A DNA stretch of 64,000 bases from Cellulosimicrobium cellulans (GTDB taxonomy: Bacteria; Actinomycetota; Actinomycetes; Actinomycetales; Cellulomonadaceae): the NCBI RefSeq assembly GCF_016921195.1, contig NZ_JAFGYF010000002.1, positions 372,001 through 436,000 on the forward strand. The letters are read 5' to 3'. This document shows, one piece after another, positions 1 to 64,000 of the stretch. Position 1 is the first letter of the stretch. Each line of letters starts with the position of its first letter. The position numbers were made by a program, and so were the translations under genes. The notes under the pieces are model-generated. The model was not told where the DNA came from, made no database searches, and saw nothing but the letters and a program-made list of their open reading frames with translations.

Positions 1-362
1 CGCAGCCACCGGTACGGCCCCCGGGCCACGAGGGGGAGGCCGGGCACGACGATGACGCGCGTGTTCCACCGGGGTCCGAGGGTCGCGATGCACCACCAGC
101 GCAGGCCCTGGCTCGCGAGCACGAGGACGAGCATGGGCCAGCCGAGCCACGGCAGGAAGGGCCGGTCGGCGAGCCAGGCCTCGGCGACGCACGCGACGAG
201 GAGCCCGGTGTGCAGGGCGACCATGGCCGGAAAGTGCCCGCGGCCCGACTCGACGCCGCCTCGCGCGAAGGACCAGCGGGCGTTGCGCGCGGAGACGACG
301 AGCTCCGCGAGCCGTTCGAGGGCCGTGGCGCCGACGAGCGCGACGTACCAGGCGAGGCTCAT
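1..362 (-). CDS. Isoprenylcysteine carboxyl methyltransferase (ICMT)-family membrane protein, partial
   Basis: The gene starts at the ATG at 362-360 and runs off the left edge, so only about 120 N-terminal residues are present. They are hydrophobic and Trp-rich, with likely membrane helices around residues 3-20, 45-65 and 70-90, and end in a PGLPLVARGPYRWL stretch like the core of ICMT/PEMT-type membrane methyltransferases. The ATG overlaps the TGA of the type III PKS gene (359-361), which indicates translational coupling. ICMT-like proteins often sit beside type III PKS genes in actinobacteria and probably methylate the polyketide product. The family call rests on sequence style; the substrate is inference. 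Confidence 0.75.
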   Translation of the reverse strand, partial: MSLAWYVALVGATALERLAELVVSARNARWSFARGGVESGRGHFPAMVALHTGLLVACVAEAWLADRPFLPWLGWPMLVLVLASQGLRWWCIATLGPRWNTRVIVVPGLPLVARGPYRWL

Positions 363-1495
363 GCGCGGGCCCCCGCGCGCGGTGCCCCGCGACCGTCGAC
401 GCGCAGGAGCACGAGCTCGGTGCTGACCCCGGGACCGAAGGCCACGAGGACGGCGGGCGTGCCGGACGGCGTCCGGTGGCGCCCGAGCGTCGCGGCGAGC
501 ACGTGCAGCACGGACGCCGACGACAGGTTCCCGACGTCGCGCAGCGAGGCCCGGCTCAGCGCGAGGTCGTCCTCCGCGAGCCCCAGCGCGTCGCGCACCG
601 CGTCGAGGACGCGCGGGCCGCCGGCGTGCACGACCCACGCGCCGACGTCGGCCGGCTCGAGGTCGTGCTCGGCGAGGAGCGCCTTGACGTCCCCGAGCAG
701 GTGCGCCCCGATGAGCTCGGGCAGGCGCGCGGACAGGACGATCTCGAACCCGGTGTCGCCGACGCGCCACCCGAGGTCCCCCGTGGTGCCGGGGTGCAGG
801 TGCGAGCGGGAGTCGACGATACGCGCCCCGCCCGACCGCCCGCCGTCGTCCGCGGCCCGTCCGTACGGGCCGGGGCGCCGCGCGAGCGGGTGCTCGTCGC
901 CCACGAGGACGGCCGCGGCCGCGCCGTCGCCGAACAGGCCCGACGCGACGAGGTTCGCCGTCGACGGGTCGCCGCGCTGCAGCGTGAGGGAGCACAGCTC
1001 GACCGCGACGAGGAGCGCGACGTCGCGCGGCCGCCCGCGCAGCAGGTCGTCCGCCCGGGCGAGCCCCGCCGCGCCCCCGGCGCACCCCCACCCGAACGAC
1101 GGGGTGCGCCGCACGTCGCTGCGCAGACCGAGCCGGGCGGCCACGAGGACGTCGAGCGTGGGCGCGCCGACACCGGTGACGGTCGTCAGGACGACGTGGT
1201 CCACCTCGTCCGCGCACAGCCCCGCGTCGTCGAGCGCGGCCCGGCAGGCGCGCTCCGCGAGGTCGGTGCCGAGCGCGAGGAACGTGTCGTTGGCCGACCC
1301 GAACGACAACCCGCCGTAGTCCTCGATCGGCAGCGCGAGGTGACGGGTCTCGACGCCCGCGTGGGCGTGCAGGCGGCGCGTGAGCGCGCGTCGCACCGGG
1401 TCGTCGGTGAGCAGCTCGCTCGTGACCCGGGAGATCTCGTCCTGGCGGTACGCATGGTCGGGCAACGAGGTCCCGACGGCGACGACGCGCGACAT
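359..1495 (-). CDS. Type III polyketide synthase (chalcone/alkylresorcinol synthase family)
   Basis: A 378-residue protein of normal length for a homodimeric, soluble type III PKS. These enzymes load an acyl-CoA starter and condense malonyl-CoA units on one active-site Cys. All three catalytic residues are visible: Cys138 in FGWGCAGGAAG, His290 in WVVHAGGPRVL and Asn323 in RDVGNLSSASVL. The start is the ATG at 1495, about 100 bp from the divergent prenyltransferase gene. The ICMT-like gene follows with an ATGA overlap. Together with UbiA this suggests a polyketide (resorcinol, pyrone or quinone-like) that is methylated and perhaps prenylated. Starter and product cannot be read from the sequence. 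Confidence 0.93.
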   Translation of the reverse strand: MSRVVAVGTSLPDHAYRQDEISRVTSELLTDDPVRRALTRRLHAHAGVETRHLALPIEDYGGLSFGSANDTFLALGTDLAERACRAALDDAGLCADEVDHVVLTTVTGVGAPTLDVLVAARLGLRSDVRRTPSFGWGCAGGAAGLARADDLLRGRPRDVALLVAVELCSLTLQRGDPSTANLVASGLFGDGAAAAVLVGDEHPLARRPGPYGRAADDGGRSGGARIVDSRSHLHPGTTGDLGWRVGDTGFEIVLSARLPELIGAHLLGDVKALLAEHDLEPADVGAWVVHAGGPRVLDAVRDALGLAEDDLALSRASLRDVGNLSSASVLHVLAATLGRHRTPSGTPAVLVAFGPGVSTELVLLRVDGRGAPRAGARA

Positions 1496-1602
1496 GCCCG
1501 CATCGTCGCACCGGCCCCGTGCGCCCGCGCGGGGGAGCGGCTCCCGCCTCGTGCCTCCGTCGGTGCCGGGCGGGCGGGCCCCTGGCGGGCTAGGTTGCCG
1601 CC

Positions 1603-2457
1603 ATGGTGACCGGTCGCCCGCGGGGGCGCGTGCGGGGGCTCGTCGTCGCGAGCCACTTCCCGCCGACCGTGATGGTCACGGCCTTCGCGCTCGCGCTCTC
1701 GGCAGGGATCGGCGCGGGAGCGCGTACGACGACGCTCGTCGCGCTCGCCGTCCTCGCCGGCCAGCTCTCCGTCGGGTGGTGCAACGACTGGCTCGACGCG
1801 CGCCGCGACGTCGCGGTCCGGCGCGCGGACAAGCCCGTCGTGACCGGCGTGGTGACGCCTGCCGCACTGCGCACCGCGGCGCTCGCGGCCCTGGTCGCGT
1901 GCGTGGTGCTGTCGCTCGCGACGGGGGTCGTGCCGGGACTGGTGCACGTCGTCGCGGTCGCGAGCGCATGGTCGTACAACGCCGTGCTCAAGGCGACGTG
2001 GTGGTCCTGGGCCCCGTACGCGCTGTCGTTCGGGCTGCTCGCGGTGTTCGTCGTGCTCGCCGCGCCCGGGGACGGGCGGCCCGCACCATGGGCGGTCGCG
2101 GCCGCGGCGCTGCTCGGCGTGGGGGCGCACGTCGCGAACACGCTGCCCGACCTCGAGGACGACGCTGCGACCGGGGTGCGAGGCCTGCCGCACCGGCTCG
2201 GGCGGCGCGCGAGCTCGGTGCTCGCGCCCGTGCTGCTCGGCGCGGCCGCGGTCCTCGTGGTGCTCGCGCCCCCGGCGGCGCCCGGACCGGTCGGCTGGGC
2301 GCTCGGGGGGATCGCGGTCGCGCTCGCCGCCACCGCGGGGGCCGTGGGGGTGGCCCGACCACGCAGCCGGGCGCCGTTCGCCCTGTCCATGGGGGTGGCC
2401 GGCGTGTGCGTCGTGCTGCTGGTGCTCGCCGCGCCCGCCGTCGTGCTGCCCGGCTGA
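1603..2457 (+). CDS. UbiA-family prenyltransferase
   Basis: A 284-residue integral membrane protein with about eight hydrophobic segments. The first Asp-rich motif of UbiA enzymes is present as NDWLDARRD (residues 61-69). A second acidic motif, DLEDDAATG, follows near residue 185. These bind the Mg-diphosphate of the prenyl donor, and the enzymes prenylate aromatic or quinone acceptors in the membrane. It diverges from the type III PKS gene across about 100 bp, so it may prenylate that product. A role in menaquinone biosynthesis is less likely here because no men genes are nearby. ATG start at 1603. Confidence 0.9.
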   Translation: MVTGRPRGRVRGLVVASHFPPTVMVTAFALALSAGIGAGARTTTLVALAVLAGQLSVGWCNDWLDARRDVAVRRADKPVVTGVVTPAALRTAALAALVACVVLSLATGVVPGLVHVVAVASAWSYNAVLKATWWSWAPYALSFGLLAVFVVLAAPGDGRPAPWAVAAAALLGVGAHVANTLPDLEDDAATGVRGLPHRLGRRASSVLAPVLLGAAAVLVVLAPPAAPGPVGWALGGIAVALAATAGAVGVARPRSRAPFALSMGVAGVCVVLLVLAAPAVVLPG

Positions 2458-2470
2458 GCGCGCGCCGTCG

Positions 2471-2493
2471 GCACCGGCCCGCCCAGCCGGTGC
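2471..2493. terminator. Hairpin terminator between convergent ubiA-like and lysR genes
   Basis: A perfect 8-bp inverted repeat (GCACCGGC / GCCGGTGC) with a 7-nt loop lies in the 43-bp gap between the two converging stop codons. There is no T-tract, which is usual for high-GC actinobacteria. Confidence 0.55.
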
Positions 2494-2500
2494 GGGACGG

Positions 2501-3412
2501 TCAGCGCGCGGCGTCCACCAGGCCGTCCACGACCGCCGCCGCCCCCGGCGACGGGCGGTCCCCGTAGGTCACCGCCAGCACCCGGCGGGCCGCGCCCGGC
2601 AGGGCGTGCGCGTCCACCCGCGGGTGCCGGTGGGCGCGCAGCGCCAGGGCCGGGAGCAGCGAGACCCCCACGCCCGCCGCCACGAGGGACTGCACCGCGA
2701 CGTAGTCGTCCGTCTCGAACGCGACCCGCGGCGTGAACCCCGCCCGCTCGCACCGCCCCACCAGGTCCGCGCGACACCGCTCGCACCCCGCGATCCACGC
2801 CGCGTCCGCGAGCGGCGCAAGGTCCACGAGCCGGTCCGAGGCGGTCGCGCGAGCAGGCCCAGCGCCACCGGTTCCCGCGCCGTCGTCCGCGGCGCGCACG
2901 AGGAACAGCTCCTCGGCGAGCACCGGCACCGCGCGCAGACCCTCCACGTCGGCGGGGGAGCGGTCGTGCTCGAACACCAGCGCCACGTCCACCGCACCGC
3001 GCCGCAGGGCGTCCAACGCCTCCGGCGGCTCCGCCTCCACCAGGCCCACGCCCAGGCCGGGATGGTCCCGCGCGAGCCGCGCCACGACGTCGGGCACCAG
3101 CGTCGCCAGCGCCGACGGGAACGCCGCCAGGCGCACCCGGCCCGCCGAGAGCGACACCAGCGCGTCCAGCTCGTCCCGCGCCGCGCCCACGCGCCCCAGG
3201 ATCTCCTCCGCCCGCGCGGCGAGGAGTCGCCCCGCCGCCGTCAGACGCACCCCCCGCCCGTGCCGCTCCAGCAGCGGCGCGCCCACCTCCGCCTCCAGGC
3301 GCGCCAGGTGGTGGCTCACCGACGGCTGCGCGTAGTGCAGCGACCGCGCCGCCGCCGTCACCGACCCCTCGCGCGCCACGGCCGCCAGGACGCGCAGCCG
3401 CGTCAGGTCCAT
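2501..3412 (-). CDS. LysR-family transcriptional regulator
   Basis: About 303 residues. The N-terminus from MDLTRLRVLAAVA carries the LysR winged helix-turn-helix (residues 1-60, including VTAAARSLHYAQPSVSHHLARLE), followed by a periplasmic-binding-protein-like effector domain. I start it at the ATG at 3412 rather than a longer in-frame start, because the LysR fold begins there and the extra 26 residues would read through the operator. It is divergent from a PLP dehydratase gene across about 94 bp that contain a perfect inverted repeat. That is the classic layout for a LysR protein controlling its neighbour and itself. The effector, perhaps a hydroxy-amino acid, is inferred. Confidence 0.93.
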   Translation of the reverse strand: MDLTRLRVLAAVAREGSVTAAARSLHYAQPSVSHHLARLEAEVGAPLLERHGRGVRLTAAGRLLAARAEEILGRVGAARDELDALVSLSAGRVRLAAFPSALATLVPDVVARLARDHPGLGVGLVEAEPPEALDALRRGAVDVALVFEHDRSPADVEGLRAVPVLAEELFLVRAADDGAGTGGAGPARATASDRLVDLAPLADAAWIAGCERCRADLVGRCERAGFTPRVAFETDDYVAVQSLVAAGVGVSLLPALALRAHRHPRVDAHALPGAARRVLAVTYGDRPSPGAAAVVDGLVDAAR

Positions 3413-3434
3413 CTCGTCTGCCTCACCGACGAAG

Positions 3435-3481
3435 CATAGGTCCGATCGATCGATCCACTCAGAACAGGCATTGGACCTATG
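3435..3481. promoter_or_regulatory. Candidate LysR operator between the lysR gene and the PLP dehydratase gene
   Basis: CATAGGTCC (3435-3443) and GGACCTATG (3473-3481) form a perfect 9-bp inverted repeat separated by 29 bp. A self-complementary GATCGATCGATC lies just inside the left arm. Two arms spread over about 47 bp between divergent promoters fit the recall and activation half-sites of LysR regulators. Confidence 0.6.
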
Positions 3482-3506
3482 GGACAGCACGCGTCACCGT
3501 GGACGC

Positions 3507-4487
3507 ATGGCCCCCGCAGACCTCGCCCCACCCACGATGCGCGACGTCCTCGACGCCCGCCGCCTCCTCGCCGCACACCTCGACCCCACCCCCGCGCGCA
3601 CCTACGCCGCGCTCGACCACGCCACCCGCGCCCACGTCGTCGTCAAGCACGAGAACCTCCAGCCCACCGGCGCGTTCAAGGTCCGCGGCGCCCTCAACCT
3701 CCTGGTGCGCCTCGCGCCCGACGAGCGCGCCCGCGGCGTCACCGCGTTCTCCACCGGCAACCACGCCCAGGCGGTCGCCCACGCCGCCCGCGCCACCGCC
3801 ACCCCCTGCACCATCGTCATGCCCACCGACCCCAACCCCACCAAGGCCGACGCCGTGCGCGAGCTCGGCGCCCGCCTGGTCCTCGCCGGCGCCACGTTCG
3901 ACGACGCGCGCGAGCACGCCGCGGCGTTCGCGGCCGACGACGGGTCCCGGCTCGTCAGCGCCGCCAACGAACCGCTCCTCGTCGCCGGCGTCGCGACCGC
4001 GTACCTCGAGCTGCTGGAGCGTGCGCCGCACCTCGACGTGCTCGTCGTGCCCGTCGGCGGGGGCAGCGGCGCCGCGGCCGCGTGCCTCGTCGCCGCGGCG
4101 CTCGCACCCGGCCTCGAGGTCGTCGCCGTCCAGTCCTCCGCGTCGCCCGCCGCGCACGACTCCTGGCACGCCGGGGACCTCCTCGCGCGGCCCAACACCT
4201 CGCGCGCCGAGGGCCTCGCGACCGGAACCGGGTTCGCACTCACCCAGGCGGTGCTGCGCGAGCACCTGACCGACTTCGTGCTCGTCCACGACGACGCGAT
4301 CGACCGCGCCGCCGCGCTCTACCTCACTGCCGCGCGCACCGTCGCGGAGGGCGCGGGTGCGGCGGCGCTCGCGGCGGTGCTCGCCGACCCGGAGCGGTTC
4401 GCCGGGCGTCGTGTCGGGGTCGTGTGCTCGGGCGGCAACGCGAGCCCGGCGGAGCTGCGCCGGGTGGCCGCGCACCTGCCGGGGTAG
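3507..4487 (+). CDS. PLP-dependent threonine/serine dehydratase-family enzyme
   Basis: About 326 residues of PLP fold type II. Visible motifs are the PLP lysine Lys58 in TGAFKVRGA, the substrate loop STGNHAQAVA (82-91) and the phosphate-binding glycine loop GGGSG (184-188). There is no C-terminal ACT domain, so it is the short catabolic or serine-racemase-like form, not the isoleucine-feedback-regulated IlvA. Members deaminate threonine, serine or 3-hydroxyaspartate to 2-oxo acids, and the exact substrate is not readable. I choose the ATG at 3507 because the in-frame upstream start at 3471 would lie inside the operator. Divergent from and probably regulated by the LysR gene. Confidence 0.9.
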   Translation: MAPADLAPPTMRDVLDARRLLAAHLDPTPARTYAALDHATRAHVVVKHENLQPTGAFKVRGALNLLVRLAPDERARGVTAFSTGNHAQAVAHAARATATPCTIVMPTDPNPTKADAVRELGARLVLAGATFDDAREHAAAFAADDGSRLVSAANEPLLVAGVATAYLELLERAPHLDVLVVPVGGGSGAAAACLVAAALAPGLEVVAVQSSASPAAHDSWHAGDLLARPNTSRAEGLATGTGFALTQAVLREHLTDFVLVHDDAIDRAAALYLTAARTVAEGAGAAALAAVLADPERFAGRRVGVVCSGGNASPAELRRVAAHLPG

Positions 4488-4565
4488 CCCGGGGGGCGGG
4501 CACGGTCGCGGCACGCCGGGCGCGAGCACCGGGCCGTCCTGGGGGCCGGGCCTAGGCTCGGAGCC

Positions 4566-5186
4566 ATGGCCCGCTACCTCGACGTGCACCCCGACAACCC
4601 GCAGCCGCGCGCGATCGCGCAGGTCGTGGCCCTCCTCGAGGACGGCGGGCTCGTCGCCTACCCCACCGACTCCGGCTACGCGTTGGGGTGCCGCATGGAC
4701 GACCGGGAGGGCGCCGACCGCATCCGCCGGATCCGCCACCTCGACGACCGGCACCACTTCACGCTCGTGTGCGCCGACTTCGCGCAGCTCGGCCACTTCG
4801 TCATGGTCGACAACTCCGCGTTCCGTTCCATCAAGGCCGCGACGCCCGGCCCGTACACGTTCATCCTGCGCGCGACGTCCGAGGTGCCGCGGCGCCTGGC
4901 CCACCCGAAGAAGAAGACCGTCGGCGTACGCATCCCCGACGACACCGTCGCGCAGGCCATCGTCGCCGCGCTCGGTGAGCCGATCCTGTCGAGCTCGCTC
5001 ATCCTCCCCGGGTCCGCGGAGGCGCTCACCGACGGCTGGGCGATCAAGGAGGAGCTCGACCACGTCGTCGACGCCGTCGTCGACGGCGGTGAGCGGGGGA
5101 GCGAGCCGACGACGGTCGTGGACTTCTCCGACGGCGCCCCCGAGGTCGTCCGCGCGGGCGCGGGTGATCCCTCGCGCTTCGAGTGA
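4566..5186 (+). CDS. YciO/YrdC/Sua5-family protein (threonylcarbamoyl-AMP synthase-like)
   Basis: 206 residues, the same length as E. coli YciO. The YrdC fold is recognisable from GGLVAYPTDSGYALGC (about 28-43), the RIRRIRHLDDRHHFTLVC block and the KKKTVGVRIPD segment. TsaC/Sua5 enzymes make L-threonylcarbamoyl-AMP for tRNA t6A. The YciO subgroup shares the fold, and its physiological role is less certain, so I give no symbol. It probably follows the dehydratase gene in the same transcript; the gap is 78 bp. Confidence 0.85.
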   Translation: MARYLDVHPDNPQPRAIAQVVALLEDGGLVAYPTDSGYALGCRMDDREGADRIRRIRHLDDRHHFTLVCADFAQLGHFVMVDNSAFRSIKAATPGPYTFILRATSEVPRRLAHPKKKTVGVRIPDDTVAQAIVAALGEPILSSSLILPGSAEALTDGWAIKEELDHVVDAVVDGGERGSEPTTVVDFSDGAPEVVRAGAGDPSRFE

Positions 5187-5224
5187 GAGGGCGTCGATGG
5201 AGCCTGGCGGGCGGGACCCCGCGG

Positions 5225-6763
5225 TCAGGCGTCCGGCCCGAGGAGCCGGCGCAGGCGCGCGAGGTCGGCGGGGTCGACGAGCGTGCCGCGCTCCTCGCGC
5301 GCCCACCAGTCGCCCGAGCGCCGCCGCTCGTCGCGCGTCGTGTACCGGTAGCGGAAGACGCGGGCCCGCACCCACCGCGGGGCCGGCCCGGCGGGGTCGT
5401 CCGCGAACGGGTCCGCGGCGAGCAGGCGCAGGGTCGGGCGGTCGGCCTCGAGGAGCCGGAGCAGCAGCACCTCGAACCACCGCGTGCCGGGCGAACCGAG
5501 CGCGAGGAACCACATCTGCCAGTCCAGCCGCAGGTGGTACGGCGCGACCTGAGGCGGGCGTCGCCCCACGTCCCCCGGCTTGCCGCGGAACGCGTACTCG
5601 ACCCAGTCGTCCGGCCCGGGGGAACGGGCTGTCGACCCCTCGATCACGACCTCGTCCCGGCGCCGCGACACGGAGCCGAACGCGCCGTAGGCGTTGACGA
5701 GCCGGAACGGCTCGAAGCTCGCGTTCATGAGCTGGCGGCGCGCGACGAGGTTGCGCGCCGGGCGCACGCTCAGCACCAGCAGCAGCGCCGACACCGCGAG
5801 CACCGCCACGACCAGGGCGACCGGGCCACCCAGGTCCGTCCGGCCGTCGGGCACCTGCTCGCCCGACCCCAGCGCCGGGACCAGCCACGACCCGACCGCC
5901 GCCCATGCGCCGTCGCTCACCACGCCCAGCCCGAGCACGACCGTCAGCCAGTTCAGCCACGCGAAGTTCCCCGTCACCAGCAGCCACGCCTGCGTGAGCA
6001 CCACGACCCCGCCCGCGACGCTCGCCACCGGCTGCGGCGCGAACAGCGCGAACGGCACCACGAGCTGGGTCACGTGGTTGCCCGCCACCTCCACCCGGTG
6101 CCACCACCGCGGCAGGTGGTGCGCATGCCAGGAGAACGGGCCCGGCAGCGGCTGCGTCTCGTGGTGGTAGTCCAGGGCCGTGAGGTCCCGCCAGACCCGG
6201 TCGCCGCGGATCTTGATCAGCCCCGCGCCCAGCTCGACCCGGAACAGGCACCACCGCGCGAGCAGCAGCACCAGGACCGGGGGCGCCGCGCCCCCGCCCG
6301 ACGACCCCAGCCACGCCACGAGGAACGTCACCTCGCACAGCAGCGACTCCCACCCGAACCCGTAGAACCGCTGCCCGACGTTCACCACCGACAGGTACGC
6401 CGCCCACAGCACCAGGAACGCGAGCGTCGTCACCCACCACGGACCGCGCTGCGGCACCCCGACGACCAGCAGCCCCGCGAGCACGACGCCGCACCACGCC
6501 ATCCCCACCACGAACCGGTCGGAGCACCACCGCCGCAGCACGCTTGGCCCGTCCCGCCACGACGTACGTGCCACGAACGTCGCCACCGGCAGCAGCCCGC
6601 GCTCGCCCAGCAGCGGCCGCCACTGCCGCACCACCACGACGAACGCCATCACCAGCACCGCCGCCGTGCCCCGCTGCAGCACCTCGCGCGCCACGTCGTA
6701 GTCCGGTGCCCAGAACCACGACCCCAGCCACGTCGCCGCACGGCCGGGCCACCCGTCCGCCAT
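5225..6763 (-). CDS. Lipase maturation factor (LMF1)-family membrane protein
   Basis: About 512 residues with many membrane segments over the first 330, then a soluble C-terminal part. The LMF1-type signature is clear at FRVELGAGLIKIRGDRVWRDLTALDYHHETQPLPGPFSW. In animals LMF1 helps lipases fold in the ER; bacterial homologues are common and uncharacterised. I start it at the ATG at 6763 (MADGWPG); a longer frame reaches 6811 but adds a non-hydrophobic tail. It converges with the YciO-like gene and diverges from the uridylyltransferase gene. Confidence 0.85.
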   Translation of the reverse strand: MADGWPGRAATWLGSWFWAPDYDVAREVLQRGTAAVLVMAFVVVVRQWRPLLGERGLLPVATFVARTSWRDGPSVLRRWCSDRFVVGMAWCGVVLAGLLVVGVPQRGPWWVTTLAFLVLWAAYLSVVNVGQRFYGFGWESLLCEVTFLVAWLGSSGGGAAPPVLVLLLARWCLFRVELGAGLIKIRGDRVWRDLTALDYHHETQPLPGPFSWHAHHLPRWWHRVEVAGNHVTQLVVPFALFAPQPVASVAGGVVVLTQAWLLVTGNFAWLNWLTVVLGLGVVSDGAWAAVGSWLVPALGSGEQVPDGRTDLGGPVALVVAVLAVSALLLVLSVRPARNLVARRQLMNASFEPFRLVNAYGAFGSVSRRRDEVVIEGSTARSPGPDDWVEYAFRGKPGDVGRRPPQVAPYHLRLDWQMWFLALGSPGTRWFEVLLLRLLEADRPTLRLLAADPFADDPAGPAPRWVRARVFRYRYTTRDERRRSGDWWAREERGTLVDPADLARLRRLLGPDA

Positions 6764-6857
6764 CCCTCCACGGTAGGCGTGTGACCCGCGTCTCACCCGG
6801 TCGCGGACCACCCCCGCCGCCAGGCCGTGCGCGCACCCCCGCCCCTACGATCGAGGC

Positions 6858-8279
6858 ATGAGCAGCCAGGGCCTCACCCAGTCCACCGACCGCATGCGCG
6901 ACGCCGGAGTCGCCCCCGCCGCCATCGACGTCTTCACCCGCTTCTACCGGCTCCTCGAGTCCGGCGCGACCGGCATGATCCCCGAGTCCGACGTCGAGCC
7001 CCTCACCGACGTCACCCGCCGCGACGCGCTCGACGTCCCCGACACCGCCGCCCGCGACGCCCTCCGGCGCACCGCGATCATCAAGCTCAACGGCGGCCTC
7101 GGCACCTCCATGGGGATGGACCGCGCCAAGTCCCTCCTCACCGTGCGCGACGCCGACCCTCAGCGACCCGACAGCGGTCCCCTCACGTTCCTCGACGTCA
7201 TCGTCGCCCAGGTCCGCGCCGCCCGGCACGCCACCGGAGCACCCCTGCCCCTGCTCCTCATGAACTCGTTCCGCACCCAGGACGACACCCTCGCCGCGCT
7301 CGCTCCCCACGACGACCTCCCCGTCACCGGGCTCCCGCTCGACTTCCTCCAGAACCGCGAGCCCAAGCTCCGCGCCGACGACCTCACCCCCGTCGACTGG
7401 CCCGCCGACCCCGAGCTCGAATGGTGCCCACCCGGCCACGGCGACCTCTACACCGCCCTCTACGCGTCCGGGGCGCTGCGCGCCCTCCTCGACGCCGGCT
7501 ACCGCTACGCCAGCGTCTCCAACTCCGACAACCTCGGCGCCGCCCCCGACGCCGCCATGGCCGGCTGGTTCGCCGCCAGCGGCGCCCCCTTCGCCGCCGA
7601 GGTCGCCCGACGCACCCCCGCCGACCGCAAGGGCGGCCACCTCGTCGTGCGCCGCAGCGACGGACGCCTCGTCCTGCGCGAGACGGCGCAGACCCCCGAG
7701 GACGACCAGGACGCCGCCGCCGACATCAGCCGGCACCGGTACTTCAACACCAACAACCTCTGGTTCGACCTCGAGGCGCTCGCGGCGGAGCTCGACCGCA
7801 CCGGCGGCGTGCTCGAGCTCCCGCTCATCAAGAACACCAAGACCGTCGACCCGACCGACGCGTCGTCGCCCGAGGTCGTGCAGATCGAGTCCGCCATGGG
7901 CGCCGCCGTCGAGGTCTTCGACGGCGCCGTCGCGATCGAGGTCGGTCGCGACCGGTTCCTGCCGGTGAAGACGACGAACGACCTCCTCGTGCTGCGCTCC
8001 GACGTCTACGACCTCGACGACCGGTACCGGTTCGTCGCCCGGACCGACGCGCCCCTCGTCGACCTCGACCCGGCCTACTACAAGACCATCGCCGCGTTCG
8101 ACGCCCGGTTCGACGACGGCACCCCGTCGCTGCGCGCGGCGCGGTCGCTCACGGTGCGCGGGGACTGGACCTTCGGCTCGGGCGTCACCGTCACCGGCGA
8201 CGCCGAGCTCGCCGACCCGGGCGGCTCCTCGCGCGTCCCCGACGGCGCGGTCGTCGGCCCGGACGGGGTCAGCGACTGA
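6858..8279 (+). CDS. UTP--glucose-1-phosphate uridylyltransferase (UDPGP family)
   Basis: 473 residues of the eukaryote-like UDP-glucose pyrophosphorylase family, not the smaller GalU family. Hallmarks are the nucleotide-binding KLNGGLGTSMGMDRAKSLL, then LLMNSFRTQDDT, FLQNREPKL and WCPPGHGDLYTAL, the SNSDNLG metal/sugar loop, and a C-terminal beta-helix-like part with GDWTFGSGVTVTGDAE. It makes UDP-glucose from UTP and glucose-1-phosphate for cell-envelope sugars, trehalose or galactose metabolism. It stands alone, and its 3' side faces the repeat region at 8304-8691. Confidence 0.92.
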   Translation: MSSQGLTQSTDRMRDAGVAPAAIDVFTRFYRLLESGATGMIPESDVEPLTDVTRRDALDVPDTAARDALRRTAIIKLNGGLGTSMGMDRAKSLLTVRDADPQRPDSGPLTFLDVIVAQVRAARHATGAPLPLLLMNSFRTQDDTLAALAPHDDLPVTGLPLDFLQNREPKLRADDLTPVDWPADPELEWCPPGHGDLYTALYASGALRALLDAGYRYASVSNSDNLGAAPDAAMAGWFAASGAPFAAEVARRTPADRKGGHLVVRRSDGRLVLRETAQTPEDDQDAAADISRHRYFNTNNLWFDLEALAAELDRTGGVLELPLIKNTKTVDPTDASSPEVVQIESAMGAAVEVFDGAVAIEVGRDRFLPVKTTNDLLVLRSDVYDLDDRYRFVARTDAPLVDLDPAYYKTIAAFDARFDDGTPSLRAARSLTVRGDWTFGSGVTVTGDAELADPGGSSRVPDGAVVGPDGVSD

Positions 8280-8303
8280 CGCTGGGAACGGACTCGGGTC
8301 TCC

Positions 8304-8387
8304 CGAGATAGAACCGTGGTCACACGAGGTAGAACCGTGGTCACACGAGGTAGAACCGTGGTCGCGCGAGGTAGAACTGTGGTCGGG
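8304..8387 (+). repeat. Tandem array of four 21-bp repeats (left arm)
   Basis: Four units occupy exactly 21 bp each (8304, 8325, 8346, 8367). The shared 17-bp core is CGAGGTAGAACCGTGGT, followed by four variable bases (CACA, CACA, CGCG, CGGG). Unit 1 has A for G at core position 5 and unit 4 has T for C at position 12. There is no spacer, so it is not CRISPR. 21 bp is two helical turns and a multiple of three. The same units return inverted at 8608-8691. Confidence 0.95.
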
Positions 8388-8607
8388 CATTGGGCCGCAT
8401 CCGAGCCAACCCCACCGCTCGTCCGTCGGCCCACTGGGTAAGGGGCGGGCCCGCGGAGCCGACGCGGAACTCTGTTCGAGCGAGAGCGAGCTCCGGGGCC
8501 GGGGAGCAGACGGTCGTCGACGTCGCCGTGCGGGGTGGGTGGTGGTGCCGCGTCATGGCGGGGCTGGCAGGAGCGACGACCATCCAGGGCGACCACGCGC
8601 CGTCGGG
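8388..8607. other. Non-coding loop between the two inverted 21-bp repeat arrays
   Basis: 220 bp of ordinary GC-rich sequence between the arrays. I find no start codon with a Shine-Dalgarno sequence and no protein-like reading frame. Any open frames here run through both arrays and would read as heptapeptide repeats. Confidence 0.6.
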
Positions 8608-8691
8608 CAGGTCCGCGGTTCTACCTCGACCAACCACGGTTCTACCTCGACCGACCACGGTTCTACCTCGACCGACCACGGTTCTACCTCG
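8608..8691 (-). repeat. Tandem array of four 21-bp repeats (right arm, inverted)
   Basis: Four 21-bp units (8608, 8629, 8650, 8671) each end in GGTTCTACCTCG, the reverse complement of the left-array core. The outer three are near-identical. The innermost (8608-8628) keeps only the GCGGTTCTACCTCG half. With the left array this is an inverted-repeat pair with arms of about 84 bp lying between converging genes. Confidence 0.95.
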
Positions 8692-8703
8692 GCCGTGTCG
8701 CGG

Positions 8704-9360
8704 TCAGGCGGGGAGGTCGACGACGCGGTCGGTGCCGCGCTGGGCAGTGAGGGCGCCCGAGGTGGCGGCGGCGAGGTCGGCGTCGAACCGGTCGAGCTCG
8801 GTGGGCGGGACGTGGACGGTGAACTCCGCCTCGGTGGCGTAGGTGACGTCGTCGAGGGTGCCGTCGTGCTGGACGGCCCAGTCACGCAGGACGCCGTGGA
8901 GGCGGCCGGCGTCGGCGTGCGGGACGTCGACGCGCACCTCGGTCAGCACCGCACGGCGCACGGCCCGCGCGACGTCGAGCGCCTCGCTCACCGCGGACGA
9001 GTACGCGCGCACGAGCCCGCCGGCGCCGAGGAGCACGCCGCCGAAGTAGCGGGTGACGACCGCGACGACGTCGGTGACCTGCCGGTGCCGCAGCACCTCG
9101 AGCATGGGGACGCCCGCGGTGCCGGAGGGCTCGCCGTCGTCCGTCGAGCGCTGCTGGTCGGCGTGCGTGCCCACGACGAGGGCGACGCAGTGGTGCCGCG
9201 CGTCCCAGTGCTCCTTGCGGATGCGGGCGATCACGGCGTCCGCGTCGGCGACGGACGCGACGGGGGAGAGGTGCGCGAGGAACCGGGACCTCTTGACGAC
9301 GAGCTCGTGGTCGACCGGTCCAGCGATCGTGCCCCACAGCTCACCGGTGCCCGCGCTCAT
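8704..9360 (-). CDS. YigZ/IMPACT-family protein
   Basis: 218 residues. The N-terminal IMPACT (UPF0029) domain shows ELVVKRSRFLAHL, HHCVAL, STDDGEPSGTAGVPMLEVL and the signature VTRYFGGVLLGAGGLVRAYS (about residues 105-124). A ferredoxin-like C-terminal domain follows. Bacterial YigZ proteins are widespread and their biochemical role is unsettled; eukaryotic IMPACT acts in translational control. ATG start at 9360. Its stop lies 12 bp from the right repeat array. Confidence 0.9.
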   Translation of the reverse strand: MSAGTGELWGTIAGPVDHELVVKRSRFLAHLSPVASVADADAVIARIRKEHWDARHHCVALVVGTHADQQRSTDDGEPSGTAGVPMLEVLRHRQVTDVVAVVTRYFGGVLLGAGGLVRAYSSAVSEALDVARAVRRAVLTEVRVDVPHADAGRLHGVLRDWAVQHDGTLDDVTYATEAEFTVHVPPTELDRFDADLAAATSGALTAQRGTDRVVDLPA

Positions 9361-9411
9361 CCCGTGAGCCTAGCCGCGCGGGGCCCCGGTTCTGAGCGCG
9401 ACGGACGCGCC

Positions 9412-9443
9412 GACGCCCGGGTCGGTGGTCCGACCCGGGCGTC
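9412..9443 (-). terminator. Strong hairpin terminator downstream of argG
   Basis: A perfect 14-bp stem (9412-9425 with 9430-9443) closes a 4-nt TGGT loop, about 20 bp after the argG stop and before the start of the YigZ gene. It probably insulates the two same-strand genes. Confidence 0.8.
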
Positions 9444-9464
9444 CGTGGAGCGTCGAGGACGACG

Positions 9465-11021
<1,557 letters not shown>

Positions 11022-11027
11022 TCATCC

Positions 11028-11783
11028 GTGACCACCGACGACGAGACCGCACCGCCCGCACGCCCCGACGGCGGGGCCGGGGGAGGCGGATCGACGGCGG
11101 GGACGACCGCCTCCCGCTACCCGCGCCCGACCGTCACGCTCGACGAGGCGGAGTGGGTGTGGCGGACCCTTGCGACCGAGGCGATGGTGGAGTCGGCGAA
11201 GCCGGAGACGGTGCGGCTCGCCGTGATCGCCGGCCTCACGCGAGCGACGGGTGCCCGGTACGGCGACCTTCTGCGCTGCACGACCGACGCGATCGACCTC
11301 GGCCCGGCCACGGCGCGCGCAGGGGAGGGGAGGGTCGTGCTCACGCACGGCAAGCACCGCACGGTGCGCGAGCACGTGCTCAGCGCGAGCGTCGTCGTCG
11401 TGCTGCGGCGCTGGATGGCCGTGCGCGAGGTGCTCGCGGCAGATCTCGAGGGGTCGGTGCCCCGCGCGCTGCTGCTCACGGTGCACCACACGCACGACAA
11501 CGGCGTCACGGTGTCGAGCGGCCTGCCCATCACGAAGCAGGGGCTCGTCCTGTCGTGGCGGCGGTTCGTGCACCGGACGAACGCCCGCTACGGCGCCGTG
11601 CGGGCTCCGCTGCCGACGCGCTTCGAGCAGGTCCGACGGGCGTGGGTCGAGGCGTCAGCGCCCGCCGGGAGCGGGATCGTCGCCGGCCCCGGGCTCGGCG
11701 ACGACGCCGGGCGGGACGCCCTCCTCGCCGCCGAGCTCCTGGAACAGCGTGATGTGGAGGCCGGCGGGGGCGTCGAGGCGTGA
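11028..11783 (+). pseudogene. Truncated tyrosine-recombinase-like (integrase) gene, likely remnant
   Basis: 251 codons from GTG. After a low-complexity N-terminus, residues 35-200 look like an integrase catalytic core: TRATGARYGDLLRCTTDAIDL at the position of the first catalytic Arg, then a VLTHGKHRTVREHVLSASVVVVLRRWM strand, then LVLSWRRFVHRTN. The C-terminal HxxR...H...Y box is missing. From about 11655 the frame simply reads the antisense of the glyoxalase gene for 129 bp, so the native C-terminus seems lost. It lies between two direct copies of the 16-bp repeat. It could instead be a small uncharacterised protein that only shares part of the fold. Confidence 0.5.
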
Positions 11784-12143
11784 GTTGAGCGACCGCCACG
11801 GCGTCGGCGTCGGGGGAGCGACGAGCTCCGCCCCGGCCTCGACGGCCCGACGCGTCGCCTCCTGGGCGTCGTCCACCTCGAACGCGACCCGCAGGTGGCC
11901 GGCGACCTGACGCCCGACCTCCACGTCGTCGATCGCCCGCCTGTGGGCCGGGTTCGCGATCTCGAGGGTCGCGTGCCCGACGTCGAGGATCGCCACCCGG
12001 TCGTCCTCGCCGTCGGCATACGCGATGCGCTGGGGGAGGCCCAGGACGTCGCGGTAGAAGGCGAGTGCGGCCTCGAAGTCGTGGGCCTCGACGACGAGTC
12101 GGAGCTGGCGGACGGCGGGCCGCGCACCCGGGATGTCGGTCAT
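11655..12143 (-). CDS. Glyoxalase/VOC-family protein
   Basis: 162 residues with the betaalphabeta-beta-beta VOC fold: RQLRLVVEAHDFEAALAFYRDVLGLP, AILDVGHATLEIA, GHLRVAFEVDDAQEATRRAVEAGAELVAPPTPTPWRSLNSRLDAPAGLHITLFQE. VOC proteins include glyoxalase I, dioxygenases and resistance proteins, and the substrate is not readable. The domain ends near residue 135; the last 25 residues are a low-complexity tail overlapping the convergent integrase remnant. ATG start at 12143. A copy of the 16-bp repeat lies 33 bp upstream. Confidence 0.85.
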   Translation of the reverse strand: MTDIPGARPAVRQLRLVVEAHDFEAALAFYRDVLGLPQRIAYADGEDDRVAILDVGHATLEIANPAHRRAIDDVEVGRQVAGHLRVAFEVDDAQEATRRAVEAGAELVAPPTPTPWRSLNSRLDAPAGLHITLFQELGGEEGVPPGVVAEPGAGDDPAPGGR

Positions 12144-12175
12144 CTCCTGAGCCTAGTCGGCTCGCTCGAAGATGA

Positions 12176-12191
12176 AATAGTGTGCCAAGCG
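12176..12191 (+). repeat. Copy 2 of the 16-bp intergenic repeat AATAGTGTGCCAAGCG
   Basis: Identical to the copy at 10999-11014 and in the same orientation, with one further shared A on the left with copy 3. It lies in the gap between the glyoxalase start and the dps terminator. The two direct copies bracket 1.18 kb containing only the integrase remnant and the glyoxalase gene. Confidence 0.85.
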
Positions 12192-12247
12192 CATCTCACC
12201 ACCTGACCGACCCGAGACAACTCACCACACAGCCCCGAAAAGCAGGC

Positions 12248-12276
12248 GACCCCGCCACGACGGGCGTGGCGGGGTC
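12248..12276 (-). terminator. Hairpin terminator downstream of dps
   Basis: A perfect 12-bp stem (GACCCCGCCACG / CGTGGCGGGGTC) with loop ACGGG sits about 45 bp after the dps stop codon. Confidence 0.75.
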
Positions 12277-12322
12277 CGGGCACGCGGGCGCCGGTCGGTG
12301 GCGCTGCGGGGGAGGACGGGGC

Positions 12323-12901
12323 TCAGGGCTGGCCGGCGGCAGCCTGCTCGGCCTTCTGCGCCGCGCCGGTCTCCGTGCGCGCGCCGGCGGTGGAGAGGTC
12401 GCCGCCGGTCGACTCGAGGTGGGCGCGGACGAACCAGTGGAACAGCTCGAGATCGTGCAGGTGCCCGATGAGCAGGTCGTTCGTCACGTCGTCCAGCTCC
12501 TCGGTCGCGGTCGCGGCCTCACGGTGCGCAGTGATGACCCCGACGTACACCTCGTCGAGGGCGCCGAGGTGAGCGATGGTCGAGGCGCGGCCGAGCGAGT
12601 AGTCCTCCCAGCTCCGGTCGGCGACCAGCGCGCCGGGCGTGCCCTTCGGGGAGACGCCCAGGGTCGCGATGCGCTCGGCGATGGCGTCGACCATCGCACG
12701 CACGGCGTCGACCTGGGGGTCGATCATCTCGTGCACCGCGATGAAGTGCGGGCCGACGACGTTCCAGTGGATGTGCTTGAGCGTGAGCTGCAGGTCGTTG
12801 AGCGCATGCAGACGCTCCTGGAGGATCCCGGCGACCTTCGCCCCTTCCTCGGGGGTGAGCGACGGGACGGTGTACTTCGGCAGGTCGGAGCGAGCGGCCA
12901 T
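12323..12901 (-). CDS. dps: Dps-family DNA-binding/ferritin-like protein
   Basis: About 192 residues. The four-helix Dps fold with the intersubunit ferroxidase signature is plain: LKHIHWNVVGPHFIAVHEMIDPQVDAV supplies the His, His, Asp and Glu ligands. Dps dodecamers oxidise iron with peroxide, store it and protect DNA under stress. The start is the ATG at 12901 (MAARSDLPKY); the preceding nine codons of a longer frame overlap the ribosome-binding region. The C-terminal tail (about 25 residues, Ala/Gly/Glu-rich) is longer than in E. coli. Its own terminator follows. Stress or iron control is likely, but no operator is evident. Confidence 0.92.
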   Translation of the reverse strand: MAARSDLPKYTVPSLTPEEGAKVAGILQERLHALNDLQLTLKHIHWNVVGPHFIAVHEMIDPQVDAVRAMVDAIAERIATLGVSPKGTPGALVADRSWEDYSLGRASTIAHLGALDEVYVGVITAHREAATATEELDDVTNDLLIGHLHDLELFHWFVRAHLESTGGDLSTAGARTETGAAQKAEQAAAGQP

Positions 12902-12961
12902 GGGTGCCTCCTCGGGTCGGGTGCGCACGCCGCGGTGGCGGCGGGACGGCGGTCGGCGTCG

Positions 12962-13348
12962 TCACCGACCATCGTGGTGCCGTCGCATGCTCTTCGCAGG
13001 ACGAGCGATCAGTCCCGGTGCGCACGAGGAGGACGACGTCGAGCACGGCGAGCCCGTCGAGCGCCGTCGAGACCGTGGACGAGACCTCACCGAGCGTGAC
13101 CGCCTGGACGCCGAGCGCCAGCACGGGCAGGACCGTCTGGCTCGTGAGGAGGCGCCGCGCGACGGGCACGACGGCGCGAGTCCCGTCGTCCGGAGCGCCG
13201 CACCTGCGTACCCGGTCGCGAGCGCGAGGGGGTCGGGAGGCGGCGCGAGGCCACGGAACCAGCCGGGCGGCTGCCAGGTCCACGGGGTGCGGGCGGCGGC
13301 GAAGCGTGCCGGTCCGGGCCGGCGATGGTCGTCCCCCGGTGCGGTCAT
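12962..13348 (-). pseudogene. Frame-disrupted gene coupled to the DUF3866 gene (hypothetical membrane-associated protein)
   Basis: An ATG at 13348 overlaps the TGA of the DUF3866 gene (ATGA). The first 56 codons (MTAPGDDHRRPGPARF...ALATGYAGAALRTTG) have genome-like codon use. The frame then turns Ser/Arg-rich and stops at 12962. Coding character moves to the -1 frame near 13181, which reads TRAVVPVARRLLTSQTVLPVLALGVQAVTLGEVSSTVSTALDGLAVLDVVLLVRTG, a hydrophobic stretch with nearly all G/C third positions. One missing base explains this; a sequencing error would too. The second frame has no stop before dps, so its 3' end is unclear. Function unknown. Confidence 0.5.
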
Positions 13349-14523
13349 GCAGGTCGGAGCGACTCTGCGTGGACGCCGGCGACGGCGGCGGCGACGAACG
13401 CGGCGGGGTCGGTGTCGAGGCCGCGGCCCATGGTGGACAGCCGGACGGGGACGGCGTGGAGCGCGTCGAGGAGGTCCTCGCCGGCGGGGACGTCGACGAG
13501 GTGGTGGCGCCCGGTCGGTGCGGCGAGGGTCGCGGCCTGCTCGGCGACGCGGCGGGTGAGGTCGGCGCCCCACCCGGGGAGCGCCTCGACGTCGGGGGCC
13601 GGGACGGGCACGGGGACGTCGCAGGCGGCGAGGGCGACGCGGCCGTACGCGGTGAGGGAGTGGTGGGAGACGCCGAGGTGACGGTCGCGGGCGTCGGCAC
13701 CGGAAACACGCAGGGACGCGACAGGGCGGCCGCCCAGGGCGGCGACCGCGTTGAGGGCCTCGCCCGCAGCGACGCCGGAGAAGCCCCAGCGCGTGCCGGT
13801 GCCGAGGTTGCCGGGGCCCTGGGCGACGACGACGAGGTCGGCGCCGGTGACGTGGCGCGCGGCGAGGAGGCCGGTGTGCACGGTGACGGCCTCGAGGTCG
13901 CCGCCGAACGCCTGCCCGACGGTGAGGCAGGTGTCGATCCAGCCGGCGTCGCGCAGGGTGGCGACGGTGCGGGAGAACGCGGCGGGCAGGGCGCCGCCGT
14001 CGGTCATGACGTAGGCGACGCGGGGCGCGGGGCGGCCCGCGAGCGCCGCGGCGTGCCGGGCGCCGGCGACGACGGCGGGCAGGGCGGAGTGGAGGTCGGC
14101 GACGACGACGGGGGTGTCGGCGAGGTCGTCGGCGTCGCGGAGGGTGTCGTGGTGGGGGGACTCCTGCTCGTCGACGCCGAGGACGAGCGCCTGGAGGGGG
14201 GTGTACCGGGCCTTGACGAGGTGGCCGGGCCCGGGAGCGGGGTCGGGCGGGAGGGGGGTGCCGGGCTGGGCCGGCCCGACGACGAGGGCGTACCCGCCGG
14301 TGCCGAGGCCGCGCGCGAGGGCGGAGACGTTGAGGAGCACGTGGTCGCCGGGGTCGGGGGTGCCGACGAGCTGGGTGTAGGCGAGGGCGCGCACGGTGGC
14401 GTCGGGGTCGTCGTCGCGCCCGGGGAGGGGGTCGTGGAGCCGCACGTGCAGCTCCTGGGCGCCGGTCCAGGCCTTCGCGTGCGACATCACGGTCGCGGTC
14501 CGCCACGTGATCACGCGGCACAC
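13345..14523 (-). CDS. DUF3866 family protein
   Basis: 392 residues resembling the actinobacterial DUF3866 family, whose genes usually lie beside the paf cluster. The N-terminal VITWRTATVMSHAKAWTGAQELHV is typical. The middle contains VVADLHSALPAVVAGARHA, RVAYVMTDGGALPAAFSRTVATLRDAGW and DLVVVAQGPGNLGTGTRWGFSGVAAGEALNAVAALGGRPVASLRVSGADARDRH. No enzymatic function is established. The ATG at 14523 is the longest start; the GTG three codons on (14514, VITWR) fits the family better. Divergent from pafB with only 26 bp between starts. Confidence 0.85.
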   Translation of the reverse strand: MCRVITWRTATVMSHAKAWTGAQELHVRLHDPLPGRDDDPDATVRALAYTQLVGTPDPGDHVLLNVSALARGLGTGGYALVVGPAQPGTPLPPDPAPGPGHLVKARYTPLQALVLGVDEQESPHHDTLRDADDLADTPVVVADLHSALPAVVAGARHAAALAGRPAPRVAYVMTDGGALPAAFSRTVATLRDAGWIDTCLTVGQAFGGDLEAVTVHTGLLAARHVTGADLVVVAQGPGNLGTGTRWGFSGVAAGEALNAVAALGGRPVASLRVSGADARDRHLGVSHHSLTAYGRVALAACDVPVPVPAPDVEALPGWGADLTRRVAEQAATLAAPTGRHHLVDVPAGEDLLDALHAVPVRLSTMGRGLDTDPAAFVAAAVAGVHAESLRPA

Positions 14524-14549
14524 CCTATCGACCGACTAGCGTGGTGCCG

Positions 14550-15650
14550 ATGTCCGAGCCCACGCCCCCTTCCGTCGCGCCCGATCCCGCGCCCTCGTCG
14601 TCGGGGTCGTCGCCGACCAACCCGGCCGCGCGCCTGCTGAACCTGGTGATCGCGCTGGTGAACACGAACGCGTCGATGACGAAGCAGCAGATCCGCCTCA
14701 GCGTGGCGGGGTACGGCGACGCGCCGTCCCCGGACGCGTTCGAACGGATGTTCGAGAGAGACAAGGACACGCTGCGCGACCTGGGCATCCCGATCGTCAC
14801 GGTGGACGCGGGCGGGCACGCGGACGAGGTGGGGTACCGGATCGACCAGGACGCGTACGCGCTGCCCGCGGTGGACCTCACGCCGGCGGAGCTGGGCGTG
14901 CTGGCGCTGGCGGCGCAGTTCTGGCAGGACAAGACGTTGCGCACGGACATCTCGCGGGCGCTGACGAAGCTGCGTGCGGCGGGCGCGGGGGAGACCGCGA
15001 TGGACGTCGTGGCGGGCCTGGCGCCGCAGGTGCGGCCGGTGGGCGACGCGTACGCGACCCTCATGGACGCGATCTCGACGCGGCGTGCGGTGTCGTTCAC
15101 GTACCGGGCGGCGAGCACGGGCGAGGTGCGGGCGCGGCGCGCGCACCCGTGGCGGATCGCGGCGCGGCGCGGCGGCTGGTACCTGGTGGGGTTCGACCTG
15201 GACCGGGGGGCGCCGCGGTCGTACCGGCTGAGCCGGGTCGAGGGTCGCGTGCGGGCGACGGGCCCGCGCGACGCGTTCGAGGTGCCGGCGGACGTGGACG
15301 TCGACGCGGCCCTGGGTACGCGCGACGCGGGCGGGGTCGCGCGCCTGGCCGTGGTGCCGGAGCGCGCGGGCGCGCTGCGGGCGCGCGGCACGGTCGTGGG
15401 GTCGGTGCCGGACGCCCGGGCGGGCGACGGTGCGGGGCGCGACGTGCTGGAGGTCGCGTACGACGTGCGGTACGCGATGGCCGACGAGGTCGTGGGGTAC
15501 GGGGACGCGGTGCTGGTGCTGGGTCCGCCGGACCTGCGCGCGGCGGTCGTGCGGAGGCTGCGGGACGCGGCGACGCTGGGCTCCGCGCGCGACACCGCGG
15601 CCGCCGCGGAGCAGGGCGAGGGGTCGACGGAGGTGACGGGGCGTGGCTGA
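14550..15650 (+). CDS. pafB: PafB, WYL-domain transcriptional regulator of the DNA-damage response
   Basis: About 366 residues: winged HTH region (about 25-90, containing FERMFERDKDTLRDLGIP), then a WYL domain with GGWYLVGFDLDRGAPRSYRLSRVEG and a C-terminal extension. With PafC it forms the PafBC activator of the LexA-independent DNA-damage response known from mycobacteria. The pafA gene is not inside this window. The ATG at 14550 is preferred to a GTG nine bases upstream. The stop overlaps the pafC start by 8 bp. Codons 64-69 contain a perfect TCGAAC-N4-GTTCGA palindrome (14740-14755). Confidence 0.93.
   Translation: MSEPTPPSVAPDPAPSSSGSSPTNPAARLLNLVIALVNTNASMTKQQIRLSVAGYGDAPSPDAFERMFERDKDTLRDLGIPIVTVDAGGHADEVGYRIDQDAYALPAVDLTPAELGVLALAAQFWQDKTLRTDISRALTKLRAAGAGETAMDVVAGLAPQVRPVGDAYATLMDAISTRRAVSFTYRAASTGEVRARRAHPWRIAARRGGWYLVGFDLDRGAPRSYRLSRVEGRVRATGPRDAFEVPADVDVDAALGTRDAGGVARLAVVPERAGALRARGTVVGSVPDARAGDGAGRDVLEVAYDVRYAMADEVVGYGDAVLVLGPPDLRAAVVRRLRDAATLGSARDTAAAAEQGEGSTEVTGRG
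14740..14755. promoter_or_regulatory. LexA/SOS-box-like palindrome inside pafB
   Basis: TCGAACGGATGTTCGA matches the mycobacterial SOS box TCGAAC(N4)GTTCGA at every fixed position. It lies about 190 bp inside the pafB coding region, over codons for FERMFE. Because that peptide may be conserved in PafB, the palindrome could be incidental; whether LexA binds is untested. Confidence 0.4.
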
Positions 15651-16656
15651 GCGCGCGGACGACCGGCTGGTGCGCCTGCTGGGCATCGTCGCGTACCTGG
15701 ACGGCGCCGGTCCGGTGCCGGTGGGCGAGCTCGCCCGGCACTTCGGCGTGAGCGAGCGCCAGGTGCTGGACGACGTCGACGCCCTGTGGGTGTCGGGCAC
15801 GCCCGGGTACTGGCCGGACGACCTCATCGACTTCGACGCCGACTCGATCGAGCGCGGCGTCGTGCGGCTCACCGAGGCGCGCGGCATGACCCGGCCCCTG
15901 CGGCTCGGCACGCGCGAGGCGGTGGCGCTCATCGCGGCGCTGCGCGCGATGCGCGAGACCGCGGCGGTGCAGGCCGACCCGGAGCGCGCGGGCGTCGTCG
16001 AGTCGGTGCTGCGCAAGCTCACCGACGCGACCGGGGAGGCGGCGGCGGCGCTCGACGTGCAGCTCGCCCCCGAGGGCGACCCGCGCGTGGTGGCCGCGAT
16101 CACGAGCGCGCTCGTCGCGGGCCACCGCCTGCGCATCCGGTACGTGACGGCCGCCGACGAGGAGTCCGAGCGCGAGGTCGACCCCGTGTCCCTGCACACG
16201 CAGGACGAGCACGCCTACCTGCTCGCGTGGTGCCACCGCGCCCGCGGCCGGCGCACGTTCCGCGTCGACCGGATCCTCGACGCCACCGAGCTCGAGCATC
16301 CCGTCGAGGGGCACGACGTCGACCCCGACGTCGACTTCACGCCCACCGGCGACGCCCCGCTCGCGACGATCACGTTCGCCAGCCCCGCGCGCGCCGTCGC
16401 CGAGCAGGTCCCCGTCGAGTCCGTCCGCAACCTGCCCGACGGCGCGTTCGAGGTGCGCCTGCGCGTCACCAACCCTGTCTGGCTGCGCCAGCTCCTCACC
16501 GAGCGGGCGAGGCACGTGCTCGCCGTCGAGCCGGCCTCGGTCGCGCACGACGTGCGCGAGGCCGCGAGCGCCGCCCTGTCCGCGTACGCGCACCTGCCGG
16601 GCGAGGTCGTGGGCCCCGGGGGCGACCCGTCGGGCGACGACCGGGCCGCTGGCTAG
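15643..16656 (+). CDS. pafC: PafC, WYL-domain transcriptional regulator (partner of PafB)
   Basis: 337 residues with the same architecture as PafB: N-terminal HTH (LVRLLGIVAYLDGAGPVPVGELARHFGVSERQVLDDVDALW) and a WYL domain around EREVDPVSLHTQDEHAYLLAWCHRARGRRTFRVDRIL. It pairs with PafB as a heterodimer-like activator of DNA repair genes. It starts at a GTG (15643) inside the 3' end of pafB, so the two are translationally coupled. Confidence 0.93.
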   Translation: MAERADDRLVRLLGIVAYLDGAGPVPVGELARHFGVSERQVLDDVDALWVSGTPGYWPDDLIDFDADSIERGVVRLTEARGMTRPLRLGTREAVALIAALRAMRETAAVQADPERAGVVESVLRKLTDATGEAAAALDVQLAPEGDPRVVAAITSALVAGHRLRIRYVTAADEESEREVDPVSLHTQDEHAYLLAWCHRARGRRTFRVDRILDATELEHPVEGHDVDPDVDFTPTGDAPLATITFASPARAVAEQVPVESVRNLPDGAFEVRLRVTNPVWLRQLLTERARHVLAVEPASVAHDVREAASAALSAYAHLPGEVVGPGGDPSGDDRAAG

Positions 16657-16666
16657 GGTGGGCGGC

Positions 16667-16993
16667 ATGTGGTTCTGGGTCTGGACGCTGCTCGTCGTGG
16701 GCACGCTCGTGGGCGCGTTCTTCCTCGCGCGGCGCCTGTGGCGGTCGGTGAAGGGGCTGGGGCGCGAGGTGTCGCGCGCGTCGCAGGTGGCCGCGGACAT
16801 GAGCGCGCGGGCGGACGAGCTGTCCCGCGCGCTGGAGGAGGCGCGGCCGTCGACCGCGCCGACCCTGTTCGACGACCCGGTCGTGCTCCAGGAGCGCGTG
16901 GACCTGCTGCGCGCCGAGCGGGCGGAGCGGCGCGTGCAGCGGCGGCGGCGCGACGAGCAGGTCTGGTACCGCTGGGGCCGGTTCAACGCGTAG
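16667..16993 (+). CDS. Small membrane-anchored coiled-coil protein
   Basis: 108 residues. One N-terminal membrane helix (MWFWVWTLLVVGTLVGAFFLA) is followed by a charged, probably coiled-coil segment (LGREVSRASQVAADMSARADELSRALEEA) and an Arg-rich end (RVQRRRRDEQVWYRWGRFNA). No known family recognised. It lies between pafC and tatA, as small hypothetical genes often do in actinobacteria. The ATG at 16667 is chosen over an in-frame start three codons upstream. Confidence 0.75.
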   Translation: MWFWVWTLLVVGTLVGAFFLARRLWRSVKGLGREVSRASQVAADMSARADELSRALEEARPSTAPTLFDDPVVLQERVDLLRAERAERRVQRRRRDEQVWYRWGRFNA

Positions 16994-17050
16994 GGTTCAC
17001 CGCGTAGACTCGCTCGCGTAGCGCCGTTCGCCTCGAGGAGGAGTTAGCCC

Positions 17051-17317
17051 ATGGGCATGCTCAAGCCCTGGCACATCATCGTGCTGGTCGTCGTCATCCT
17101 GCTCCTGTTCGGCGCCCGCCGGCTCCCGGACCTGGCCAAGAGCGTCGGGCAGTCGCTGAAGATCTTCAAGAGCGAGGTCAAGGACCTGCGCGAGGACGAC
17201 ACCACGCCGCCCGCGGCGGGCGGCACCGGCACGACGACCGCGTCGACCGGTACCTCCGCGCCGACCGTGACCGGAGGGACGACGTCGCCCGAACCGGGCG
17301 ACACCTCGAAGGGATAG
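17051..17317 (+). CDS. tatA: Sec-independent protein translocase subunit TatA
   Basis: 88 residues: a short periplasmic N-terminus, one membrane helix (WHIIVLVVVILLLFG), the hinge GARRLPDLAKSVGQSLKIFKSEVKDL forming the amphipathic helix, and a Thr/Gly-rich tail. TatA forms the pore of the twin-arginine translocase for folded proteins. A clear ribosome-binding site (GAGGAGGAG) lies about 10 bp before the ATG. tatC follows after 3 bp. Confidence 0.96.
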   Translation: MGMLKPWHIIVLVVVILLLFGARRLPDLAKSVGQSLKIFKSEVKDLREDDTTPPAAGGTGTTTASTGTSAPTVTGGTTSPEPGDTSKG

Positions 17318-17320
17318 TCG

Positions 17321-18097
17321 GTGTCACGTACGTCCCGTGACCCCGAGGGGCGGATGCCGCTCCGCGAGCACCTCCTGGAACTGCGCAAGCGTCTCTTCCT
17401 CGCCGCGTGCGGCCTGGTGGTCGGAGCGATCGTCGGGTGGTTCCTCTACGAGCCTCTGCTCGAGGCGCTGCAGGCGCCGCTGCTCAAGGCGGCGGAGGAG
17501 CAGGGCAAGGTCATCAGCCTGAACTTCTCGGGCCTGGCCTCCGCGCTCGACATGAAGGTCAAGGTCTCCCTGTTCCTCGGCGTCATCGTCACGTGCCCGT
17601 GGTGGCTGTACCAGCTGTGGGCGTTCATCACCCCCGGGCTGACGACCCGGGAGAAGAGGTACGCGTTCGCGTTCCTCGGTGCGTCGGTCCCGCTGTTCCT
17701 CGGCGGCGCTCTCCTCGCGTGGTGGGTCCTGCCCCACGCGGTCGACATCCTCGCCGGGTTCGTGCCCGACGGCGCTACCAACCTCGCCGACGCGCAGGGC
17801 TACCTGAGCTTCGTCATGCGCCTCGTGCTGGCGTTCGGTCTCGCGTTCGTGCTGCCCGTGGTGCTCGTCGCGCTCAACGCGGCCGGGCTCGTCCGCGCGT
17901 CCGCCCTGGCCAAGGGCTGGCGCTGGGCGGTGCTCATCGCGTTCGTGTTCGCGGCCGTCATGACCCCGACGCCGGACGCGCTGACGATGATCTTCGTGGC
18001 GCTCCCGATCTGTGGCCTGTACTTCGCGGCGCTCGGCATCAGCTACCTCCACGACCGGCGCGTCGACAAGCTCGACGCCGCACGGCTCGCCCTGTGA
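17321..18097 (+). CDS. tatC: Sec-independent protein translocase subunit TatC
   Basis: 258 residues with six membrane helices. MPLREHLLELRKRLFLAACGLVVG at the start is the conserved TatC N-terminus that recognises twin-arginine signals, and PWWLYQLWAFITPGLTTREKRYA is the first large periplasmic loop. It starts at a GTG 3 bp after the tatA stop, so the two are co-translated. No tatB-like gene is visible in this window. Confidence 0.96.
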   Translation: MSRTSRDPEGRMPLREHLLELRKRLFLAACGLVVGAIVGWFLYEPLLEALQAPLLKAAEEQGKVISLNFSGLASALDMKVKVSLFLGVIVTCPWWLYQLWAFITPGLTTREKRYAFAFLGASVPLFLGGALLAWWVLPHAVDILAGFVPDGATNLADAQGYLSFVMRLVLAFGLAFVLPVVLVALNAAGLVRASALAKGWRWAVLIAFVFAAVMTPTPDALTMIFVALPICGLYFAALGISYLHDRRVDKLDAARLAL

Positions 18098-18140
18098 CCC
18101 GCACGCCCCGGCCGCGCCCCGTCGGGCGCGGGGGCCGCGC

Positions 18141-19235
18141 GTGAGCACGGTCGCGCTCGTCGTCAACCCGACGGCTGGGCGCGGGCGAGGTCGCGCCGCG
18201 GGCGTGCGCACCGCCGAGACGCTGCGCACGGCCGGGCACGACGTCGTCGACCTCAGCGCCCCGAGCCTGCCCCTCGCCCAGGAGTCGGCCGACGCCGCCG
18301 TGCGTGGCACGGGCGGCGACGACGCGGGAGCGAGACCCCGGGTGGACGCCCTCGTCGTCGTCGGCGGGGACGGCATGGTGCACCTCGGTGTCAACGCGAC
18401 CGCCGGGACCGGCGTCCCGCTCGGCATCGTCGCGGTCGGGACGGGCAACGACTTCGCGCACGGCCTCGGGCTGCCCACGACCCGCGCGGACCGGTGCGTG
18501 GACGCCCTCCTCGCGGCACTCGGCACCTCCGCGAGCGCCGTGCCCTCCGTTCGCGCCGTCGACGCCGCACGGGTCATGGGCGAGCACCTGGCCACGCCGC
18601 GCTGGTACGCGGGCGTGCTCTCCGCGGGGATCGACGCCGCCGTCAACGCCCATGCGAACGCCGCCACGTGGCCGCGCGGCCGGTCCCGGTATGCGCGCTC
18701 GGCCCTCACCGAGATCACGCGGTACCGCCCGTACGGGTACCGGGTGACGCTGCGCGGCGTGCCCGCGGGCGACGAGCTGCCCGCGCTGCTCGCGGGGGCG
18801 CCCCTCCTGCCCGACCGTGTCGCCGTCGGGACGAGCCCTGACGTCCCCGACGCGCAGGGCGGGCGGACCGTGGTGTGGGAGTCTCCGGGGGCGCTCGTGT
18901 CGGTCGCGAACGGGCCGCGCATCGGCGGCGGCATCCGGATCGCGCCGGGCGCGGCGCTCGACGACGGCCTGCTCGACGTCGTCGTCGCGGGCCCGTTCGC
19001 GCGCTGGGGCGCGGCCCGCATCTTCCCCGGCATGTACGCCGGGCGGCATCTGGCGAACCCCGGGGTGGGGACGCTGCGCGCGACGTCGGTGACGATCGCG
19101 GCGACCGGGGCCGGCGCGGCACCGCCGCACGCGTTCGCCGACGGTGAGCACCTGGGACCCCTGCCCCTGCGGGTCGACGTGGTCCCGGGCGCGCTGCGCG
19201 TCCTGGACGCCGCGGCCGGCCCCGTCGCGCGCTGA
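18141..19235 (+). CDS. Diacylglycerol/lipid kinase family protein
   Basis: About 364 residues of the DagK/sphingosine-kinase fold: N-terminal VALVVNPTAGRGRGRA, the catalytic glycine-rich GGDGMVHLGVNA and VAVGTGNDFAHGLGLP motifs (about residues 70-110), and a C-terminal beta-sandwich with SVANGPRIGGGIRIAPGAALDDGLLDVVV. These enzymes phosphorylate diacylglycerol or other lipids using ATP; the substrate is unspecified. I use the GTG at 18141, where the fold begins, rather than a longer frame that overlaps tatC. Confidence 0.92.
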   Translation: MSTVALVVNPTAGRGRGRAAGVRTAETLRTAGHDVVDLSAPSLPLAQESADAAVRGTGGDDAGARPRVDALVVVGGDGMVHLGVNATAGTGVPLGIVAVGTGNDFAHGLGLPTTRADRCVDALLAALGTSASAVPSVRAVDAARVMGEHLATPRWYAGVLSAGIDAAVNAHANAATWPRGRSRYARSALTEITRYRPYGYRVTLRGVPAGDELPALLAGAPLLPDRVAVGTSPDVPDAQGGRTVVWESPGALVSVANGPRIGGGIRIAPGAALDDGLLDVVVAGPFARWGAARIFPGMYAGRHLANPGVGTLRATSVTIAATGAGAAPPHAFADGEHLGPLPLRVDVVPGALRVLDAAAGPVAR

Positions 19236-19343
19236 CCATCCGCCGGCCGTCCGCCGACGACGCGCCGATCGCCTGCGGACCGCCCGCCGCGCCGCACCCG
19301 CGCTCCGACCGGCGTGCTCGGCGCCGGACCGTAGGCTGGCACC

Positions 19344-22325
19344 ATGACGGCCGCTGAATCGCCCGCCGCCCGTTACGCCGCGTCCCGAGCTCGCCAGGCG
19401 GCGTCCCGCACCCGGCTCGCGGAGTTCCGGCAGGTGCTCGACTTCCCGCTCGACGACTTCCAGGAGCGCGCGTGCGAGGCGCTCGAGGAGGGGCGCGGTG
19501 TGCTCGTGGCGGCGCCCACGGGCGCGGGCAAGACGGTCGTGGGCGAGTTCGCCGTCCACCTGGCCCTCGCGGGCGGGCGCAAGGCGTTCTACACCACTCC
19601 GATCAAGGCGTTGTCGAACCAGAAGTACGGCGACCTCGTGCGCCGCTACGGCGTCGACTCGGTGGGCCTGCTCACCGGCGACACGACGATCAACGGGGAG
19701 GCGCCCGTCGTCGTCATGACGACCGAGGTGCTGCGCAACATGCTCTACGCGGGCTCGCGCACGCTCGACGGGCTCGCGTTCGTCGTCATGGACGAGGTGC
19801 ACTACCTCGCCGACCGGTTCCGCGGGCCGGTGTGGGAGGAGGTCATCATCCACCTGCCCGACGACGTGCAGCTCGTGTCCCTGTCCGCGACGGTGTCCAA
19901 CGCGGAGGAGTTCGGCGACTGGCTGGAGATGGTGCGCGGCGACACGACCGTCGTCGTCAGCGAGCGCCGGCCCGTGCCGTTGTGGCAGCACGTGCTCGTC
20001 GCGTCGGCGAACCCGGCGACCGGCGTCGCGCACGCCGGCGGCGGCCGGGCGCTCGGCGCGGACCTGCTCGACCTGTACGCGGGGCACGTGGACCCGACCG
20101 ACCCGGGCGTGAACCCGCCCATCAACCCGGACCTGCTGGCCGCGTTCCGCGCGGCCCCGCGCACGAGCGCGTCGGGCCCGGGCGGTCGGCGCGGGCCCGG
20201 AGACCGCGGGTACCGGGGGCGGGGCGGGCGTCGCCCCGGCCCCGACCGTGCCCTCGGCGCACGGCGCACCCCGGCGCGGTTCGCCGTCGTGGACGCCCTG
20301 GACGCGGACGGGCTGCTGCCCGCGATCTACTTCATCTTCTCCCGTGCCGGGTGCGAGGGCGCCGTCCAGCAGTGCCTCGCCGCGGGGCTGCGCCTCACCT
20401 CGCCCGCGGAGGAGGCCGAGATCCGGCGGGTCGCGGAGGAGCGTACCGAGACCATCCCCGCGGAGGACCTCGAGGTGCTCGGCTACTGGACGTGGACCGA
20501 GTCGCTCGCGCGCGGGATCGCGGCGCACCACGCCGGGATGCTGCCCGTGTTCAAGGAGACCGTCGAGGAGCTGTTCAGCCGCGGCCTGGTCAAGGTCGTG
20601 TTCGCCACCGAGACGCTCGCGCTCGGCATCAACATGCCCGCACGGTCCGTCGCGCTGGAGAAGCTCGTCAAGTGGGACGGGACCGCGCACGTGGACGTCA
20701 CGCCCGGCGAGTACACCCAGCTCACCGGACGGGCGGGGCGGCGCGGCATCGACGTCGAGGGGCACGCGGTCGTCGTCGACCACGCGGGCCTCGACCCCGT
20801 GCACCTCGCGGGCCTGGCGTCCAAGCGCCTGTACCCGCTGCGCTCCAGCTTCCGGCCCACGTACAACATGGCGGTCAACCTCGTCGCGCAGGTCGGGCGG
20901 GACCGGGCGCGCGAGGTGCTGGAGACGTCGTTCGCCCAGTTCCAGGCGGACCGCGGCGTGGTCGGGCTCGCGAAGCAGGCGCAGGCGCACGCCGAGGCGC
21001 TCGACGGGTACGCGCGCGCCATGACGTGCGACCGCGGCGACTTCGCCCAGTACGCGGCGCTGCGCCGCCGCATCACCGCCCGCGAGGGCGACCTGTCGCG
21101 CGCCGCGAGCCGGTCCCGCCGCGCGGAGGTCGTGGCGGCGTTCGAGCGGCTGCGGCCCGGCGACGTGGTCGAGGTGCCCTCGGGGCGCCGCGCGGGCTAC
21201 GTCGTCGTGCTCGACCCGGGGGAGGGGGCAGGGTTCGACGGCCCTCGACCCACCGTGCTCACGCAGGACCGGCAGGTGAAGAAGCTCACCGTCGCCGACG
21301 CGCCCGGCGGCATCCGCACCGTCGCCAAGGTCCGGGTCCCCAAGTCGTTCAACCCGCGCGTCCCCGCACAGCGGCGCGACCTCGCGTCCACGCTGCGCAA
21401 CGCCCTCGGGGCGCTCGGCGAGCCCGGCACGCGTCCCGGCCGCACGACCCGCACCCGGTCGGCCGCCGCGGACGACGCCGAGCTCTCGCGCCTGCGCGCC
21501 CAGCTGCGCGCCCACCCGTGCCACGACTGTCCCGACCGCGAGGACCACGCCCGCTGGGCCGAGCGGTGGGCGCGCCTCAAGAAGGAGCACGACCAGCTCG
21601 TGCGCCGCGTCGAGGGCCGCACCGGGTCCATCGCGCGCGTGTTCGACCGCATCTGCGACGTCCTGCTCACCCTCGGCTACCTCGCGCCGGACGACGTCGC
21701 GGACGACCCGGTCGCGCCGCTCGAGGACGCCCTGGACGCGGAGGAACCCGCCCACGGCCCCCGCGACGGCGACGACGGCCACGGGCGTGACCGCGCGCGC
21801 AGCGCCGGGCTGCGCGTCACGCGCGACGGGCAGTGGCTGCGGCGCCTGTACGCGGAGAACGACCTGCTGCTCGCCGAGTGCCTGCGCCGCGGCGTGTGGG
21901 AGGACCTCGACGCCCCCGCCCTCGCGGCGGTGGTGTCCACGTGCGTGTACGCGGGACGGCGCGAGGACCACGGCGAGCCCGACGTCCCCGGCGGCCCGCA
22001 CGGCAAGCTCGCCCGCGCGCTCGAGGCGACCACGCGCGTGTGGTCGGAGGTGGACGACCTCGAGGACGCGCACGACATCGACGCCACCGGGCAGCTCGAC
22101 GAGGGTCTCGTCACGGCCGTGCACCGCTGGGCCGTGGGCCGCAGCCTCGACGCCGTCCTGCGCGGCTCGGAGATCGCGGCCGGCGACTTCGTGCGCTGGT
22201 GCAAGCAGGTGATCGACGTCCTCGACCAGGTCGCGACCGCCGCCCCCACCCCCGCGGTGCGGCGCACCGCGCACCAGGCGATCGACAGGCTGCGCCGGGG
22301 CGTCGTCGCGTACTCCAGCGTCTGA
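19344..22325 (+). CDS. helY: Superfamily 2 RNA helicase HelY (Ski2/Mtr4-like)
   Basis: 993 residues. Walker A APTGAGKT (57-64), TTPIKALSNQKY, DEVH box (150-153), LSATVSN, and QLTGRAGRRGID show a Ski2-like DExH helicase. The C-terminal half has the DSHCT-like domain (DVLLTLGYL, LYAENDLLLAECLRRGVWEDLDAPALAAVVS). In mycobacteria HelY follows tatC; here the lipid kinase gene lies between. A Gly/Arg-rich insertion (about residues 270-310) between the two RecA-like domains is low complexity and probably disordered. Its role in bacterial RNA metabolism is little studied. Confidence 0.93.
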   Translation: MTAAESPAARYAASRARQAASRTRLAEFRQVLDFPLDDFQERACEALEEGRGVLVAAPTGAGKTVVGEFAVHLALAGGRKAFYTTPIKALSNQKYGDLVRRYGVDSVGLLTGDTTINGEAPVVVMTTEVLRNMLYAGSRTLDGLAFVVMDEVHYLADRFRGPVWEEVIIHLPDDVQLVSLSATVSNAEEFGDWLEMVRGDTTVVVSERRPVPLWQHVLVASANPATGVAHAGGGRALGADLLDLYAGHVDPTDPGVNPPINPDLLAAFRAAPRTSASGPGGRRGPGDRGYRGRGGRRPGPDRALGARRTPARFAVVDALDADGLLPAIYFIFSRAGCEGAVQQCLAAGLRLTSPAEEAEIRRVAEERTETIPAEDLEVLGYWTWTESLARGIAAHHAGMLPVFKETVEELFSRGLVKVVFATETLALGINMPARSVALEKLVKWDGTAHVDVTPGEYTQLTGRAGRRGIDVEGHAVVVDHAGLDPVHLAGLASKRLYPLRSSFRPTYNMAVNLVAQVGRDRAREVLETSFAQFQADRGVVGLAKQAQAHAEALDGYARAMTCDRGDFAQYAALRRRITAREGDLSRAASRSRRAEVVAAFERLRPGDVVEVPSGRRAGYVVVLDPGEGAGFDGPRPTVLTQDRQVKKLTVADAPGGIRTVAKVRVPKSFNPRVPAQRRDLASTLRNALGALGEPGTRPGRTTRTRSAAADDAELSRLRAQLRAHPCHDCPDREDHARWAERWARLKKEHDQLVRRVEGRTGSIARVFDRICDVLLTLGYLAPDDVADDPVAPLEDALDAEEPAHGPRDGDDGHGRDRARSAGLRVTRDGQWLRRLYAENDLLLAECLRRGVWEDLDAPALAAVVSTCVYAGRREDHGEPDVPGGPHGKLARALEATTRVWSEVDDLEDAHDIDATGQLDEGLVTAVHRWAVGRSLDAVLRGSEIAAGDFVRWCKQVIDVLDQVATAAPTPAVRRTAHQAIDRLRRGVVAYSSV

Positions 22326-22423
22326 GCCGACGCCGTGACGTGCACGACACCCGGCCCCACCTGCGCCGACGCCCGACCGGGCAGGTGAGCTTCGGGGCGG
22401 TTGTGGCGGTATCGTGAAGGATT

Positions 22424-24064
22424 GTGGCCTCAACCCTGTACCGCGGCGGCGTGATCCACTCCCAGGCCGACCCGTTCGCGGAAGCGCTCCTCGTCGACGA
22501 CGGCGTCATCGCCTGGATCGGCGCCGATGACACGGCCGACGGGCTCGCCGCCCGCGCCGACCGCGTCATCGACCTCGACGGCGCGCTCGTCGCGCCCGGG
22601 TTCGTCGACGCGCACGTCCACCTGTTCGAGGTCGGGCTCGCCCTCGCGGGCGTCGACCTGTCCGCGAGCGCCGGCGTGACGACCCTCGCCGCCGCGCTCG
22701 AGGCGGTCGCGAAGGCCGCCGCGGACGCGGGGGAGGACGACGTCGTGCTCGCGTTCGGGTGGGACGAGCGGGCCTGGCCCGAGGGTCGCCCGCCGACGCG
22801 CGAGGAGCTGGACGCGGCCGCGGGCGGGCGCGCGGTGTACGCGGCGCGCGTCGACGTGCACTCGGCGGTGGTCTCCACGACGCTCGCGCGGCGGTGCGCC
22901 CTGGAGGGGCGCCCCGGGTGGGACGGGTCCGGCTGGGTCACGGGGGAGGCGCACCACGTGGCGCGGGACGTCGCGCGCGACGTGTCGCCGACGCGGCGCA
23001 CCGCCCTGTACCGGGCGGCGCTGCGTGCCGCGGCGGAGCAGGGGATCGTGTCGGTGCACGAGATGAGCGCCCCGCACATCGACACGCGCGCCGGGCTGCG
23101 TGAGCTGCTCGCGCTCACGGGCGAGGCGTCCTCGGGGTTGGCGCACGTCGTCGGGTACCGGGGGGAGCTGTGCACCACGGTCGACGACGCGCGCGAGCTC
23201 CTAGCGGACGTGCCGGGCCTGACGGGCATCGCGGGCGACCTCAACGTGGACGGGTCGATCGGGTCGCGCACGGCGGCGATGCGCCTGCCCTACCGGGACG
23301 GCCCCGACCGCGCCGACCGCGGCAACCTCTACCTGAGCGCGGAGCAGATCGCGAACCACCTGTCCGCGGTCGGCGCGGCCGGCACGCAGGGCGGGTTCCA
23401 CGTCATCGGCGACCGCGCGATGGACGAGCTCGTCCTCGGGCTCAAGGTCGCCGCGGAGGTGCACGGCCAGGGCGCGGTCCGCGCGGCGCGCCACCGCGTG
23501 GAGCACGCGCTGTTCGTGGACGCGACCGCGCTGGCGTCCCTGCTGCTGTTCGGCGTGAGCCTGAGCATCCAGCCCGCGTTCGACGCCGCGTGGGGCGGGC
23601 CGCACGGCATGTACGCGGCGCGCGTGGGCGCGACCCGGGCCGAGGGCCTGAGCCCGTTCGCCGACCTCGCGGGCGCGGGCGTGCCGCTCGCGTTCGGGTC
23701 GGACGCGCCGGTGACGCGGCTCGACCCGTGGGCGGGCGTGCTCGCGGCCATGTCGCACGTGGACCCGGACCAGCAGATCTCGGCGCGGGCCGCGTTCCGT
23801 GCGCACACGCGCGGCGGCTGGCGCATCGCGGGCCTGGACCACACGGGCGCCGGGCAGCTGCGCGTCGGGGCGCCCGCGCACCTGGCGGTGTGGCGGGGCG
23901 AGCACCTGGTCGTGCAGGGTGCGCTCGGGCGCACGACGTCGTCGTGGAGCACGGACGCGCGCGCCGGGCAGCCGCTCCTGCCGGAGCTCGGCCCGGACGT
24001 GCCGCGCCCGCGGTGCCTGCAGACCGTGCGCGACGGCGTCCCCCTGTTCGACATGTTCGTCTGA
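22424..24064 (+). CDS. Amidohydrolase family protein (YtcJ-like)
   Basis: 546 residues. The N-terminal beta-sandwich strand STLYRGGVIHSQADPFAEALLVDDGVIAWIG is followed by the metal-binding DAHVHLFE of the TIM-barrel, then HVIGDRAMD, RVEHALFVD and FGSDAPVTRLDPWAGVLAAM, and a closing beta-sandwich. This is the YtcJ type of exoenzyme-like metal-dependent hydrolase; the substrate is unknown. It starts with GTG at 22424 and ends just before the promoter ahead of lnt. Confidence 0.9.
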   Translation: MASTLYRGGVIHSQADPFAEALLVDDGVIAWIGADDTADGLAARADRVIDLDGALVAPGFVDAHVHLFEVGLALAGVDLSASAGVTTLAAALEAVAKAAADAGEDDVVLAFGWDERAWPEGRPPTREELDAAAGGRAVYAARVDVHSAVVSTTLARRCALEGRPGWDGSGWVTGEAHHVARDVARDVSPTRRTALYRAALRAAAEQGIVSVHEMSAPHIDTRAGLRELLALTGEASSGLAHVVGYRGELCTTVDDARELLADVPGLTGIAGDLNVDGSIGSRTAAMRLPYRDGPDRADRGNLYLSAEQIANHLSAVGAAGTQGGFHVIGDRAMDELVLGLKVAAEVHGQGAVRAARHRVEHALFVDATALASLLLFGVSLSIQPAFDAAWGGPHGMYAARVGATRAEGLSPFADLAGAGVPLAFGSDAPVTRLDPWAGVLAAMSHVDPDQQISARAAFRAHTRGGWRIAGLDHTGAGQLRVGAPAHLAVWRGEHLVVQGALGRTTSSWSTDARAGQPLLPELGPDVPRPRCLQTVRDGVPLFDMFV

Positions 24065-24074
24065 CCGCTACCGC

Positions 24075-24102
24075 TTGACAGGGCCGTGAGCCGGAGTAGG
24101 TT
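24075..24102 (+). promoter_or_regulatory. Consensus-like sigma-A promoter ahead of lnt
   Basis: TTGACA (24075-24080) and TAGGTT (24097-24102) are separated by 16 bp, an unusually good housekeeping promoter for this genome. Transcription would begin near 24109, about 230 nt before the lnt GTG. Confidence 0.65.
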
Positions 24103-24339
24103 CGACAGGGTGTTCCGGCCCCCGCGGCCGCAGGGGGATCAGCCACCGACGACGACCCCTCGGCGTGCCGCGCCGGGTGCCTGGCCGGGCTCGCGCGCTC
24201 AGTAGAAAACGTGCTCCCGCCGGTGGCGGCGGCGTACGGGCCGAAGGGCGCGCGAGCCCGCACACACCACCTCTCGTTCACCCGCCGAGGCGCCGCCGCG
24301 GACCCGGTCCCGCGCAGGTGCGTGGCGTAGGGTGCACCC
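24103..24339 (+). other. Leader (or small RNA) region between the promoter and lnt
   Basis: About 230 nt of non-coding sequence downstream of the 24075-24102 promoter. It contains C-rich and G-rich runs (near 24118-24136 and 24150-24155) able to pair, and an AT-rich AGTAGAAAACGTG near 24203. I recognise no Rfam-type family. It may be a long 5' leader or an independent small RNA. Confidence 0.35.
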
Positions 24340-26076
24340 GTGCACGCCCCCGAGCCCACGGCCGCCCCGGCCGGGCGATCCCACCCCGCAGGACCGGACA
24401 CCCCCGCCCCGGCGCCCGAGACCCCCGCAACCGGCCACGCGGAGACCGGTGGCGACGTCCGCGCCGCGGCGGACGGCCGTGCCCTCGCCGGGGCGCCGTC
24501 GCGCCCTGTCACGCTGCTCCTGGCCCTCGCGGGCGGCCTCGTCACCGACGCGGCGTTCCCCGACCGCGGATGGTGGCCCCTCGCGTTCGTCGGCGTCGCC
24601 GCGCTGTTCTGGGCGCTGCGGCGCGACGGCGCGCGGTGGGGCTTCCTCGTCGGGCTCGTGTGGGGTCTGGCGTTCTTCCTGCCCCACCTGTGGTGGGCCA
24701 ACTACGCGACGGAGACCGTGCCGTGGCTCGCGCTGTCCGTCATGGAGGCGTGCTTCGTCGCCGTGCTCGGCGCCGCGTGGGTGTGGGCGCGGCGGTGGCC
24801 GTGGCTGGCTCGGCGGCCGTGGGCCCAGGCCGTCGGGTTCGCGCTGCTGTTCGTCGGCGTCGAGCAGGCGCGCACCGAGGTGCCGTTCGGGGGCTTCCCC
24901 TGGGGCCGGCTCGCGTTCTCCCAGGCGGACTCCCCGCTCGGGCGCGCCGCGTGGCTCGGGGGCGAGGTCCTCGTGTCCCTGCTCGTCGCGCTCGCCGGGT
25001 CGCTGCTCGCGGTCGCGGTCCTCGCGCTGGTGCGCCGCCGCGACGTCGTGACGGGTGCCGCCGTCCCGGTGGCCGTGGCCGGAGCCCTCGTCGCGGCGCC
25101 CCTGCTCGTGCCGCTCGACACGCGCGCCGAGGCCGGCACGCTCGCCGTCGGGGCGGTGCAGGGCAACGTCGGCGAGCCCGGGCTCGGGTCGTTCGCGAAC
25201 CGGGCCGAGGTGCTCGACAACCACCTGCAGGGGACCCTCGCGCTGCTGGACCAGGTGGGGCCCGGCGACCTCGACGTCGTCCTGTGGCCCGAGAACGGGT
25301 CCGACCTCGACCCGCAGACCACGCCCGACGTGGCGCGCGCCATCGACGACGCCGCGCGCGCGGTCGGCGCCCCGATCCTCGTCGGCGCCCAGGAGTACCC
25401 CGACACGGGCGGCCGGTACAACGTGTCGCTGCTGTGGGAGCCCGGCGCGGGCGTCGTGGACCGGTACGCCAAGCAGCACCCCGCGCCGTTCGGCGAGTAC
25501 ATCCCGCTGCGGTCGCTGCTGCGGATCTTCTCCGACCAGGTCGACCGCGTCACGATCGACATGATCCCCGGCACCGGGACCGGTGTCGTCGACCTCGCGT
25601 CCGAGCGGCTCGGTCGCACCGTGCCGCTCGGTGTCGTCATCTGCTTCGAGGTCGCCTACGACGGGCTGGTGAACGAGGCCGTGGACGCGGGCGCCGAGGT
25701 GCTCGTCGTGCAGACCAACAACGCCTCCTTCGGGTACACCGCAGAGTCCACCCAGCAGCTCGCCATGTCGCGCCTGCGCGCCGTGTCCACCGGGCGCGCG
25801 ACCGTGCAGGTCTCGACCGTCGGCGTGAGCGGCGTCATCGCCCCCGACGGTGAGCTCCTGCAGAGCACCGAGCTGTTCACGGCCGACCAGCTGGTCGCGG
25901 ACCTGCCGCTGCGCACGAGCCTGACCCCGGCCGTGCGGGCGGGGGACTGGCCCGGGCGCGTGGTCGAGCTCCTCGCCCTCGGCCTTCTCGCGGCGGGCGT
26001 CGTGAGCGCCGTCCGCGAGCGCCGCGCGGCCCGGGCGACCGCGACGCCCGTCGCGACCGGGGACGACGCGCGGTGA
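24340..26076 (+). CDS. lnt: Apolipoprotein N-acyltransferase
   Basis: 578 residues. After a low-complexity N-terminus there are about seven membrane helices (residues 50-270), then a nitrilase-like domain. The catalytic triad is visible: Glu in LWPENGSD (near 317), Lys in [14 protein letters not shown] (near 377) and Cys in [10 protein letters not shown] (near 435). It N-acylates the lipid-modified Cys of lipoproteins at the outer face of the membrane. In M. tuberculosis this domain is fused to Ppm1; here the next gene supplies Ppm separately with a 4-bp overlap. GTG start at 24340. Confidence 0.94.
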
Positions 26077-26885
26077 GCGAGCGCGACGGGGGGTCCGGCG
26101 GGCCGGGCCGCGTGCTCGTCGTGGTGCCCACGTACGACGAGGCGCTGACCCTGCCGGGCACGCTCGCGCGCCTGCGCGCCGCGGTTCCCGACGCGGACGT
26201 GCTCGTGGTCGACGACGCGAGCCCCGACGGGACGGGCGACCTCGCCGACGCCGCGGCCGCCGCGGACCCGGGCGTGCACGTGCTGCACCGCGCGGGCAAG
26301 GAGGGCCTGGGCGCCGCGTACGTCGCGGGGTTCGGCTGGGGCCTGGACGCGGGGTACGACGTCCTGGTCGAGATGGACGCCGACGGGTCGCACCAGCCCG
26401 AGCAGCTGCCCTCCCTGCTCGCGGCGCTCGCCTCGGCGGGGAAGTCCGGGGAGGGCGCGGCCGCGGACCTCGTCATCGGGTCGCGCTGGGTGGCGGGCGG
26501 ACGGGTGGAGAACTGGCCGTGGCACCGCGAGGTGCTCTCCCGGGCCGGCAACGTCTACGTGCGCGTCGCGCTCGGGCTGCGCCTGGGCGACGCGACGGCG
26601 GGCTTCCGCGCGTACCGTGCCGACGCGCTGCGCGCGGTCGACCTCGCGAGCGTGGAGTCGCACGGCTACTGCTTCCAGGTGGACATGGCCTGGCGGGTCG
26701 TGCGCGCGGGCGGGCGGGTGGTCGAGGTGCCGATCACGTTCGTCGAGCGCACCGCGGGCCGGTCGAAGATGAGCCGCGCGATCGTCACCGAGGCGCTGTG
26801 GAAGGTGACGGTGTGGGGCGCGCGCCGCCGCGCCGCCCAGCTCGCCGGGGCGGTCCGGCGGCGGGGGAGCCGGGCCTCGCGCTGA
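26073..26885 (+). CDS. Polyprenol monophosphomannose synthase
   Basis: 270-residue GT2 glycosyltransferase of the DPM1 type: [51 protein letters not shown] (the DAD metal site), [18 protein letters not shown] and [13 protein letters not shown]. It transfers mannose from GDP-mannose to polyprenyl phosphate, the donor for lipoarabinomannan and protein mannosylation. It starts GTGA-style inside the lnt stop, so lnt and ppm are co-translated. A strong hairpin follows. Confidence 0.92.
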
Positions 26886-26951
26886 CGCGCGCGCAGCGGG
26901 GACGCAGCGGTGCGCGGGCGGAGCGGGATCTGCGCCCTGCCCGTGACGCAC

Positions 26952-26985
26952 GAGAGGCCCGGACCCTGCGGGGTCCGGGCCTCTC
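26952..26985. terminator. Strong bidirectional hairpin terminator between ppm and rbpA
   Basis: A perfect 15-bp stem (26952-26966 with 26971-26985) closes a TGCG loop between the converging ppm and rbpA genes. Confidence 0.85.
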
Positions 26986-26998
26986 CGGTCGTCCGGCG

Positions 26999-27343
26999 TC
27001 AGGCGCTGCGGCGCAGCTTGCCGGCGCGCAGCAGGCCGAGGCGCTCGTCGAGCAGCTCCTCGAGCTCGGAGATCGTGCGGCGCTCGAGCAGCATGTCCCA
27101 GTGGGTGCGGGCGGGCTTGCCGGCCTTGGGCTCGGGGCGCTCCGCGTCGCGCAGCAGCGCCTCGGCGCCGCAGCGGCACTCCCACACCGGGGGGACCTCG
27201 GCGTCGGTCGAGAACGGCAGGATGATGGTGTGCCCGTTGGGGCAGTCGTAGTGCGCCTGGAAGCGGGGGGCGAAGTCGACGCCCTCGTCCGACTCCATGC
27301 TCTTCGCACCGATGCTCATCCCGCGCAGCGAACGGTCGGCCAT
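26999..27343 (-). CDS. rbpA: RNA polymerase-binding protein RbpA
   Basis: 114 residues. MADRSLRGMSIGAKSMESDEGVDFAPR, the zinc-binding core YDCPNGH...WECRCGAEAL, and the sigma-interaction helix THWDMLLERRTISELEELLDERLGLLR are all typical. RbpA binds RNA polymerase and principal sigma factors and stimulates housekeeping transcription; it is restricted to actinobacteria. A strong ribosome-binding site (AGGAGG) precedes the ATG at 27343. The neighbouring ppm is convergent, as in mycobacterial relatives. Confidence 0.97.
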   Translation of the reverse strand: MADRSLRGMSIGAKSMESDEGVDFAPRFQAHYDCPNGHTIILPFSTDAEVPPVWECRCGAEALLRDAERPEPKAGKPARTHWDMLLERRTISELEELLDERLGLLRAGKLRRSA

Positions 27344-27712
27344 GGTGTCCTCCTGAGGGGTCTTTGGGGGTGGGTGGGCGCGCCCGGTGGGGGGGTGCGG
27401 GCAGCGGCCCGGTCTACGGAAGGCAACGCCTCACCGTCGGTCGGTGTTCCGATGCGTCGTGAAGGTCCGGTGAACGTCGCGGAGCGTCCGCGGCCTGGCC
27501 GCCCCCGCGGCGTCGAGCCGGTCCGCCTCGGCGCGTCGCGGTCCCAGGCTCCCGGGTTTCGATGCCCGACGCAACTCGTCGCGGCCCTCGCGGGCCGGAC
27601 GTGTGCACGCTCACACCGGGACCCGGAAGCGCCCGGGAACAAACCCGGCGGGTGCCGGGTTGAGCGCCATGTACATGCAAACGCATCGACCTAGGACTCA
27701 CGGGAGCACACC
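27344..27712. promoter_or_regulatory. Divergent promoter region of rbpA and the flavin monooxygenase gene
   Basis: 369 bp without a supported gene. Visible elements are an 8-bp inverted repeat AACCCGGC-GGGT-GCCGGGTT (27642-27661), the 10-bp palindrome CATGTACATG (27668-27677) in an AT-rich patch about 40 bp before the monooxygenase ATG, and a G-rich run near 27365-27400 next to rbpA. The palindrome is a plausible operator; nothing recognisable identifies the regulator. Confidence 0.45.
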
Positions 27713-28900
27713 ATGCAGTTCGGCATCTTCACCGTCGGCGACGTCACGACGGACCCCACGACGGGCCGGACCCCCGACGACACCGAGCGCGTGCGCGCGA
27801 TGCTGACGATCGCCCGGCACGCGGACGAGGCGGGCCTGGACGTCTTCGCCACGGGCGAGCACCACAACCCGCCGTTCGTCCCGTCCTCGCCGACGACGAT
27901 GCTCGGGTACCTCACCGGTGTGACGAAGAACATCGTCCTGTCGACGTCGACGACCCTCATCACGACGAACGACCCGGTGCGCCTCGCGGAGGAGTACGCG
28001 ATGCTCCAGGTCATCTCCGACGGGCGCATGGACCTCATGATGGGCCGCGGCAACACCGGCCCGGTGTACCCGTGGTTCGGGCAGGACATCCGCAACGGCA
28101 TCCCGCTCGCGATCGAGAACTACGCGCTGCTGCGACGCCTGTGGACCGAGGAGGTCGTGGACTGGGAGGGCAAGTTCCGCACCCCGCTGCAGGGCTTCAC
28201 CTCCACCCCCCGCCCGCTGGACGGTGTGCCGCCGTTCGTGTGGCACGGGTCCATCCGCAGCCCCGAGATCGCCGAACAGGCCGCCTACTACGGCGACGGG
28301 TTCTTCCACAACAACATCTTCTGGCCCATGAGCCACACGAGGCAGATGGTGCAGTTCTACCGCCAGCGCTGGGAGCACCACGGCCACGGCCCCGCGGACA
28401 CCGCGATCGTCGGCCTCGGCGGCCAGGTGTTCATGCGCAAGGACTCCCAGAAGGCGTGGGACGAGTTCCGCCCCTACTTCGACAACGCGCCCGTGTACGG
28501 GCACGGCCCGTCGATGGAGGACTTCACGCGCGAGACGCCGCTCACGGTGGGCTCCCCGCAGCAGGTGATCGACCGGTACGCCGCGATGCGCGAGCACGTC
28601 GGGGACTACCAGCGGCAGCTGTTCCTCATGGACCACGCCGGCCTGCCGCTCAAGACGGTGCTCGAGCAGATCGACCTCCTCGCGGGCGAGGTCGTGCCCG
28701 TGCTCCGCAAGGAGATGGAGGCCGCCCGGCCCGCGCACGTGCCGGCCAACCCGCCGAGCCACGCCGAGCGCGTCGCCGCGGCCCGTGCCGCCGGGACCGA
28801 GGGCGCCGCGCACGTCGGCGGCACCGAGGACCGCTGGACCGGGCGCACCGCCGAGGACGACCAGGAGCCGGCGCAGGCCGGCGCCGCGTTCGGGCTGTGA
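27713..28900 (+). CDS. LLM-class flavin-dependent monooxygenase (CE1758 family)
   Basis: 395 residues of luciferase-like fold: MQFGIFTVGDVTTDPTTGRTP at the start, FATGEHHNPPF, STSTTLITTNDPVRLAEEYAMLQVISDGRMDLMMGRGNTGPVYPWFG, and the DGFFHNNIFWP segment. This is the CE1758 type, which characteristically sits beside a CE1759-type FMN reductase, as here. The pair would reduce FMN with NAD(P)H and use it to oxygenate an unknown substrate. The last 40 residues are a low-complexity acidic/Ala tail. ATG start behind CACGGGAGCAC. Confidence 0.92.
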   Translation: MQFGIFTVGDVTTDPTTGRTPDDTERVRAMLTIARHADEAGLDVFATGEHHNPPFVPSSPTTMLGYLTGVTKNIVLSTSTTLITTNDPVRLAEEYAMLQVISDGRMDLMMGRGNTGPVYPWFGQDIRNGIPLAIENYALLRRLWTEEVVDWEGKFRTPLQGFTSTPRPLDGVPPFVWHGSIRSPEIAEQAAYYGDGFFHNNIFWPMSHTRQMVQFYRQRWEHHGHGPADTAIVGLGGQVFMRKDSQKAWDEFRPYFDNAPVYGHGPSMEDFTRETPLTVGSPQQVIDRYAAMREHVGDYQRQLFLMDHAGLPLKTVLEQIDLLAGEVVPVLRKEMEAARPAHVPANPPSHAERVAAARAAGTEGAAHVGGTEDRWTGRTAEDDQEPAQAGAAFGL

Positions 28901-28944
28901 CCCGCGCCGTCCCGCGCCCGACGTGACCGGCCGCGGGACCGGCC

Positions 28945-29004
28945 GCCCGACGGCGTACGGTCGAGGGGTGCCCCGCGCACCCGCTCGACCGGCCGCCGTC
29001 GGGC
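28945..29004 (+). other. Nested inverted repeat between the monooxygenase and FMN reductase genes
   Basis: An 11-bp outer stem (GCCCGACGGCG at 28945-28955 with 28994-29004) and a 7-bp inner stem (GGTCGAG at 28959-28965 with 28984-28990) are separated by symmetric 3-nt internal loops and close an 18-nt loop. It may adjust the ratio of the two co-transcribed genes or act as a terminator/attenuator. Confidence 0.5.
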
Positions 29005-29070
29005 ACCCCGCACCACCGGCCCGGTGACGGGCCGACTCCCGCACGACACGCCACACCCCAGGAGCACCGC

Positions 29071-29709
29071 ATGACCGCCAGCACCCCCGCCCCGGACCGC
29101 CGCCTCGTCGTCGTGTCCGCCGGGCTGTCCAAGCCGTCCTCCACGCGCCTGCTCGCCGACCGGCTCGGCGAGGCCACCGTGCGCGAGCTCCAGGGCCTCG
29201 GCGTGAGCGCCGAGGTCGAGACCGTCGAGCTGCGCGACCACGCGCACGCCGTCGTCGACGCCATGCTCACCGGGTTCCCCACGGGCGAGCTCGCCGGTGT
29301 GCTCGAGCGCCTGGCCGCCGCCGACGGGATCGTCGTGGCCACCCCGCTGTTCACCACCACCTACTCGGGGCTGCTCAAGTCGTTCGTCGACGTCCTCGAC
29401 AAGGACTCGCTCACCGGCACGCCCGTGCTGCTCGGCGCGACGGGCGGCACCGCGCGCCACTCGCTCGCGCTCGAGTACTCGCTGCGACCGCTGTTCACCT
29501 ACCTGCGGGCCGACGTCGCCACGACGTCCGTGTTCGCCGCGACGGACGACTGGGCGGCCGCCGAGGCGGACGCCGGCGGCGGGCTGCCCGCCCGGGTCGC
29601 GCGCGCGGGCCGCGAGCTCGCGGAGAAGGTGGCCCTGCGCAAGAACGCCGGCCCCGCCGACCCGTTCGCGTCCACGCCCGACTTCACGGCGCTGCTCGGC
29701 GGGCTCTGA
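29071..29709 (+). CDS. NAD(P)H-dependent FMN reductase (CE1759 family)
   Basis: 212 residues of flavodoxin-like fold: RLVVVSAGLSKPSSTRLLADRLGEA (phosphate loop), ADGIVVATPLFTTTYSGLLKSFVDVLD, and PVLLGATGGTARHSLALEYSLRPLFTYLRADVATTSVFAATDDW, typical of the CE1759 family paired with CE1758 monooxygenases. It supplies reduced FMN to the neighbour. ATG at 29071 with AGGAG 7 bp before. Strong hairpin after the stop. Confidence 0.9.
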   Translation: MTASTPAPDRRLVVVSAGLSKPSSTRLLADRLGEATVRELQGLGVSAEVETVELRDHAHAVVDAMLTGFPTGELAGVLERLAAADGIVVATPLFTTTYSGLLKSFVDVLDKDSLTGTPVLLGATGGTARHSLALEYSLRPLFTYLRADVATTSVFAATDDWAAAEADAGGGLPARVARAGRELAEKVALRKNAGPADPFASTPDFTALLGGL

Positions 29710-29724
29710 CCCCGCCCCCTGACT

Positions 29725-29764
29725 GCGCGCCCCCGGCCACCGGTGCTCCCGGCCGGGGGCGCGC
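29725..29764 (+). terminator. Hairpin terminator after the FMN reductase gene
   Basis: A perfect 14-bp stem (GCGCGCCCCCGGCC with its complement) around a 12-nt loop, 16 bp after the stop codon. Confidence 0.8.
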
Positions 29765-29858
29765 CCCGTCGCTGACCTGCGACGACACCGGTCGAGGGGT
29801 TGCTCTCCCAGGGCGTCGCGCGGCAGGATCAGGGGATCGACGACGACGGGGGAGCACC

Positions 29859-30608
29859 ATGAGCACCAGCGCGACCGAGGGCCACACCGAGGCGAACCCC
29901 GCAGGAACCGCTCCGCGGCCCGGCATCGAGCCCGTCCCACCCGTCACGGTCGCGGTCCCGGTCGTGGACGCGCTCGCCGCCCACGCGGACGGCCCCCGCC
30001 CGCAGGCGCCGCCCCGACGGCGGCCCGTGGGGGTGGTCACGATCCCCGGCCGGGTGCCCGACACGTCGCGCTTCGCCGCCGCGCCCCGCTACCCGGCCAT
30101 GTTCCACGTCGCCGGCGGACGGCTCGTGTGGGACGGCGCACGCCTGCGCCTCGTCCGCGGCGACGACACCGTGGTCGAGCCCGCCGGACGACCCGTGGTC
30201 ACCGTCACCGGGGACGGGCCGACCGTCGTCGTGACCTGGCGCGCCGAGCACCCCGGCGCCCGCTCCACCCGCGCCGTCCTGCTCGACGGGTCCTCCGCCC
30301 GCTTCGTACGCTTCGCGCGCTCGCTCGCGGACACTCGGCCCGGGAGCGTCGTCGTCGACGACCGGACCGTGCCCTCGCCGCGCGTGCCGCGCCTGCACCC
30401 CGGCCAGGCCGGCACCGCCCGCCGCCCCGGCGTGTTCGCCCGCGCCCTGTGGCGCGTCGTCGGGTGCGGCGCGCCCGCCGCGAGCGCCCCGGCCGGCGAC
30501 GGGGGAGCGGCGCTCGTCGCCCGCCTCGAACGCCTCGCCGCCCTGCACCGGGCCGGCGACCTCACCGACACCGAGTTCGCGCGCGCGAAGCAGGCGCTGC
30601 TCGGCTGA
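29859..30608 (+). CDS. SHOCT-domain protein of unknown function
   Basis: 249 residues. The first 60 are Pro/Ala-rich and probably disordered. A middle region (70-150) has beta-rich character (MFHVAGGRLVWDGARLRLVRGDDTVVEPAGRPVVTVTG). The C-terminal 32 residues LVARLERLAALHRAGDLTDTEFARAKQALLG are a SHOCT (short C-terminal) domain, an oligomerisation or nucleic-acid-associated module found at protein ends. No other family recognised. ATG behind GGGGGAGCACC. Confidence 0.75.
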   Translation: MSTSATEGHTEANPAGTAPRPGIEPVPPVTVAVPVVDALAAHADGPRPQAPPRRRPVGVVTIPGRVPDTSRFAAAPRYPAMFHVAGGRLVWDGARLRLVRGDDTVVEPAGRPVVTVTGDGPTVVVTWRAEHPGARSTRAVLLDGSSARFVRFARSLADTRPGSVVVDDRTVPSPRVPRLHPGQAGTARRPGVFARALWRVVGCGAPAASAPAGDGGAALVARLERLAALHRAGDLTDTEFARAKQALLG

Positions 30609-30757
30609 CGCCCACACCTGGACCGGCTCCGATCGATCCCCGATCGCGCCCACCCGGCGACGTCGACCCCCGTCAGGACGGACCGCGCACACACCAGCGA
30701 CGCCCGACCACACGAAATCCCTGGACCGCCGCGCACGACGCCTGACACCGTCGCACG

Positions 30758-31543
30758 ATGACGGACTCCCGCACCGACCTCGCCGGCACCGACCAGGAAC
30801 GCCTCTGGGACGCCCACGCCGCCGCCCGCTACGACACCCCCGGCGAGGGCATGTTCGCACCCCACGTCCTCGACCCCGCCGTCGACCGGCTCGCGGCGCT
30901 CGCGGGCCGGGGGAGCGCCGTCGAGCTCGCGGTCGGCACCGGGCGCGTCGCGATCCCGCTCGCCGCGCGCGGCGTGCCCGTCACCGGCATCGAGATCTCC
31001 CGGCACATGGTCGCCCGGCTGCGCGACAAAGCCGACGAGACGACCCTGCCCGTCGTCGTCGGGGACATGGCCACCGCCCGGGTGCCGGGGGAGCACTCGC
31101 TCGTCTACCTCGTGTACAACACGATCTCGAACCTGCTCACCCAGGACGCCCAGGTCGAGTGCTTCCGCAACGCCGCCCGCCACCTCGCCCCCGGGGGCCG
31201 GTTCGTCGTCGAGCTCTGGGTCCCCGAGCTGCGCGCCCTGCCGCCCGGCCGCACCGCGACCGTCTGGCACGACGAGCCCGGCTACCTCGGCATCGACACC
31301 TACGACGTCCTGCACCAGCACGTCGTGTCCCACCACGTCCGGTTCGACGACGACGGCCGCGCCACCGTACGACGCACACCCCACCGGTACGTCTGGCCCG
31401 CCGAGCTCGACCTCATGGCCCGCCTCGCCGGCCTCGAGCTCGAGACCCGCCACGCCGGGTGGGCGGGGGAGCCGTTCACCGCCGAGTCCCGCTCCCAGGT
31501 GTCCGTGTACCGGCGCGCGCCGCGACCGCCCTCCGCGTCGTGA
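30758..31543 (+). CDS. Class I SAM-dependent methyltransferase
   Basis: 261 residues. Motif I is VELAVGTGRVAIPLAARGVPVTGIEIS (about residues 53-79), with VVVGDMAT (motif II region) and ARHLAPGGRFVVELWVP (motif III). The type with NTISNLLTQDAQVECFRNAARHL is common in actinobacteria as small-molecule methyltransferases; the substrate is unknown. About 150 bp of non-coding sequence precede the ATG at 30758. Confidence 0.88.
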   Translation: MTDSRTDLAGTDQERLWDAHAAARYDTPGEGMFAPHVLDPAVDRLAALAGRGSAVELAVGTGRVAIPLAARGVPVTGIEISRHMVARLRDKADETTLPVVVGDMATARVPGEHSLVYLVYNTISNLLTQDAQVECFRNAARHLAPGGRFVVELWVPELRALPPGRTATVWHDEPGYLGIDTYDVLHQHVVSHHVRFDDDGRATVRRTPHRYVWPAELDLMARLAGLELETRHAGWAGEPFTAESRSQVSVYRRAPRPPSAS

Positions 31544-31555
31544 TATCCAACCCCG

Positions 31556-32032
31556 ATGGAGCAACCCCGTCGCCGCACCAGACCCATCGTCCTCGCCGTC
31601 GGCGCCCTCACCGCCCTCACCGCCTGCTCCGGGACCGTGACGGCACAGGACCTCGTGACCCGCCTTGCCGACGAGCCCGTCCCCGACGACGCCCTCCCCG
31701 ACACGATGACGCCCGACGAGATGGACCCCGCCTCGGCGCGACGCCTGGGCGAGCTCGACGAGGTCACCTTCTACGCCGGCACGGGCGACCGCGACGGGCA
31801 GGACGTCATCTGCCTCGTCACGGTCGTGCCGGGAGACACCCCGCACGACGACGCGGGAGCCTCCACGTGCGGCCTCGTCACCGACCTCGACGACTCCGAC
31901 CTCCCGCTCCGACTCCAGACCCCCGACGGGACGCGGGTCACCGTGGTGCTCGTCCCCGACGGCCTCCCCGCCGACGCCGACCTCACCCGCGTGACACCCA
32001 ACCTCGCCGCCACGGTCGCACGGACCCCCTGA
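31556..32032 (+). CDS. Small secreted lipoprotein
   Basis: 158 residues. The N-terminal signal PIVLAVGALTALTAC ends in the lipobox LTAC, so the mature N-terminal Cys (near residue 24) would be lipidated. The mature part is acidic and has no recognised domain; a pair of Cys (VICLV, ASTCGLV) may form a disulfide. It follows the methyltransferase gene after 12 bp. Confidence 0.78.
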   Translation: MEQPRRRTRPIVLAVGALTALTACSGTVTAQDLVTRLADEPVPDDALPDTMTPDEMDPASARRLGELDEVTFYAGTGDRDGQDVICLVTVVPGDTPHDDAGASTCGLVTDLDDSDLPLRLQTPDGTRVTVVLVPDGLPADADLTRVTPNLAATVARTP

Positions 32033-32062
32033 CCACGAGCGCGACACCCGGCCCGCCCTCGC

Positions 32063-32821
32063 TCACTTGCCCGACGACGCCTCGATCACGCTCAGGTCAC
32101 GCACCGCGAAGCGGTGGTGCTCCCACTCCTCCTCGAGGATCACGTGCACGCACGACAGCGTCGTCTCCGGGTACTCCGGCGACCACGGGTTGCGCCGCAC
32201 CATCGCCAGCTCCTCCGGCGTCACGCCCGCCAGGAAGTCCCGCACCATCGCCACCCGGCCCGCGCGCGCCTCCAGCACGTCCGCGTACGACGGCGTCCCC
32301 GTCACGAACGACGACACGTCCAGCCCGTCCTCCGCCGCCTGCGGGCCCGCCTGCCCCAGCGGGTGGAACGGCTGCTCCACCTCCAGCACCGCCCGCCCCA
32401 GCCACGCGTCCGTCGCCAGCACCAGGTGCCGCAACGTCTGCGCGAACGACCACTCGCCGTCCACCGACACGTCCACGGCGCTCGCGGGCAGCGCCGCCGC
32501 CCGGTCGAGCGTCACCGCCCACGTCGACTCCAGCGCCGCCCACGCCGCGCGCAACCCCTCCGGGTCCCCGGCACGACGCAGCTCCCGCCCCGGGAACCGA
32601 CGGTCCAGCTCCGCCTCCACGAAGCCCGTCACGTCGACCCCGTTGACCCGGAAGGTCGCGCCGCCGTCCGCGAGCCACGGGGCGTCGACGTCCAGCCCCT
32701 CCACCTGCACGCCCCGCATCACGACCCCGGACAGGTCGGACTCCACGAACCGCGCACCCCGCAGGTCCGCGCCGTCGAACGTCGCGCCCCGCAGGTCGTC
32801 GGAGCGGGTGAACCGGGCCAT
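32063..32821 (-). CDS. DinB-family protein with N-terminal pentapeptide repeats
   Basis: About 252 residues. Residues 1-45 contain pentapeptide-like repeats (LRGATFDGADLRGARFVESDLSGVVM). The rest is a DinB/DUF664-like four-helix bundle: DGEWSFAQTLRHLVLATDAWLGRAVL gives one metal His, and LSCVHVILEEEWEHHRFAVRDL supplies the others. DinB proteins include thiol transferases. This fusion is common in actinobacteria and uncharacterised. ATG at 32821 with a GGAGG-like site upstream. Confidence 0.85.
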   Translation of the reverse strand: MARFTRSDDLRGATFDGADLRGARFVESDLSGVVMRGVQVEGLDVDAPWLADGGATFRVNGVDVTGFVEAELDRRFPGRELRRAGDPEGLRAAWAALESTWAVTLDRAAALPASAVDVSVDGEWSFAQTLRHLVLATDAWLGRAVLEVEQPFHPLGQAGPQAAEDGLDVSSFVTGTPSYADVLEARAGRVAMVRDFLAGVTPEELAMVRRNPWSPEYPETTLSCVHVILEEEWEHHRFAVRDLSVIEASSGK

Positions 32822-33038
32822 GAGCGCCTCCTCGGGAGCGGCCCGCCCGAGGGATCGACCAGCCCGGGGGAGAGACCCCGACGCGGCGACGGCGCGGCGT
32901 GGGGACCCAGCCGGGGGAGAGGCGGAGACCCCTCGGTGGCGGAACCGACGAACGGGGACGACGACTCGCACGCTACGCCGCCCGACCCGCACCCGACCAG
33001 AGGTGTCCGCACGCGCCGACGTGGGGGAGCATCGGACC

Positions 33039-33563
33039 ATGCCGATCCTGCCCACCGAACGCGACCCCCGACTCGTCACCGTCCGCCGCGGCGGCACCCT
33101 CACCGACGACCACCACCGCCAGCTCGCCCGATGGGCCGTCGACTGCACCGAGCACGTCCTGCCGATCTTCGAGGTCGCCCGGCCCGACGACACCCGACCC
33201 CGGGACGCCCTCGACGTCGCCCGCGCCTGGATCCGCGGAGAGGTCCCCATGAAGACCGCCCACAGCACCGCCTTCGTCGCCAACGCCGCCGGCCGGGACC
33301 AGCCCGCACCCGTCAAGTACGTGGCGCTCGCGGCCGGGCAGGCGGTGGCGGTCGCGCACGTCGCGGCGCACGATCTCGGAGCGGCCGCGTACGCGGTCCG
33401 GGCGGTGGTCGCCGACGCCGCGGCCCGGGGCGAGGACCCCGAGGCGGCGCGTCTCGCGGAGCGCGACTGGCAGCGCGAGCGCATCCCGGCGGAGCTGCGC
33501 GCGCTCGTCCTCGACGACCAGCGGCGGCGCAGCGCGATCTGCTGGGACGTGTTCGACGACTGA
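33039..33563 (+). CDS. Putative immunity protein (Imm-5-like)
   Basis: 174 residues, all helical: LARWAVDCTEHVLPIFEVARPDDTRPRDALDVARAWIRGEVPMKTAHSTAFVANAAG, AAGQAVAVAHVAAHDLGAAAYAVRAVVADAA, ERDWQRERIPAELRALVLDDQRRRSAICWDVFDD. This matches the actinobacterial Imm-5-like putative immunity family as I know it. No toxin gene lies beside it, so a real immunity role is doubtful here; such orphans are frequent. ATG at 33039, GGGGGAGC upstream. Confidence 0.7.
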   Translation: MPILPTERDPRLVTVRRGGTLTDDHHRQLARWAVDCTEHVLPIFEVARPDDTRPRDALDVARAWIRGEVPMKTAHSTAFVANAAGRDQPAPVKYVALAAGQAVAVAHVAAHDLGAAAYAVRAVVADAAARGEDPEAARLAERDWQRERIPAELRALVLDDQRRRSAICWDVFDD

Positions 33564-33606
33564 CGCCGGGCCGGTCCCGTCCGGTGCCGGCTGGGCTGTC
33601 GCGGGG

Positions 33607-33987
33607 TCAGCGCAGGAGGTCGTCGTACGTGGCGAGGGGGATGCGGCCGTCCGCCGCGGCCGCGACGTCTGCGTCGCCCGCCACGAGGACGTCGGCCTGG
33701 AGCACGGCCACCGCCACGTACTCGGCGGTCGACGTGTCGTCCGCGTCGAGCTCGCGGGCGATCCGCCACGCGGTGGCCCGGGAGACGCGGTCGCCGAGGA
33801 GTCGCATCTTCAGCGTGGCGAGGCCCTCCAGGCGGGCTCGCGCCGCCGTCTCGTCGAGCACGCCGCGGCGCACGTCCCGGTAGAGCATCGAGAGCGCGTG
33901 GCTGCGCAGCACCGACGGGCCGACGAGCGGACGACGCGCACCGAGGGCGACGTCGTCCTGCGCGAGGCGCAGCGCGGTGACTCCCAT
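33607..33987 (-). CDS. PIN-like (VapC-related) domain protein, probably lacking the first catalytic Asp
   Basis: 126 residues. The body matches a common actinobacterial PIN-like family: PSVLRSHALSMLYRDVRRGVLDETAARARLEGLATLKMRLLGDRVSRATAWRIARELDADDTSTAEYVAVAVLQADVLVAGDADVAAAADG. PIN proteins are Mg-dependent RNases, often VapC toxins. Relatives start with a VIDADTLLRLA-like strand holding the first catalytic Asp; here it reads MGVTALRLA, so that Asp seems absent. No antitoxin gene is recognisable beside it, and it may be inactive. Confidence 0.6.
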   Translation of the reverse strand: MGVTALRLAQDDVALGARRPLVGPSVLRSHALSMLYRDVRRGVLDETAARARLEGLATLKMRLLGDRVSRATAWRIARELDADDTSTAEYVAVAVLQADVLVAGDADVAAAADGRIPLATYDDLLR

Positions 33988-34073
33988 GACCGCCAGTAGA
34001 CACCCGAGAGCCCACGCACCACCGGTGAAAGAGGCGCCGGTGGCGCTCTCTCGACCCCTTCCGCGCTACGCCG

Positions 34074-34087
34074 ATAATGTGCATTAT
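34074..34087. promoter_or_regulatory. AT-rich palindrome ATAATG-TG-CATTAT
   Basis: A 6-bp perfect inverted repeat with a 2-bp centre in one of the few AT-rich spots of the window, about 87 bp upstream of the PIN-like gene start and 67 bp upstream of the hypothetical membrane gene. Plausible operator between divergent genes; regulator unknown. Confidence 0.4.
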
Positions 34088-34153
34088 GTCATTTCGCGTC
34101 GAGATGGGCCGGGCAGACGCATCACGGGCGGTCTGCGCGCGCTCCCCTTCGTC

Positions 34154-34627
34154 ATGAGCACGACGACGTACGCACCACGGCTGCACCCGCCCCCTCGCGC
34201 TCCCCGCGCCACGGACCGGAGCGGCGGCGGACGGCGACTGGGCGTCCTGGCGGCACCCGTGCCGTCCAGAGCGCCGTCGGCAACCGTCGTCAGGTCCTTC
34301 GCCACGACGTCGCCGTTCGCCGAGCTCGGCCCGGACGGACGTCGCCCTCGACGGGTCGTCGCGACGATGCTCGCGACGCTGGCCTGGGTCCCGGTGCTCG
34401 CGCTGGCGCTCCTGGCGTTCGCCGTCGTCGGCGCCGGGGCCGGCATGGCGACCGCCGCCGTGTGGTGCTGGCGCTCCGTGTCCCCCGCGCGGGCGTCGCT
34501 GGTCGGCCCCCGCGACAGCGGCACCGCTCCGGACGAGCCGGAGCTGCCCGGACTGCCGGCGACGGCCGTCACCCCCGCGCGCGGACGGCGGCTGGTACGC
34601 GACCGCACGCTCGGGTACGATCTCTAG
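34154..34627 (+). CDS. Hypothetical single-span membrane protein
   Basis: 157 residues from ATG 34154. A disordered, basic N-terminus of about 75 residues is followed by one or two hydrophobic helices (MLATLAWVPVLALALLAFAVVGAGAGMATAAVWCW) and a polar tail ending GRRLVRDRTLGYDL. No family recognised. Divergent from the PIN-like gene. Confidence 0.55.
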   Translation: MSTTTYAPRLHPPPRAPRATDRSGGGRRLGVLAAPVPSRAPSATVVRSFATTSPFAELGPDGRRPRRVVATMLATLAWVPVLALALLAFAVVGAGAGMATAAVWCWRSVSPARASLVGPRDSGTAPDEPELPGLPATAVTPARGRRLVRDRTLGYDL

Positions 34628-35181
34628 AATCGGACATACAGCGCAAACAATTGTGTTTAGGTCAACAGCATGGTGACGTCGATACCCAGGTGGACGCTCC
34701 CCGGCCGCTGTGGCCGTGCACCGTGTCGTCGCCGAGGTCCCCGCCCGGCCCGTGCTTCGGCCGCCGACGCGGCTGCCGTCCGAGCTCCTGCACGTCCCCG
34801 CGTCCGGCGGCCCCGGCATGCGCCAGCCTGGGCGGCTCCCCCGCTCCGAGTCCCTCCACACCCTGCCCTCTCCCGCACCTGCGCGGCGTCGTCGGCCACA
34901 CGAGCGCCCCGGCCACGTCGTGGCGCATCCGGCATCACGTCGACGGGCTCCTCGGGAGCGCTCACGACTCGGACCTCACCGCGGCGCGCGTTCGGCACGC
35001 GGGCTCGGTGCGGCGCTGCGTGCCCGGGTCCCGCCGACACCGTCGGGCGACCGTCGGCAGCAGCACGACCTGGGCGATCGTCGGCGGGTGTCGGCGCAGG
35101 TCAGGACGTCGCACGCCGGCCGGACTGTCGGTGGCGCGACCTAGGCTGAGGCGGACCCTTCCCGGAAGGAGGCCCACCTCC
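34628..35181. other. 554-bp gap with no supported gene upstream of the recombinase
   Basis: It opens with an AT-rich patch (34628-34670) containing the 8-bp palindrome ACAATTGT, then ordinary GC-rich sequence. Several frames stay open on both strands but none has protein-like composition or a ribosome-binding site. It ends in AAGGAGG just before the recombinase ATG. It could hold the recombinase promoter or a decayed gene. Confidence 0.5.
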
Positions 35182-36243
35182 ATGGTCGCCCCGCCCCGCC
35201 TCGAACGGATCACCGTCGCCGAGGCGGCCGACCGCTACCTGGCGTCCGTCGCGGCCCAGACCCTGCGCGGGATCCTGTCGCCGACGACGCGGCGCAGCTA
35301 CGAGCGGGACGTGACGGAGTTCGCCCGGCTCGCCGGGGTGGCCCGGGTGCTGGACGACGTCACCGGGGAGGACGTCGACGACGTGCTCCTGCGCTACCAG
35401 ACCACGCCCGACGGCCGGTACGCGGACGCGTCCCGCAAGCCCGGCAGCCCGGGTCGCTCCGCGGCGACCGTGAACCGGTTCCGCCAGTCCGTCACCCGGT
35501 TCTTCTCCCACGCCGCGCGCGAGGGCTGGGTGCAGGCCGACCCGATGCAGTGGGCCGCTCCCCCGGCGCGCCTGCGCGACGGGCTGCGGGTCGCGCGCAC
35601 CGCGCTGTCCGCGGGCTCCGCGGCGTCGCTGCTCGAGGTCTCCGCGGCACGGACCCCGCCCGACGCGGCGACGTCGCGCCGCGACCAGGACCTCCAGCTC
35701 CGCGACCGCCTCGTCGTCGCGCTCCTGCTCGTCCTCGGCCCGCGCGTGTCCGAGCTCGAGCGCGCGAACCTCGACGACTTCGCGCGCGAGCCCGACCAGA
35801 CGCGGTGGCGCATCCAGGGCAAGGGGGGACACGTCCGCACGGTGACGCTCTCTCCCCCGCTGGCCGCCGCGCTCGAGGAGTACCTGGAGCACCTGCGCCC
35901 GACGCTGCTCGCGCGCCGCCCCGAGGACCCCGACGCGCGACGCGCCCTGCTGCTGTCCTGGCGCGGCCGGCGCATCGACGCCCAGGCCGTGCGCGGCCTC
36001 CTGCGGCGCTGCGTCGCGCGCATGCCCGCGCAGTTCCGGCGCGAGGCCACGCCGCACGCGCTGCGCCACACCACCGCGACGCTGCTGGCCGCCGAGGGAT
36101 GGGACGTGAAGGTCGTCGCCGAGCTCCTCGGGCACGCGTCGATCGCGACCACGGGTGTGTACCTCGACCGGATCGAGGGCGAGCTGGCCGCCGCCATCCG
36201 AGCCCATCCGCTCTCGGCCGCCCTCGAGCCCGCGGACGCCTGA
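35182..36243 (+). CDS. Tyrosine recombinase (XerC/D-like site-specific integrase)
   Basis: 353 residues, complete. A SAM-like N-terminal DNA-binding domain (10-125: TVAEAADRYLASVAAQTLRGILSPTTRRSYERDVTEFARLAGV) is followed by the catalytic domain. The conserved residues are visible: Arg in GPRVSELERANLDD, Lys in GKGGHVRTV, HxxR in TPHALRHTTATLL, His in LLGHASIATT and the Tyr nucleophile in TTGVYLDR. No direct repeats, excisionase or phage genes flank it, so it looks like a resident recombinase, not the integrase of a recent island. ATG with AAGGAGG upstream. Confidence 0.9.
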   Translation: MVAPPRLERITVAEAADRYLASVAAQTLRGILSPTTRRSYERDVTEFARLAGVARVLDDVTGEDVDDVLLRYQTTPDGRYADASRKPGSPGRSAATVNRFRQSVTRFFSHAAREGWVQADPMQWAAPPARLRDGLRVARTALSAGSAASLLEVSAARTPPDAATSRRDQDLQLRDRLVVALLLVLGPRVSELERANLDDFAREPDQTRWRIQGKGGHVRTVTLSPPLAAALEEYLEHLRPTLLARRPEDPDARRALLLSWRGRRIDAQAVRGLLRRCVARMPAQFRREATPHALRHTTATLLAAEGWDVKVVAELLGHASIATTGVYLDRIEGELAAAIRAHPLSAALEPADA

Positions 36244-36513
36244 CGCGCGGACCGCGAGGCGCGTAGCGTCACCCGCGCCGGGGGCCCACAGGTCCGCGGC
36301 GCCGGCCCGACGACGTTCCCTGCTCCTGCGCGTCGTGACGCCCCCGCGTGGCGCTCGCGGTCGACGCCCGCCCGGCCGGGGTGTGGGCGCACCGCGCGAG
36401 CCGTGGCACGTCGGCCTGAGGTCGGCGTGCGAACGCGCGGCGTCGGGGGGAACCTGGCGGCAGACCGGCCCCGCCGTCCGGGCGGCGGTCGGACCGAGGA
36501 GAGGGAGGATGCC
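36244..36513. other. 270-bp gap without a supported gene
   Basis: GC-rich sequence between the recombinase and the small Rho-N protein gene. I see no RNA structure, promoter or coding signal beyond the GGGAGG ribosome-binding site at its right end. Confidence 0.4.
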
Positions 36514-36783
36514 GTGCCGAAGCGCGACCCGGGCCCCAGCGTGAAGGACCCCGAGCTGTACGAGAAGCTGCGCGACGAGGGCGACTCGAAGGAGAAGGCG
36601 GCGCGCATCGCGAACGCCGCGGCAGGGTCGTCCCGCACGAGCGTCGGCCGCAAGGGCGGCAAGGCCGGCGACTACGACGACTGGACGGTCGACAAGCTGC
36701 GCAAGCGTGCCGCGGAGATCGGTATCGAGGGCCGGTCCTCGATGCGCAAGTCGGAGCTGATCAAGGCCCTCCGCTCGCACTGA
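36514..36783 (+). CDS. Small protein with DUF7218-like N-terminus and Rho N-terminal/SAP-like domain
   Basis: 89 residues from the GTG at 36514, preceded by GAGGGAGGA. PSVKDPELYEKLRDEGDSKEKAARIANAAA is a short helical motif frequent in small actinobacterial proteins. DDWTVDKLRKRAAEIGIEGRSSMRKSELIKALRSH is a Rho-N/SAP-like helix-extended loop-helix for nucleic-acid binding. Such proteins are often stress-induced; the exact role is unknown. Confidence 0.8.
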   Translation: MPKRDPGPSVKDPELYEKLRDEGDSKEKAARIANAAAGSSRTSVGRKGGKAGDYDDWTVDKLRKRAAEIGIEGRSSMRKSELIKALRSH

Positions 36784-36884
36784 TCCATCTGCGGCGTCCC
36801 TGACCGGCCCTGCCGTGCGAGATCTCACCCGCTGCGCGCTCGCCCTGCGGTCGCGCTCGGGGGCGTGCCCGCTACGGTGAGTGC

Positions 36885-38138
36885 GTGCACCTGTCGCCCG
36901 ACTCCGCCCTGCGCACCGCTCGCCGTCTGATCTCCCGTGCGCTCGTGGTCGCCGTCGCGGCGCCCGTCACGGTCGCGGGTGTGCTCGTCACCGCGGACGC
37001 GATCCGCAAGCGCCGCAACACGACCGAGGCGTCGTTCCCCCGGTCCGCCCCCGCCGACGTCGAGGTCGCGGGCACCACGACCACGGTGTTCACGTACGGC
37101 GAGGACGTGTACCGGGAGATGCTCGGGGCGATCCGAGGGGCGCAGCGCCGCATCCTGCTGGAGACGTACATCTGGAAGGGCGACGCGCTCGGCGAGGAGT
37201 TCAAGCAGGCGCTGATCGAGGCGAGCGAGCGTGGGGTCGAGGTGTTCGTCGTCTACGACGGCTTCGCGAACCTCGTCGTCCCGCAGGCGTTCTTCGACCT
37301 GCCGGAGCCGATCCACGTGATCCGCTACCCCGTGTTCCGCCCGGGCGTGCTCCTGCTCAACGTGCGCAAGTCGGGCCGCGACCACCGCAAGATCCTCGTG
37401 GTCGACGACGAGATCGCGTTCGTCGGCGGGTACAACATCGGCGCCCTGTACGCGACGCAGTGGCGCGACACGCACGTGCGCCTCGTCGGCCCCAGCGCGT
37501 GGGAGCTGCGCAACGCGTTCGTCGACTTCTGGAACGCGAACCGCAAGCCCGGCCAGCCGCTGCTCTCCGACCCGGGGTCGGTCCACTGGGAGCCCCGGCT
37601 GCGCGCGGCGCGCAACGCGCCCGCGCACCTCGTGTTCCCGATCCGCGGCATCTACCTCGACGCGATCGACCGCGCGAGCTCGCACGTCTACATCACGCAG
37701 GCATACTTCATCCCGGACCGGGAGATCCTCGCCGCGCTCCTCGCGGCCGCGGCGCGTGGGGTCGACGTGCGCGTCCTCGTGCCCGAGCGGTCCAACCACG
37801 TGCTGGCGGACTGGCTGTCGCGGGGCCTGTACACGGCGCTGCTCAAGGGCGGGGTGCGCATCCACCTGTACCGGGACGCGATGGTGCACGCGAAGACCGC
37901 GACCATCGACGGCGCGTGGACGACGATCGGCACGGCGAACATCGACCGGCTCTCGCTCACGGGCAACTACGAGGTGAACCTCGAGATCACCGACCCCGGG
38001 GTGGCCGAGCAGATGGAGAAGGTGTTCGAGATCGACCTGTCGAACTCCCGCGAGCTCACGCTCGCCGAGTGGGACTCCCGGTCGGTGGCGGCCAAGCTCA
38101 GCGAGGTCGTCCTCACTCCCCTGCGCCCGCTGCTGTAG
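36885..38138 (+). CDS. Phospholipase D/cardiolipin synthase-family enzyme
   Basis: 417 residues with an N-terminal membrane helix (ISRALVVAVAAPVTVAGVLVTADAI) and two HKD motifs: HRKILVVDDEIAFVGGYN and HAKTATIDGAWTTIGTANID. The fold joins two phosphatidyl groups (cardiolipin synthesis) or hydrolyses phosphodiesters. LETYIWKGDALGEEFKQALIEASERGVEVFVVYDGF and QAYFIPDREILAALLAAAARGVDVRVLVPE are typical of ClsA/B-like proteins. GTG start at 36885. Not in an obvious operon. Confidence 0.88.
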   Translation: MHLSPDSALRTARRLISRALVVAVAAPVTVAGVLVTADAIRKRRNTTEASFPRSAPADVEVAGTTTTVFTYGEDVYREMLGAIRGAQRRILLETYIWKGDALGEEFKQALIEASERGVEVFVVYDGFANLVVPQAFFDLPEPIHVIRYPVFRPGVLLLNVRKSGRDHRKILVVDDEIAFVGGYNIGALYATQWRDTHVRLVGPSAWELRNAFVDFWNANRKPGQPLLSDPGSVHWEPRLRAARNAPAHLVFPIRGIYLDAIDRASSHVYITQAYFIPDREILAALLAAAARGVDVRVLVPERSNHVLADWLSRGLYTALLKGGVRIHLYRDAMVHAKTATIDGAWTTIGTANIDRLSLTGNYEVNLEITDPGVAEQMEKVFEIDLSNSRELTLAEWDSRSVAAKLSEVVLTPLRPLL

Positions 38139-38183
38139 CGCCACCCGTCCGCGAGCGGGCGACGGCGCGGGCCGACGACGGTC

Positions 38184-39026
38184 TCAGCGCGCCGGGTCGG
38201 AGCGCAGCGTGTCCGCCGCGTCCTCCTCCGGGCGCGGCGGCACGGTCTCGTCGGCCTCGAGCAGCGTCACCTCGCCGAACTCGGGGTGCTCGTCGCGCAG
38301 CGCGCGGGCCGCGGCGTCACCGGCCCCGTCCAGGCTCCCTGCGGCGACGTCGAGCGTCTCACCGGGGGCGAGCGCCCGGTATGCGTACGTCCCGCCGGTG
38401 CGCTGCTCGCCCAGGAGCCGGTCGACGAGGGCGTGCCCGACCGTCGACAGCAGCGCGTCGTGGATCGGCACGACGACGCGCGGGTCGAGGTCGCGCACGA
38501 AGTCGATGGTCTCGGCGAGCTTGAGCCACGGCGCGGACACCGGTGCGAGGAGCAGGTCGAGCCGGCGCCCGCCGAGGAGGTCCGGGGCGGGAGCGTCGAA
38601 CGAGTCGCCCGGGTGCAGCAGCGTCGCGCCGTCGCCGCGCACGAGGTAGGTCACGTTCGCGATCCGCGGCACGTCGCGGTGGATCACCGCGTGCTGCCCG
38701 CCGCCGACGACGACCTCGAGCCCCCCGAGGTCGAGCCCGTCCCCGGGCGCGACGACGTGCACGCGCGAGGCGGCGCCGTCGGGCAGGGCGGGACGCAGCG
38801 CCGCGGCCACCGCGTCGGGCGCCCACACCGTGAACCCTCGACGCGCCGTCAACGCCTCGCCGAGCGCGGCCACGTCGACGTGGTCCGGGTGCTGGTGGGT
38901 GACGAGCACCGTGCTCGCGTCGCGCAGCGCTGCCGCCGCGTCGCTGAACGTGCCCGGGTCGATCGCGACGACCTGCCCGCCGTGGCGCACCGTGACGCAC
39001 GCGTGGCCGTGGAACGTGACTCGCAT
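38184..39026 (-). CDS. MBL-fold metallo-hydrolase
   Basis: About 280 residues from MRVTFHGHACVTVRHGGQVVAIDPGTFSD. The metal-binding motif is THQHPDHVDVAALGE, with further ligands in YLVRGDGATLLHPGDSFD and VVPIHDALL. This is the UlaG-like/beta-lactamase-like hydrolase type; substrate unknown. I use the ATG at 39026, which has GAAGGAGGG 5 bp upstream, rather than the in-frame GTG at 39044. About 50 bp downstream of pyc on the same strand. Confidence 0.88.
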   Translation of the reverse strand: MRVTFHGHACVTVRHGGQVVAIDPGTFSDAAAALRDASTVLVTHQHPDHVDVAALGEALTARRGFTVWAPDAVAAALRPALPDGAASRVHVVAPGDGLDLGGLEVVVGGGQHAVIHRDVPRIANVTYLVRGDGATLLHPGDSFDAPAPDLLGGRRLDLLLAPVSAPWLKLAETIDFVRDLDPRVVVPIHDALLSTVGHALVDRLLGEQRTGGTYAYRALAPGETLDVAAGSLDGAGDAAARALRDEHPEFGEVTLLEADETVPPRPEEDAADTLRSDPAR

Positions 39027-39074
39027 GAACCCTCCTTCGCTCACCCTGCCCCGCGGCTGACCCCCGCCCTGCGC

Positions 39075-42000
39075 TCAGACCACGACGAGGACGAGGTCAC
39101 CGCCCTCGAGCTGCTGGACCGCGCCGATCGCGACGCGCTGGACCGTGCCGGCGACCGGGGTCGTGATCGCGGCCTCCATCTTCATCGCCTCGACCGTGGC
39201 GACCGTCTGCCCGGCCTCGACGACGTCCCCGGCGCCGACGACCGGCGTCACCGCCCCGGCGAACGGCGCCGCGACCTGACCCGGCTGCGTCGGGTCGGCC
39301 TTCTCCGCCGTGCGCGCGTCCACGTCGACCGCCCGGTCCCGCACCTGGATCGGGCGCAGCTGACCGTTGAGGGTGAACATGACCGTGCGCATGCCGCGCT
39401 CGTCGGGAGTGCCGATCGCCTCGAGCCCGACGAGGAGGCGCACGCCCTTGCCGAGCGCGACCGCGACCTCCTGGCCCGGCTCGAGGCCGTACAGGTACGT
39501 CGGGGTGTCGAGCACCGACACGTCGCCGAACGCCTGACGCACCTGCTCGAACTCCTTGGTCGGCCCGGCGAAGAGCAGGTGGTTCAGGCGTCGGCGCCGC
39601 ACCTCCCCCGCCTGCGCGAGCTCGGCCTCGTCCTCCGGCGAGAGCGGGGTCACGCCGCCGCGCGCGGCACGACCGGCGAGCGCGCGCGAGCGGAACGGCT
39701 CCGGCCATCCCCCGGGCGGGTCGCCGAGCTCGCCGCCCAGGAACCCGATCACCGAGTCCGGGATGTCGAACGCCTGCGGGTCGGCCGCGAACTGGGCCGG
39801 GTCCGCGCCCGCCGCCACGAGGTGCAGCGCGAGGTCGCCCACGACCTTGGACGACGGCGTCACCTTCACCAGGCGCCCCAGGATGCGGTCCGCCGCGGCG
39901 TACGTCGCCTCGATCTGCTCGAACTTGTCCCCCAGGCCCAGCGCGATCGCCTGCTGACGCAGGTTGGACAGCTGCCCGCCCGGGATCTCGTGCTCGTACA
40001 CCCGCCCCGTCGGTCCCGGCAGGCCCGACTCGAACGGCGCGTAGACGCGACGCACCGCCTCCCAGTACGGCTCCAGGTCCGCGACCGCGGCCAGCGACAG
40101 ACCCGTGTCGCGCTCGGTGTGCTCGAGGCCCGCGACGAGCGCGGACAGCGACGGCTGGCTCGTGGTCCCCGCCATGGCGGCGCTCGCGGCGTCGACCGCG
40201 TCCACGCCGGCTGCCGCGGCGGCGAGCAGGGTCGCCGTCTGGCCACCCGAGGTGTCGTGCGTGTGCAGGTGCACGGGCAGGTCGAAGCGCTCGCGCAGCG
40301 CCGTCACGAGGCGCGTCGCCGCCGCGGGGCGCAGCAGCCCGGCCATGTCCTTGATCGCGAGCACGTGCGCGCCGGCGTCGACGATGCGGTCCGCGAGGCG
40401 CAGGTAGTAGTCGAGCGTGTAGAGGTCCTCGGCCGGGTCCAGCAGGTTGCCGGTGTAGCACAGCGCGACCTCGGCGACGGTCGTCCCGGTGGCGCGTACG
40501 GCCTCGATCGCTGGACGCATCTGGTCGACGTCGTTGAGCGCGTCGAAGATCCGGAACACGTCGATGCCCGTCGCGGCGGCCTCCTCGACGAACGCCTCCG
40601 TGACGCGCGTCGGGTACGGCGTGTACCCGACCGTGTTGCGCCCGCGCAGGAGCATCTGGATCGCGAGGTTCGGCATCGCCTCGCGCAGCGTCGTGAGCCG
40701 CTCCCACGGGTCCTCCCCGAGGAAGCGCAGCGCGACGTCGTACGTCGCCCCGCCCCACGCCTCGACCGACCACAGCTGCGGCGTGGCCCGCGCGACGTAC
40801 GGCGCCACGGCGGCCAGGTCGTGCGTGCGCACACGGGTCGCGAGCAGCGACTGGTGCGCGTCGCGGAACGTCGTGTCCGTGACGCGCAGCCGCTGCTCGC
40901 CCCGCAGCGCCCGCGCGAACCCCTCCGGGCCGAGCTCGAGAAGCTGCTGGCGCGTGCCGGGCGGCGGCGCGACCGACAGGTCGAGCGCGGGCAGCTTCGT
41001 CGCGGGGTCCGTGGTGCGCCGCGGCTCGCCGTGCGGGCGGTTGACCGTCGTGTCCCCCACGTACGCGAGCAGGCGCGTGCCCCGGTCGGCGCTCTCGCGC
41101 GCCGCGAGCAGCTCGGGCCGCTCGTCGATGAACGACGTCGCCACGTTCCCCGCGACGAACTCCGGGTCCGCGAGCACGGCCTGCAGGAACGGGATGTTGG
41201 TCCGGATCCCGCGGATGCGGAACTCGGCGAGCGCGCGCCGGGCGCGGCGCACCGCCGTCGGGAAGTCGCGCCCGCGGCACGTGAGCTTGACGAGCATCGA
41301 GTCGAAGTGGCCCGAGACGACGGACCCGGCGGTCGCCGTCGCGCCGTCGAGCCGCACGCCCGCCCCGCCCGGGGAGCGGTACGCGATGATGCGGCCCGTG
41401 TCGGGCCGGAACCCGTTCGCCGGGTCCTCGGTCGTGATGCGCGTCTGCAGGGCGGCGCCGTTGACGCGCACGTCCTCCTGCCGGATCCCGAGGTCCTCCA
41501 GCGTCTCGCCCGCGGCGATGCGCATCTGCGCGGACACGAGGTCGACGTCGGTGACCTCCTCGGTCACCGTGTGCTCGACCTGGATGCGCGGGTTCATCTC
41601 GATGAACACGTGCTGCCCGGCGCGCTCCCCCACGGTGTCGACGAGGAACTCGACCGTGCCGGCGTTCTGGTAGCCGATGTGCCGGGCGAACCTCACCGCG
41701 TCCGCGCACAGCGCGTCCCGGACCGCCGGGTCGAGGTTGGGCGCGGGCGCGATCTCGACGACCTTCTGGTGCCGGCGCTGCAGCGAGCAGTCCCGCTCGT
41801 ACAGGTGCACGACGTTCCCCGCACCGTCGGCGAGGATCTGCACCTCGATGTGCCGCGGGCGCAGCACCGCCTGCTCCAGGAACACGGTCGGGTCACCGAA
41901 CGCGCCGTCCGCCTCGCGCATCGCCGCAGCGAGCGACTCGGGCAGGTCCTCGCGCGCGTCGACGCGGCGCATGCCGCGCCCGCCGCCCCCGGCCACGGCC

Positions 42001-42473
42001 TTGACGAACACCGGGAAGCCGATGTCGTCGGCGGCCGCGACGAGCTCGTCGACGTCCGACGACGGCTCGCTCGACGCCAGCACCGGCAGCCCCGCCGCGC
42101 GCGCCGCCTTGAGCGCGCGCACCTTGTTGCCCGCGAGCTCGAGCACCTCCGGCGGCGGCCCGACGAACGTCAGCCCGGCGTCCGCGCACGCGCGCGCCAG
42201 GTCAGGGTTCTCCGACAGGAACCCGTAACCGGGGTAGACGGCGTCCGCGCCCGCCTCCCGGGCGACGCGCACGATCTCCTCGATGTCCAGGTACGCACGC
42301 ACCGGGTGCCCGGGCTCCCCGATGAGGTACGCCTCGTCGGCCTTGAGCCGGTGCTCGGAGTTGCGGTCCTCCTGCGGGAACACCGCGACGGTGCGGGCCC
42401 CCAGCTCGTAGGCGGCGCGGAACGCCCTGACGGCGATCTCCGCGCGGTTGGCGACCAGGACCTTCGAGAACAC
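39075..42473 (-). CDS. pyc: Pyruvate carboxylase
   Basis: 1132 residues, the normal length of the single-chain enzyme. Order: biotin carboxylase (1-455; KAVAGGGGRGMRRVDAREDLPESL, EMNPRIQVEHTVTEEVTDVDLVSAQM), carboxyltransferase (about 500-950; DTTFRDAHQSLLATRVRTHDLAAVAPYV, CYTGNLLDPAEDLYTLDYYL), and the C-terminal biotinyl domain with VEAMKMEA carrying the biotin Lys. It makes oxaloacetate from pyruvate, the main anaplerotic step. I choose the GTG at 42473 (FSKVLVANRAEIAVRAF), which has GGAG 5 bp upstream; in-frame codons run up to 42587 but do not resemble the family. Confidence 0.96.
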   Translation of the reverse strand: MFSKVLVANRAEIAVRAFRAAYELGARTVAVFPQEDRNSEHRLKADEAYLIGEPGHPVRAYLDIEEIVRVAREAGADAVYPGYGFLSENPDLARACADAGLTFVGPPPEVLELAGNKVRALKAARAAGLPVLASSEPSSDVDELVAAADDIGFPVFVKAVAGGGGRGMRRVDAREDLPESLAAAMREADGAFGDPTVFLEQAVLRPRHIEVQILADGAGNVVHLYERDCSLQRRHQKVVEIAPAPNLDPAVRDALCADAVRFARHIGYQNAGTVEFLVDTVGERAGQHVFIEMNPRIQVEHTVTEEVTDVDLVSAQMRIAAGETLEDLGIRQEDVRVNGAALQTRITTEDPANGFRPDTGRIIAYRSPGGAGVRLDGATATAGSVVSGHFDSMLVKLTCRGRDFPTAVRRARRALAEFRIRGIRTNIPFLQAVLADPEFVAGNVATSFIDERPELLAARESADRGTRLLAYVGDTTVNRPHGEPRRTTDPATKLPALDLSVAPPPGTRQQLLELGPEGFARALRGEQRLRVTDTTFRDAHQSLLATRVRTHDLAAVAPYVARATPQLWSVEAWGGATYDVALRFLGEDPWERLTTLREAMPNLAIQMLLRGRNTVGYTPYPTRVTEAFVEEAAATGIDVFRIFDALNDVDQMRPAIEAVRATGTTVAEVALCYTGNLLDPAEDLYTLDYYLRLADRIVDAGAHVLAIKDMAGLLRPAAATRLVTALRERFDLPVHLHTHDTSGGQTATLLAAAAAGVDAVDAASAAMAGTTSQPSLSALVAGLEHTERDTGLSLAAVADLEPYWEAVRRVYAPFESGLPGPTGRVYEHEIPGGQLSNLRQQAIALGLGDKFEQIEATYAAADRILGRLVKVTPSSKVVGDLALHLVAAGADPAQFAADPQAFDIPDSVIGFLGGELGDPPGGWPEPFRSRALAGRAARGGVTPLSPEDEAELAQAGEVRRRRLNHLLFAGPTKEFEQVRQAFGDVSVLDTPTYLYGLEPGQEVAVALGKGVRLLVGLEAIGTPDERGMRTVMFTLNGQLRPIQVRDRAVDVDARTAEKADPTQPGQVAAPFAGAVTPVVGAGDVVEAGQTVATVEAMKMEAAITTPVAGTVQRVAIGAVQQLEGGDLVLVVV

Positions 42474-42669
42474 CGGCACTCCATCCGTCGACCGTGCGAC
42501 GCCGCCGGGACGAGACGCGCCGCGTACCGGGCGATCCTCCCACGCCCTCGCCGGGCGGGCCGTCGGGCCGGCTGTGACGTGCTCCACAGGGGCGCACGTG
42601 CCGGGGGACGCGCCACCCGCGCGTGTCCGCGGTCCTGCCTGCCTCAGGAGCTGGCGGCGCTCGCGGACG

Positions 42670-43260
42670 TCAGCCGGCGGAGCGGGCGCGACGACGCTGG
42701 GCGAGCTCGTCCTGGGGGCTCACGACCGACCCGTCCTCGTCGTCGAGGGACTCGGTCGGCAGCTCCGCGAGCGTGCCCTCGACCTCGCGCCACACCCGGC
42801 CGACCGCGATGCCGAACACGCCCTGGCCGCCCTGGACGAGGTCCACGACCTCGTCGGGCGACGTGCACTCGTACACGCTCGCGCCGTCGCTCATGAGGGT
42901 GATCTGCGCGAGGTCCTCGACCCCGCGCTCACGCAGGTGCTCGACGGCCGTCCGGATCTGCTGCAGCGAGACCCCGGTGTCCAGGAGGCGTTTGACGACC
43001 TTGAGGACGAGGATGTCCCGGAAGCTGTACAGGCGGTGGGAGCCCGACCCGGAGGCGGGGCGCACGGTCGGCTCGACCAGGCCGGTGCGGGCCCAGTAGT
43101 CGAGCTGGCGGTACGTGATGCCCGCGGCACGGCACGCGGTCGGCCCGCGGTAGCCGGTGGTCGTGTCCTGCTCGGTGATGTCCTCCCCGAAGAGGAGGCC
43201 CTGCGCACCGTGCGGAACTGCCGCGCCGGCACCGACGCTCGCCTCACCGCTGCTGTTCAC
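42670..43260 (-). CDS. MerR-family transcriptional regulator (Rv1830-like)
   Basis: 196 residues. The MerR HTH is YRGPTACRAAGITYRQLDYWARTGLVEPTVRPASGSGSHRLYSFRDILVLKVVKRLLDTGVSLQQIRTAVEHLRERG (about 40-120), followed by a ligand-type C-terminal region. In mycobacteria the gene order garA-Rv1828-Rv1829-Rv1830 is the same, and this is the last of the four. GTG at 43260, preceded by AGGAGG. The 210 bp upstream contain a MerR-like dyad. Confidence 0.9.
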   Translation of the reverse strand: MNSSGEASVGAGAAVPHGAQGLLFGEDITEQDTTTGYRGPTACRAAGITYRQLDYWARTGLVEPTVRPASGSGSHRLYSFRDILVLKVVKRLLDTGVSLQQIRTAVEHLRERGVEDLAQITLMSDGASVYECTSPDEVVDLVQGGQGVFGIAVGRVWREVEGTLAELPTESLDDEDGSVVSPQDELAQRRRARSAG

Positions 43261-43382
43261 TGTCGCCTCCTGGGGTGATGTCACGACCACGCTATGGGTG
43301 CGGTCCGGGGCCGTCAACGACCGACGACCCGAGCGCGCGGGCGTGTCGCGCCCGCACGACCGGGGACCCGGCCGGCCAACCC

Positions 43383-43397
43383 TCGACCTGAGGTCGA
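43383..43397. promoter_or_regulatory. MerR-type dyad upstream of the Rv1830-like gene
   Basis: TCGACCT-G-AGGTCGA is a perfect 7-bp inverted repeat with a 1-bp centre. The flanking AACCCTCGA (43378-43386) recurs inverted as TCGAGGGTT at 43440-43448. MerR regulators bind dyads of about this size in their target promoters, so autoregulation by the neighbouring MerR proteins is plausible. Confidence 0.5.
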
Positions 43398-43475
43398 ACG
43401 TCGATCTTGTCCGTTGTGTCCGCAGACCTCGACCGCCGCTCGAGGGTTGTGCCTCGAGCGCGGATCCGGCCCGCG

Positions 43476-43967
43476 CTACTCGTCCACCGAGAAGTCCTCC
43501 GGTTGGACGTGGTCCAGGAAGTCGCGGAACTTCTCGACCTCCTCCTGCTGCGCGACGTCGACCACCTCGACCCCCGCCGTCGCGACGACCTCCGCCGAGC
43601 ACAGCACCGGGCTGCCCGTGCGCACCGCGACCGCGATCGCGTCCGACGCGCGCGAGTCGAGCCGCACGCCGTTGCTCAGCACCAGCTCGGCGAAGAAGAT
43701 GCCGCCGTCGAGCGCGACGATCTCCGCCCGCTCCAGCCGCACCCCGACCGCGTCGAGCAGGTCCCGCAGCAGGTCGTGGGTCATGGGCCGCGGCGTCGGC
43801 AGTCCGGCCTGGGCCATCGCGATCGCGCTCGCCTCCCGCGGTCCGATGACGATCGGCACGACGAGCTCGGACGCGTCGTCCAGCAGCAGCACCACGATCT
43901 CCTGGTCGCGCTGCTGCTGACGGACCCCGAGCACCTCGACCGGGACCATCGGGACGTCGTCGCTCAC
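43476..43967 (-). CDS. Bifunctional nuclease (DUF151) family protein
   Basis: 163 residues of the BFN domain: VEVLGVRQQQRDQEIVVLLLDDASELVVPIVIGPREASAIAMAQAGLPTPRPMTHDLLRDLLDAVGVRLERAEIVALDGGIFFAELVLSNGVRLDSRASDAIAVAVRTGSPVLCSAEVV. Homologue of mycobacterial Rv1829. Plant members have RNase and DNase activity; the bacterial role is unclear. Start uncertain: GTG at 43967 sits directly against GGAGGG, and an ATG at 43949 is possible. The C-terminus is rich in Glu. Confidence 0.88.
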   Translation of the reverse strand: MSDDVPMVPVEVLGVRQQQRDQEIVVLLLDDASELVVPIVIGPREASAIAMAQAGLPTPRPMTHDLLRDLLDAVGVRLERAEIVALDGGIFFAELVLSNGVRLDSRASDAIAVAVRTGSPVLCSAEVVATAGVEVVDVAQQEEVEKFRDFLDHVQPEDFSVDE

Positions 43968-44055
43968 CCCTCCACGGTACGACTCCGTGCGGCATCCGGC
44001 AGAGGGTGGGACGGGTCCTGTCCGGGCTCGTCGCGGCGGAGGCACCGCGCGCGTG

Positions 44056-44817
44056 TCAGCGCGTGAGGTCGTCGATCCCCTGGCGCACGAACACGGTGTG
44101 CAGCTGCGCGCACAGCTCACCGACCTCCGAGGCGACGGTGCCTGCGTGGGCGCGCGCGGACGCGCTCTGCTGCCCGCGCCACGGCGAGACGACCTGGTGC
44201 ACGAGGCTCACGTGCCGGTCGGCGGCGGTGCGCAGGGAGCGCAGGTGGCGCGGCTCGATGCCGTACTCCGCCAGCCCGGCGGCGAGCACGACCACGTCGA
44301 GGGAGCGGGCGTCGAGCTGGCCTCCCGGCGCCTGGCGCAGCACGCCGGCCTCGATGAGGCCCTCGACGAGCTCCCGCTCGACACCCGCCGCGGACACGAG
44401 CGCGTCGAGCGTGTAGCGCTGGCGGACGGCCGCCGAGCCGGGCTCGCCGTCGGTCGTCGCCAGGCGCGGGGCGAGGGCCTCGACGTCGGTGCCCGCGTCG
44501 AGCGCGGCGAGGCGTTCCTTGATGACCTTGAGCGGCAGGTAGCGGTCGCGCTGCTCGACGAGCACGAACCGCAGCCGCTCGACGTCCGCGGGGCTGTACT
44601 GGCGGTAGCCCGACGCCGTGCGCACGGGCTCGATGAGCCCCTGCTCCTCGAGGAAGCGCAGCTTGGAGTGGCTGACGTTCGGGAACTCGGCCCGCAGCGC
44701 GCGCAGCACGTCGGAGATGCGCATGGTCGCGCGACGCGAGATGCCCTGCGGCCACGGCTCCGCGCCGTCGGCGGGCTCGGGGGCCGTGGCGTGCGCGGCG
44801 CCCGTCGAGGCGTTCAC
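44056..44817 (-). CDS. ftsR: FtsR-like MerR-family regulator (Rv1828 homologue)
   Basis: 253 residues. The MerR HTH is MRISDVLRALRAEFPNVSHSKLRFLEEQGLIEPVRTASGYRQYSPADVERLRFVLVEQRDRYLPLKVIKERLAAL (about 32-105). A C-terminal effector domain contains YTLDALVSAAGVERELVEGLIEAGVLR. In Corynebacterium FtsR activates ftsZ, and in M. tuberculosis this is Rv1828, next to garA as here. GTG at 44817 overlaps the garA stop (GTGA). Confidence 0.88.
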   Translation of the reverse strand: MNASTGAAHATAPEPADGAEPWPQGISRRATMRISDVLRALRAEFPNVSHSKLRFLEEQGLIEPVRTASGYRQYSPADVERLRFVLVEQRDRYLPLKVIKERLAALDAGTDVEALAPRLATTDGEPGSAAVRQRYTLDALVSAAGVERELVEGLIEAGVLRQAPGGQLDARSLDVVVLAAGLAEYGIEPRHLRSLRTAADRHVSLVHQVVSPWRGQQSASARAHAGTVASEVGELCAQLHTVFVRQGIDDLTR

Positions 44818-45296
44818 GACCGGGGGGCCGTGCCGCCCGCCGGTGCCCCCGCGTGCGGGCTGGCGTGGAAGGTGAGCCGGTACTTGCCGATCTGCACCTC
44901 GTCGCCCGTCGAGAGCGCGACGGCGTCGATCCGGCTGCGGTTCACGTACGTCCCGTTGAGCGACCCGACGTCGCGGACGACGAAGTGCTCGCCCTCGCGC
45001 ACGAACTCGGCGTGCTTGCGCGAGACGGTGACGTCGTCGAGGAAGATGTCGGCGTGCTCGGAGCGCCCGGCGACGGTGCGCTCGGCGTCGAGGAGGAAGC
45101 GCGAGCCCTGGCCGGGACCGCGCTGCATGATGAGCAGCGCGGAGTGGCGCGGCAGCGCCGCGACCGCGGCGTGCTCCTCGGGGCTCAGGCCACCGGGCTG
45201 CACGCCCTCCTCGATCGGGGCCTCGATCCGGCCGAAGCTGACCGTCGTGTCGCTACCCGCCCGGTTCGGCACCTCAGGACCGCCTGGGACACTCAT
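44814..45296 (-). CDS. garA: FHA-domain regulator GarA
   Basis: About 160 residues. The N-terminus carries the kinase-target motif GSDTTVSFGRI (mycobacterial GarA has ETTS here), then an FHA domain: RTVAGRSEHADIFLDDVTVSRKHAEFVREGEHFVVRDVGSLNGTYVNRSRI. GarA is phosphorylated by Ser/Thr kinases and, when unphosphorylated, inhibits alpha-ketoglutarate decarboxylase and glutamate dehydrogenase. The ATG at 45296 has GAGGAGG upstream. The next gene (ftsR) overlaps. Confidence 0.92.
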   Translation of the reverse strand: MSVPGGPEVPNRAGSDTTVSFGRIEAPIEEGVQPGGLSPEEHAAVAALPRHSALLIMQRGPGQGSRFLLDAERTVAGRSEHADIFLDDVTVSRKHAEFVREGEHFVVRDVGSLNGTYVNRSRIDAVALSTGDEVQIGKYRLTFHASPHAGAPAGGTAPRS

Positions 45297-45472
45297 CTCG
45301 CCTCCTCGGGGCTCACGCACGTCGTGCTCGACCTCGGAACACCGCGCCGCGGGGCCGTAACCCCGCGGTGCGGAACCGTGCTCGAAAACTACTACACCCG
45401 CAGGTCACGCGGTGCGCGCGACCCACGGTCGTCCCAACCTACCCCGGCCTGCAGGGATGCGGGAAGCCGCCG

Positions 45473-46789
45473 TCACTCGTCCGCCGGGACCGGGGTCGCG
45501 TACTGCGGCGCCCCGGGCTCGACGGTCGCGGCGACCTCGACCCGGTCCTGCTGGGTGATCGTCGTGCGCGCCCCGTCCGCGCGCAGCGACGCCATCGCGC
45601 CGCCGGGGATCTCGAGAGCCGTCTCGAGCGTGGACGGGTCGCCGATCACGTTCCACCGGTAGGGAGAGGTGATCGTCTGCCCGTCGACCACGACGCCCTG
45701 GGCGGAGTCCTCGAAGTAGCTGCTCGCCACGAGTCGTACCCCGTTGACCTCCATGGCCTCCGCGCCCGCGTTGCGCAGCTCCTCGAGGACGTTGAAGAGC
45801 GCGAACGCGTCGAGCGCCTCCGCGCCCTCGACGACCTCGATCTCGACGCCCGGGCCCTCGGCGGGCAGCCGGCCGGACAGGATGCCGAGCGTCTCCGCCT
45901 GCTGCTCGGCGAGCTCGAGGGCGGCCCGCTCGCGCCCGGACCCCGACTGGAGCTCGTCGCGCGTCGACTCGAGCGAGGAGACCTGGTCCTCGAGCTCGCC
46001 GGAACGCTGGGTCACGTCGTCGAGGAGGCGCACGAGGTCGCTCTGGCGCAGGGACGAGAGCTGGTCCTCCTGCGTCTGGCTGACCTGGACCACGAGCGCG
46101 AAGCCGAGCAGCGCGCACAGGACGCCGACGACGATCTGGGACCGGGACGCGCGGGGGCGCAGCGCGCGGCCGAGCCCGCGCAGACCGCGCGGCTCCGGTC
46201 GTGTCGGGGAGCCGTGGCGACCCACGGCGCCGATCGCGCCCGTCGTCGCGGGCGGCTCCGCCGGCGCCGGGGCGTCCGTGCCGGTGGTGTCAGCGGTGGC
46301 CGCGCCGCCGTCCGGTGCGGCGGCGTCGTCGCCCGCGGGATCGCCCACGGCGTCGGCGCCCCCCTTGCCGTGGTCGGCGCCGTCGCGCGGACCGGCCCCT
46401 GCCGGGTCGTCGCCGGGCTCCTCGCCGACCGGGGTGGGGCCTGCCGCGGGTGGCTCGTCGCCGTCGACCGTGCCGTCCGGTACGTCGGACGCGACGTCGT
46501 GCTCGCGTGCCGGCTCGTCCGCGGGCGCGCCGGCGTCGGCACCGGTCTCGTCCGGCGCGTCGTCGGACGCCTCGCCGGTGGTCGCTCGCGGAGCGGGGTT
46601 CTGCGCCGGGGTCTCGGGCTCGGCCGCGTCCACGGGGTCCTCGGGGTCCGGCCGGGCGGTCTCGACGTCGTCGGTGGTCTCGGCGGCGACCTCGTCGGTG
46701 GTGACGACGTCGTCGTCCGCGGCGGCGTCGGGCGTCACGTCGTCCGCGCCCGGGTCGCGGTGGTCCTGGGGGTCTCGGGTCACGCTCAC
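45473..46789 (-). CDS. DUF881 family protein with a long acidic N-terminal region
   Basis: 438 residues. The first about 185 are extremely Asp/Glu/Pro/Ala-rich and disordered. Then comes a membrane helix (SQIVVGVLCALLGFALVVQVSQ), a coiled coil (LSSLRQSDLVRLLDDVTQRSGELEDQVSSLESTRDELQSG) and the extracellular DUF881 domain (PGVEIEVVEGAEALDAFALFNVLEELRNAGAEAMEVNGVRLVASSYF). Homologue of mycobacterial Rv1825. The function is not established; the operon suggests envelope or division work. Its ATG overlaps the sbp stop. Confidence 0.88.
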   Translation of the reverse strand: MSVTRDPQDHRDPGADDVTPDAAADDDVVTTDEVAAETTDDVETARPDPEDPVDAAEPETPAQNPAPRATTGEASDDAPDETGADAGAPADEPAREHDVASDVPDGTVDGDEPPAAGPTPVGEEPGDDPAGAGPRDGADHGKGGADAVGDPAGDDAAAPDGGAATADTTGTDAPAPAEPPATTGAIGAVGRHGSPTRPEPRGLRGLGRALRPRASRSQIVVGVLCALLGFALVVQVSQTQEDQLSSLRQSDLVRLLDDVTQRSGELEDQVSSLESTRDELQSGSGRERAALELAEQQAETLGILSGRLPAEGPGVEIEVVEGAEALDAFALFNVLEELRNAGAEAMEVNGVRLVASSYFEDSAQGVVVDGQTITSPYRWNVIGDPSTLETALEIPGGAMASLRADGARTTITQQDRVEVAATVEPGAPQYATPVPADE

Positions 46790-47118
46790 GCCTTGAAGAT
46801 GTGGCGCCGGATCGCGGCGGCGTTGGAGAAGATGCGGATGCCGAGCACGACGACGACGGCCGTCGAGAGCTGGCTCCCGACGCCGAGCTGGTCGCCGAGG
46901 AAGACGATGAGGGCGGCGACGACGACGTTCGACAGGAACGACACGAGGAAGACCTTGTCGTCGAACAGCCCGTCGAGGCGGGCGCGCAGGCCCCCGAACA
47001 GGGCGTCGAGCGCGGCGACGACGGCGATAGGCAGGTAGGGCTGCAGCGACACCGGCACGGTGGGTTGCAGGACGAGGCCCGCGACGATGCCCACGACCAG
47101 TCCGACGACTGCGATCAT
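46786..47118 (-). CDS. sbp: Small basic protein (Sbp/DUF1290)
   Basis: 110 residues with three membrane helices: MIAVVGLVVGIVAGLVL, LPIAVVAALDALFGGLRARLDGLFDDKVFLVSFLSNVVVAALIVFLGD and LSTAVVVVLGIRIFSNAAAIRRHIFKA. The DUF1290/Sbp family (Rv1824 homologue) lies between two DUF881 genes here as in mycobacteria. It overlaps both neighbours by 4 bp. Confidence 0.92.
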   Translation of the reverse strand: MIAVVGLVVGIVAGLVLQPTVPVSLQPYLPIAVVAALDALFGGLRARLDGLFDDKVFLVSFLSNVVVAALIVFLGDQLGVGSQLSTAVVVVLGIRIFSNAAAIRRHIFKA

Positions 47119-48086
47119 TCGACGATCTCCTGCCCTGTCTCGTGCGGTTCCGAGCCCGTCCCGGCCCCGTCGGTCGTGCCGTCCGTCGTGCTGTCGGTGC
47201 TCCCGGCGGGCGTGTCGGAGTCTACGGTCGCCGCCGGGGCCTGCGCGAAGAACAGCGTGGGCGCCGACCGGCCGGGCAGGTCGAGGCCGCTCTGCGTCGT
47301 CACGCTCGACCGGATGCCGTACTGGGTGCCCAGGATCTGCAGGTAGTCGGACGTGCCCGAGCGCAGGAGCGAGGTGCGCAGCGCGTCCGGGTCACCGATC
47401 GCCTCGACCCGGTAGGGGCCGACGAGCGGCTGCAGGTCGACCAGCACCGCGTCCCCGGCGGAGCGGATGGCCGACAGCCCGGTGAGGCGCTGGTCGTTGA
47501 TCGCGACGGCCTCCGCGCCGCCGGCCCAGAGCGCGTTGACGACGCGCTGGAGGTCGGAGTCGTGCACCAGCGAGTTCGCGTCCACGGTGTCGGACGACAG
47601 CCCCCCGCTGGTGTCGTCGAGCGTGACGACGACGCCCTGGCCCTCGACCGCTTGCATCCCGGTCAGCGCGCCCTCCTCCTGCAGGCCCTGGAGCACGTCC
47701 GCGCTCGCGCCGCTGAGCGCCGCGCCCTGCAGCTGCTCGATCTCCGCGGACAGCTCCGCCCCGCGGGCCGTGAGCTCCTCGGCCGTGCCCTGCCGGTCGA
47801 GGATCTCCTGCTCCAGCGTCTCGCGCGCCGCGATGACGCCCGGCTGCGGGGCGCGCAGCTCGACCGCGGCCGCCGTGGTGACCACACCCAGGCCGACCGC
47901 CAGGGCGACGAGGGCGACCGTGCCCGTGCGGCCTCGGTGCGGTGACTGCCCCGCGGCGCGGCGCGCCGCGGCGTCCGCGTACCCGGGGTCGAGCGGGCGG
48001 TGCATGACCTCGTTGAGGAGCGTCATCGACGCGTCGACGGGGGCGCGGCGTGCGGCGCCGCCCGGGTCCGGACGGGTCTCGCTCAC
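47115..48086 (-). CDS. DUF881 family protein (first copy)
   Basis: 323 residues from GTG 48086 (AGGAGG 4 bp before). A short cytoplasmic segment, a membrane helix (GTVALVALAVGLGVVTTAAAVEL), a coiled coil and the DUF881 domain (VVVTLDDTSGGLSSDTVDANSLVHDSDLQRVVNALWAGGAEAVAINDQRLTGLSAIRSAGDAVLVDLQPL). Thr/Asp-rich tail. Homologue of Rv1823. A longer open frame to 48584 is only antisense-like extension over the neighbour. Confidence 0.9.
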   Translation of the reverse strand: MSETRPDPGGAARRAPVDASMTLLNEVMHRPLDPGYADAAARRAAGQSPHRGRTGTVALVALAVGLGVVTTAAAVELRAPQPGVIAARETLEQEILDRQGTAEELTARGAELSAEIEQLQGAALSGASADVLQGLQEEGALTGMQAVEGQGVVVTLDDTSGGLSSDTVDANSLVHDSDLQRVVNALWAGGAEAVAINDQRLTGLSAIRSAGDAVLVDLQPLVGPYRVEAIGDPDALRTSLLRSGTSDYLQILGTQYGIRSSVTTQSGLDLPGRSAPTLFFAQAPAATVDSDTPAGSTDSTTDGTTDGAGTGSEPHETGQEIVE

Positions 48087-48757
48087 GGCGCCTCCTGCGT
48101 CGTCGTGCCGGTCTCGTCGGCGGCCGCCCTGTCGCGCACGACGAGCGCACGCGTCTGCAGCACGTACTGGGCGCCGGCGAGCCAGTACAGGCCGACGCCC
48201 CACCAGGTGAACGCCCAGCCCGTGACCGCGGCGACGTCGCCCGGCCACCCCGGCATCTCGGCCAGCAGCAGCAGCGGGAACGCGTACAGCAGCGCGAAGG
48301 TCCCGGCCTTGCCCGCGAAGCTCACCGGCAGCGGCCCGTACCCGTGGCGCGCCAGCAGGGGCAGCAGCCCGGCGAGGAGCACGTCGCGCCCGACGATGAC
48401 CACGACGAGCCACAGCGGCACGACGTCGCGCCACGCGAGGCCCAGGAGGGTGACGAGGATGAAGAGCCGGTCCGCGGCCGGGTCGAGCATCTGCCCGAGT
48501 CGGCTCACCTGGTCGAGGCGCCTCGCGAGGACGCCGTCGAGCCAGTCCGACGCCCCCGACACGGCGAGCACGACGAGCGCCCACACGTCGTCGCCGCGCA
48601 CGATGAGGACCGCGAACACGGGGACGAGGAGCAGCCGCAGGAGGCTGATGACGTTCGGGACGGTCAGGACGCGGGAGCTGACCTGCTGCCCTGCTGACAC
48701 ACCCACCGCCCCGTGCTCACGTCGCGCCGCCGCGGCGACCTGCCGCGCGCGGACCAT
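48083..48757 (-). CDS. CDP-alcohol phosphatidyltransferase family enzyme
   Basis: Up to 224 residues with about six membrane helices and the catalytic motif DG-x2-AR-x8-G-x3-D-x3-D in DWLDGVLARRLDQVSRLGQMLDPAADR. These enzymes transfer a phosphatidyl group to glycerol-phosphate, inositol-phosphate or a lipid. Position matches mycobacterial pgsA2 (Rv1822). I list the ATG at 48757; a GTG at 48700 (SAGQQVSSRVLTVPN) may be the true start, because nothing conserved precedes it. Confidence 0.88.
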   Translation of the reverse strand: MVRARQVAAAARREHGAVGVSAGQQVSSRVLTVPNVISLLRLLLVPVFAVLIVRGDDVWALVVLAVSGASDWLDGVLARRLDQVSRLGQMLDPAADRLFILVTLLGLAWRDVVPLWLVVVIVGRDVLLAGLLPLLARHGYGPLPVSFAGKAGTFALLYAFPLLLLAEMPGWPGDVAAVTGWAFTWWGVGLYWLAGAQYVLQTRALVVRDRAAADETGTTTQEAP

Positions 48758-49099
48758 CCTACGTACCGGGCCCGCGAGGCCGGGCCCTCATTTCGCGGCG
48801 CGGCGCCCGTCCCGGGCGGAAATCACCCGCTTCGTCCGACCCTGCGCCCGTCGGGCGACGGCCCCGGGTGAGGGACGTCACCGGCCGGGCCACGCGGCCC
48901 GGCCGCGCGCTCCGGTACGATGGGTGCACCTTTGGAGTTCGTCGCTCGTCCCGCGTGTGTCCGTGAGAGCGGCCGACCCCCCTGATCTCCCTGATCGTGG
49001 CGGTGGCCGGCCTGGTGTGTTCGGGAGTGCGACCTGCGAGAACCGACCCGGTGACCGCACGCCACTCCACACCCCGAAACGAACGGTCCTCACCCTTTC
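48758..49099 (+). promoter_or_regulatory. Long leader region upstream of the DEAD-box helicase gene
   Basis: 342 bp with no supported gene. A TACGAT box (48916-48921) could be a -10, though no good -35 is present. If so, a 5' leader of about 170 nt precedes the ATG. It includes a CCTTTGGAG stretch and repeated CCTGATC. Long leaders are common before cold-induced helicase genes. No riboswitch class recognised. Confidence 0.4.
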
Positions 49100-51013
49100 A
49101 TGACTGCTGACGTCGTCGCGCCCTCGCACGCCCTCGACCCCTCCATCGACACCTCCACCCCGCTCACGGAGCAGACCCGCCCGGAGCCTGCGGCTCCCGC
49201 CGGGCCCGTGTTCGCCGACCTCGGCCTGCCCGCTCCCCTCGAGCGCGCCGTCGCCGACCTCGGCTTCGTCACCCCGTCCGCGATCCAGGCCGAGGCCATC
49301 CCGGCGCTCCTCGCGGGCCGCGACATCACCGGCGTCGCGCAGACCGGCACCGGCAAGACCGCCGCGTTCGGCCTCCCGCTGCTCGCCGCGATCGACCCGG
49401 CCCAGCGGCGCGTGCAGGCCGTCGTCCTCACCCCGACGCGCGAGCTCGCGATGCAGGTCGCCGACGCCGTGGAGTCGTTCGCGACCCACCTGCCCAAGGT
49501 CGACGTCGTCGCCGTGTACGGCGGCTCCCCGTACCAGCCCCAGCAGCGGGCGCTCGCGGCCGGCGCGCAGGTCGTCGTCGGCACGCCCGGGCGCGTCATC
49601 GACCACATCGAGCGCGGCACCCTCGTGCTCGACGACGTGCGCTTCCTCGTGCTCGACGAGGCCGACGAGATGCTGCGCATGGGCTTCGCGGAGGACGTCG
49701 ACACGATCTTCTCCCGCGCGCCGCGCGAGCGTCAGGTCGCGCTCTTCTCCGCGACGATGCCCGCCCCGATCCGCCGCGTCGCGAACGAGCACCTCGCCGA
49801 CCCCGTCGAGATCGCGGTCGCCCGGCAGTCGTCCACGGTGACGAGCGTGCGCCAGACGTACGCCGTCGTGCCGTTCCGGCACAAGACCGGCGCGCTCGTG
49901 CGCGTCCTCGCCACGTCCGACGCCGAGGCCGCGATCGTGTTCACCCGCACGCGCGGCGCCGCGGAGGAGGTCGGGTCCGCGCTCGTCGAGCGCGGCATCT
50001 CCGCCGCCACCATCTCGGGCGACGTCGCGCAGAAGGAGCGCGAGCGGATCGTGGAGCGTCTGCGCTCGGGCGCGCTCGACGTCCTCGTCGCGACCGACGT
50101 CGCCGCGCGCGGCCTCGACGTCGACCGCATCGGCCTCGTCGTGAACTTCGACCTGCCGGGCGAGCCCGAGGCGTACGTGCACCGCATCGGCCGCACCGGC
50201 CGCGCCGGCCGCACCGGCGAGGCCCTCAGCTTCGTCACGCCGCACGAGCGCGGCCGTCTGCGCGCCATCGAGCGCACCACCCGCACGCCGCTGCAGGAGG
50301 TGGAGATCCCCTCCCCCGCCGACGTGTCCGCGCACAAGGTCCGCGCCCTCCTCGGCCAGGTACCCGCACGCCGCGAGGCCGGCCGCCTGTCCATGTACGC
50401 CGACATGGTGCGCACCTTCCTCGCCGAGCACGACGTCGACCCCGTCGACCTCGCGGCGGCCATGGCGGCGCTCGCGGTGGGTGACGACGGCCCGCGGGCC
50501 CGTGAGGAGCAGGAGCGGTTCGAGGCGGAGCGTGCCGCGGCGCGCGAGCAGGCGAAGGCGCGTCGCACGGAGCGCACGGGCGACCGCCCGCGCGGCGAGC
50601 GCGCGTCGGGCCGTCGCGAGGGCGACGGGACGCGCGGCATCCGCCGGGACGCCGTCGGCACCCGTTACCGCCTGTCCGTCGGGCACAAGGACGGCGTGCT
50701 GCCCGGCGGGATCGTCGGCGCCCTGACGAACGAGGCCGGCCTGGCCGGATCGGACGTCGGCAAGATCGACATCTTCCCGTCGTTCTCGCTGGTCGACATC
50801 ACCGCCCCGCTCGACGCGGACACCATGGACCGCATCTCCCGCGCCCGCGTGGCGGGCAAGGCGCTGCGCATCCGCGTGGACGAGGGCGCGCCCGCCTCGC
50901 GCGGGCCGCGCGGCGGGCACGGCCCGTCCGGCCGTCGTGACGAGCGTCGTGACCGGTTCGACCGCGCCGACGACCGGGGCGAGCGCAAGCCGCGCCACCG
51001 CGCCGCCTCCTGA
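49100..51013 (+). CDS. deaD: DEAD-box RNA helicase (DeaD/CsdA type)
   Basis: 637 residues. The Q motif is FADLGLPAPLERAVADLGFVTPSAIQAEAIP. Walker A is AQTGTGKT, then VLTPTRELA, TPGR, DEAD box VLDEADEML, SAT, and HRIGRTGRAGRTG. A basic linker (about 440-500) leads to a DbpA-type RNA-binding domain: GTRYRLSVGHKDGVLPGGIVGALTNEAGLAGSDVGKIDIFPSFSLVDITAPLDADTMDRISRARVAGKALRIRVDEG, then an Arg/Gly/Asp tail. It remodels rRNA and mRNA structure, typically in the cold. Possible long 5' leader. Strong terminator after the stop. Confidence 0.94.
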   Translation: MTADVVAPSHALDPSIDTSTPLTEQTRPEPAAPAGPVFADLGLPAPLERAVADLGFVTPSAIQAEAIPALLAGRDITGVAQTGTGKTAAFGLPLLAAIDPAQRRVQAVVLTPTRELAMQVADAVESFATHLPKVDVVAVYGGSPYQPQQRALAAGAQVVVGTPGRVIDHIERGTLVLDDVRFLVLDEADEMLRMGFAEDVDTIFSRAPRERQVALFSATMPAPIRRVANEHLADPVEIAVARQSSTVTSVRQTYAVVPFRHKTGALVRVLATSDAEAAIVFTRTRGAAEEVGSALVERGISAATISGDVAQKERERIVERLRSGALDVLVATDVAARGLDVDRIGLVVNFDLPGEPEAYVHRIGRTGRAGRTGEALSFVTPHERGRLRAIERTTRTPLQEVEIPSPADVSAHKVRALLGQVPARREAGRLSMYADMVRTFLAEHDVDPVDLAAAMAALAVGDDGPRAREEQERFEAERAAAREQAKARRTERTGDRPRGERASGRREGDGTRGIRRDAVGTRYRLSVGHKDGVLPGGIVGALTNEAGLAGSDVGKIDIFPSFSLVDITAPLDADTMDRISRARVAGKALRIRVDEGAPASRGPRGGHGPSGRRDERRDRFDRADDRGERKPRHRAAS

Positions 51014-51046
51014 CGCGCGGTCGCCACGCGGCGACGTCCGCACGAC

Positions 51047-51081
51047 GACGGCCCCCGGATCCACGAGATCCGGGGGCCGTC
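51047..51081. terminator. Strong hairpin terminator after deaD
   Basis: A perfect 15-bp stem (51047-51061 with 51067-51081) closes a 5-nt loop CACGA. It also faces the end of the convergent PH-domain gene. Confidence 0.88.
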
Positions 51082-51115
51082 CGCGTCCGTGGGGTGCGCG
51101 CCGTGCGCCCACGGT

Positions 51116-51610
51116 TCAGGGCCGCGGCTCCTCGCGCGCCTCGCCGTGCGCCTGGACGAGCGCGGCGAGGCGCCGCGCGTCCGCATCGCCGCGGGCGCCG
51201 TCGGCCCGCTGGATCCCCATGACGGCGAGCGTCGACCCGTCCGCGAGGTCGAGCCGCACCCACGCGTCGCCGGAGCCGAACCGGACCGACACGACCTGCG
51301 CCCACGCGAGCTCGCGCGTGTAGATGACGTTGCGCACCCGCAGGCCGTCGCGCGACGGCACCGCGTGCACCCCCCCGAGGCGCCACAGCAGCCACGTCGC
51401 GAACAGCGCGAACGCCGCCAGGGACAGTCGGTTCACCCACGACGTGCCGAGCGGGCCCGTCGCGAAGAGCCCGACGACGACGCACCCGCCGACCACCACC
51501 ACGCCGGTCGCCCACGCCGACACCAGCCCGAACCGGGGCCGGAACGGCCGGTACGGGTCGTCGTGGCGCTCCCCGGGCAGGCCAGGATCAGGGAACGGTT
51601 CGGTGCTCAT
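51116..51610 (-). CDS. Two-helix membrane protein with bacterial PH-like domain
   Basis: 164 residues: polar N-terminus, two membrane helices (FGLVSAWATGVVVVGGCVVVGLFA and SLAAFALFATWLLWRL), then a PH-like domain (GVHAVPSRDGLRVRNVIYTRELAWAQVVSVRFGSGDAWVRLDLADGSTLAVMGIQRADG). Such genes commonly accompany hisG in actinobacteria. Function unknown. Confidence 0.85.
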   Translation of the reverse strand: MSTEPFPDPGLPGERHDDPYRPFRPRFGLVSAWATGVVVVGGCVVVGLFATGPLGTSWVNRLSLAAFALFATWLLWRLGGVHAVPSRDGLRVRNVIYTRELAWAQVVSVRFGSGDAWVRLDLADGSTLAVMGIQRADGARGDADARRLAALVQAHGEAREEPRP

Positions 51611-51670
51611 GCCGCCACCGTCTCACACCCGCTCGACGCACACCGGCGTCGGCGCCGGGGTCGAGCAAGG

Positions 51671-52525
51671 TCAGAGGCGGGACGCGTGGATCCGTGTCAC
51701 GAGGATCGCGCGCGCCCCCACGTCGTACAGGGCGTCCATGACCTGGTTCGTCCGGTCGCGGCGCACCATCGCCCGCACCGCCGCCCAGTCCCGGTCGTGC
51801 AGCGGGGACACCGTCGGCGACTCCAGGCCGGGCGTGATCGCGACCGCTCGCTCCACGAGCGACACCGGCACGTCGTAGTCCATGAGGACGTACTGGCGGG
51901 CCGTGAGCACGCCCTGCAGGCGCCGGCTCAGCACCTCCACGCCCGCCGGCACGTCCGCCTCCGCCACCGCGCGCGGACGGATCAGGACCGCCTCCGACAC
52001 GAGGATCGGGTCACCGAAAACCTCCAGGCCCGCGCCCCGCAGCGTCGTGCCCGTCGAGACCACGTCCGCGACGACGTCCGCCACCCCGAGCTGCACCGCC
52101 GACTCCACCGCGCCGTCCAGGTGCACGACCGTGGCCTCCACGCCGTTCGAGCGCAGGTGCCCCTCGACGAGCACCTCGTACGACGTCGCGACCCGCAGCC
52201 CCTGCACCTGCTCCAGCGACGTCACCGCGCCCGCCGGGGCCGCGTACCGGAACGTCGACCCCCCGAAGCCGAGCTGCATGTGCTCCACCGCGTCCGCACC
52301 CGAGTCCAGCAGCAGGTCCCGGCCCGTGATCCCCACGTCCACCGTGCCCGACCCCACGTACACCGCGATGTCGCGGGGACGCAGGAAGAAGAACTCGACG
52401 TCGTTGTCCGGGTCCGCCAGCACCAGCTCGCGCGAGTCACGACGCTGGCGGTACCCCGCCTCGCGCAGCATCTCGACGGCGGGCTCGGACAGGGACCCCT
52501 TGTTGGGGACGGCGATACGCAGCAT
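51671..52525 (-). CDS. hisG: ATP phosphoribosyltransferase (long form)
   Basis: 284 residues from [25 protein letters not shown]. It catalyses the first committed step of histidine synthesis (ATP + PRPP). The PRPP-binding region is [24 protein letters not shown]-terminal ACT-like regulatory domain marks the long form, which is inhibited by histidine. The ATG at 52525 is chosen; a longer in-frame GTG (52630) has no family match. It lies downstream of hisE, separated by 117 bp. Confidence 0.95.
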
Positions 52526-52642
52526 GACAGGACCTTCGTTCAGGGGATCAGGCAGATCAGGCAGGACGGGTGCACGGTCGGGACGAGACGGAGGGGCGAG
52601 CGGCGCTCGCGGCCGGGAGCGGTCGCTCACCGGGGCGGCCGC

Positions 52643-52906
52643 TCACAGATGCTCGTACACGTCCTGCAGGCTCAGGCCCTTCGCCAGCATCAGCACCTGC
52701 AGGTGGTAGAGCAGCTGGGAGATCTCCTCCGCCGTCTTCACGTCGCCCTCGTACTCGGCGGCCATCCACACCTCGGCGGCCTCCTCGACCACCTTCTTCC
52801 CGATCGCGTGCACGCCGGCGTCCAGCTCCGCGACCGTGCCGGAACCGGCAGGTCGCGTCGTGGCCTTCTCGGACAGCTCCGCGAACAGGGACTCGAACGT
52901 CTTCAC
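52643..52906 (-). CDS. hisE: Phosphoribosyl-ATP pyrophosphatase
   Basis: 87 residues: [18 protein letters not shown] at the start and the MazG-like helical core [56 protein letters not shown] with metal-binding Glu residues. Second step of histidine synthesis. GTG start at 52906 with CTGGAG upstream; the extra 19 codons of a longer frame do not look conserved. It follows ribH and precedes hisG, joining the his and rib blocks. Confidence 0.93.
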
Positions 52907-52976
52907 GCGCTCCAGGGTATCCGCCACCCGGTCAGGGCCGGGGCGTGTCCGCCCAGCGGGCACGCCCCGGCCCCCG

Positions 52977-53444
52977 TCACAGGTCGCGCAGCGCCACCAC
53001 CGTGGCGACCGCCGCCTCCGCCGCCTCCGCGCCCTTGTCCTCGCGCGACCCCTCCAGACCCGCCCGGTCCAGGGCCTGCTGCTCGTCGTCGCACGTCAGC
53101 ACACCGAACCCCACCGGCACACCCGTGCGCACGCTCACGTCCGTCAGGCCCGACGTCGCCGCCTGGCACACGTACTCGAAGTGCGGCGTCCCCCCACGGA
53201 TCACCACCCCCAGCGCCACCACCGCGTCCGCACCGTGCTCCACCGCCCGCGCCGCCGCCACCGGCAGCTCGAACGACCCCGGCACCCGCACCACGCTCAC
53301 GTGCGACACGTTCGCCGCCGCCAACGCCCGGCGCGCCCCCGCCAGCAGGCCGTCCATCACCTCCGTGTGCCAGCTCGCCGCGACCACCGTCACCCGCAGC
53401 CCCGACCCGTCCACGCTCAACGTCGGCGCACCTGCCCCGCTCAT
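52977..53444 (-). CDS. ribH: 6,7-dimethyl-8-ribityllumazine synthase
   Basis: 155 residues: [64 protein letters not shown] (the catalytic His is in PHFEYV) and [22 protein letters not shown]. It condenses the pyrimidine and dihydroxybutanone phosphate to the lumazine; these proteins form pentamers or 60-mers. It starts inside the ribBA stop (ATGA overlap). Confidence 0.96.
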
Positions 53445-54883
53445 CCCTCGTCCTCCTTCGTCTCCACGACCGACTCGTCGTCCGACTCCGCCACGACCGT
53501 CCCGTCCGGGACCGCCACCGTGTCCAGCAGATGACCCATCGCCACCTTCTTCGTCACCAGGTACGCCCGGTTGTGCTCCCCGTGACCCACCTCGATCCGC
53601 TCCGTACCCACCACGTCGATGCCCGAGGCCACCAGGCCCGTCACCTTCGCCGGGTTGTTCGTCAGCAACCGCACCCGCGACAGCCCCAGGTCCGCCAGGA
53701 TCGCCGCCGCCGCCCCGTACTCACGACGATCCACCGGCCACCCCAGCTCCAGGTTCGCCTGCACCGTGTCCAGACCCGCGTCCTGCAGCTCGTACGCCCC
53801 GATCTTCGCCAGCAACCCGATGCCACGGCCCTCGTGCCCCCGCAGGTACACCACCGCACCACCCTCCGCCGCGACCCGCTCCATCGCCGCCTGCAGCTGC
53901 GGACCGCAGTCGCAGCGCAACGACCCGAACGCGTCCCCCGTCAGGCACTCCGAGTGCACCCGCACCACCGGCACCCCGTCCCGCCCGACGGCGCTCGCGG
54001 CCTCCGCGGCCGCCTCACCGCGGTCCGTCTCACCGCGGTCTGCCGCGCCAGCCGGGGCCGCCGCAGGAACGAGCGCGACGTGCTCCGCCCCCGTCCGCAG
54101 GTCCCTGTACCCGACCACCCGGAACCGGCCGCGCGCCGTCGGGAGGTCCGCCTCGGCCGTCCGGTGCACCCGACGCGCCAACGCCTCCCGGTCCGGCACC
54201 TCCACGGCCGCCGCCGGCGCCGGGTCGTGCACCCGCCGCCACGCCACCAGGTCCGCGATCGTGATGAGCACCAGCCCGTCCCGCTCCGCCAGCGCCGCCG
54301 CGTCCCCCAGCCGCATCATCGTCCCGTCGTCGTGCACGAGCTCCGCGATCCCGCCGACCTCGCCCACGCCCGCCAGACGCACCAGGTCCACCGCCGCCTC
54401 CGTGTGCCCTGCGCGATGCAGCACCCCGCCCGGGACCGCCCGCAACGGCAGCACGTGCCCCGGCCGGATCAGGTCCACCGGACCCGAGGCCGGGTCCGCC
54501 AGCACCCGCAACGTCCGGGCCCGGTCATCCGCCGAGATGCCCGTCGTCACCCCCGTCGCCGCGTCCACCGTCACCGTGTACGCCGTGCGCCGCGGGTCCT
54601 GGCTGTGCGGCACCATCAACGGCAGCTCCAGCGCGTCCGCCCGCGCCGCCGGCATCGGCGCGCACAGGTACCCCGACGAGTGCCGGATCGTCCACGCCAC
54701 CCACTCCGCCGACACCCCCTGCGCCGCGAACACGACGTCCGCCTCGTTCTCCCGGTCCGGGGAGTCCGCCACCAGCACCGGTCGCCCCGCCCGGATCTCC
54801 GCCAGCGCCTCCTCGACCGACCCCAGGCGCACGCCCGCCGTCCCCTCCGGCACCGCGGCGCTCGCGGACCCCGCGCCCGTCAC
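53441..54883 (-). CDS. ribBA: Bifunctional DHBP synthase / GTP cyclohydrolase II
   Basis: 480 residues. N-terminal DHBP synthase (about 18-220; [43 protein letters not shown]). C-terminal GTP cyclohydrolase II (about 255-450; [58 protein letters not shown], zinc Cys residues visible, [12 protein letters not shown]). A Glu/Ala-rich insertion ([19 protein letters not shown], near residue 285) interrupts the start of the cyclohydrolase domain. GTG at 54883 overlaps the ribE stop (GTGA). Confidence 0.95.
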
Positions 54884-55503
54884 GACGCGCTCCCGGGGAC
54901 CACACCTGACCGGAGCAGGCGCTCGACGTACTTCGCGAGCACGTCCACCTCGAGGTTCACCCGGTCGCCGGGCACCAGGCCACCGAGGATCGTCGCCTCG
55001 AGCGTCGTCGGGATGAGCGAGACGCCGAACGTCCCCTCGTCCACGTGCGTCACCGTCAACGACACCCCGCTCACCGCGATCGAGCCCTTCTCGGCGACGT
55101 AGCGTGTCAGCCCGGTCGGGGCGGAGAACACCAGGTCGTCCCAGCGCTCGCCCGGCGCGCGGCTCACGAGCGTCCCGACGCCGTCCACGTGGCCCTGCAC
55201 CACGTGACCTCCCAGGCGCGCGTCCGCCCGGACGGCCCGCTCGAGGTTCACCGGCGAACCCGCGACCAGATCGCCCAGCGCCGTCCGGCGCAGCGACTCC
55301 GGCATGACGTCCGCCGTGAACGACCCGTCGCCCCCCAGGCTCGTCACCGTGAGGCACACCCCGTTGACGGCGATCGAGTCGCCGAGCCCCGCGTCCGACG
55401 TCGCGAGCGGCCCCTCGACCGTGAGCACCGCGTCCGCCCCCGCGCCGCCCGGGAGCTCGACCCCCCGGACCCTCCCGATCTCCTCCACGATCCCCGTGAA
55501 CAT
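54880..55503 (-). CDS. ribE: Riboflavin synthase alpha subunit
   Basis: 207 residues with two lumazine-binding barrels: MFTGIVEEIGRVRGVEL...GDSIAVNGVCLTVTSL and GHVVQGHVDGVGTLVS...GSIAVSGVSLTVTHVDEGTFGVSLIPTTLEATILG. It dismutates two lumazines to riboflavin. Its start touches the ribD stop and its stop overlaps ribBA. Confidence 0.96.
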   Translation of the reverse strand: MFTGIVEEIGRVRGVELPGGAGADAVLTVEGPLATSDAGLGDSIAVNGVCLTVTSLGGDGSFTADVMPESLRRTALGDLVAGSPVNLERAVRADARLGGHVVQGHVDGVGTLVSRAPGERWDDLVFSAPTGLTRYVAEKGSIAVSGVSLTVTHVDEGTFGVSLIPTTLEATILGGLVPGDRVNLEVDVLAKYVERLLRSGVVPGSAS

Positions 55504-56630
55504 CAGCCGTCCCGTCCTTCCGTGCGCTTCCTGGACACCACGAGCGCGTCGTCCCCGACGCGCCTGACCTCGACCGTGCGGAACCGGTGCGCGTCGGCGA
55601 TCGTCGCCACCCCCAGACCGTCCACGGCCCGCCGACCGCTCCCCAGCAGCACCGGGGCGACGTACGCGTGCAGCTCGTCCACCGCGCCTGCCGCGAGGAA
55701 CGCCGTCGCCAACGTCGGACCGCCCTCCACGAGCACGTGCCGCACCTCCCGCTCCGCGAGCCTCCCCAGCACCTCACCGACGTCGCGCGTCAGCAGGTGC
55801 ACCAGCTCGCCGCCCTCCCCGCGCACCCGCGCGGACGGCGGGATCCCCCGCAGTCCCACGACGACCCGCAGCGGCTGGTGCTCCAGGAGCCGACCGTCGC
55901 CCGCGGCGTCGTGGTGGGCCAGGACCCGCGCCGTGAGCGCCGGGTCGTCCGTGAGGAGCGTGCCGGTGCCGACGAGGATCGCGTCGACCTCGGCGCGCAC
56001 GCGGTGCGCGTGCTCGCGCGCCGCAGGCCCGGTGATCCAGCGGCTCGTGCCGTCCTCGGCAGCGACGTAGCCGTCGAGCGTCGTCGCGGTCTTGAGCGTC
56101 ACGTACGGCGTGCCACGGTGCACGGAGGTGAGCCACACGCGCAGAAGCTCCTCGCCCTCGGCCGCGCGCAGGCCGCGCACGACGCGGACCCCCGCGGCAC
56201 GCAGGCGGTGTGCGCCGCCCGAGGCGACGGGGTTCGGGTCGTCGACGGCGAGCACGACCTCCGCCACGCCCGCGGCGACGAGCGCGTCGGCGCACGGGCC
56301 GGTGCGACCCGTGTGGGCGCACGGCTCGAGCGTGACGACGGCGGTCGCGCCGGCGACGTCCACCCCGCGCTCCCGCGCGTCCGCGAGAGCCGCGGCCTCG
56401 GCATGCGGCGTGCCCGCACCCCGGTGGTACCCCTCGGCGAGGACACGCCGCGGGTGCGGGTCCAGCGATTCCGGCGAGGCGCCGTCGGGCGCGGCTCGAC
56501 CGTCCGGGGCGGGCCCCAGGAGCACGCAGCCGACGCGGGGATTGGGGCCGTGCGCCGGCCCGCGAGCCGCCAGCTCGAGCGCGCGCGCCATCGCGGCGTC
56601 GATCGTCAGGGTGCGGGGATGCTCGCCCAT
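55503..56630 (-). CDS. ribD: Bifunctional deaminase/reductase RibD
   Basis: 375 residues. The N-terminal deaminase has zinc ligands in HAEAAAL and LEPCAHTGRTGPCADAL (about 75-110). The C-terminal reductase has YVTLKTATTLDGYVAAEDGTSRWITG and VLVEGGPTLATAFLAAGAVDELHAYVAPVLLGSGRRAVDGLGV. It performs the second and third steps of the GTP branch. First gene after the FMN riboswitch. GTG at 56630 (GAGCATCC) follows AGGAGGACGG. Confidence 0.95.
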   Translation of the reverse strand: MGEHPRTLTIDAAMARALELAARGPAHGPNPRVGCVLLGPAPDGRAAPDGASPESLDPHPRRVLAEGYHRGAGTPHAEAAALADARERGVDVAGATAVVTLEPCAHTGRTGPCADALVAAGVAEVVLAVDDPNPVASGGAHRLRAAGVRVVRGLRAAEGEELLRVWLTSVHRGTPYVTLKTATTLDGYVAAEDGTSRWITGPAAREHAHRVRAEVDAILVGTGTLLTDDPALTARVLAHHDAAGDGRLLEHQPLRVVVGLRGIPPSARVRGEGGELVHLLTRDVGEVLGRLAEREVRHVLVEGGPTLATAFLAAGAVDELHAYVAPVLLGSGRRAVDGLGVATIADAHRFRTVEVRRVGDDALVVSRKRTEGRDG

Positions 56631-56797
56631 CCGTCCTCCTCCCGGGCACGAGCGCTCCGGGGTGAGGGCGGGCGGCGGGGTCAGGCCTGGACCGGCCCGA
56701 CGGCGTCGCTCACCACGGCGAGGCCACCGCCGTCGCGAACCGGTGCGCCGACGGGTCGTCGGAGCACCACGCTCTGGGCGTGGCCGCGCCGCACGTG
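56631..56797 (-). promoter_or_regulatory. Expression platform between the FMN riboswitch and ribD
   Basis: 167 nt without a supported gene. It contains the ribD ribosome-binding site (AGGAGGACGG) at its 3' end and GC-rich segments that could pair with each other or with the aptamer. No perfect terminator stem with a T-tract is evident, so control may act on translation. Confidence 0.5.
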
Positions 56798-56917
56798 CTT
56801 CCTCCCATCCGGACTGTCACCGTCGGTCCTGGAGTTCCACCAGGTCAACCGCGCGTGGGCGCGGGTCGCGGACTGTCACCGCCGGCTCGGAATTGCACCG
56901 ACCCCGGAGCACGTTCG
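56798..56917 (-). ncRNA. FMN riboswitch (RFN element)
   Basis: On the minus strand the conserved RFN segments are all present in order: CTCCGGGGTCGGTGCAATTC, CGGCGGTGACAGTCC, GACCTGGTGGAACTCCAG and GACGGTGACAGTCCGGATGG. This aptamer binds FMN and turns off riboflavin genes. It lies about 170 nt upstream of ribD and controls ribD-ribE-ribBA-ribH, perhaps with hisE-hisG. Confidence 0.96.
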
Positions 56918-57061
56918 TGCGTACTGCTGCTTCCAACCGAGCATGCTACTCGCGCATTCCCCCGGGTGGCCCCGTCCGCCTGTCGAACGGACGTGAACCG
57001 GACGTGCCCTTCTCCGTGCTTTTTGGTGAGGTGTGTGGCTCACTCGGGGTGTGTGTATGGC

Positions 57062-57077
57062 CGCTTGGCACACTATT
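57062..57077 (-). repeat. Copy 3 of the 16-bp intergenic repeat (inverted)
   Basis: CGCTTGGCACACTATT is the exact reverse complement of the copies at 10999 and 12176, and the next base also matches copy 2. It lies between the FMN riboswitch and the rpe terminator, about 145 bp upstream of the aptamer, in the likely rib promoter region. Confidence 0.85.
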
Positions 57078-57090
57078 TTTATCGGGACGA

Positions 57091-57121
57091 GAGAAGGAGC
57101 CCTCTGCTCGGGCTCCTTCTC
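57091..57121 (-). terminator. Hairpin terminator after rpe
   Basis: A perfect 12-bp stem (GAGAAGGAGCCC with GGGCTCCTTCTC) around a 7-nt loop, 10 bp after the rpe stop codon. It separates rpe from the rib operon on the same strand. Confidence 0.85.
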
Positions 57122-57130
57122 GGCCGGCCG

Positions 57131-57799
57131 TCAGTGGGCGTGCGCCGACGCCTCCGCCAGCTCCCGCAGCGCCTGGATCTCGTCCGGCACGCTCTCCGCC
57201 CCGTACACCGCCGACCCGGCGACGAAGACGTTGGCCCCCGCCTCCGCGGCTCGCTCGATCGTCGAGCGCGACACTCCCCCGTCGACCTGGATCCACACGT
57301 CGAGGCCGGACCCGCTCACGGCCTCGCGGGCCCGCCGGATCTTCGGGAGCGTCCCCTCGATGAACGACTGGCCGCCGAATCCCGGCTCGACCGTCATGAC
57401 GAGGATCATGTCGACCTCCGCGAGGAGGTCCAGGAAGGGCTCCACAGGCGTCGCAGGGCGCAGCGCGAGGCCCGCGCGGGCCCCCAGGCGCCGGAGCTCG
57501 CGCGCGAGCCGCACAGGGGCAGCAGCGGCCTCGGCGTGGAACGTCACGGACGCCGCGCCGGCCTCCGCGTACGCCGGCGCCCAGCGGTCGGGGTCCTCGA
57601 TCATGAGGTGCGCGTCGATCGGGACCGGCGACACCTGGGCGAGTCGCTCGAACACGGGCAGCCCGAGCGTGAGATTCGGCACGAAGTGGTTGTCCATGAC
57701 GTCGACGTGCGCGTAGTCCGCCGTCTCGATCGCGTTCAGGTCGCGCTCGAGGTTCGCGAAGTCGGCGGACAGGATGCTCGGTGCGATGAGGGCTGCCAT
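57131..57799 (-). CDS. rpe: Ribulose-phosphate 3-epimerase
   Basis: 222 residues of TIM-barrel: [40 protein letters not shown] (metal ligands), [44 protein letters not shown] and [31 protein letters not shown]. It interconverts ribulose-5-P and xylulose-5-P in the pentose-phosphate pathway, which also feeds ribulose-5-P to the rib operon. ATG at 57799. Confidence 0.96.
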
Positions 57800-57851
57800 G
57801 CGCCCAGCCTAGGGTGCCTACCACCTCCGGCGACGCTCGTAGGCTCCTGAC

Positions 57852-58418
57852 GTGAGCACCCTCCCCTCCCCCGGAGCGACGACCCCGCCGATCGTGACGG
57901 TGCGTCCCGCCACCTCGGACGACCTCGCGCGCGTCGCCGAGATCGCCGCCCCGTTCGTCCTCGACACGTGCGTGACGTTCGAGGAGGACGTCTGGGACGT
58001 CCCGGCGTGGCAGCACAAGCTCGACGACCTCACCGCGCGCGGACTGCCGTTCCTCGTCGCGGAGGTCGACGGCCCGGCCCGGACGGACCGCACGAGCGGC
58101 CCGGTGGTCGCGGGCTACGCCTACGCGTCCGCCTGGCGCCCGAAGCCCGCGTACCGGCACACCGCCGAGGACACGATCTACCTCGACCCGGCCCACGCCG
58201 GGCGCGGCGTCGGCACCGCCCTGCTCGGCGCGCTCCTGGACGCGAGCGCGGCCGCAGGAGTCCGCCAGGTCGTCTCCGTCGTCGCCGACGTCCCCGAGGC
58301 GGCAGGATCGATCCCGCTGCACCGCCGCTTCGGCTTCGTCGAGGCCGGCCGCCTCACGGCCGTCGGCTACAAGCACGGCCGCTGGGTCGACACGATCCTC
58401 CTCCAGCGCTCCCTCTGA
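57852..58418 (+). CDS. GNAT N-acetyltransferase (phosphinothricin-acetyltransferase-like)
   Basis: 188 residues: VTVRPATSDDLARVAEIAAPFVLDTCVTFEED, VAGYAYASAWRPKPAYRHTAEDTIYLDPAHAGRGVGTALLGALLDASAAAGVRQVVSVV (the acetyl-CoA pyrophosphate loop is AGRGVGTALL) and LHRRFGFVEAGRLTAVGYKHGRWVDTILLQRSL. This is the bar/PAT-like subgroup that acetylates phosphinothricin, methionine sulfone or similar amines. GTG start at 57852, divergent from rpe by 52 bp. Confidence 0.9.
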   Translation: MSTLPSPGATTPPIVTVRPATSDDLARVAEIAAPFVLDTCVTFEEDVWDVPAWQHKLDDLTARGLPFLVAEVDGPARTDRTSGPVVAGYAYASAWRPKPAYRHTAEDTIYLDPAHAGRGVGTALLGALLDASAAAGVRQVVSVVADVPEAAGSIPLHRRFGFVEAGRLTAVGYKHGRWVDTILLQRSL

Positions 58419-58424
58419 GCGCCC

Positions 58425-58484
58425 GCCGAGCATGCGGCTACCGCCCGTCAGGTACCGGGGGCGGGCCGCAACCGCATGCTCGGC
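58425..58484. terminator. Inverted-repeat terminator between the GNAT and hipA genes
   Basis: GCCGAGCATGCGG (58425-58437) and CCGCATGCTCGGC (58472-58484) form a perfect 13-bp stem. The 34-nt interior can pair further (CCGCCC with GGGCGG). It lies between converging stop codons. Confidence 0.75.
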
Positions 58485-58500
58485 CCAGACGGGGCGACGC

Positions 58501-59787
58501 TCATGCCACGAGGCCTCGGCGGAGGGCGGTCGTGCGCTGCTCGACCGTGTGCCAGGCGTGGCGGCTGACGCCGGGGTGGGCGTCGCGGTCGACGTCCGCG
58601 AGCGCCGCGAGGAGTCCGTCGAGGGTCTCGGCGACGGCGCGCTGGGCGCGGCGGCGAGGCAGTCCCCAGGTGGTGCCCTCGGTGACGAGGTGGTCGGCGG
58701 TGAGGCGGTCCATGTCGCGCTCGCCGGCGACGTCCATGGCGAAGACGCGGGAGGCGTGGTCGTGGTGGAGGTGCATGGAGACGTCGTAGGCGGGGGCGAG
58801 GCGGACGGTGCCGTCGGCGTGGCGGAGGACGGAGATGTTCTTGGCGTGGGCGTCGGTGTTGCCGATGGCGAGGTTGAAGGTGGTGAGGGCGAGGAGGGGG
58901 TCGGGGCGGGTGCCGTCGTCGCGGAGGGTGCGGGCGATGGCGGCGAGGGAGGGGAAGCGGCGTCCGTGCTGGAACTTGCGCTCGGGGTCGCGGGTGTTGA
59001 TGCCGAGGGCCTGCGCGGTGTCCTCCTGGTGGAGGCGTGCGGTGCCGCCGGGTTCGGTGGGGTCGGGGACGCGGTCGTAGCGGGTGACGACGATGGCGCG
59101 CTCGCCGTCGAGCTCGGTGACGTGGGCGTCGACGGTGGTGAGGCCGATGCGGCGGGCGAGGTCGAGGGCGGCGGCCTCGGTGTTGACGAGGTCGGCGGTG
59201 GGTGAGTCGGAGGGGCGGGCGACCTTGAGGATGTGGGTGGTGGGTGCGGTGCCGCGGGGGCGGGCCCAGCCGTGCTGGTCGTGGAGGAGGGTGATCTTGG
59301 GTTCCATGCCGGGCAGGGAGCTGGTGAGGTGGTCGGTGCGTCCTTCTCCCCCGCTGCGGGCGACGGCGGCGCGCAGGAGTCGTGCGACGGCGGCGTCGTC
59401 GAGGCGTTCGGGGGTGCCGGGGGTGGGGAGGGGCTGTGCTTCGGGTGCGAGGAGGACGGCGCCGGCGGTGTCGTGGCCGTAGTGGACGAGGAAGGCGAGG
59501 GCGTCGTCGGGGTCGATGCCGGCGTCGATGGCCATGGCGTCGCGGGTGCGGCCCTCGGGGAGGAGTCCGTCGAGCCAGGCGGCGACGCGCGCGGGGTGGG
59601 GCGGGGGCTCGTCGGGTGGGGTGATGGGGAGCAGGTGGGAGAGGACTCGGGCGTCGTGTCCCCAGCGGTCGAGGGCGTCGGCGGTCCAGGTGAGGGTGAC
59701 GCGGGGCGTGCCGTCGGTGGTGCGCAGGCCGGCGGGTGCGAGGGTCGCGACGGGGGTGCCGTAGAGCCAGGCGGTGACGGTGGTCAT
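58501..59787 (-). CDS. hipA: HipA-family serine/threonine kinase toxin
   Basis: 428 residues. N-terminal HipA subdomain (VTAWLYGTPVATL, LSHLLPITPP), GMEPKITLLHD with an ATP-binding lysine, THILKVARPSDSPTADLVNTEAAALDLARRIGL, and the catalytic loop FNLAIGNTDAHAKNISVL followed by LAPAYDVS, giving the HipA catalytic Asp, Asn and metal-binding Asp. E. coli HipA phosphorylates glutamyl-tRNA synthetase and causes persistence; the target here is unknown. Its ATG overlaps the hipB stop by 4 bp. Confidence 0.92.
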   Translation of the reverse strand: MTTVTAWLYGTPVATLAPAGLRTTDGTPRVTLTWTADALDRWGHDARVLSHLLPITPPDEPPPHPARVAAWLDGLLPEGRTRDAMAIDAGIDPDDALAFLVHYGHDTAGAVLLAPEAQPLPTPGTPERLDDAAVARLLRAAVARSGGEGRTDHLTSSLPGMEPKITLLHDQHGWARPRGTAPTTHILKVARPSDSPTADLVNTEAAALDLARRIGLTTVDAHVTELDGERAIVVTRYDRVPDPTEPGGTARLHQEDTAQALGINTRDPERKFQHGRRFPSLAAIARTLRDDGTRPDPLLALTTFNLAIGNTDAHAKNISVLRHADGTVRLAPAYDVSMHLHHDHASRVFAMDVAGERDMDRLTADHLVTEGTTWGLPRRRAQRAVAETLDGLLAALADVDRDAHPGVSRHAWHTVEQRTTALRRGLVA

Positions 59788-60011
59788 CGGCGTTCCTGGA
59801 GTCGCAGGTCGACGTCGAGGGTGTCGAGGAGCTCGAAGAGTCGTTGGACCCAGAGGTTCTCGACGCCGTTCTCGAGCTCGGAGAGGTACTGGCGGGTGAT
59901 GCCGAGCTCGTCGGCGACCTGGGCCTGCGTGAGCCCTCGGGCTCGGCGGACGCGGCTGAGGTAGGCGCCGAGGTCGCGGGGGCTGCGGGGGGTGGTCCAG
60001 GTGTCGGCCAT
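59784..60011 (-). CDS. hipB: HipB-like XRE-family antitoxin and autorepressor
   Basis: 75 residues: RSPRDLGAYLSRVRRARGLTQAQVADELGITRQYLSELENGVENLWVQRLFELLDTLDVDLRL is a helix-turn-helix of the Cro/C1 type (residues 9-65). HipB proteins bind HipA and repress the operon. The ATG at 60011 gives the normal HipB length; a longer frame runs to 60071 through the first operator. Three dyads lie upstream. Confidence 0.92.
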   Translation of the reverse strand: MADTWTTPRSPRDLGAYLSRVRRARGLTQAQVADELGITRQYLSELENGVENLWVQRLFELLDTLDVDLRLQERR

Positions 60012-60053
60012 GCTCGTTCTCCTGCCGTCGGTGCGCGGGGCGTGTGCTGCGGC

Positions 60054-60122
60054 GTCAGAATTACCTGACACACCTCGACGTCAGGTTACTCCGACACGCC
60101 TGTGATGTCGAAATATACTGAC
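60054..60122. promoter_or_regulatory. Three-copy operator array upstream of hipBA
   Basis: Three dyads of the form GTCAG-N6-CTGAC: 60054-60069 (perfect), 60080-60095 (one mismatch) and 60107-60122 (two mismatches, GTCGA-N6-CTGAC). Starts are 26 and 27 bp apart, so they lie on one helix face. Flanking A/T is enriched (AATTAC, AATATA). This is a strong candidate for HipB binding sites overlapping the promoter. Confidence 0.7.
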
Positions 60123-60142
60123 ATCCCTCGAGGGCGCCGCCG

Positions 60143-61879
60143 TCATACCGTCCGGCGCAAGAGCGTCAGGTGCATCGCGTCGGTGCCGTGGACGTGCGGC
60201 CAGAGCTGGACGTCCTGGCGGTCGCCGAGCTCGATGGTGTCCCGCGCCTCGGGACGCACGACGTCGCGCACGACGGCGGGGGCGTCCAGGACCTCGACGT
60301 CGTCGCGGCGGCGCAGCACGTCGGCGACGACGACCTGGGTCTCGGCGAGGTGGGGCGAGCACGTGACATAGCCGACCACTCCCCCGGGCCGGACGGCGTC
60401 GAGAGCGGAGTCGAGGAGCTCGCGCTGGAGCCCGGTGAGGGTCGCGAGGTCCGCGGGCGTGCGGCGCCACCGGGACTCGGGGCGGCGGCGCAGCGCACCC
60501 AGGCCCGTGCAGGGGGCGTCGAGGAGCACGCGGTCGTACGCGCCCGGCTCGTCCTGCCCGACGGCGCGGCCGTCGCCCGTGCGGACGGCCTCCACGGCGT
60601 CGGCCGGGACGGCGGCGAGCGCCTTCTCCACGAGGCGCGCACGGTGGGGCTGGACCTCGTTGGCAACGAGGCGGGCGCCGCGCTCGGCCGCGAGCGCCGC
60701 GAGGAGCGCGGCCTTGCCGCCGGGCCCGGCGCACAGGTCGAGCCAACGCGCGTCCGTCGGAGGCGCGACGCCGTCGGACGCATCGGCGAGGGGTGCCGCG
60801 GCGAGGGCGAGGGCGACGAGCTGGCTGCCCTCGTCCTGGACGCCGGCACGACCGTCGCGGACGGCGGAGTACGCGGCAGGGTCGCCCCCTTCGAGGCGCA
60901 GCGCGGTGGGGGCCCACCGGGCGGTCGTCACGCGGTCGTCGCCGTCGGAGAGCTCGTCGGGGTCGGCGAGGCCGGGGCGGGCGACGAGCGTGACGCGCGG
61001 GGCGTCGTTGTCGGCGGCGAGGAGCGCGTCGAGCTCGGTGACGGGGCGGCCGTTGCCGGCGAGGGCGTCGCGCAGGGCGCGGGCGATCCACACGGGGTGG
61101 CTCTGGGTGGCCGCGAGCGCCGCGAGGTCGTCGGGTGCGTCGTCGGCGAGGGTGGTGAGCCAGTCGTCGAGGGGGGTGCGGGCGACGCGGCGCAGGACGG
61201 CGTTGACGAGCTGGGCGCTGCCGGCGCCGATGCGCTCGCGCGCGAGCCCGACCGTCTCGGACACGGCGGCGTGCTGGGGCACGCGCATGCCGAGGATCTG
61301 GTGGGCGCCGAGGCGCAGGACGTCGAGCACGGGAGCGTCGAGGCGGTCGAGGGGGCGGTCGAGGCACAGCGCGAGGATGGCGTCGTAGCGGCCCCGCAGG
61401 CGCAGGGTGCCGTAGGCGAGCTCGGTGGCGAACCCGGCGTCGCGGCCGCGGATGCCGCGCTCGCGCAGGAGGGGCGGCAGGACGAGGTTGGCGTAGGCGT
61501 CGGAGCCGTCGACCTGGCGCAGGACGTCGAACGCGACCGCGCGGGCGGGGTCGGTGCCCTTGCGCCGCTGGGAGGGAGCGTTCGCGCTGCGGTGGGTCTC
61601 GCCCCGCGACCGGGCGGCACCGCGCTGGCGGCCGCGGGCGTCGCGGCGCTCCCCCGCGGGCCCGGCGTCCGGTCGGGGACCCGCGCTCGAACGGGTGTTC
61701 GATGCGGCGCCCGGAGCAGCCCCTCCGGCGTTCGAACGCATGTTCGACCGAGCGCGGTCGCCGCCGTCGCCGGACCCGCGGTCGGTCGAACGTGCGTTCG
61801 AAGAGGCGCCCGGGCGCCCGCCCGTCGGACGCCCGTCGCGCCGTTCAGGCCGGTCGCCGCCGCGGCGCTCGGCGTTCAT
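60143..61879 (-). CDS. rsmB: 16S rRNA (cytosine-5) methyltransferase RsmB
   Basis: 578 residues. A long disordered, Arg/Ser/Gly-rich extension (about 1-105) contains three SNxRS peptides. The NusB-like domain follows (about 108-240: [27 protein letters not shown]), then the Rossmann methyltransferase with [42 protein letters not shown] (catalytic Cys) and [17 protein letters not shown] (second Cys). It methylates C967 of 16S rRNA in E. coli. ATG at 61879 overlaps the fmt stop (ATGA). The extension's DNA carries three SOS-box palindromes. Confidence 0.92.
61687..61801. promoter_or_regulatory. Three LexA/SOS-box-like palindromes inside the 5' end of rsmB
   Basis: TCGAACGGGTGTTCGA (61687-61702), TCGAACGCATGTTCGA (61732-61747) and TCGAACGTGCGTTCGA (61786-61801) each match TCGAAC-N4-GTTCGA at all 12 fixed positions. 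Starts are 45 and 54 bp apart. In the rsmB frame they encode SNTRS, SNMRS and SNARS, always with AAC for Asn and the less common CGT for Arg. Binding by LexA is not shown. Confidence 0.6.
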
Positions 61880-62829
61880 CGGGCGGCCTCCGCCCCGAGC
61901 ACGGTGCCCTCGGCGAGGCGTGCGCCCCGCGCCCAGTCCGCCGCAGCCATGTGCTTCTTGCCCACGGGCGCGACGTCCCCGAGCTGGACGGCGTGGGTCG
62001 CGGTCCCGACGAGCACCTCCTTCTTGCCGGCACGCACCTGTCCCGGCGCGAGGTCGACGACGTCGGGACGCGGGGTGACCGGGCCGAGCCCCAGGCGGGC
62101 GGGGGCGCCGTCGGCGCCGGGAAGGGTCGTCCACGCCCCGGGGGCCGGCGTGCAGCCGCGCACGAGGCGGTCGACCGCGAGCGCCGGGTGGTCCCAGCGG
62201 ACCTCCGCGTCGGCGGGCGTGAGCTTCGCGGCGTGCGAGACGCCGTCGGCGGGCTGGGGCTGCGGGCGCAGCGTGCCGTCCTCGAGCGCGTCGAGCGTCG
62301 CGACGAGCAGGCCCGCGCCGGACACGGCGAGGCGGCCCAGGAGGTCCCCTGCGGTGTCCCGCGGACGGATGGTCTCGGTCGTCGTGCCGAGCGTGGGGCC
62401 GGAGTCCAGGCCCTCCTCGATGAGGAACGTCGTCGCCCCGGTCACCTCGTCGCCGGCGATGATCGCGCGCTGCACGGGTGCGGCGCCGCGCCAGGCCGGC
62501 AGGACGGAGAAGTGCAGGTTCACCCACCCGTGGCGCGGGACGGCGAGCACGTCTGGCCGCAGGATCTCCCCGTACGCGACGACGGGCGCCGCGTCGACGT
62601 CGAGCTCGGTCAGGCGCGCGAGGAAGTCCTCGCCGCGGGGGCGGTCGGTGATCACGGGGACCCCGGCCTCCTCGGCGCGCACGCGCACGGGGCTGGGGGT
62701 CAGGCGCCGTCCCCGGCCGGACGGGGCGTCGGCGCGCGTGAGAACGGCGACGACGTCGTGGCGGGAGTCGAGGAGGGCGTCGAGGGACGGGACCGCGGTA
62801 TCCGGGGTCCCGGCGAACAGCAGGCGCAT
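61876..62829 (-). CDS. fmt: Methionyl-tRNA formyltransferase
   Basis: 317 residues: [43 protein letters not shown] at the start, catalytic core [46 protein letters not shown] (Asn, His and Asp of the formyl transfer site) and the C-terminal tRNA-binding barrel. It formylates initiator Met-tRNA. rsmB follows with a 4-bp overlap, a common actinobacterial pair. Confidence 0.95.
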
Positions 62830-62893
62830 GGGCCCGAGTCTAGGTGCCGCCCCGCTCCCGCCCCGCGGACCGTCGCGGGAGGTCGTGGTCGTG

Positions 62894-63265
62894 CTACCCG
62901 AGGTCGGGGGTCTCCTCGAGCCCCGGCCCGCCCAGCGTCCGGGTGCCGAGCGGCGCGCCCAGGGGGACGTCGACGTGGCGTGCGGTCGCCGACTCGGGGC
63001 ACGCAGACCCCTCCTCCGGCCGGTGCACGACCACCCGTACCGTGATGTCGACCGTGTCGTCGCTCTCCACGACGTCGACGCCCGCGTACTCCTCGCAGGC
63101 GGCGCCGTGCTCGATCACGATCGGCAGCACGTTCCCCGCGAGGTCCGCGTCCGGAGCGACGTACCACCGGGCGGTCGCGGTCGACACGCCGTCGGAGCAG
63201 GCCGCGAGCGCCGCGACCAGGAGCAGGGCCGTCGTCGTGAGGGTCGGGCGTCGACCGGGGAGCAT
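62894..63265 (-). CDS. Small secreted lipoprotein
   Basis: 123 residues from ATG 63265 (AGGATGG upstream). The signal peptide [15 protein letters not shown] ends in lipobox LAAC, giving a lipidated Cys near residue 24. The mature part ([80 protein letters not shown]) has two Cys that could form a disulfide and is beta-rich. No family recognised. Confidence 0.78.
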
Positions 63266-63284
63266 GGCGCCCATCCTGGCACCG

Positions 63285-63944
63285 TCACCGTGCGACGGGC
63301 ACGCCCAGGGCGCGCAGGGCGGTCCGCAGGCCGGGCGTGCCCTCGAAGAGGTGCGTGCGCAGGCCGAGGCGGGCGGCGGCGTCGACGTTCGCGGCGCTGT
63401 CGTCCGTGAAGAGCGTGCGCGCCGGGTCGAGGCCGAACCGCGCGACCGCGAGCGCGAAGATCGCGGGATCCGGCTTGGCCAGGCCCTCACGGCCCGAGAC
63501 GAGCACGTCGTCCATGAGCGTCGTCGCGGGAGCGGCGGGCGCGGCGTGCGGGTAGAGCTCGGCGGACCAGTTGGTCAGCCCGTACAGGCGCAGCCCGAGG
63601 TCTCGCAGCTCGCGCACGAGCTCCTCCGATCCCTCGACCGGACCGGTGAGGGTCGCGGGGAACTGCTCCAGGTAGCGGTCCAGGAGCGCCACGTGGTGCG
63701 GGTGGGTGGCCTCGACCGCGGCGCGCGCGTCCGCCCACGTGGCCCCGGCGTCGCGCTCGTGGTTGAGGACCCGGAAGTCGACGTCGGCGAAGAACGCGTC
63801 GACGACCTCCCGGTCCAGCCCGGCATAGGCGCCGTACGGGTCCCAGCCCACCAGGACGTTGCCGAAGTCGTACAGCACGGCGTCGATCGCGCGCGCCGAG
63901 GCGTCCGGGAAGGTGGCGTCGGGCGTCGCGGGGTGGTGCGTCAC
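63285..63944 (-). CDS. HAD-family hydrolase
   Basis: 219 residues. Motif I is VLYDFGNVLVGWD (nucleophile Asp near 26), motif II GLTNWS, and motif III/IV GLAKPDPAIFALAVARFGLDPARTLFTDDSAANVDAA. The class is the haloacid-dehalogenase/epoxide-hydrolase-N-like subgroup with a helical cap; the substrate is probably a small phosphate ester and is unknown. GTG at 63944 overlaps the stop of the preceding gene. Confidence 0.9.
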   Translation of the reverse strand: MTHHPATPDATFPDASARAIDAVLYDFGNVLVGWDPYGAYAGLDREVVDAFFADVDFRVLNHERDAGATWADARAAVEATHPHHVALLDRYLEQFPATLTGPVEGSEELVRELRDLGLRLYGLTNWSAELYPHAAPAAPATTLMDDVLVSGREGLAKPDPAIFALAVARFGLDPARTLFTDDSAANVDAAARLGLRTHLFEGTPGLRTALRALGVPVAR

Positions 63945-64000
63945 AGGATCTCCTTCGGGTCGAGCTCCACCCGCACGCTACCCGGCTCGCGCCGCGCCGA
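63941..64000 (-). CDS. C-terminal end of a gene cut by the window edge, probably PriA
   Basis: Only 19 codons are inside the window, reading SARREPGSVRVELDPKEIL and a TGA at 63943-63941 that overlaps the HAD start. The ending is like actinobacterial primosomal protein N' (PriA), and a priA upstream of fmt is the usual order. The fragment is too short for certainty. Confidence 0.45.
   Translation of the reverse strand, partial: SARREPGSVRVELDPKEIL

Follow-up and report, generated by a model that had tools for sequence, protein, structure and literature searches.

What are two arrays of one short repeat, facing each other between the ends of two convergent genes, likely to do in the genome of a soil bacterium? 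We addressed this question for a locus of Cellulosimicrobium cellulans that lies within a 64,000-nucleotide stretch of DNA, analysed as a whole and called the window below. The original prediction described four units on the forward strand facing four units on the reverse strand with a period of exactly 21 bp, and this description is borne out by the positions of the unit core (GAGGTAGAACCGTGGTC) as well as by Tandem Repeats Finder, which reports 91% and 96% matches for the two arrays. The gap between the arrays, which had been given as 220 bp, measures 226 bp. The features of the locus are as follows.

6858..8279, + strand: UTP-glucose-1-phosphate uridylyltransferase gene (PF01704; Pfam)
8305..8384, + strand: left array, four 21-bp units (17-mer core matches, Tandem Repeats Finder)
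8385..8610: loop of 226 bp between the arms, mostly unassigned sequence
8519..8574, − strand: remnant of another dispersed hairpin repeat, named D
8611..8690, − strand: right array, four 21-bp units (17-mer core matches, Tandem Repeats Finder)
8704..9360, − strand: UPF0029/DUF1949 protein gene (PF01205/PF09186; Pfam)

The 17-mer cores of the left array start at positions 8305, 8326, 8347 and 8368 (+; 1, 0, 0 and 1 mismatches), the array beginning at 8304 if a leading C is counted, and those of the right array start at 8611, 8632, 8653 and 8674 (−; 2, 1, 0 and 0 mismatches). The two genes converge around the array pair at 8304-8691, and each array lies in sense to its neighbouring gene: the TGA of the uridylyltransferase gene is found 25 bp before the first unit of the left array, and 13 bp separate the right array from the TGA of the UPF0029 gene, whose product we take to be of the YigZ/IMPACT type.

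The inverted arms at this locus span 80 nucleotides with a complementarity of 85%, and RNA corresponding to positions 8270-8710 is predicted to fold at −261 kcal/mol, compared to a mean of −210 kcal/mol for shuffled sequences (z = −7.8). A long inverted repeat with such a stable fold is what might be expected of a locus from which double-stranded or small RNA is processed. However, the sole Rfam match at the locus (RF01668) scores 21.9 bits, which is below the family cut-off of 37, and the arms are imperfect at many of the loci described below, and so we regard this role as very improbable. The prediction that the locus is not a simple terminator held, as evident by the fact that no canonical T-tract terminator, in which a GC-rich hairpin is followed by a run of T nucleotides, was seen when 1.5 kb was scanned. 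Only two weak terminator-like matches were found in this region, one of which coincides with the left array and has a 5-bp stem, and neither of which lies at the large hairpin.

The core is not confined to this locus. When up to three mismatches are permitted, 522 sites are present genome-wide, compared to five for the reversed pattern, and related genomes also carry the repeat, as expected for the dispersed element that had been proposed as one of several readings. Because the core is present elsewhere in the genome, a local and recent duplication lacking function, which the rapid changes in copy number described below might otherwise suggest, is rejected by these genome sites together with the presence of the repeat in 17 of 17 Cellulosimicrobium genomes, and its remaining probability is negligible. 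At up to two mismatches the core is found in 15 of these 17 genomes, the source genome included. The apparent absence from the other two (G003 and G014, with no matches at this threshold) is incorrect, since both carry a diverged form. A scan for the exact 17-mer in a collection of genome contigs, which may omit the genome of the window itself, yielded 39 stretches, 32 of them from Cellulosimicrobium and the other seven with one match each. Carriage by phages or plasmids was also considered and rejected: no viral contigs carry the exact tandem pattern, and no plasmid matches window positions 8280-8710.

A looser pattern, consisting of two GAGGTAG motifs spaced 20 or 21 bp apart, was used to scan 221 genomes of the family. 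All 17 Cellulosimicrobium genomes carry it (7 to 240 matches each), as do 11 of 18 genomes of a second genus (g21; 16 to 291 matches each) and a further genome (G026; 32 matches). The remaining 192 genomes have 0 to 4 matches, with at least one in 57 of them, and reversed controls yield 0 to 2 matches across family genomes. Several contigs (C2 and C3 of G000; C8, C9 and C13 of G005) start inside arrays or copies of the D repeat, or within a few hundred bases of them, and therefore draft genomes may undercount the family. Across genera the octamer CGAGGTAG is retained and the other 12-13 bases of the unit differ. Its presence in the family scan is by construction because the octamer is part of the search pattern, which does not apply to the surplus of matches relative to the reversed control. 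Units of g21 are 20 bp long and differ in the bases after the tag, as in GAGGTAGGCAAC (G170) and GAGGTAGTTCGA (G173). Within Cellulosimicrobium, AACCG, AGCCC and TACCG dialects are each dominant in different species. A profile of 97 sites on contig C1 confirms that the trailing bases vary from copy to copy, but the expectation that variation is found mainly there does not stand, since unit positions 9 (A/G) and 12 (G/C) vary as well.

To examine the genomic layout of the repeat we mapped 33 loci in 1.59 Mb of this genome (one more was dropped at a segment end), using gene calls from a custom script rather than a published gene finder. Thirteen loci lie between convergent genes, 12 between co-directional genes, two between divergent genes and six in genes, one of the last being a pair of distant single matches. 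The suggested location between convergent genes is thus a preference and not a rule: 13 loci fall in 222 convergent gene pairs and 14 in 1171 other gene pairs (odds ratio 5.1, p = 8e-5), but 14 of 27 intergenic loci have the other two arrangements. Arrays of two to six head-to-tail units are usual, and the outer unit is in sense for 34 of 38 flanking gene 3′ ends. As had been anticipated, arrays usually face each other in inverted orientation: in the 1.59 Mb, 23 of 26 pairs of adjacent intergenic arrays point towards each other.

For larger samples we pooled loci from several genomes. Seventeen loci from outside the genus that were regarded as chance hits (L031-L033, L048, L050-L055, L089, L093, L096, L099, L100, L112 and L113; L049 from G026 was kept) were left out of the pooled 3′-end, facing-pair and in-gene counts, as were loci shorter than 1500 bases for 3′-end and in-gene counts or 1000 bases for facing-pair counts. 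The pooled counts are not independent because orthologous loci of several species remain. Among 79 unique facing pairs the gap is 2 bp in 17, at most 49 bp in 45, and 121-489 bp in 34. A consensus-like facing pair is predicted to fold at −20.3 kcal/mol (z = −10.7), whereas five of six single units folded as DNA are no more stable than shuffled sequences (z from −0.2 to 0.7) and one yields a z of −2.7. Similarity between the two arms of a locus exceeds that of permuted arms in G000 (0 of 2000 permutations) and G011 (1.6%), but not significantly in G016 (14%), and the copy numbers of the two arms are weakly correlated (rho = 0.23, p = 0.04). At L330, an array of ten units is opposed by eight inverted ones, and the unit bodies of the two arms differ, with only approximately 11 bases at the start of the unit in common; this locus therefore does not require a perfect hairpin.

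Several of the long gaps between array arms hold the D repeat, a hairpin sequence of ~170 nucleotides that occurs in more than one species and whose fuller copies are 88-95% identical. Copies between arms are found at L247, L243, L240 and L236, near positions 989690, 1024110 and 1090220 of G000 contig C1, and at window positions 8519-8574, where the remnant has 87.5% identity over 56 nucleotides to the D copy between the arms of an array pair in G004. At least three other palindrome families fill the same convergent slot in other species (L064, L067, L068, L072, and the G000 and G011 counterparts of a G004 array).

Among 148 unique gene 3′ ends that have an array no more than 60 bp away, 132 are flanked by an outer unit in sense orientation and 16 by an antisense one. 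The TAG within the unit itself is the stop codon for 46 of the 132 genes with sense units, namely that of the first unit in 39 and that of the second unit in seven; in one further gene the stop lies at offset −27. For the second-unit class, the TAG of the first unit is altered and the reading frame is seven codons longer. These 132 genes end with TAG in 54 instances, TGA in 75 and TAA in three, and TAG accounts for 123 of the 970 stops of all genes on contig C1. GAGG precedes 10 of 24 TAG stops near sites, compared to 3 of 249 far from sites. At L276 (G007), two convergent genes overlap at a common CTAG, such that both stop with TAG.

A different relationship to coding sequence is found for the loci inside genes. 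The six in called genes of contig C1 include gcvP, hemD, an SDR gene, an EamA transporter gene and a P-type ATPase gene, all named by using Pfam except the ATPase, which was recognized by eye. Every unique in-gene array of at least two units (16 of 16) is antisense to its gene and in one phase, and these arrays encode (D[QH]GSTSx)n linkers in approximately six gene families. The L084 array was placed in the ATPase family on the basis of adjacent residues, and L026 lies in an unnamed gene. A period of 21 bp preserves the reading frame, whereas the period of 20 bp typical of g21 would not. The number of units in the EamA transporter gene differs between genomes (seven in G005, six in G000, four in G011, three in G004, two in G006 and one in G008), and the GcvP linker carries an array in six of the 16 genomes that could be read (G005 was unreadable in this comparison, as were G001, which gave no match, and G014 for SDR). 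The same linkers of GcvP and SDR, two unrelated enzymes, also hold another in-frame insert, ASDAKGV...GAASPST, which is present at L284, L294 and L295 (GcvP) and at L313 and partly L312 (SDR) in genomes G003, G009, G014 and partly G015.

These data bear on the possibility that the arrays are bidirectional terminators that evolved in place, originating as palindromes at convergent 3′ ends and lengthened by slippage, with no mobility involved. Such an origin would account for the preference for convergent pairs, the tightly spaced facing pairs and the stable fold, and the other palindrome families occupying the same slot in other species are consistent with it. However, independent origin would not be expected to place a common species-wide sequence at hundreds of locations, to generate in-frame copies in GcvP, HemD and other genes, or to leave most genera of the family lacking the repeat, and the two terminator-like matches at the window locus come with no T tract. 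We therefore consider this origin quite unlikely.

Comparisons between relatives reveal rapid turnover. Units are present at the 3′ end of the UPF0029 gene in eight of 17 genomes, and at the 3′ end of a beta-eliminating lyase gene in five of 17; of the remaining 12 genomes, 11 have different neighbours there and one has stops that overlap (CTAG). Genomes G011 and G016 differ in copy number at eight of 13 loci that are otherwise 97-99.9% identical; the positions common to these loci give no rate, since the loci were picked for having matches in both genomes. No target-site duplication was recognized in a few orthologous comparisons, and no clean empty site was established beside a filled one. 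In 15 alignments of relatives, CGAGGTAG is changed at 32 of 747 positions, compared to 67 of 935 for the rest of the 17-mer (p = 0.012), and the spacer is changed at 30 of 284 positions; flanking DNA, which is mostly genes, is changed at 2257 of 44002 positions (5.1%). There is thus modest evidence that the octamer changes less, given that the units were chosen by profile, which may introduce ascertainment bias, and that repeats can be misaligned.

Fewer changes in the octamer might be explained if CGAGGTAG, recurring on one face of the helix at intervals of two turns, is recognized by a DNA-binding protein, thereby making each array a multi-site platform that could, for example, structure the nucleoid or act as a roadblock between convergent genes, with the rest of the unit serving as filler. 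The retention of the octamer at a spacing of 20-21 bp across genera, next to species-variable bases, fits this proposal as well. However, the octamer was part of the pattern by which the relatives were found, the one-phase arrays in genes and the use of the tag as a stop codon require no binding protein, and the homogenization of the other bases throughout a species is suggestive of copying, not of selection acting on a site. On balance, a binding platform seems unlikely.

Among previously described elements, the closest likeness is to GTAG REPs and BIMEs (PMC3733652; PMC8266576). Like those elements, the repeat is present in high copy number and carries a GTAG motif, occurs as inverted pairs with GTAG outermost, and is mostly intergenic, located at gene 3′ ends and in the intervals of convergent or co-directional pairs, with some copies in genes. 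Moreover, the termini of GTAG REPs often provide a TAG stop to flanking ORFs (Di Nocera et al., 2013; PMC3733652), so that the use of the tag as a stop codon in some copies is already known for that class. There are also differences. A GTAG REP unit consists of GTAG plus its own stem-loop (PMC3733652), whereas single units of the present repeat mostly lack a fold of their own, as judged by the six units noted above. Here the tag is the octamer CGAGGTAG, which GTAG ends, so that the motif lies inside the unit rather than at a free end, and head-to-tail arrays with a 20-21 bp period are the rule. Spread by a RAYT was rejected: its Y1 transposase domain (PF01797) is absent from 17 of 17 Cellulosimicrobium genomes, the genus to which the search was confined, and the control search detected it in five of 14 known genomes, including E. 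coli. Thus, the family works like a GTAG REP/BIME but is not filed as one, because single units are mostly unfolded, head-to-tail arrays dominate, and no RAYT is found in the 17 genomes. The text of PMC3733652, figures excluded, contains no match for Isoptericola, Cellulomonas or Actinobacteria, and a literature search limited to titles and the beginnings of abstracts yielded nothing relevant to a printed description of the family, which is no proof of absence.

Three other classes were compared. Rickettsia palindromic elements (PMC10969869; PMC3733652) are likewise palindromic and present in frame within unrelated genes. However, they are ~150 bp long and those of R. conorii end with CGTC, whereas the unit described here carries CGAGGTAG and its in-gene form is a tandem repeat of seven residues in one phase, with variable copy number, that forms linkers. 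Bacterial MITEs (PMC10969869) share the properties of being short, non-coding, inverted-repeat sequences with many copies, and the A-D-A composites reach a few hundred base pairs, but in a limited search the present repeat had no recognized target-site duplication or related insertion sequence. DNA uptake sequences of Neisseriaceae (PMC3630211) also exist as species dialects of one short dispersed sequence, form inverted pairs tied to terminators and include a stop codon in one frame. These parallels raise the prospect that the repeat is itself an uptake signal read by a competence receptor, often placed as inverted pairs at terminators. Yet uptake sequences number in the thousands and are not described as head-to-tail arrays in the portion of PMC3630211 available, whereas the present repeat forms such arrays and has hundreds of copies, and so there is little chance that it serves in DNA uptake.

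Overall, the array pair is probably a member of a dispersed, GTAG-tagged repeat family that supplies stop codons and 3′-end hairpins in a manner similar to REPs and BIMEs, and whose copy number is driven by slippage. This non-coding family extends beyond Cellulosimicrobium to two or more further genera of the same bacterial family, with head-to-tail units that have a period of 20-21 bp and consist of CGAGGTAG and 12-13 species-variable bases. Its copies are found mainly at gene 3′ ends with the outermost unit in sense, where the flanking gene can end at the TAG of the unit. Two facing arrays would then form a long hairpin common to the 3′ ends of both transcripts, which most likely would act as a 3′-end stabilizer or a weak bidirectional terminator. 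Inside genes the family persists mainly as antisense, in-frame linker arrays. Slippage would raise and lower copy number, and homogenization of units within a genome would give rise to the species dialects. Dispersal, orientation, the use of TAG as a stop, the in-frame linkers and the differences in copy number between close relatives are evident from the sequences themselves. We infer that the copies are mobile instead of having been seeded by conversion, and a recombinase may read CGAGGTAG. Counted against this explanation are the lack of any transposase found to be tied to the family, the failure to establish a target-site duplication or a clean empty site, the minority of gene 3′ ends with antisense units (16 of 148), the 12 co-directional and two divergent loci among 27, and the weak correlation between arm copy numbers.

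The original prediction is therefore partly supported in its interpretation, and the role of TAG as a stop codon, the in-frame arrays in genes, the second repeat between some arms and the species-specific unit variants go beyond it. We can tentatively propose, as a possibility that is far from established, that these sequences represent a class of actinobacterial mobile repeat that is independent of RAYT. Read forward, a unit would provide a stop codon and half of a 3′-end hairpin, and read backward in one phase it would provide a flexible (DQGSTSx)n linker. The octamer CGAGGTAG, spaced two turns apart, would be recognized by a recombinase or binding protein, and the remaining bases would be free to drift into species dialects. 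The findings extend GTAG-type repeats to an actinobacterial family that lacks the transposase thought to spread them, and consequently make dispersal without RAYT testable. Because arrays are present in some species of g21 and lacking in others, the missing enzyme could be sought there by phyletic profiling. Furthermore, the in-frame linker arrays of one transporter provide a natural series of one to seven units across species, and some gene ends in these bacteria borrow their stop codon from a repeat.
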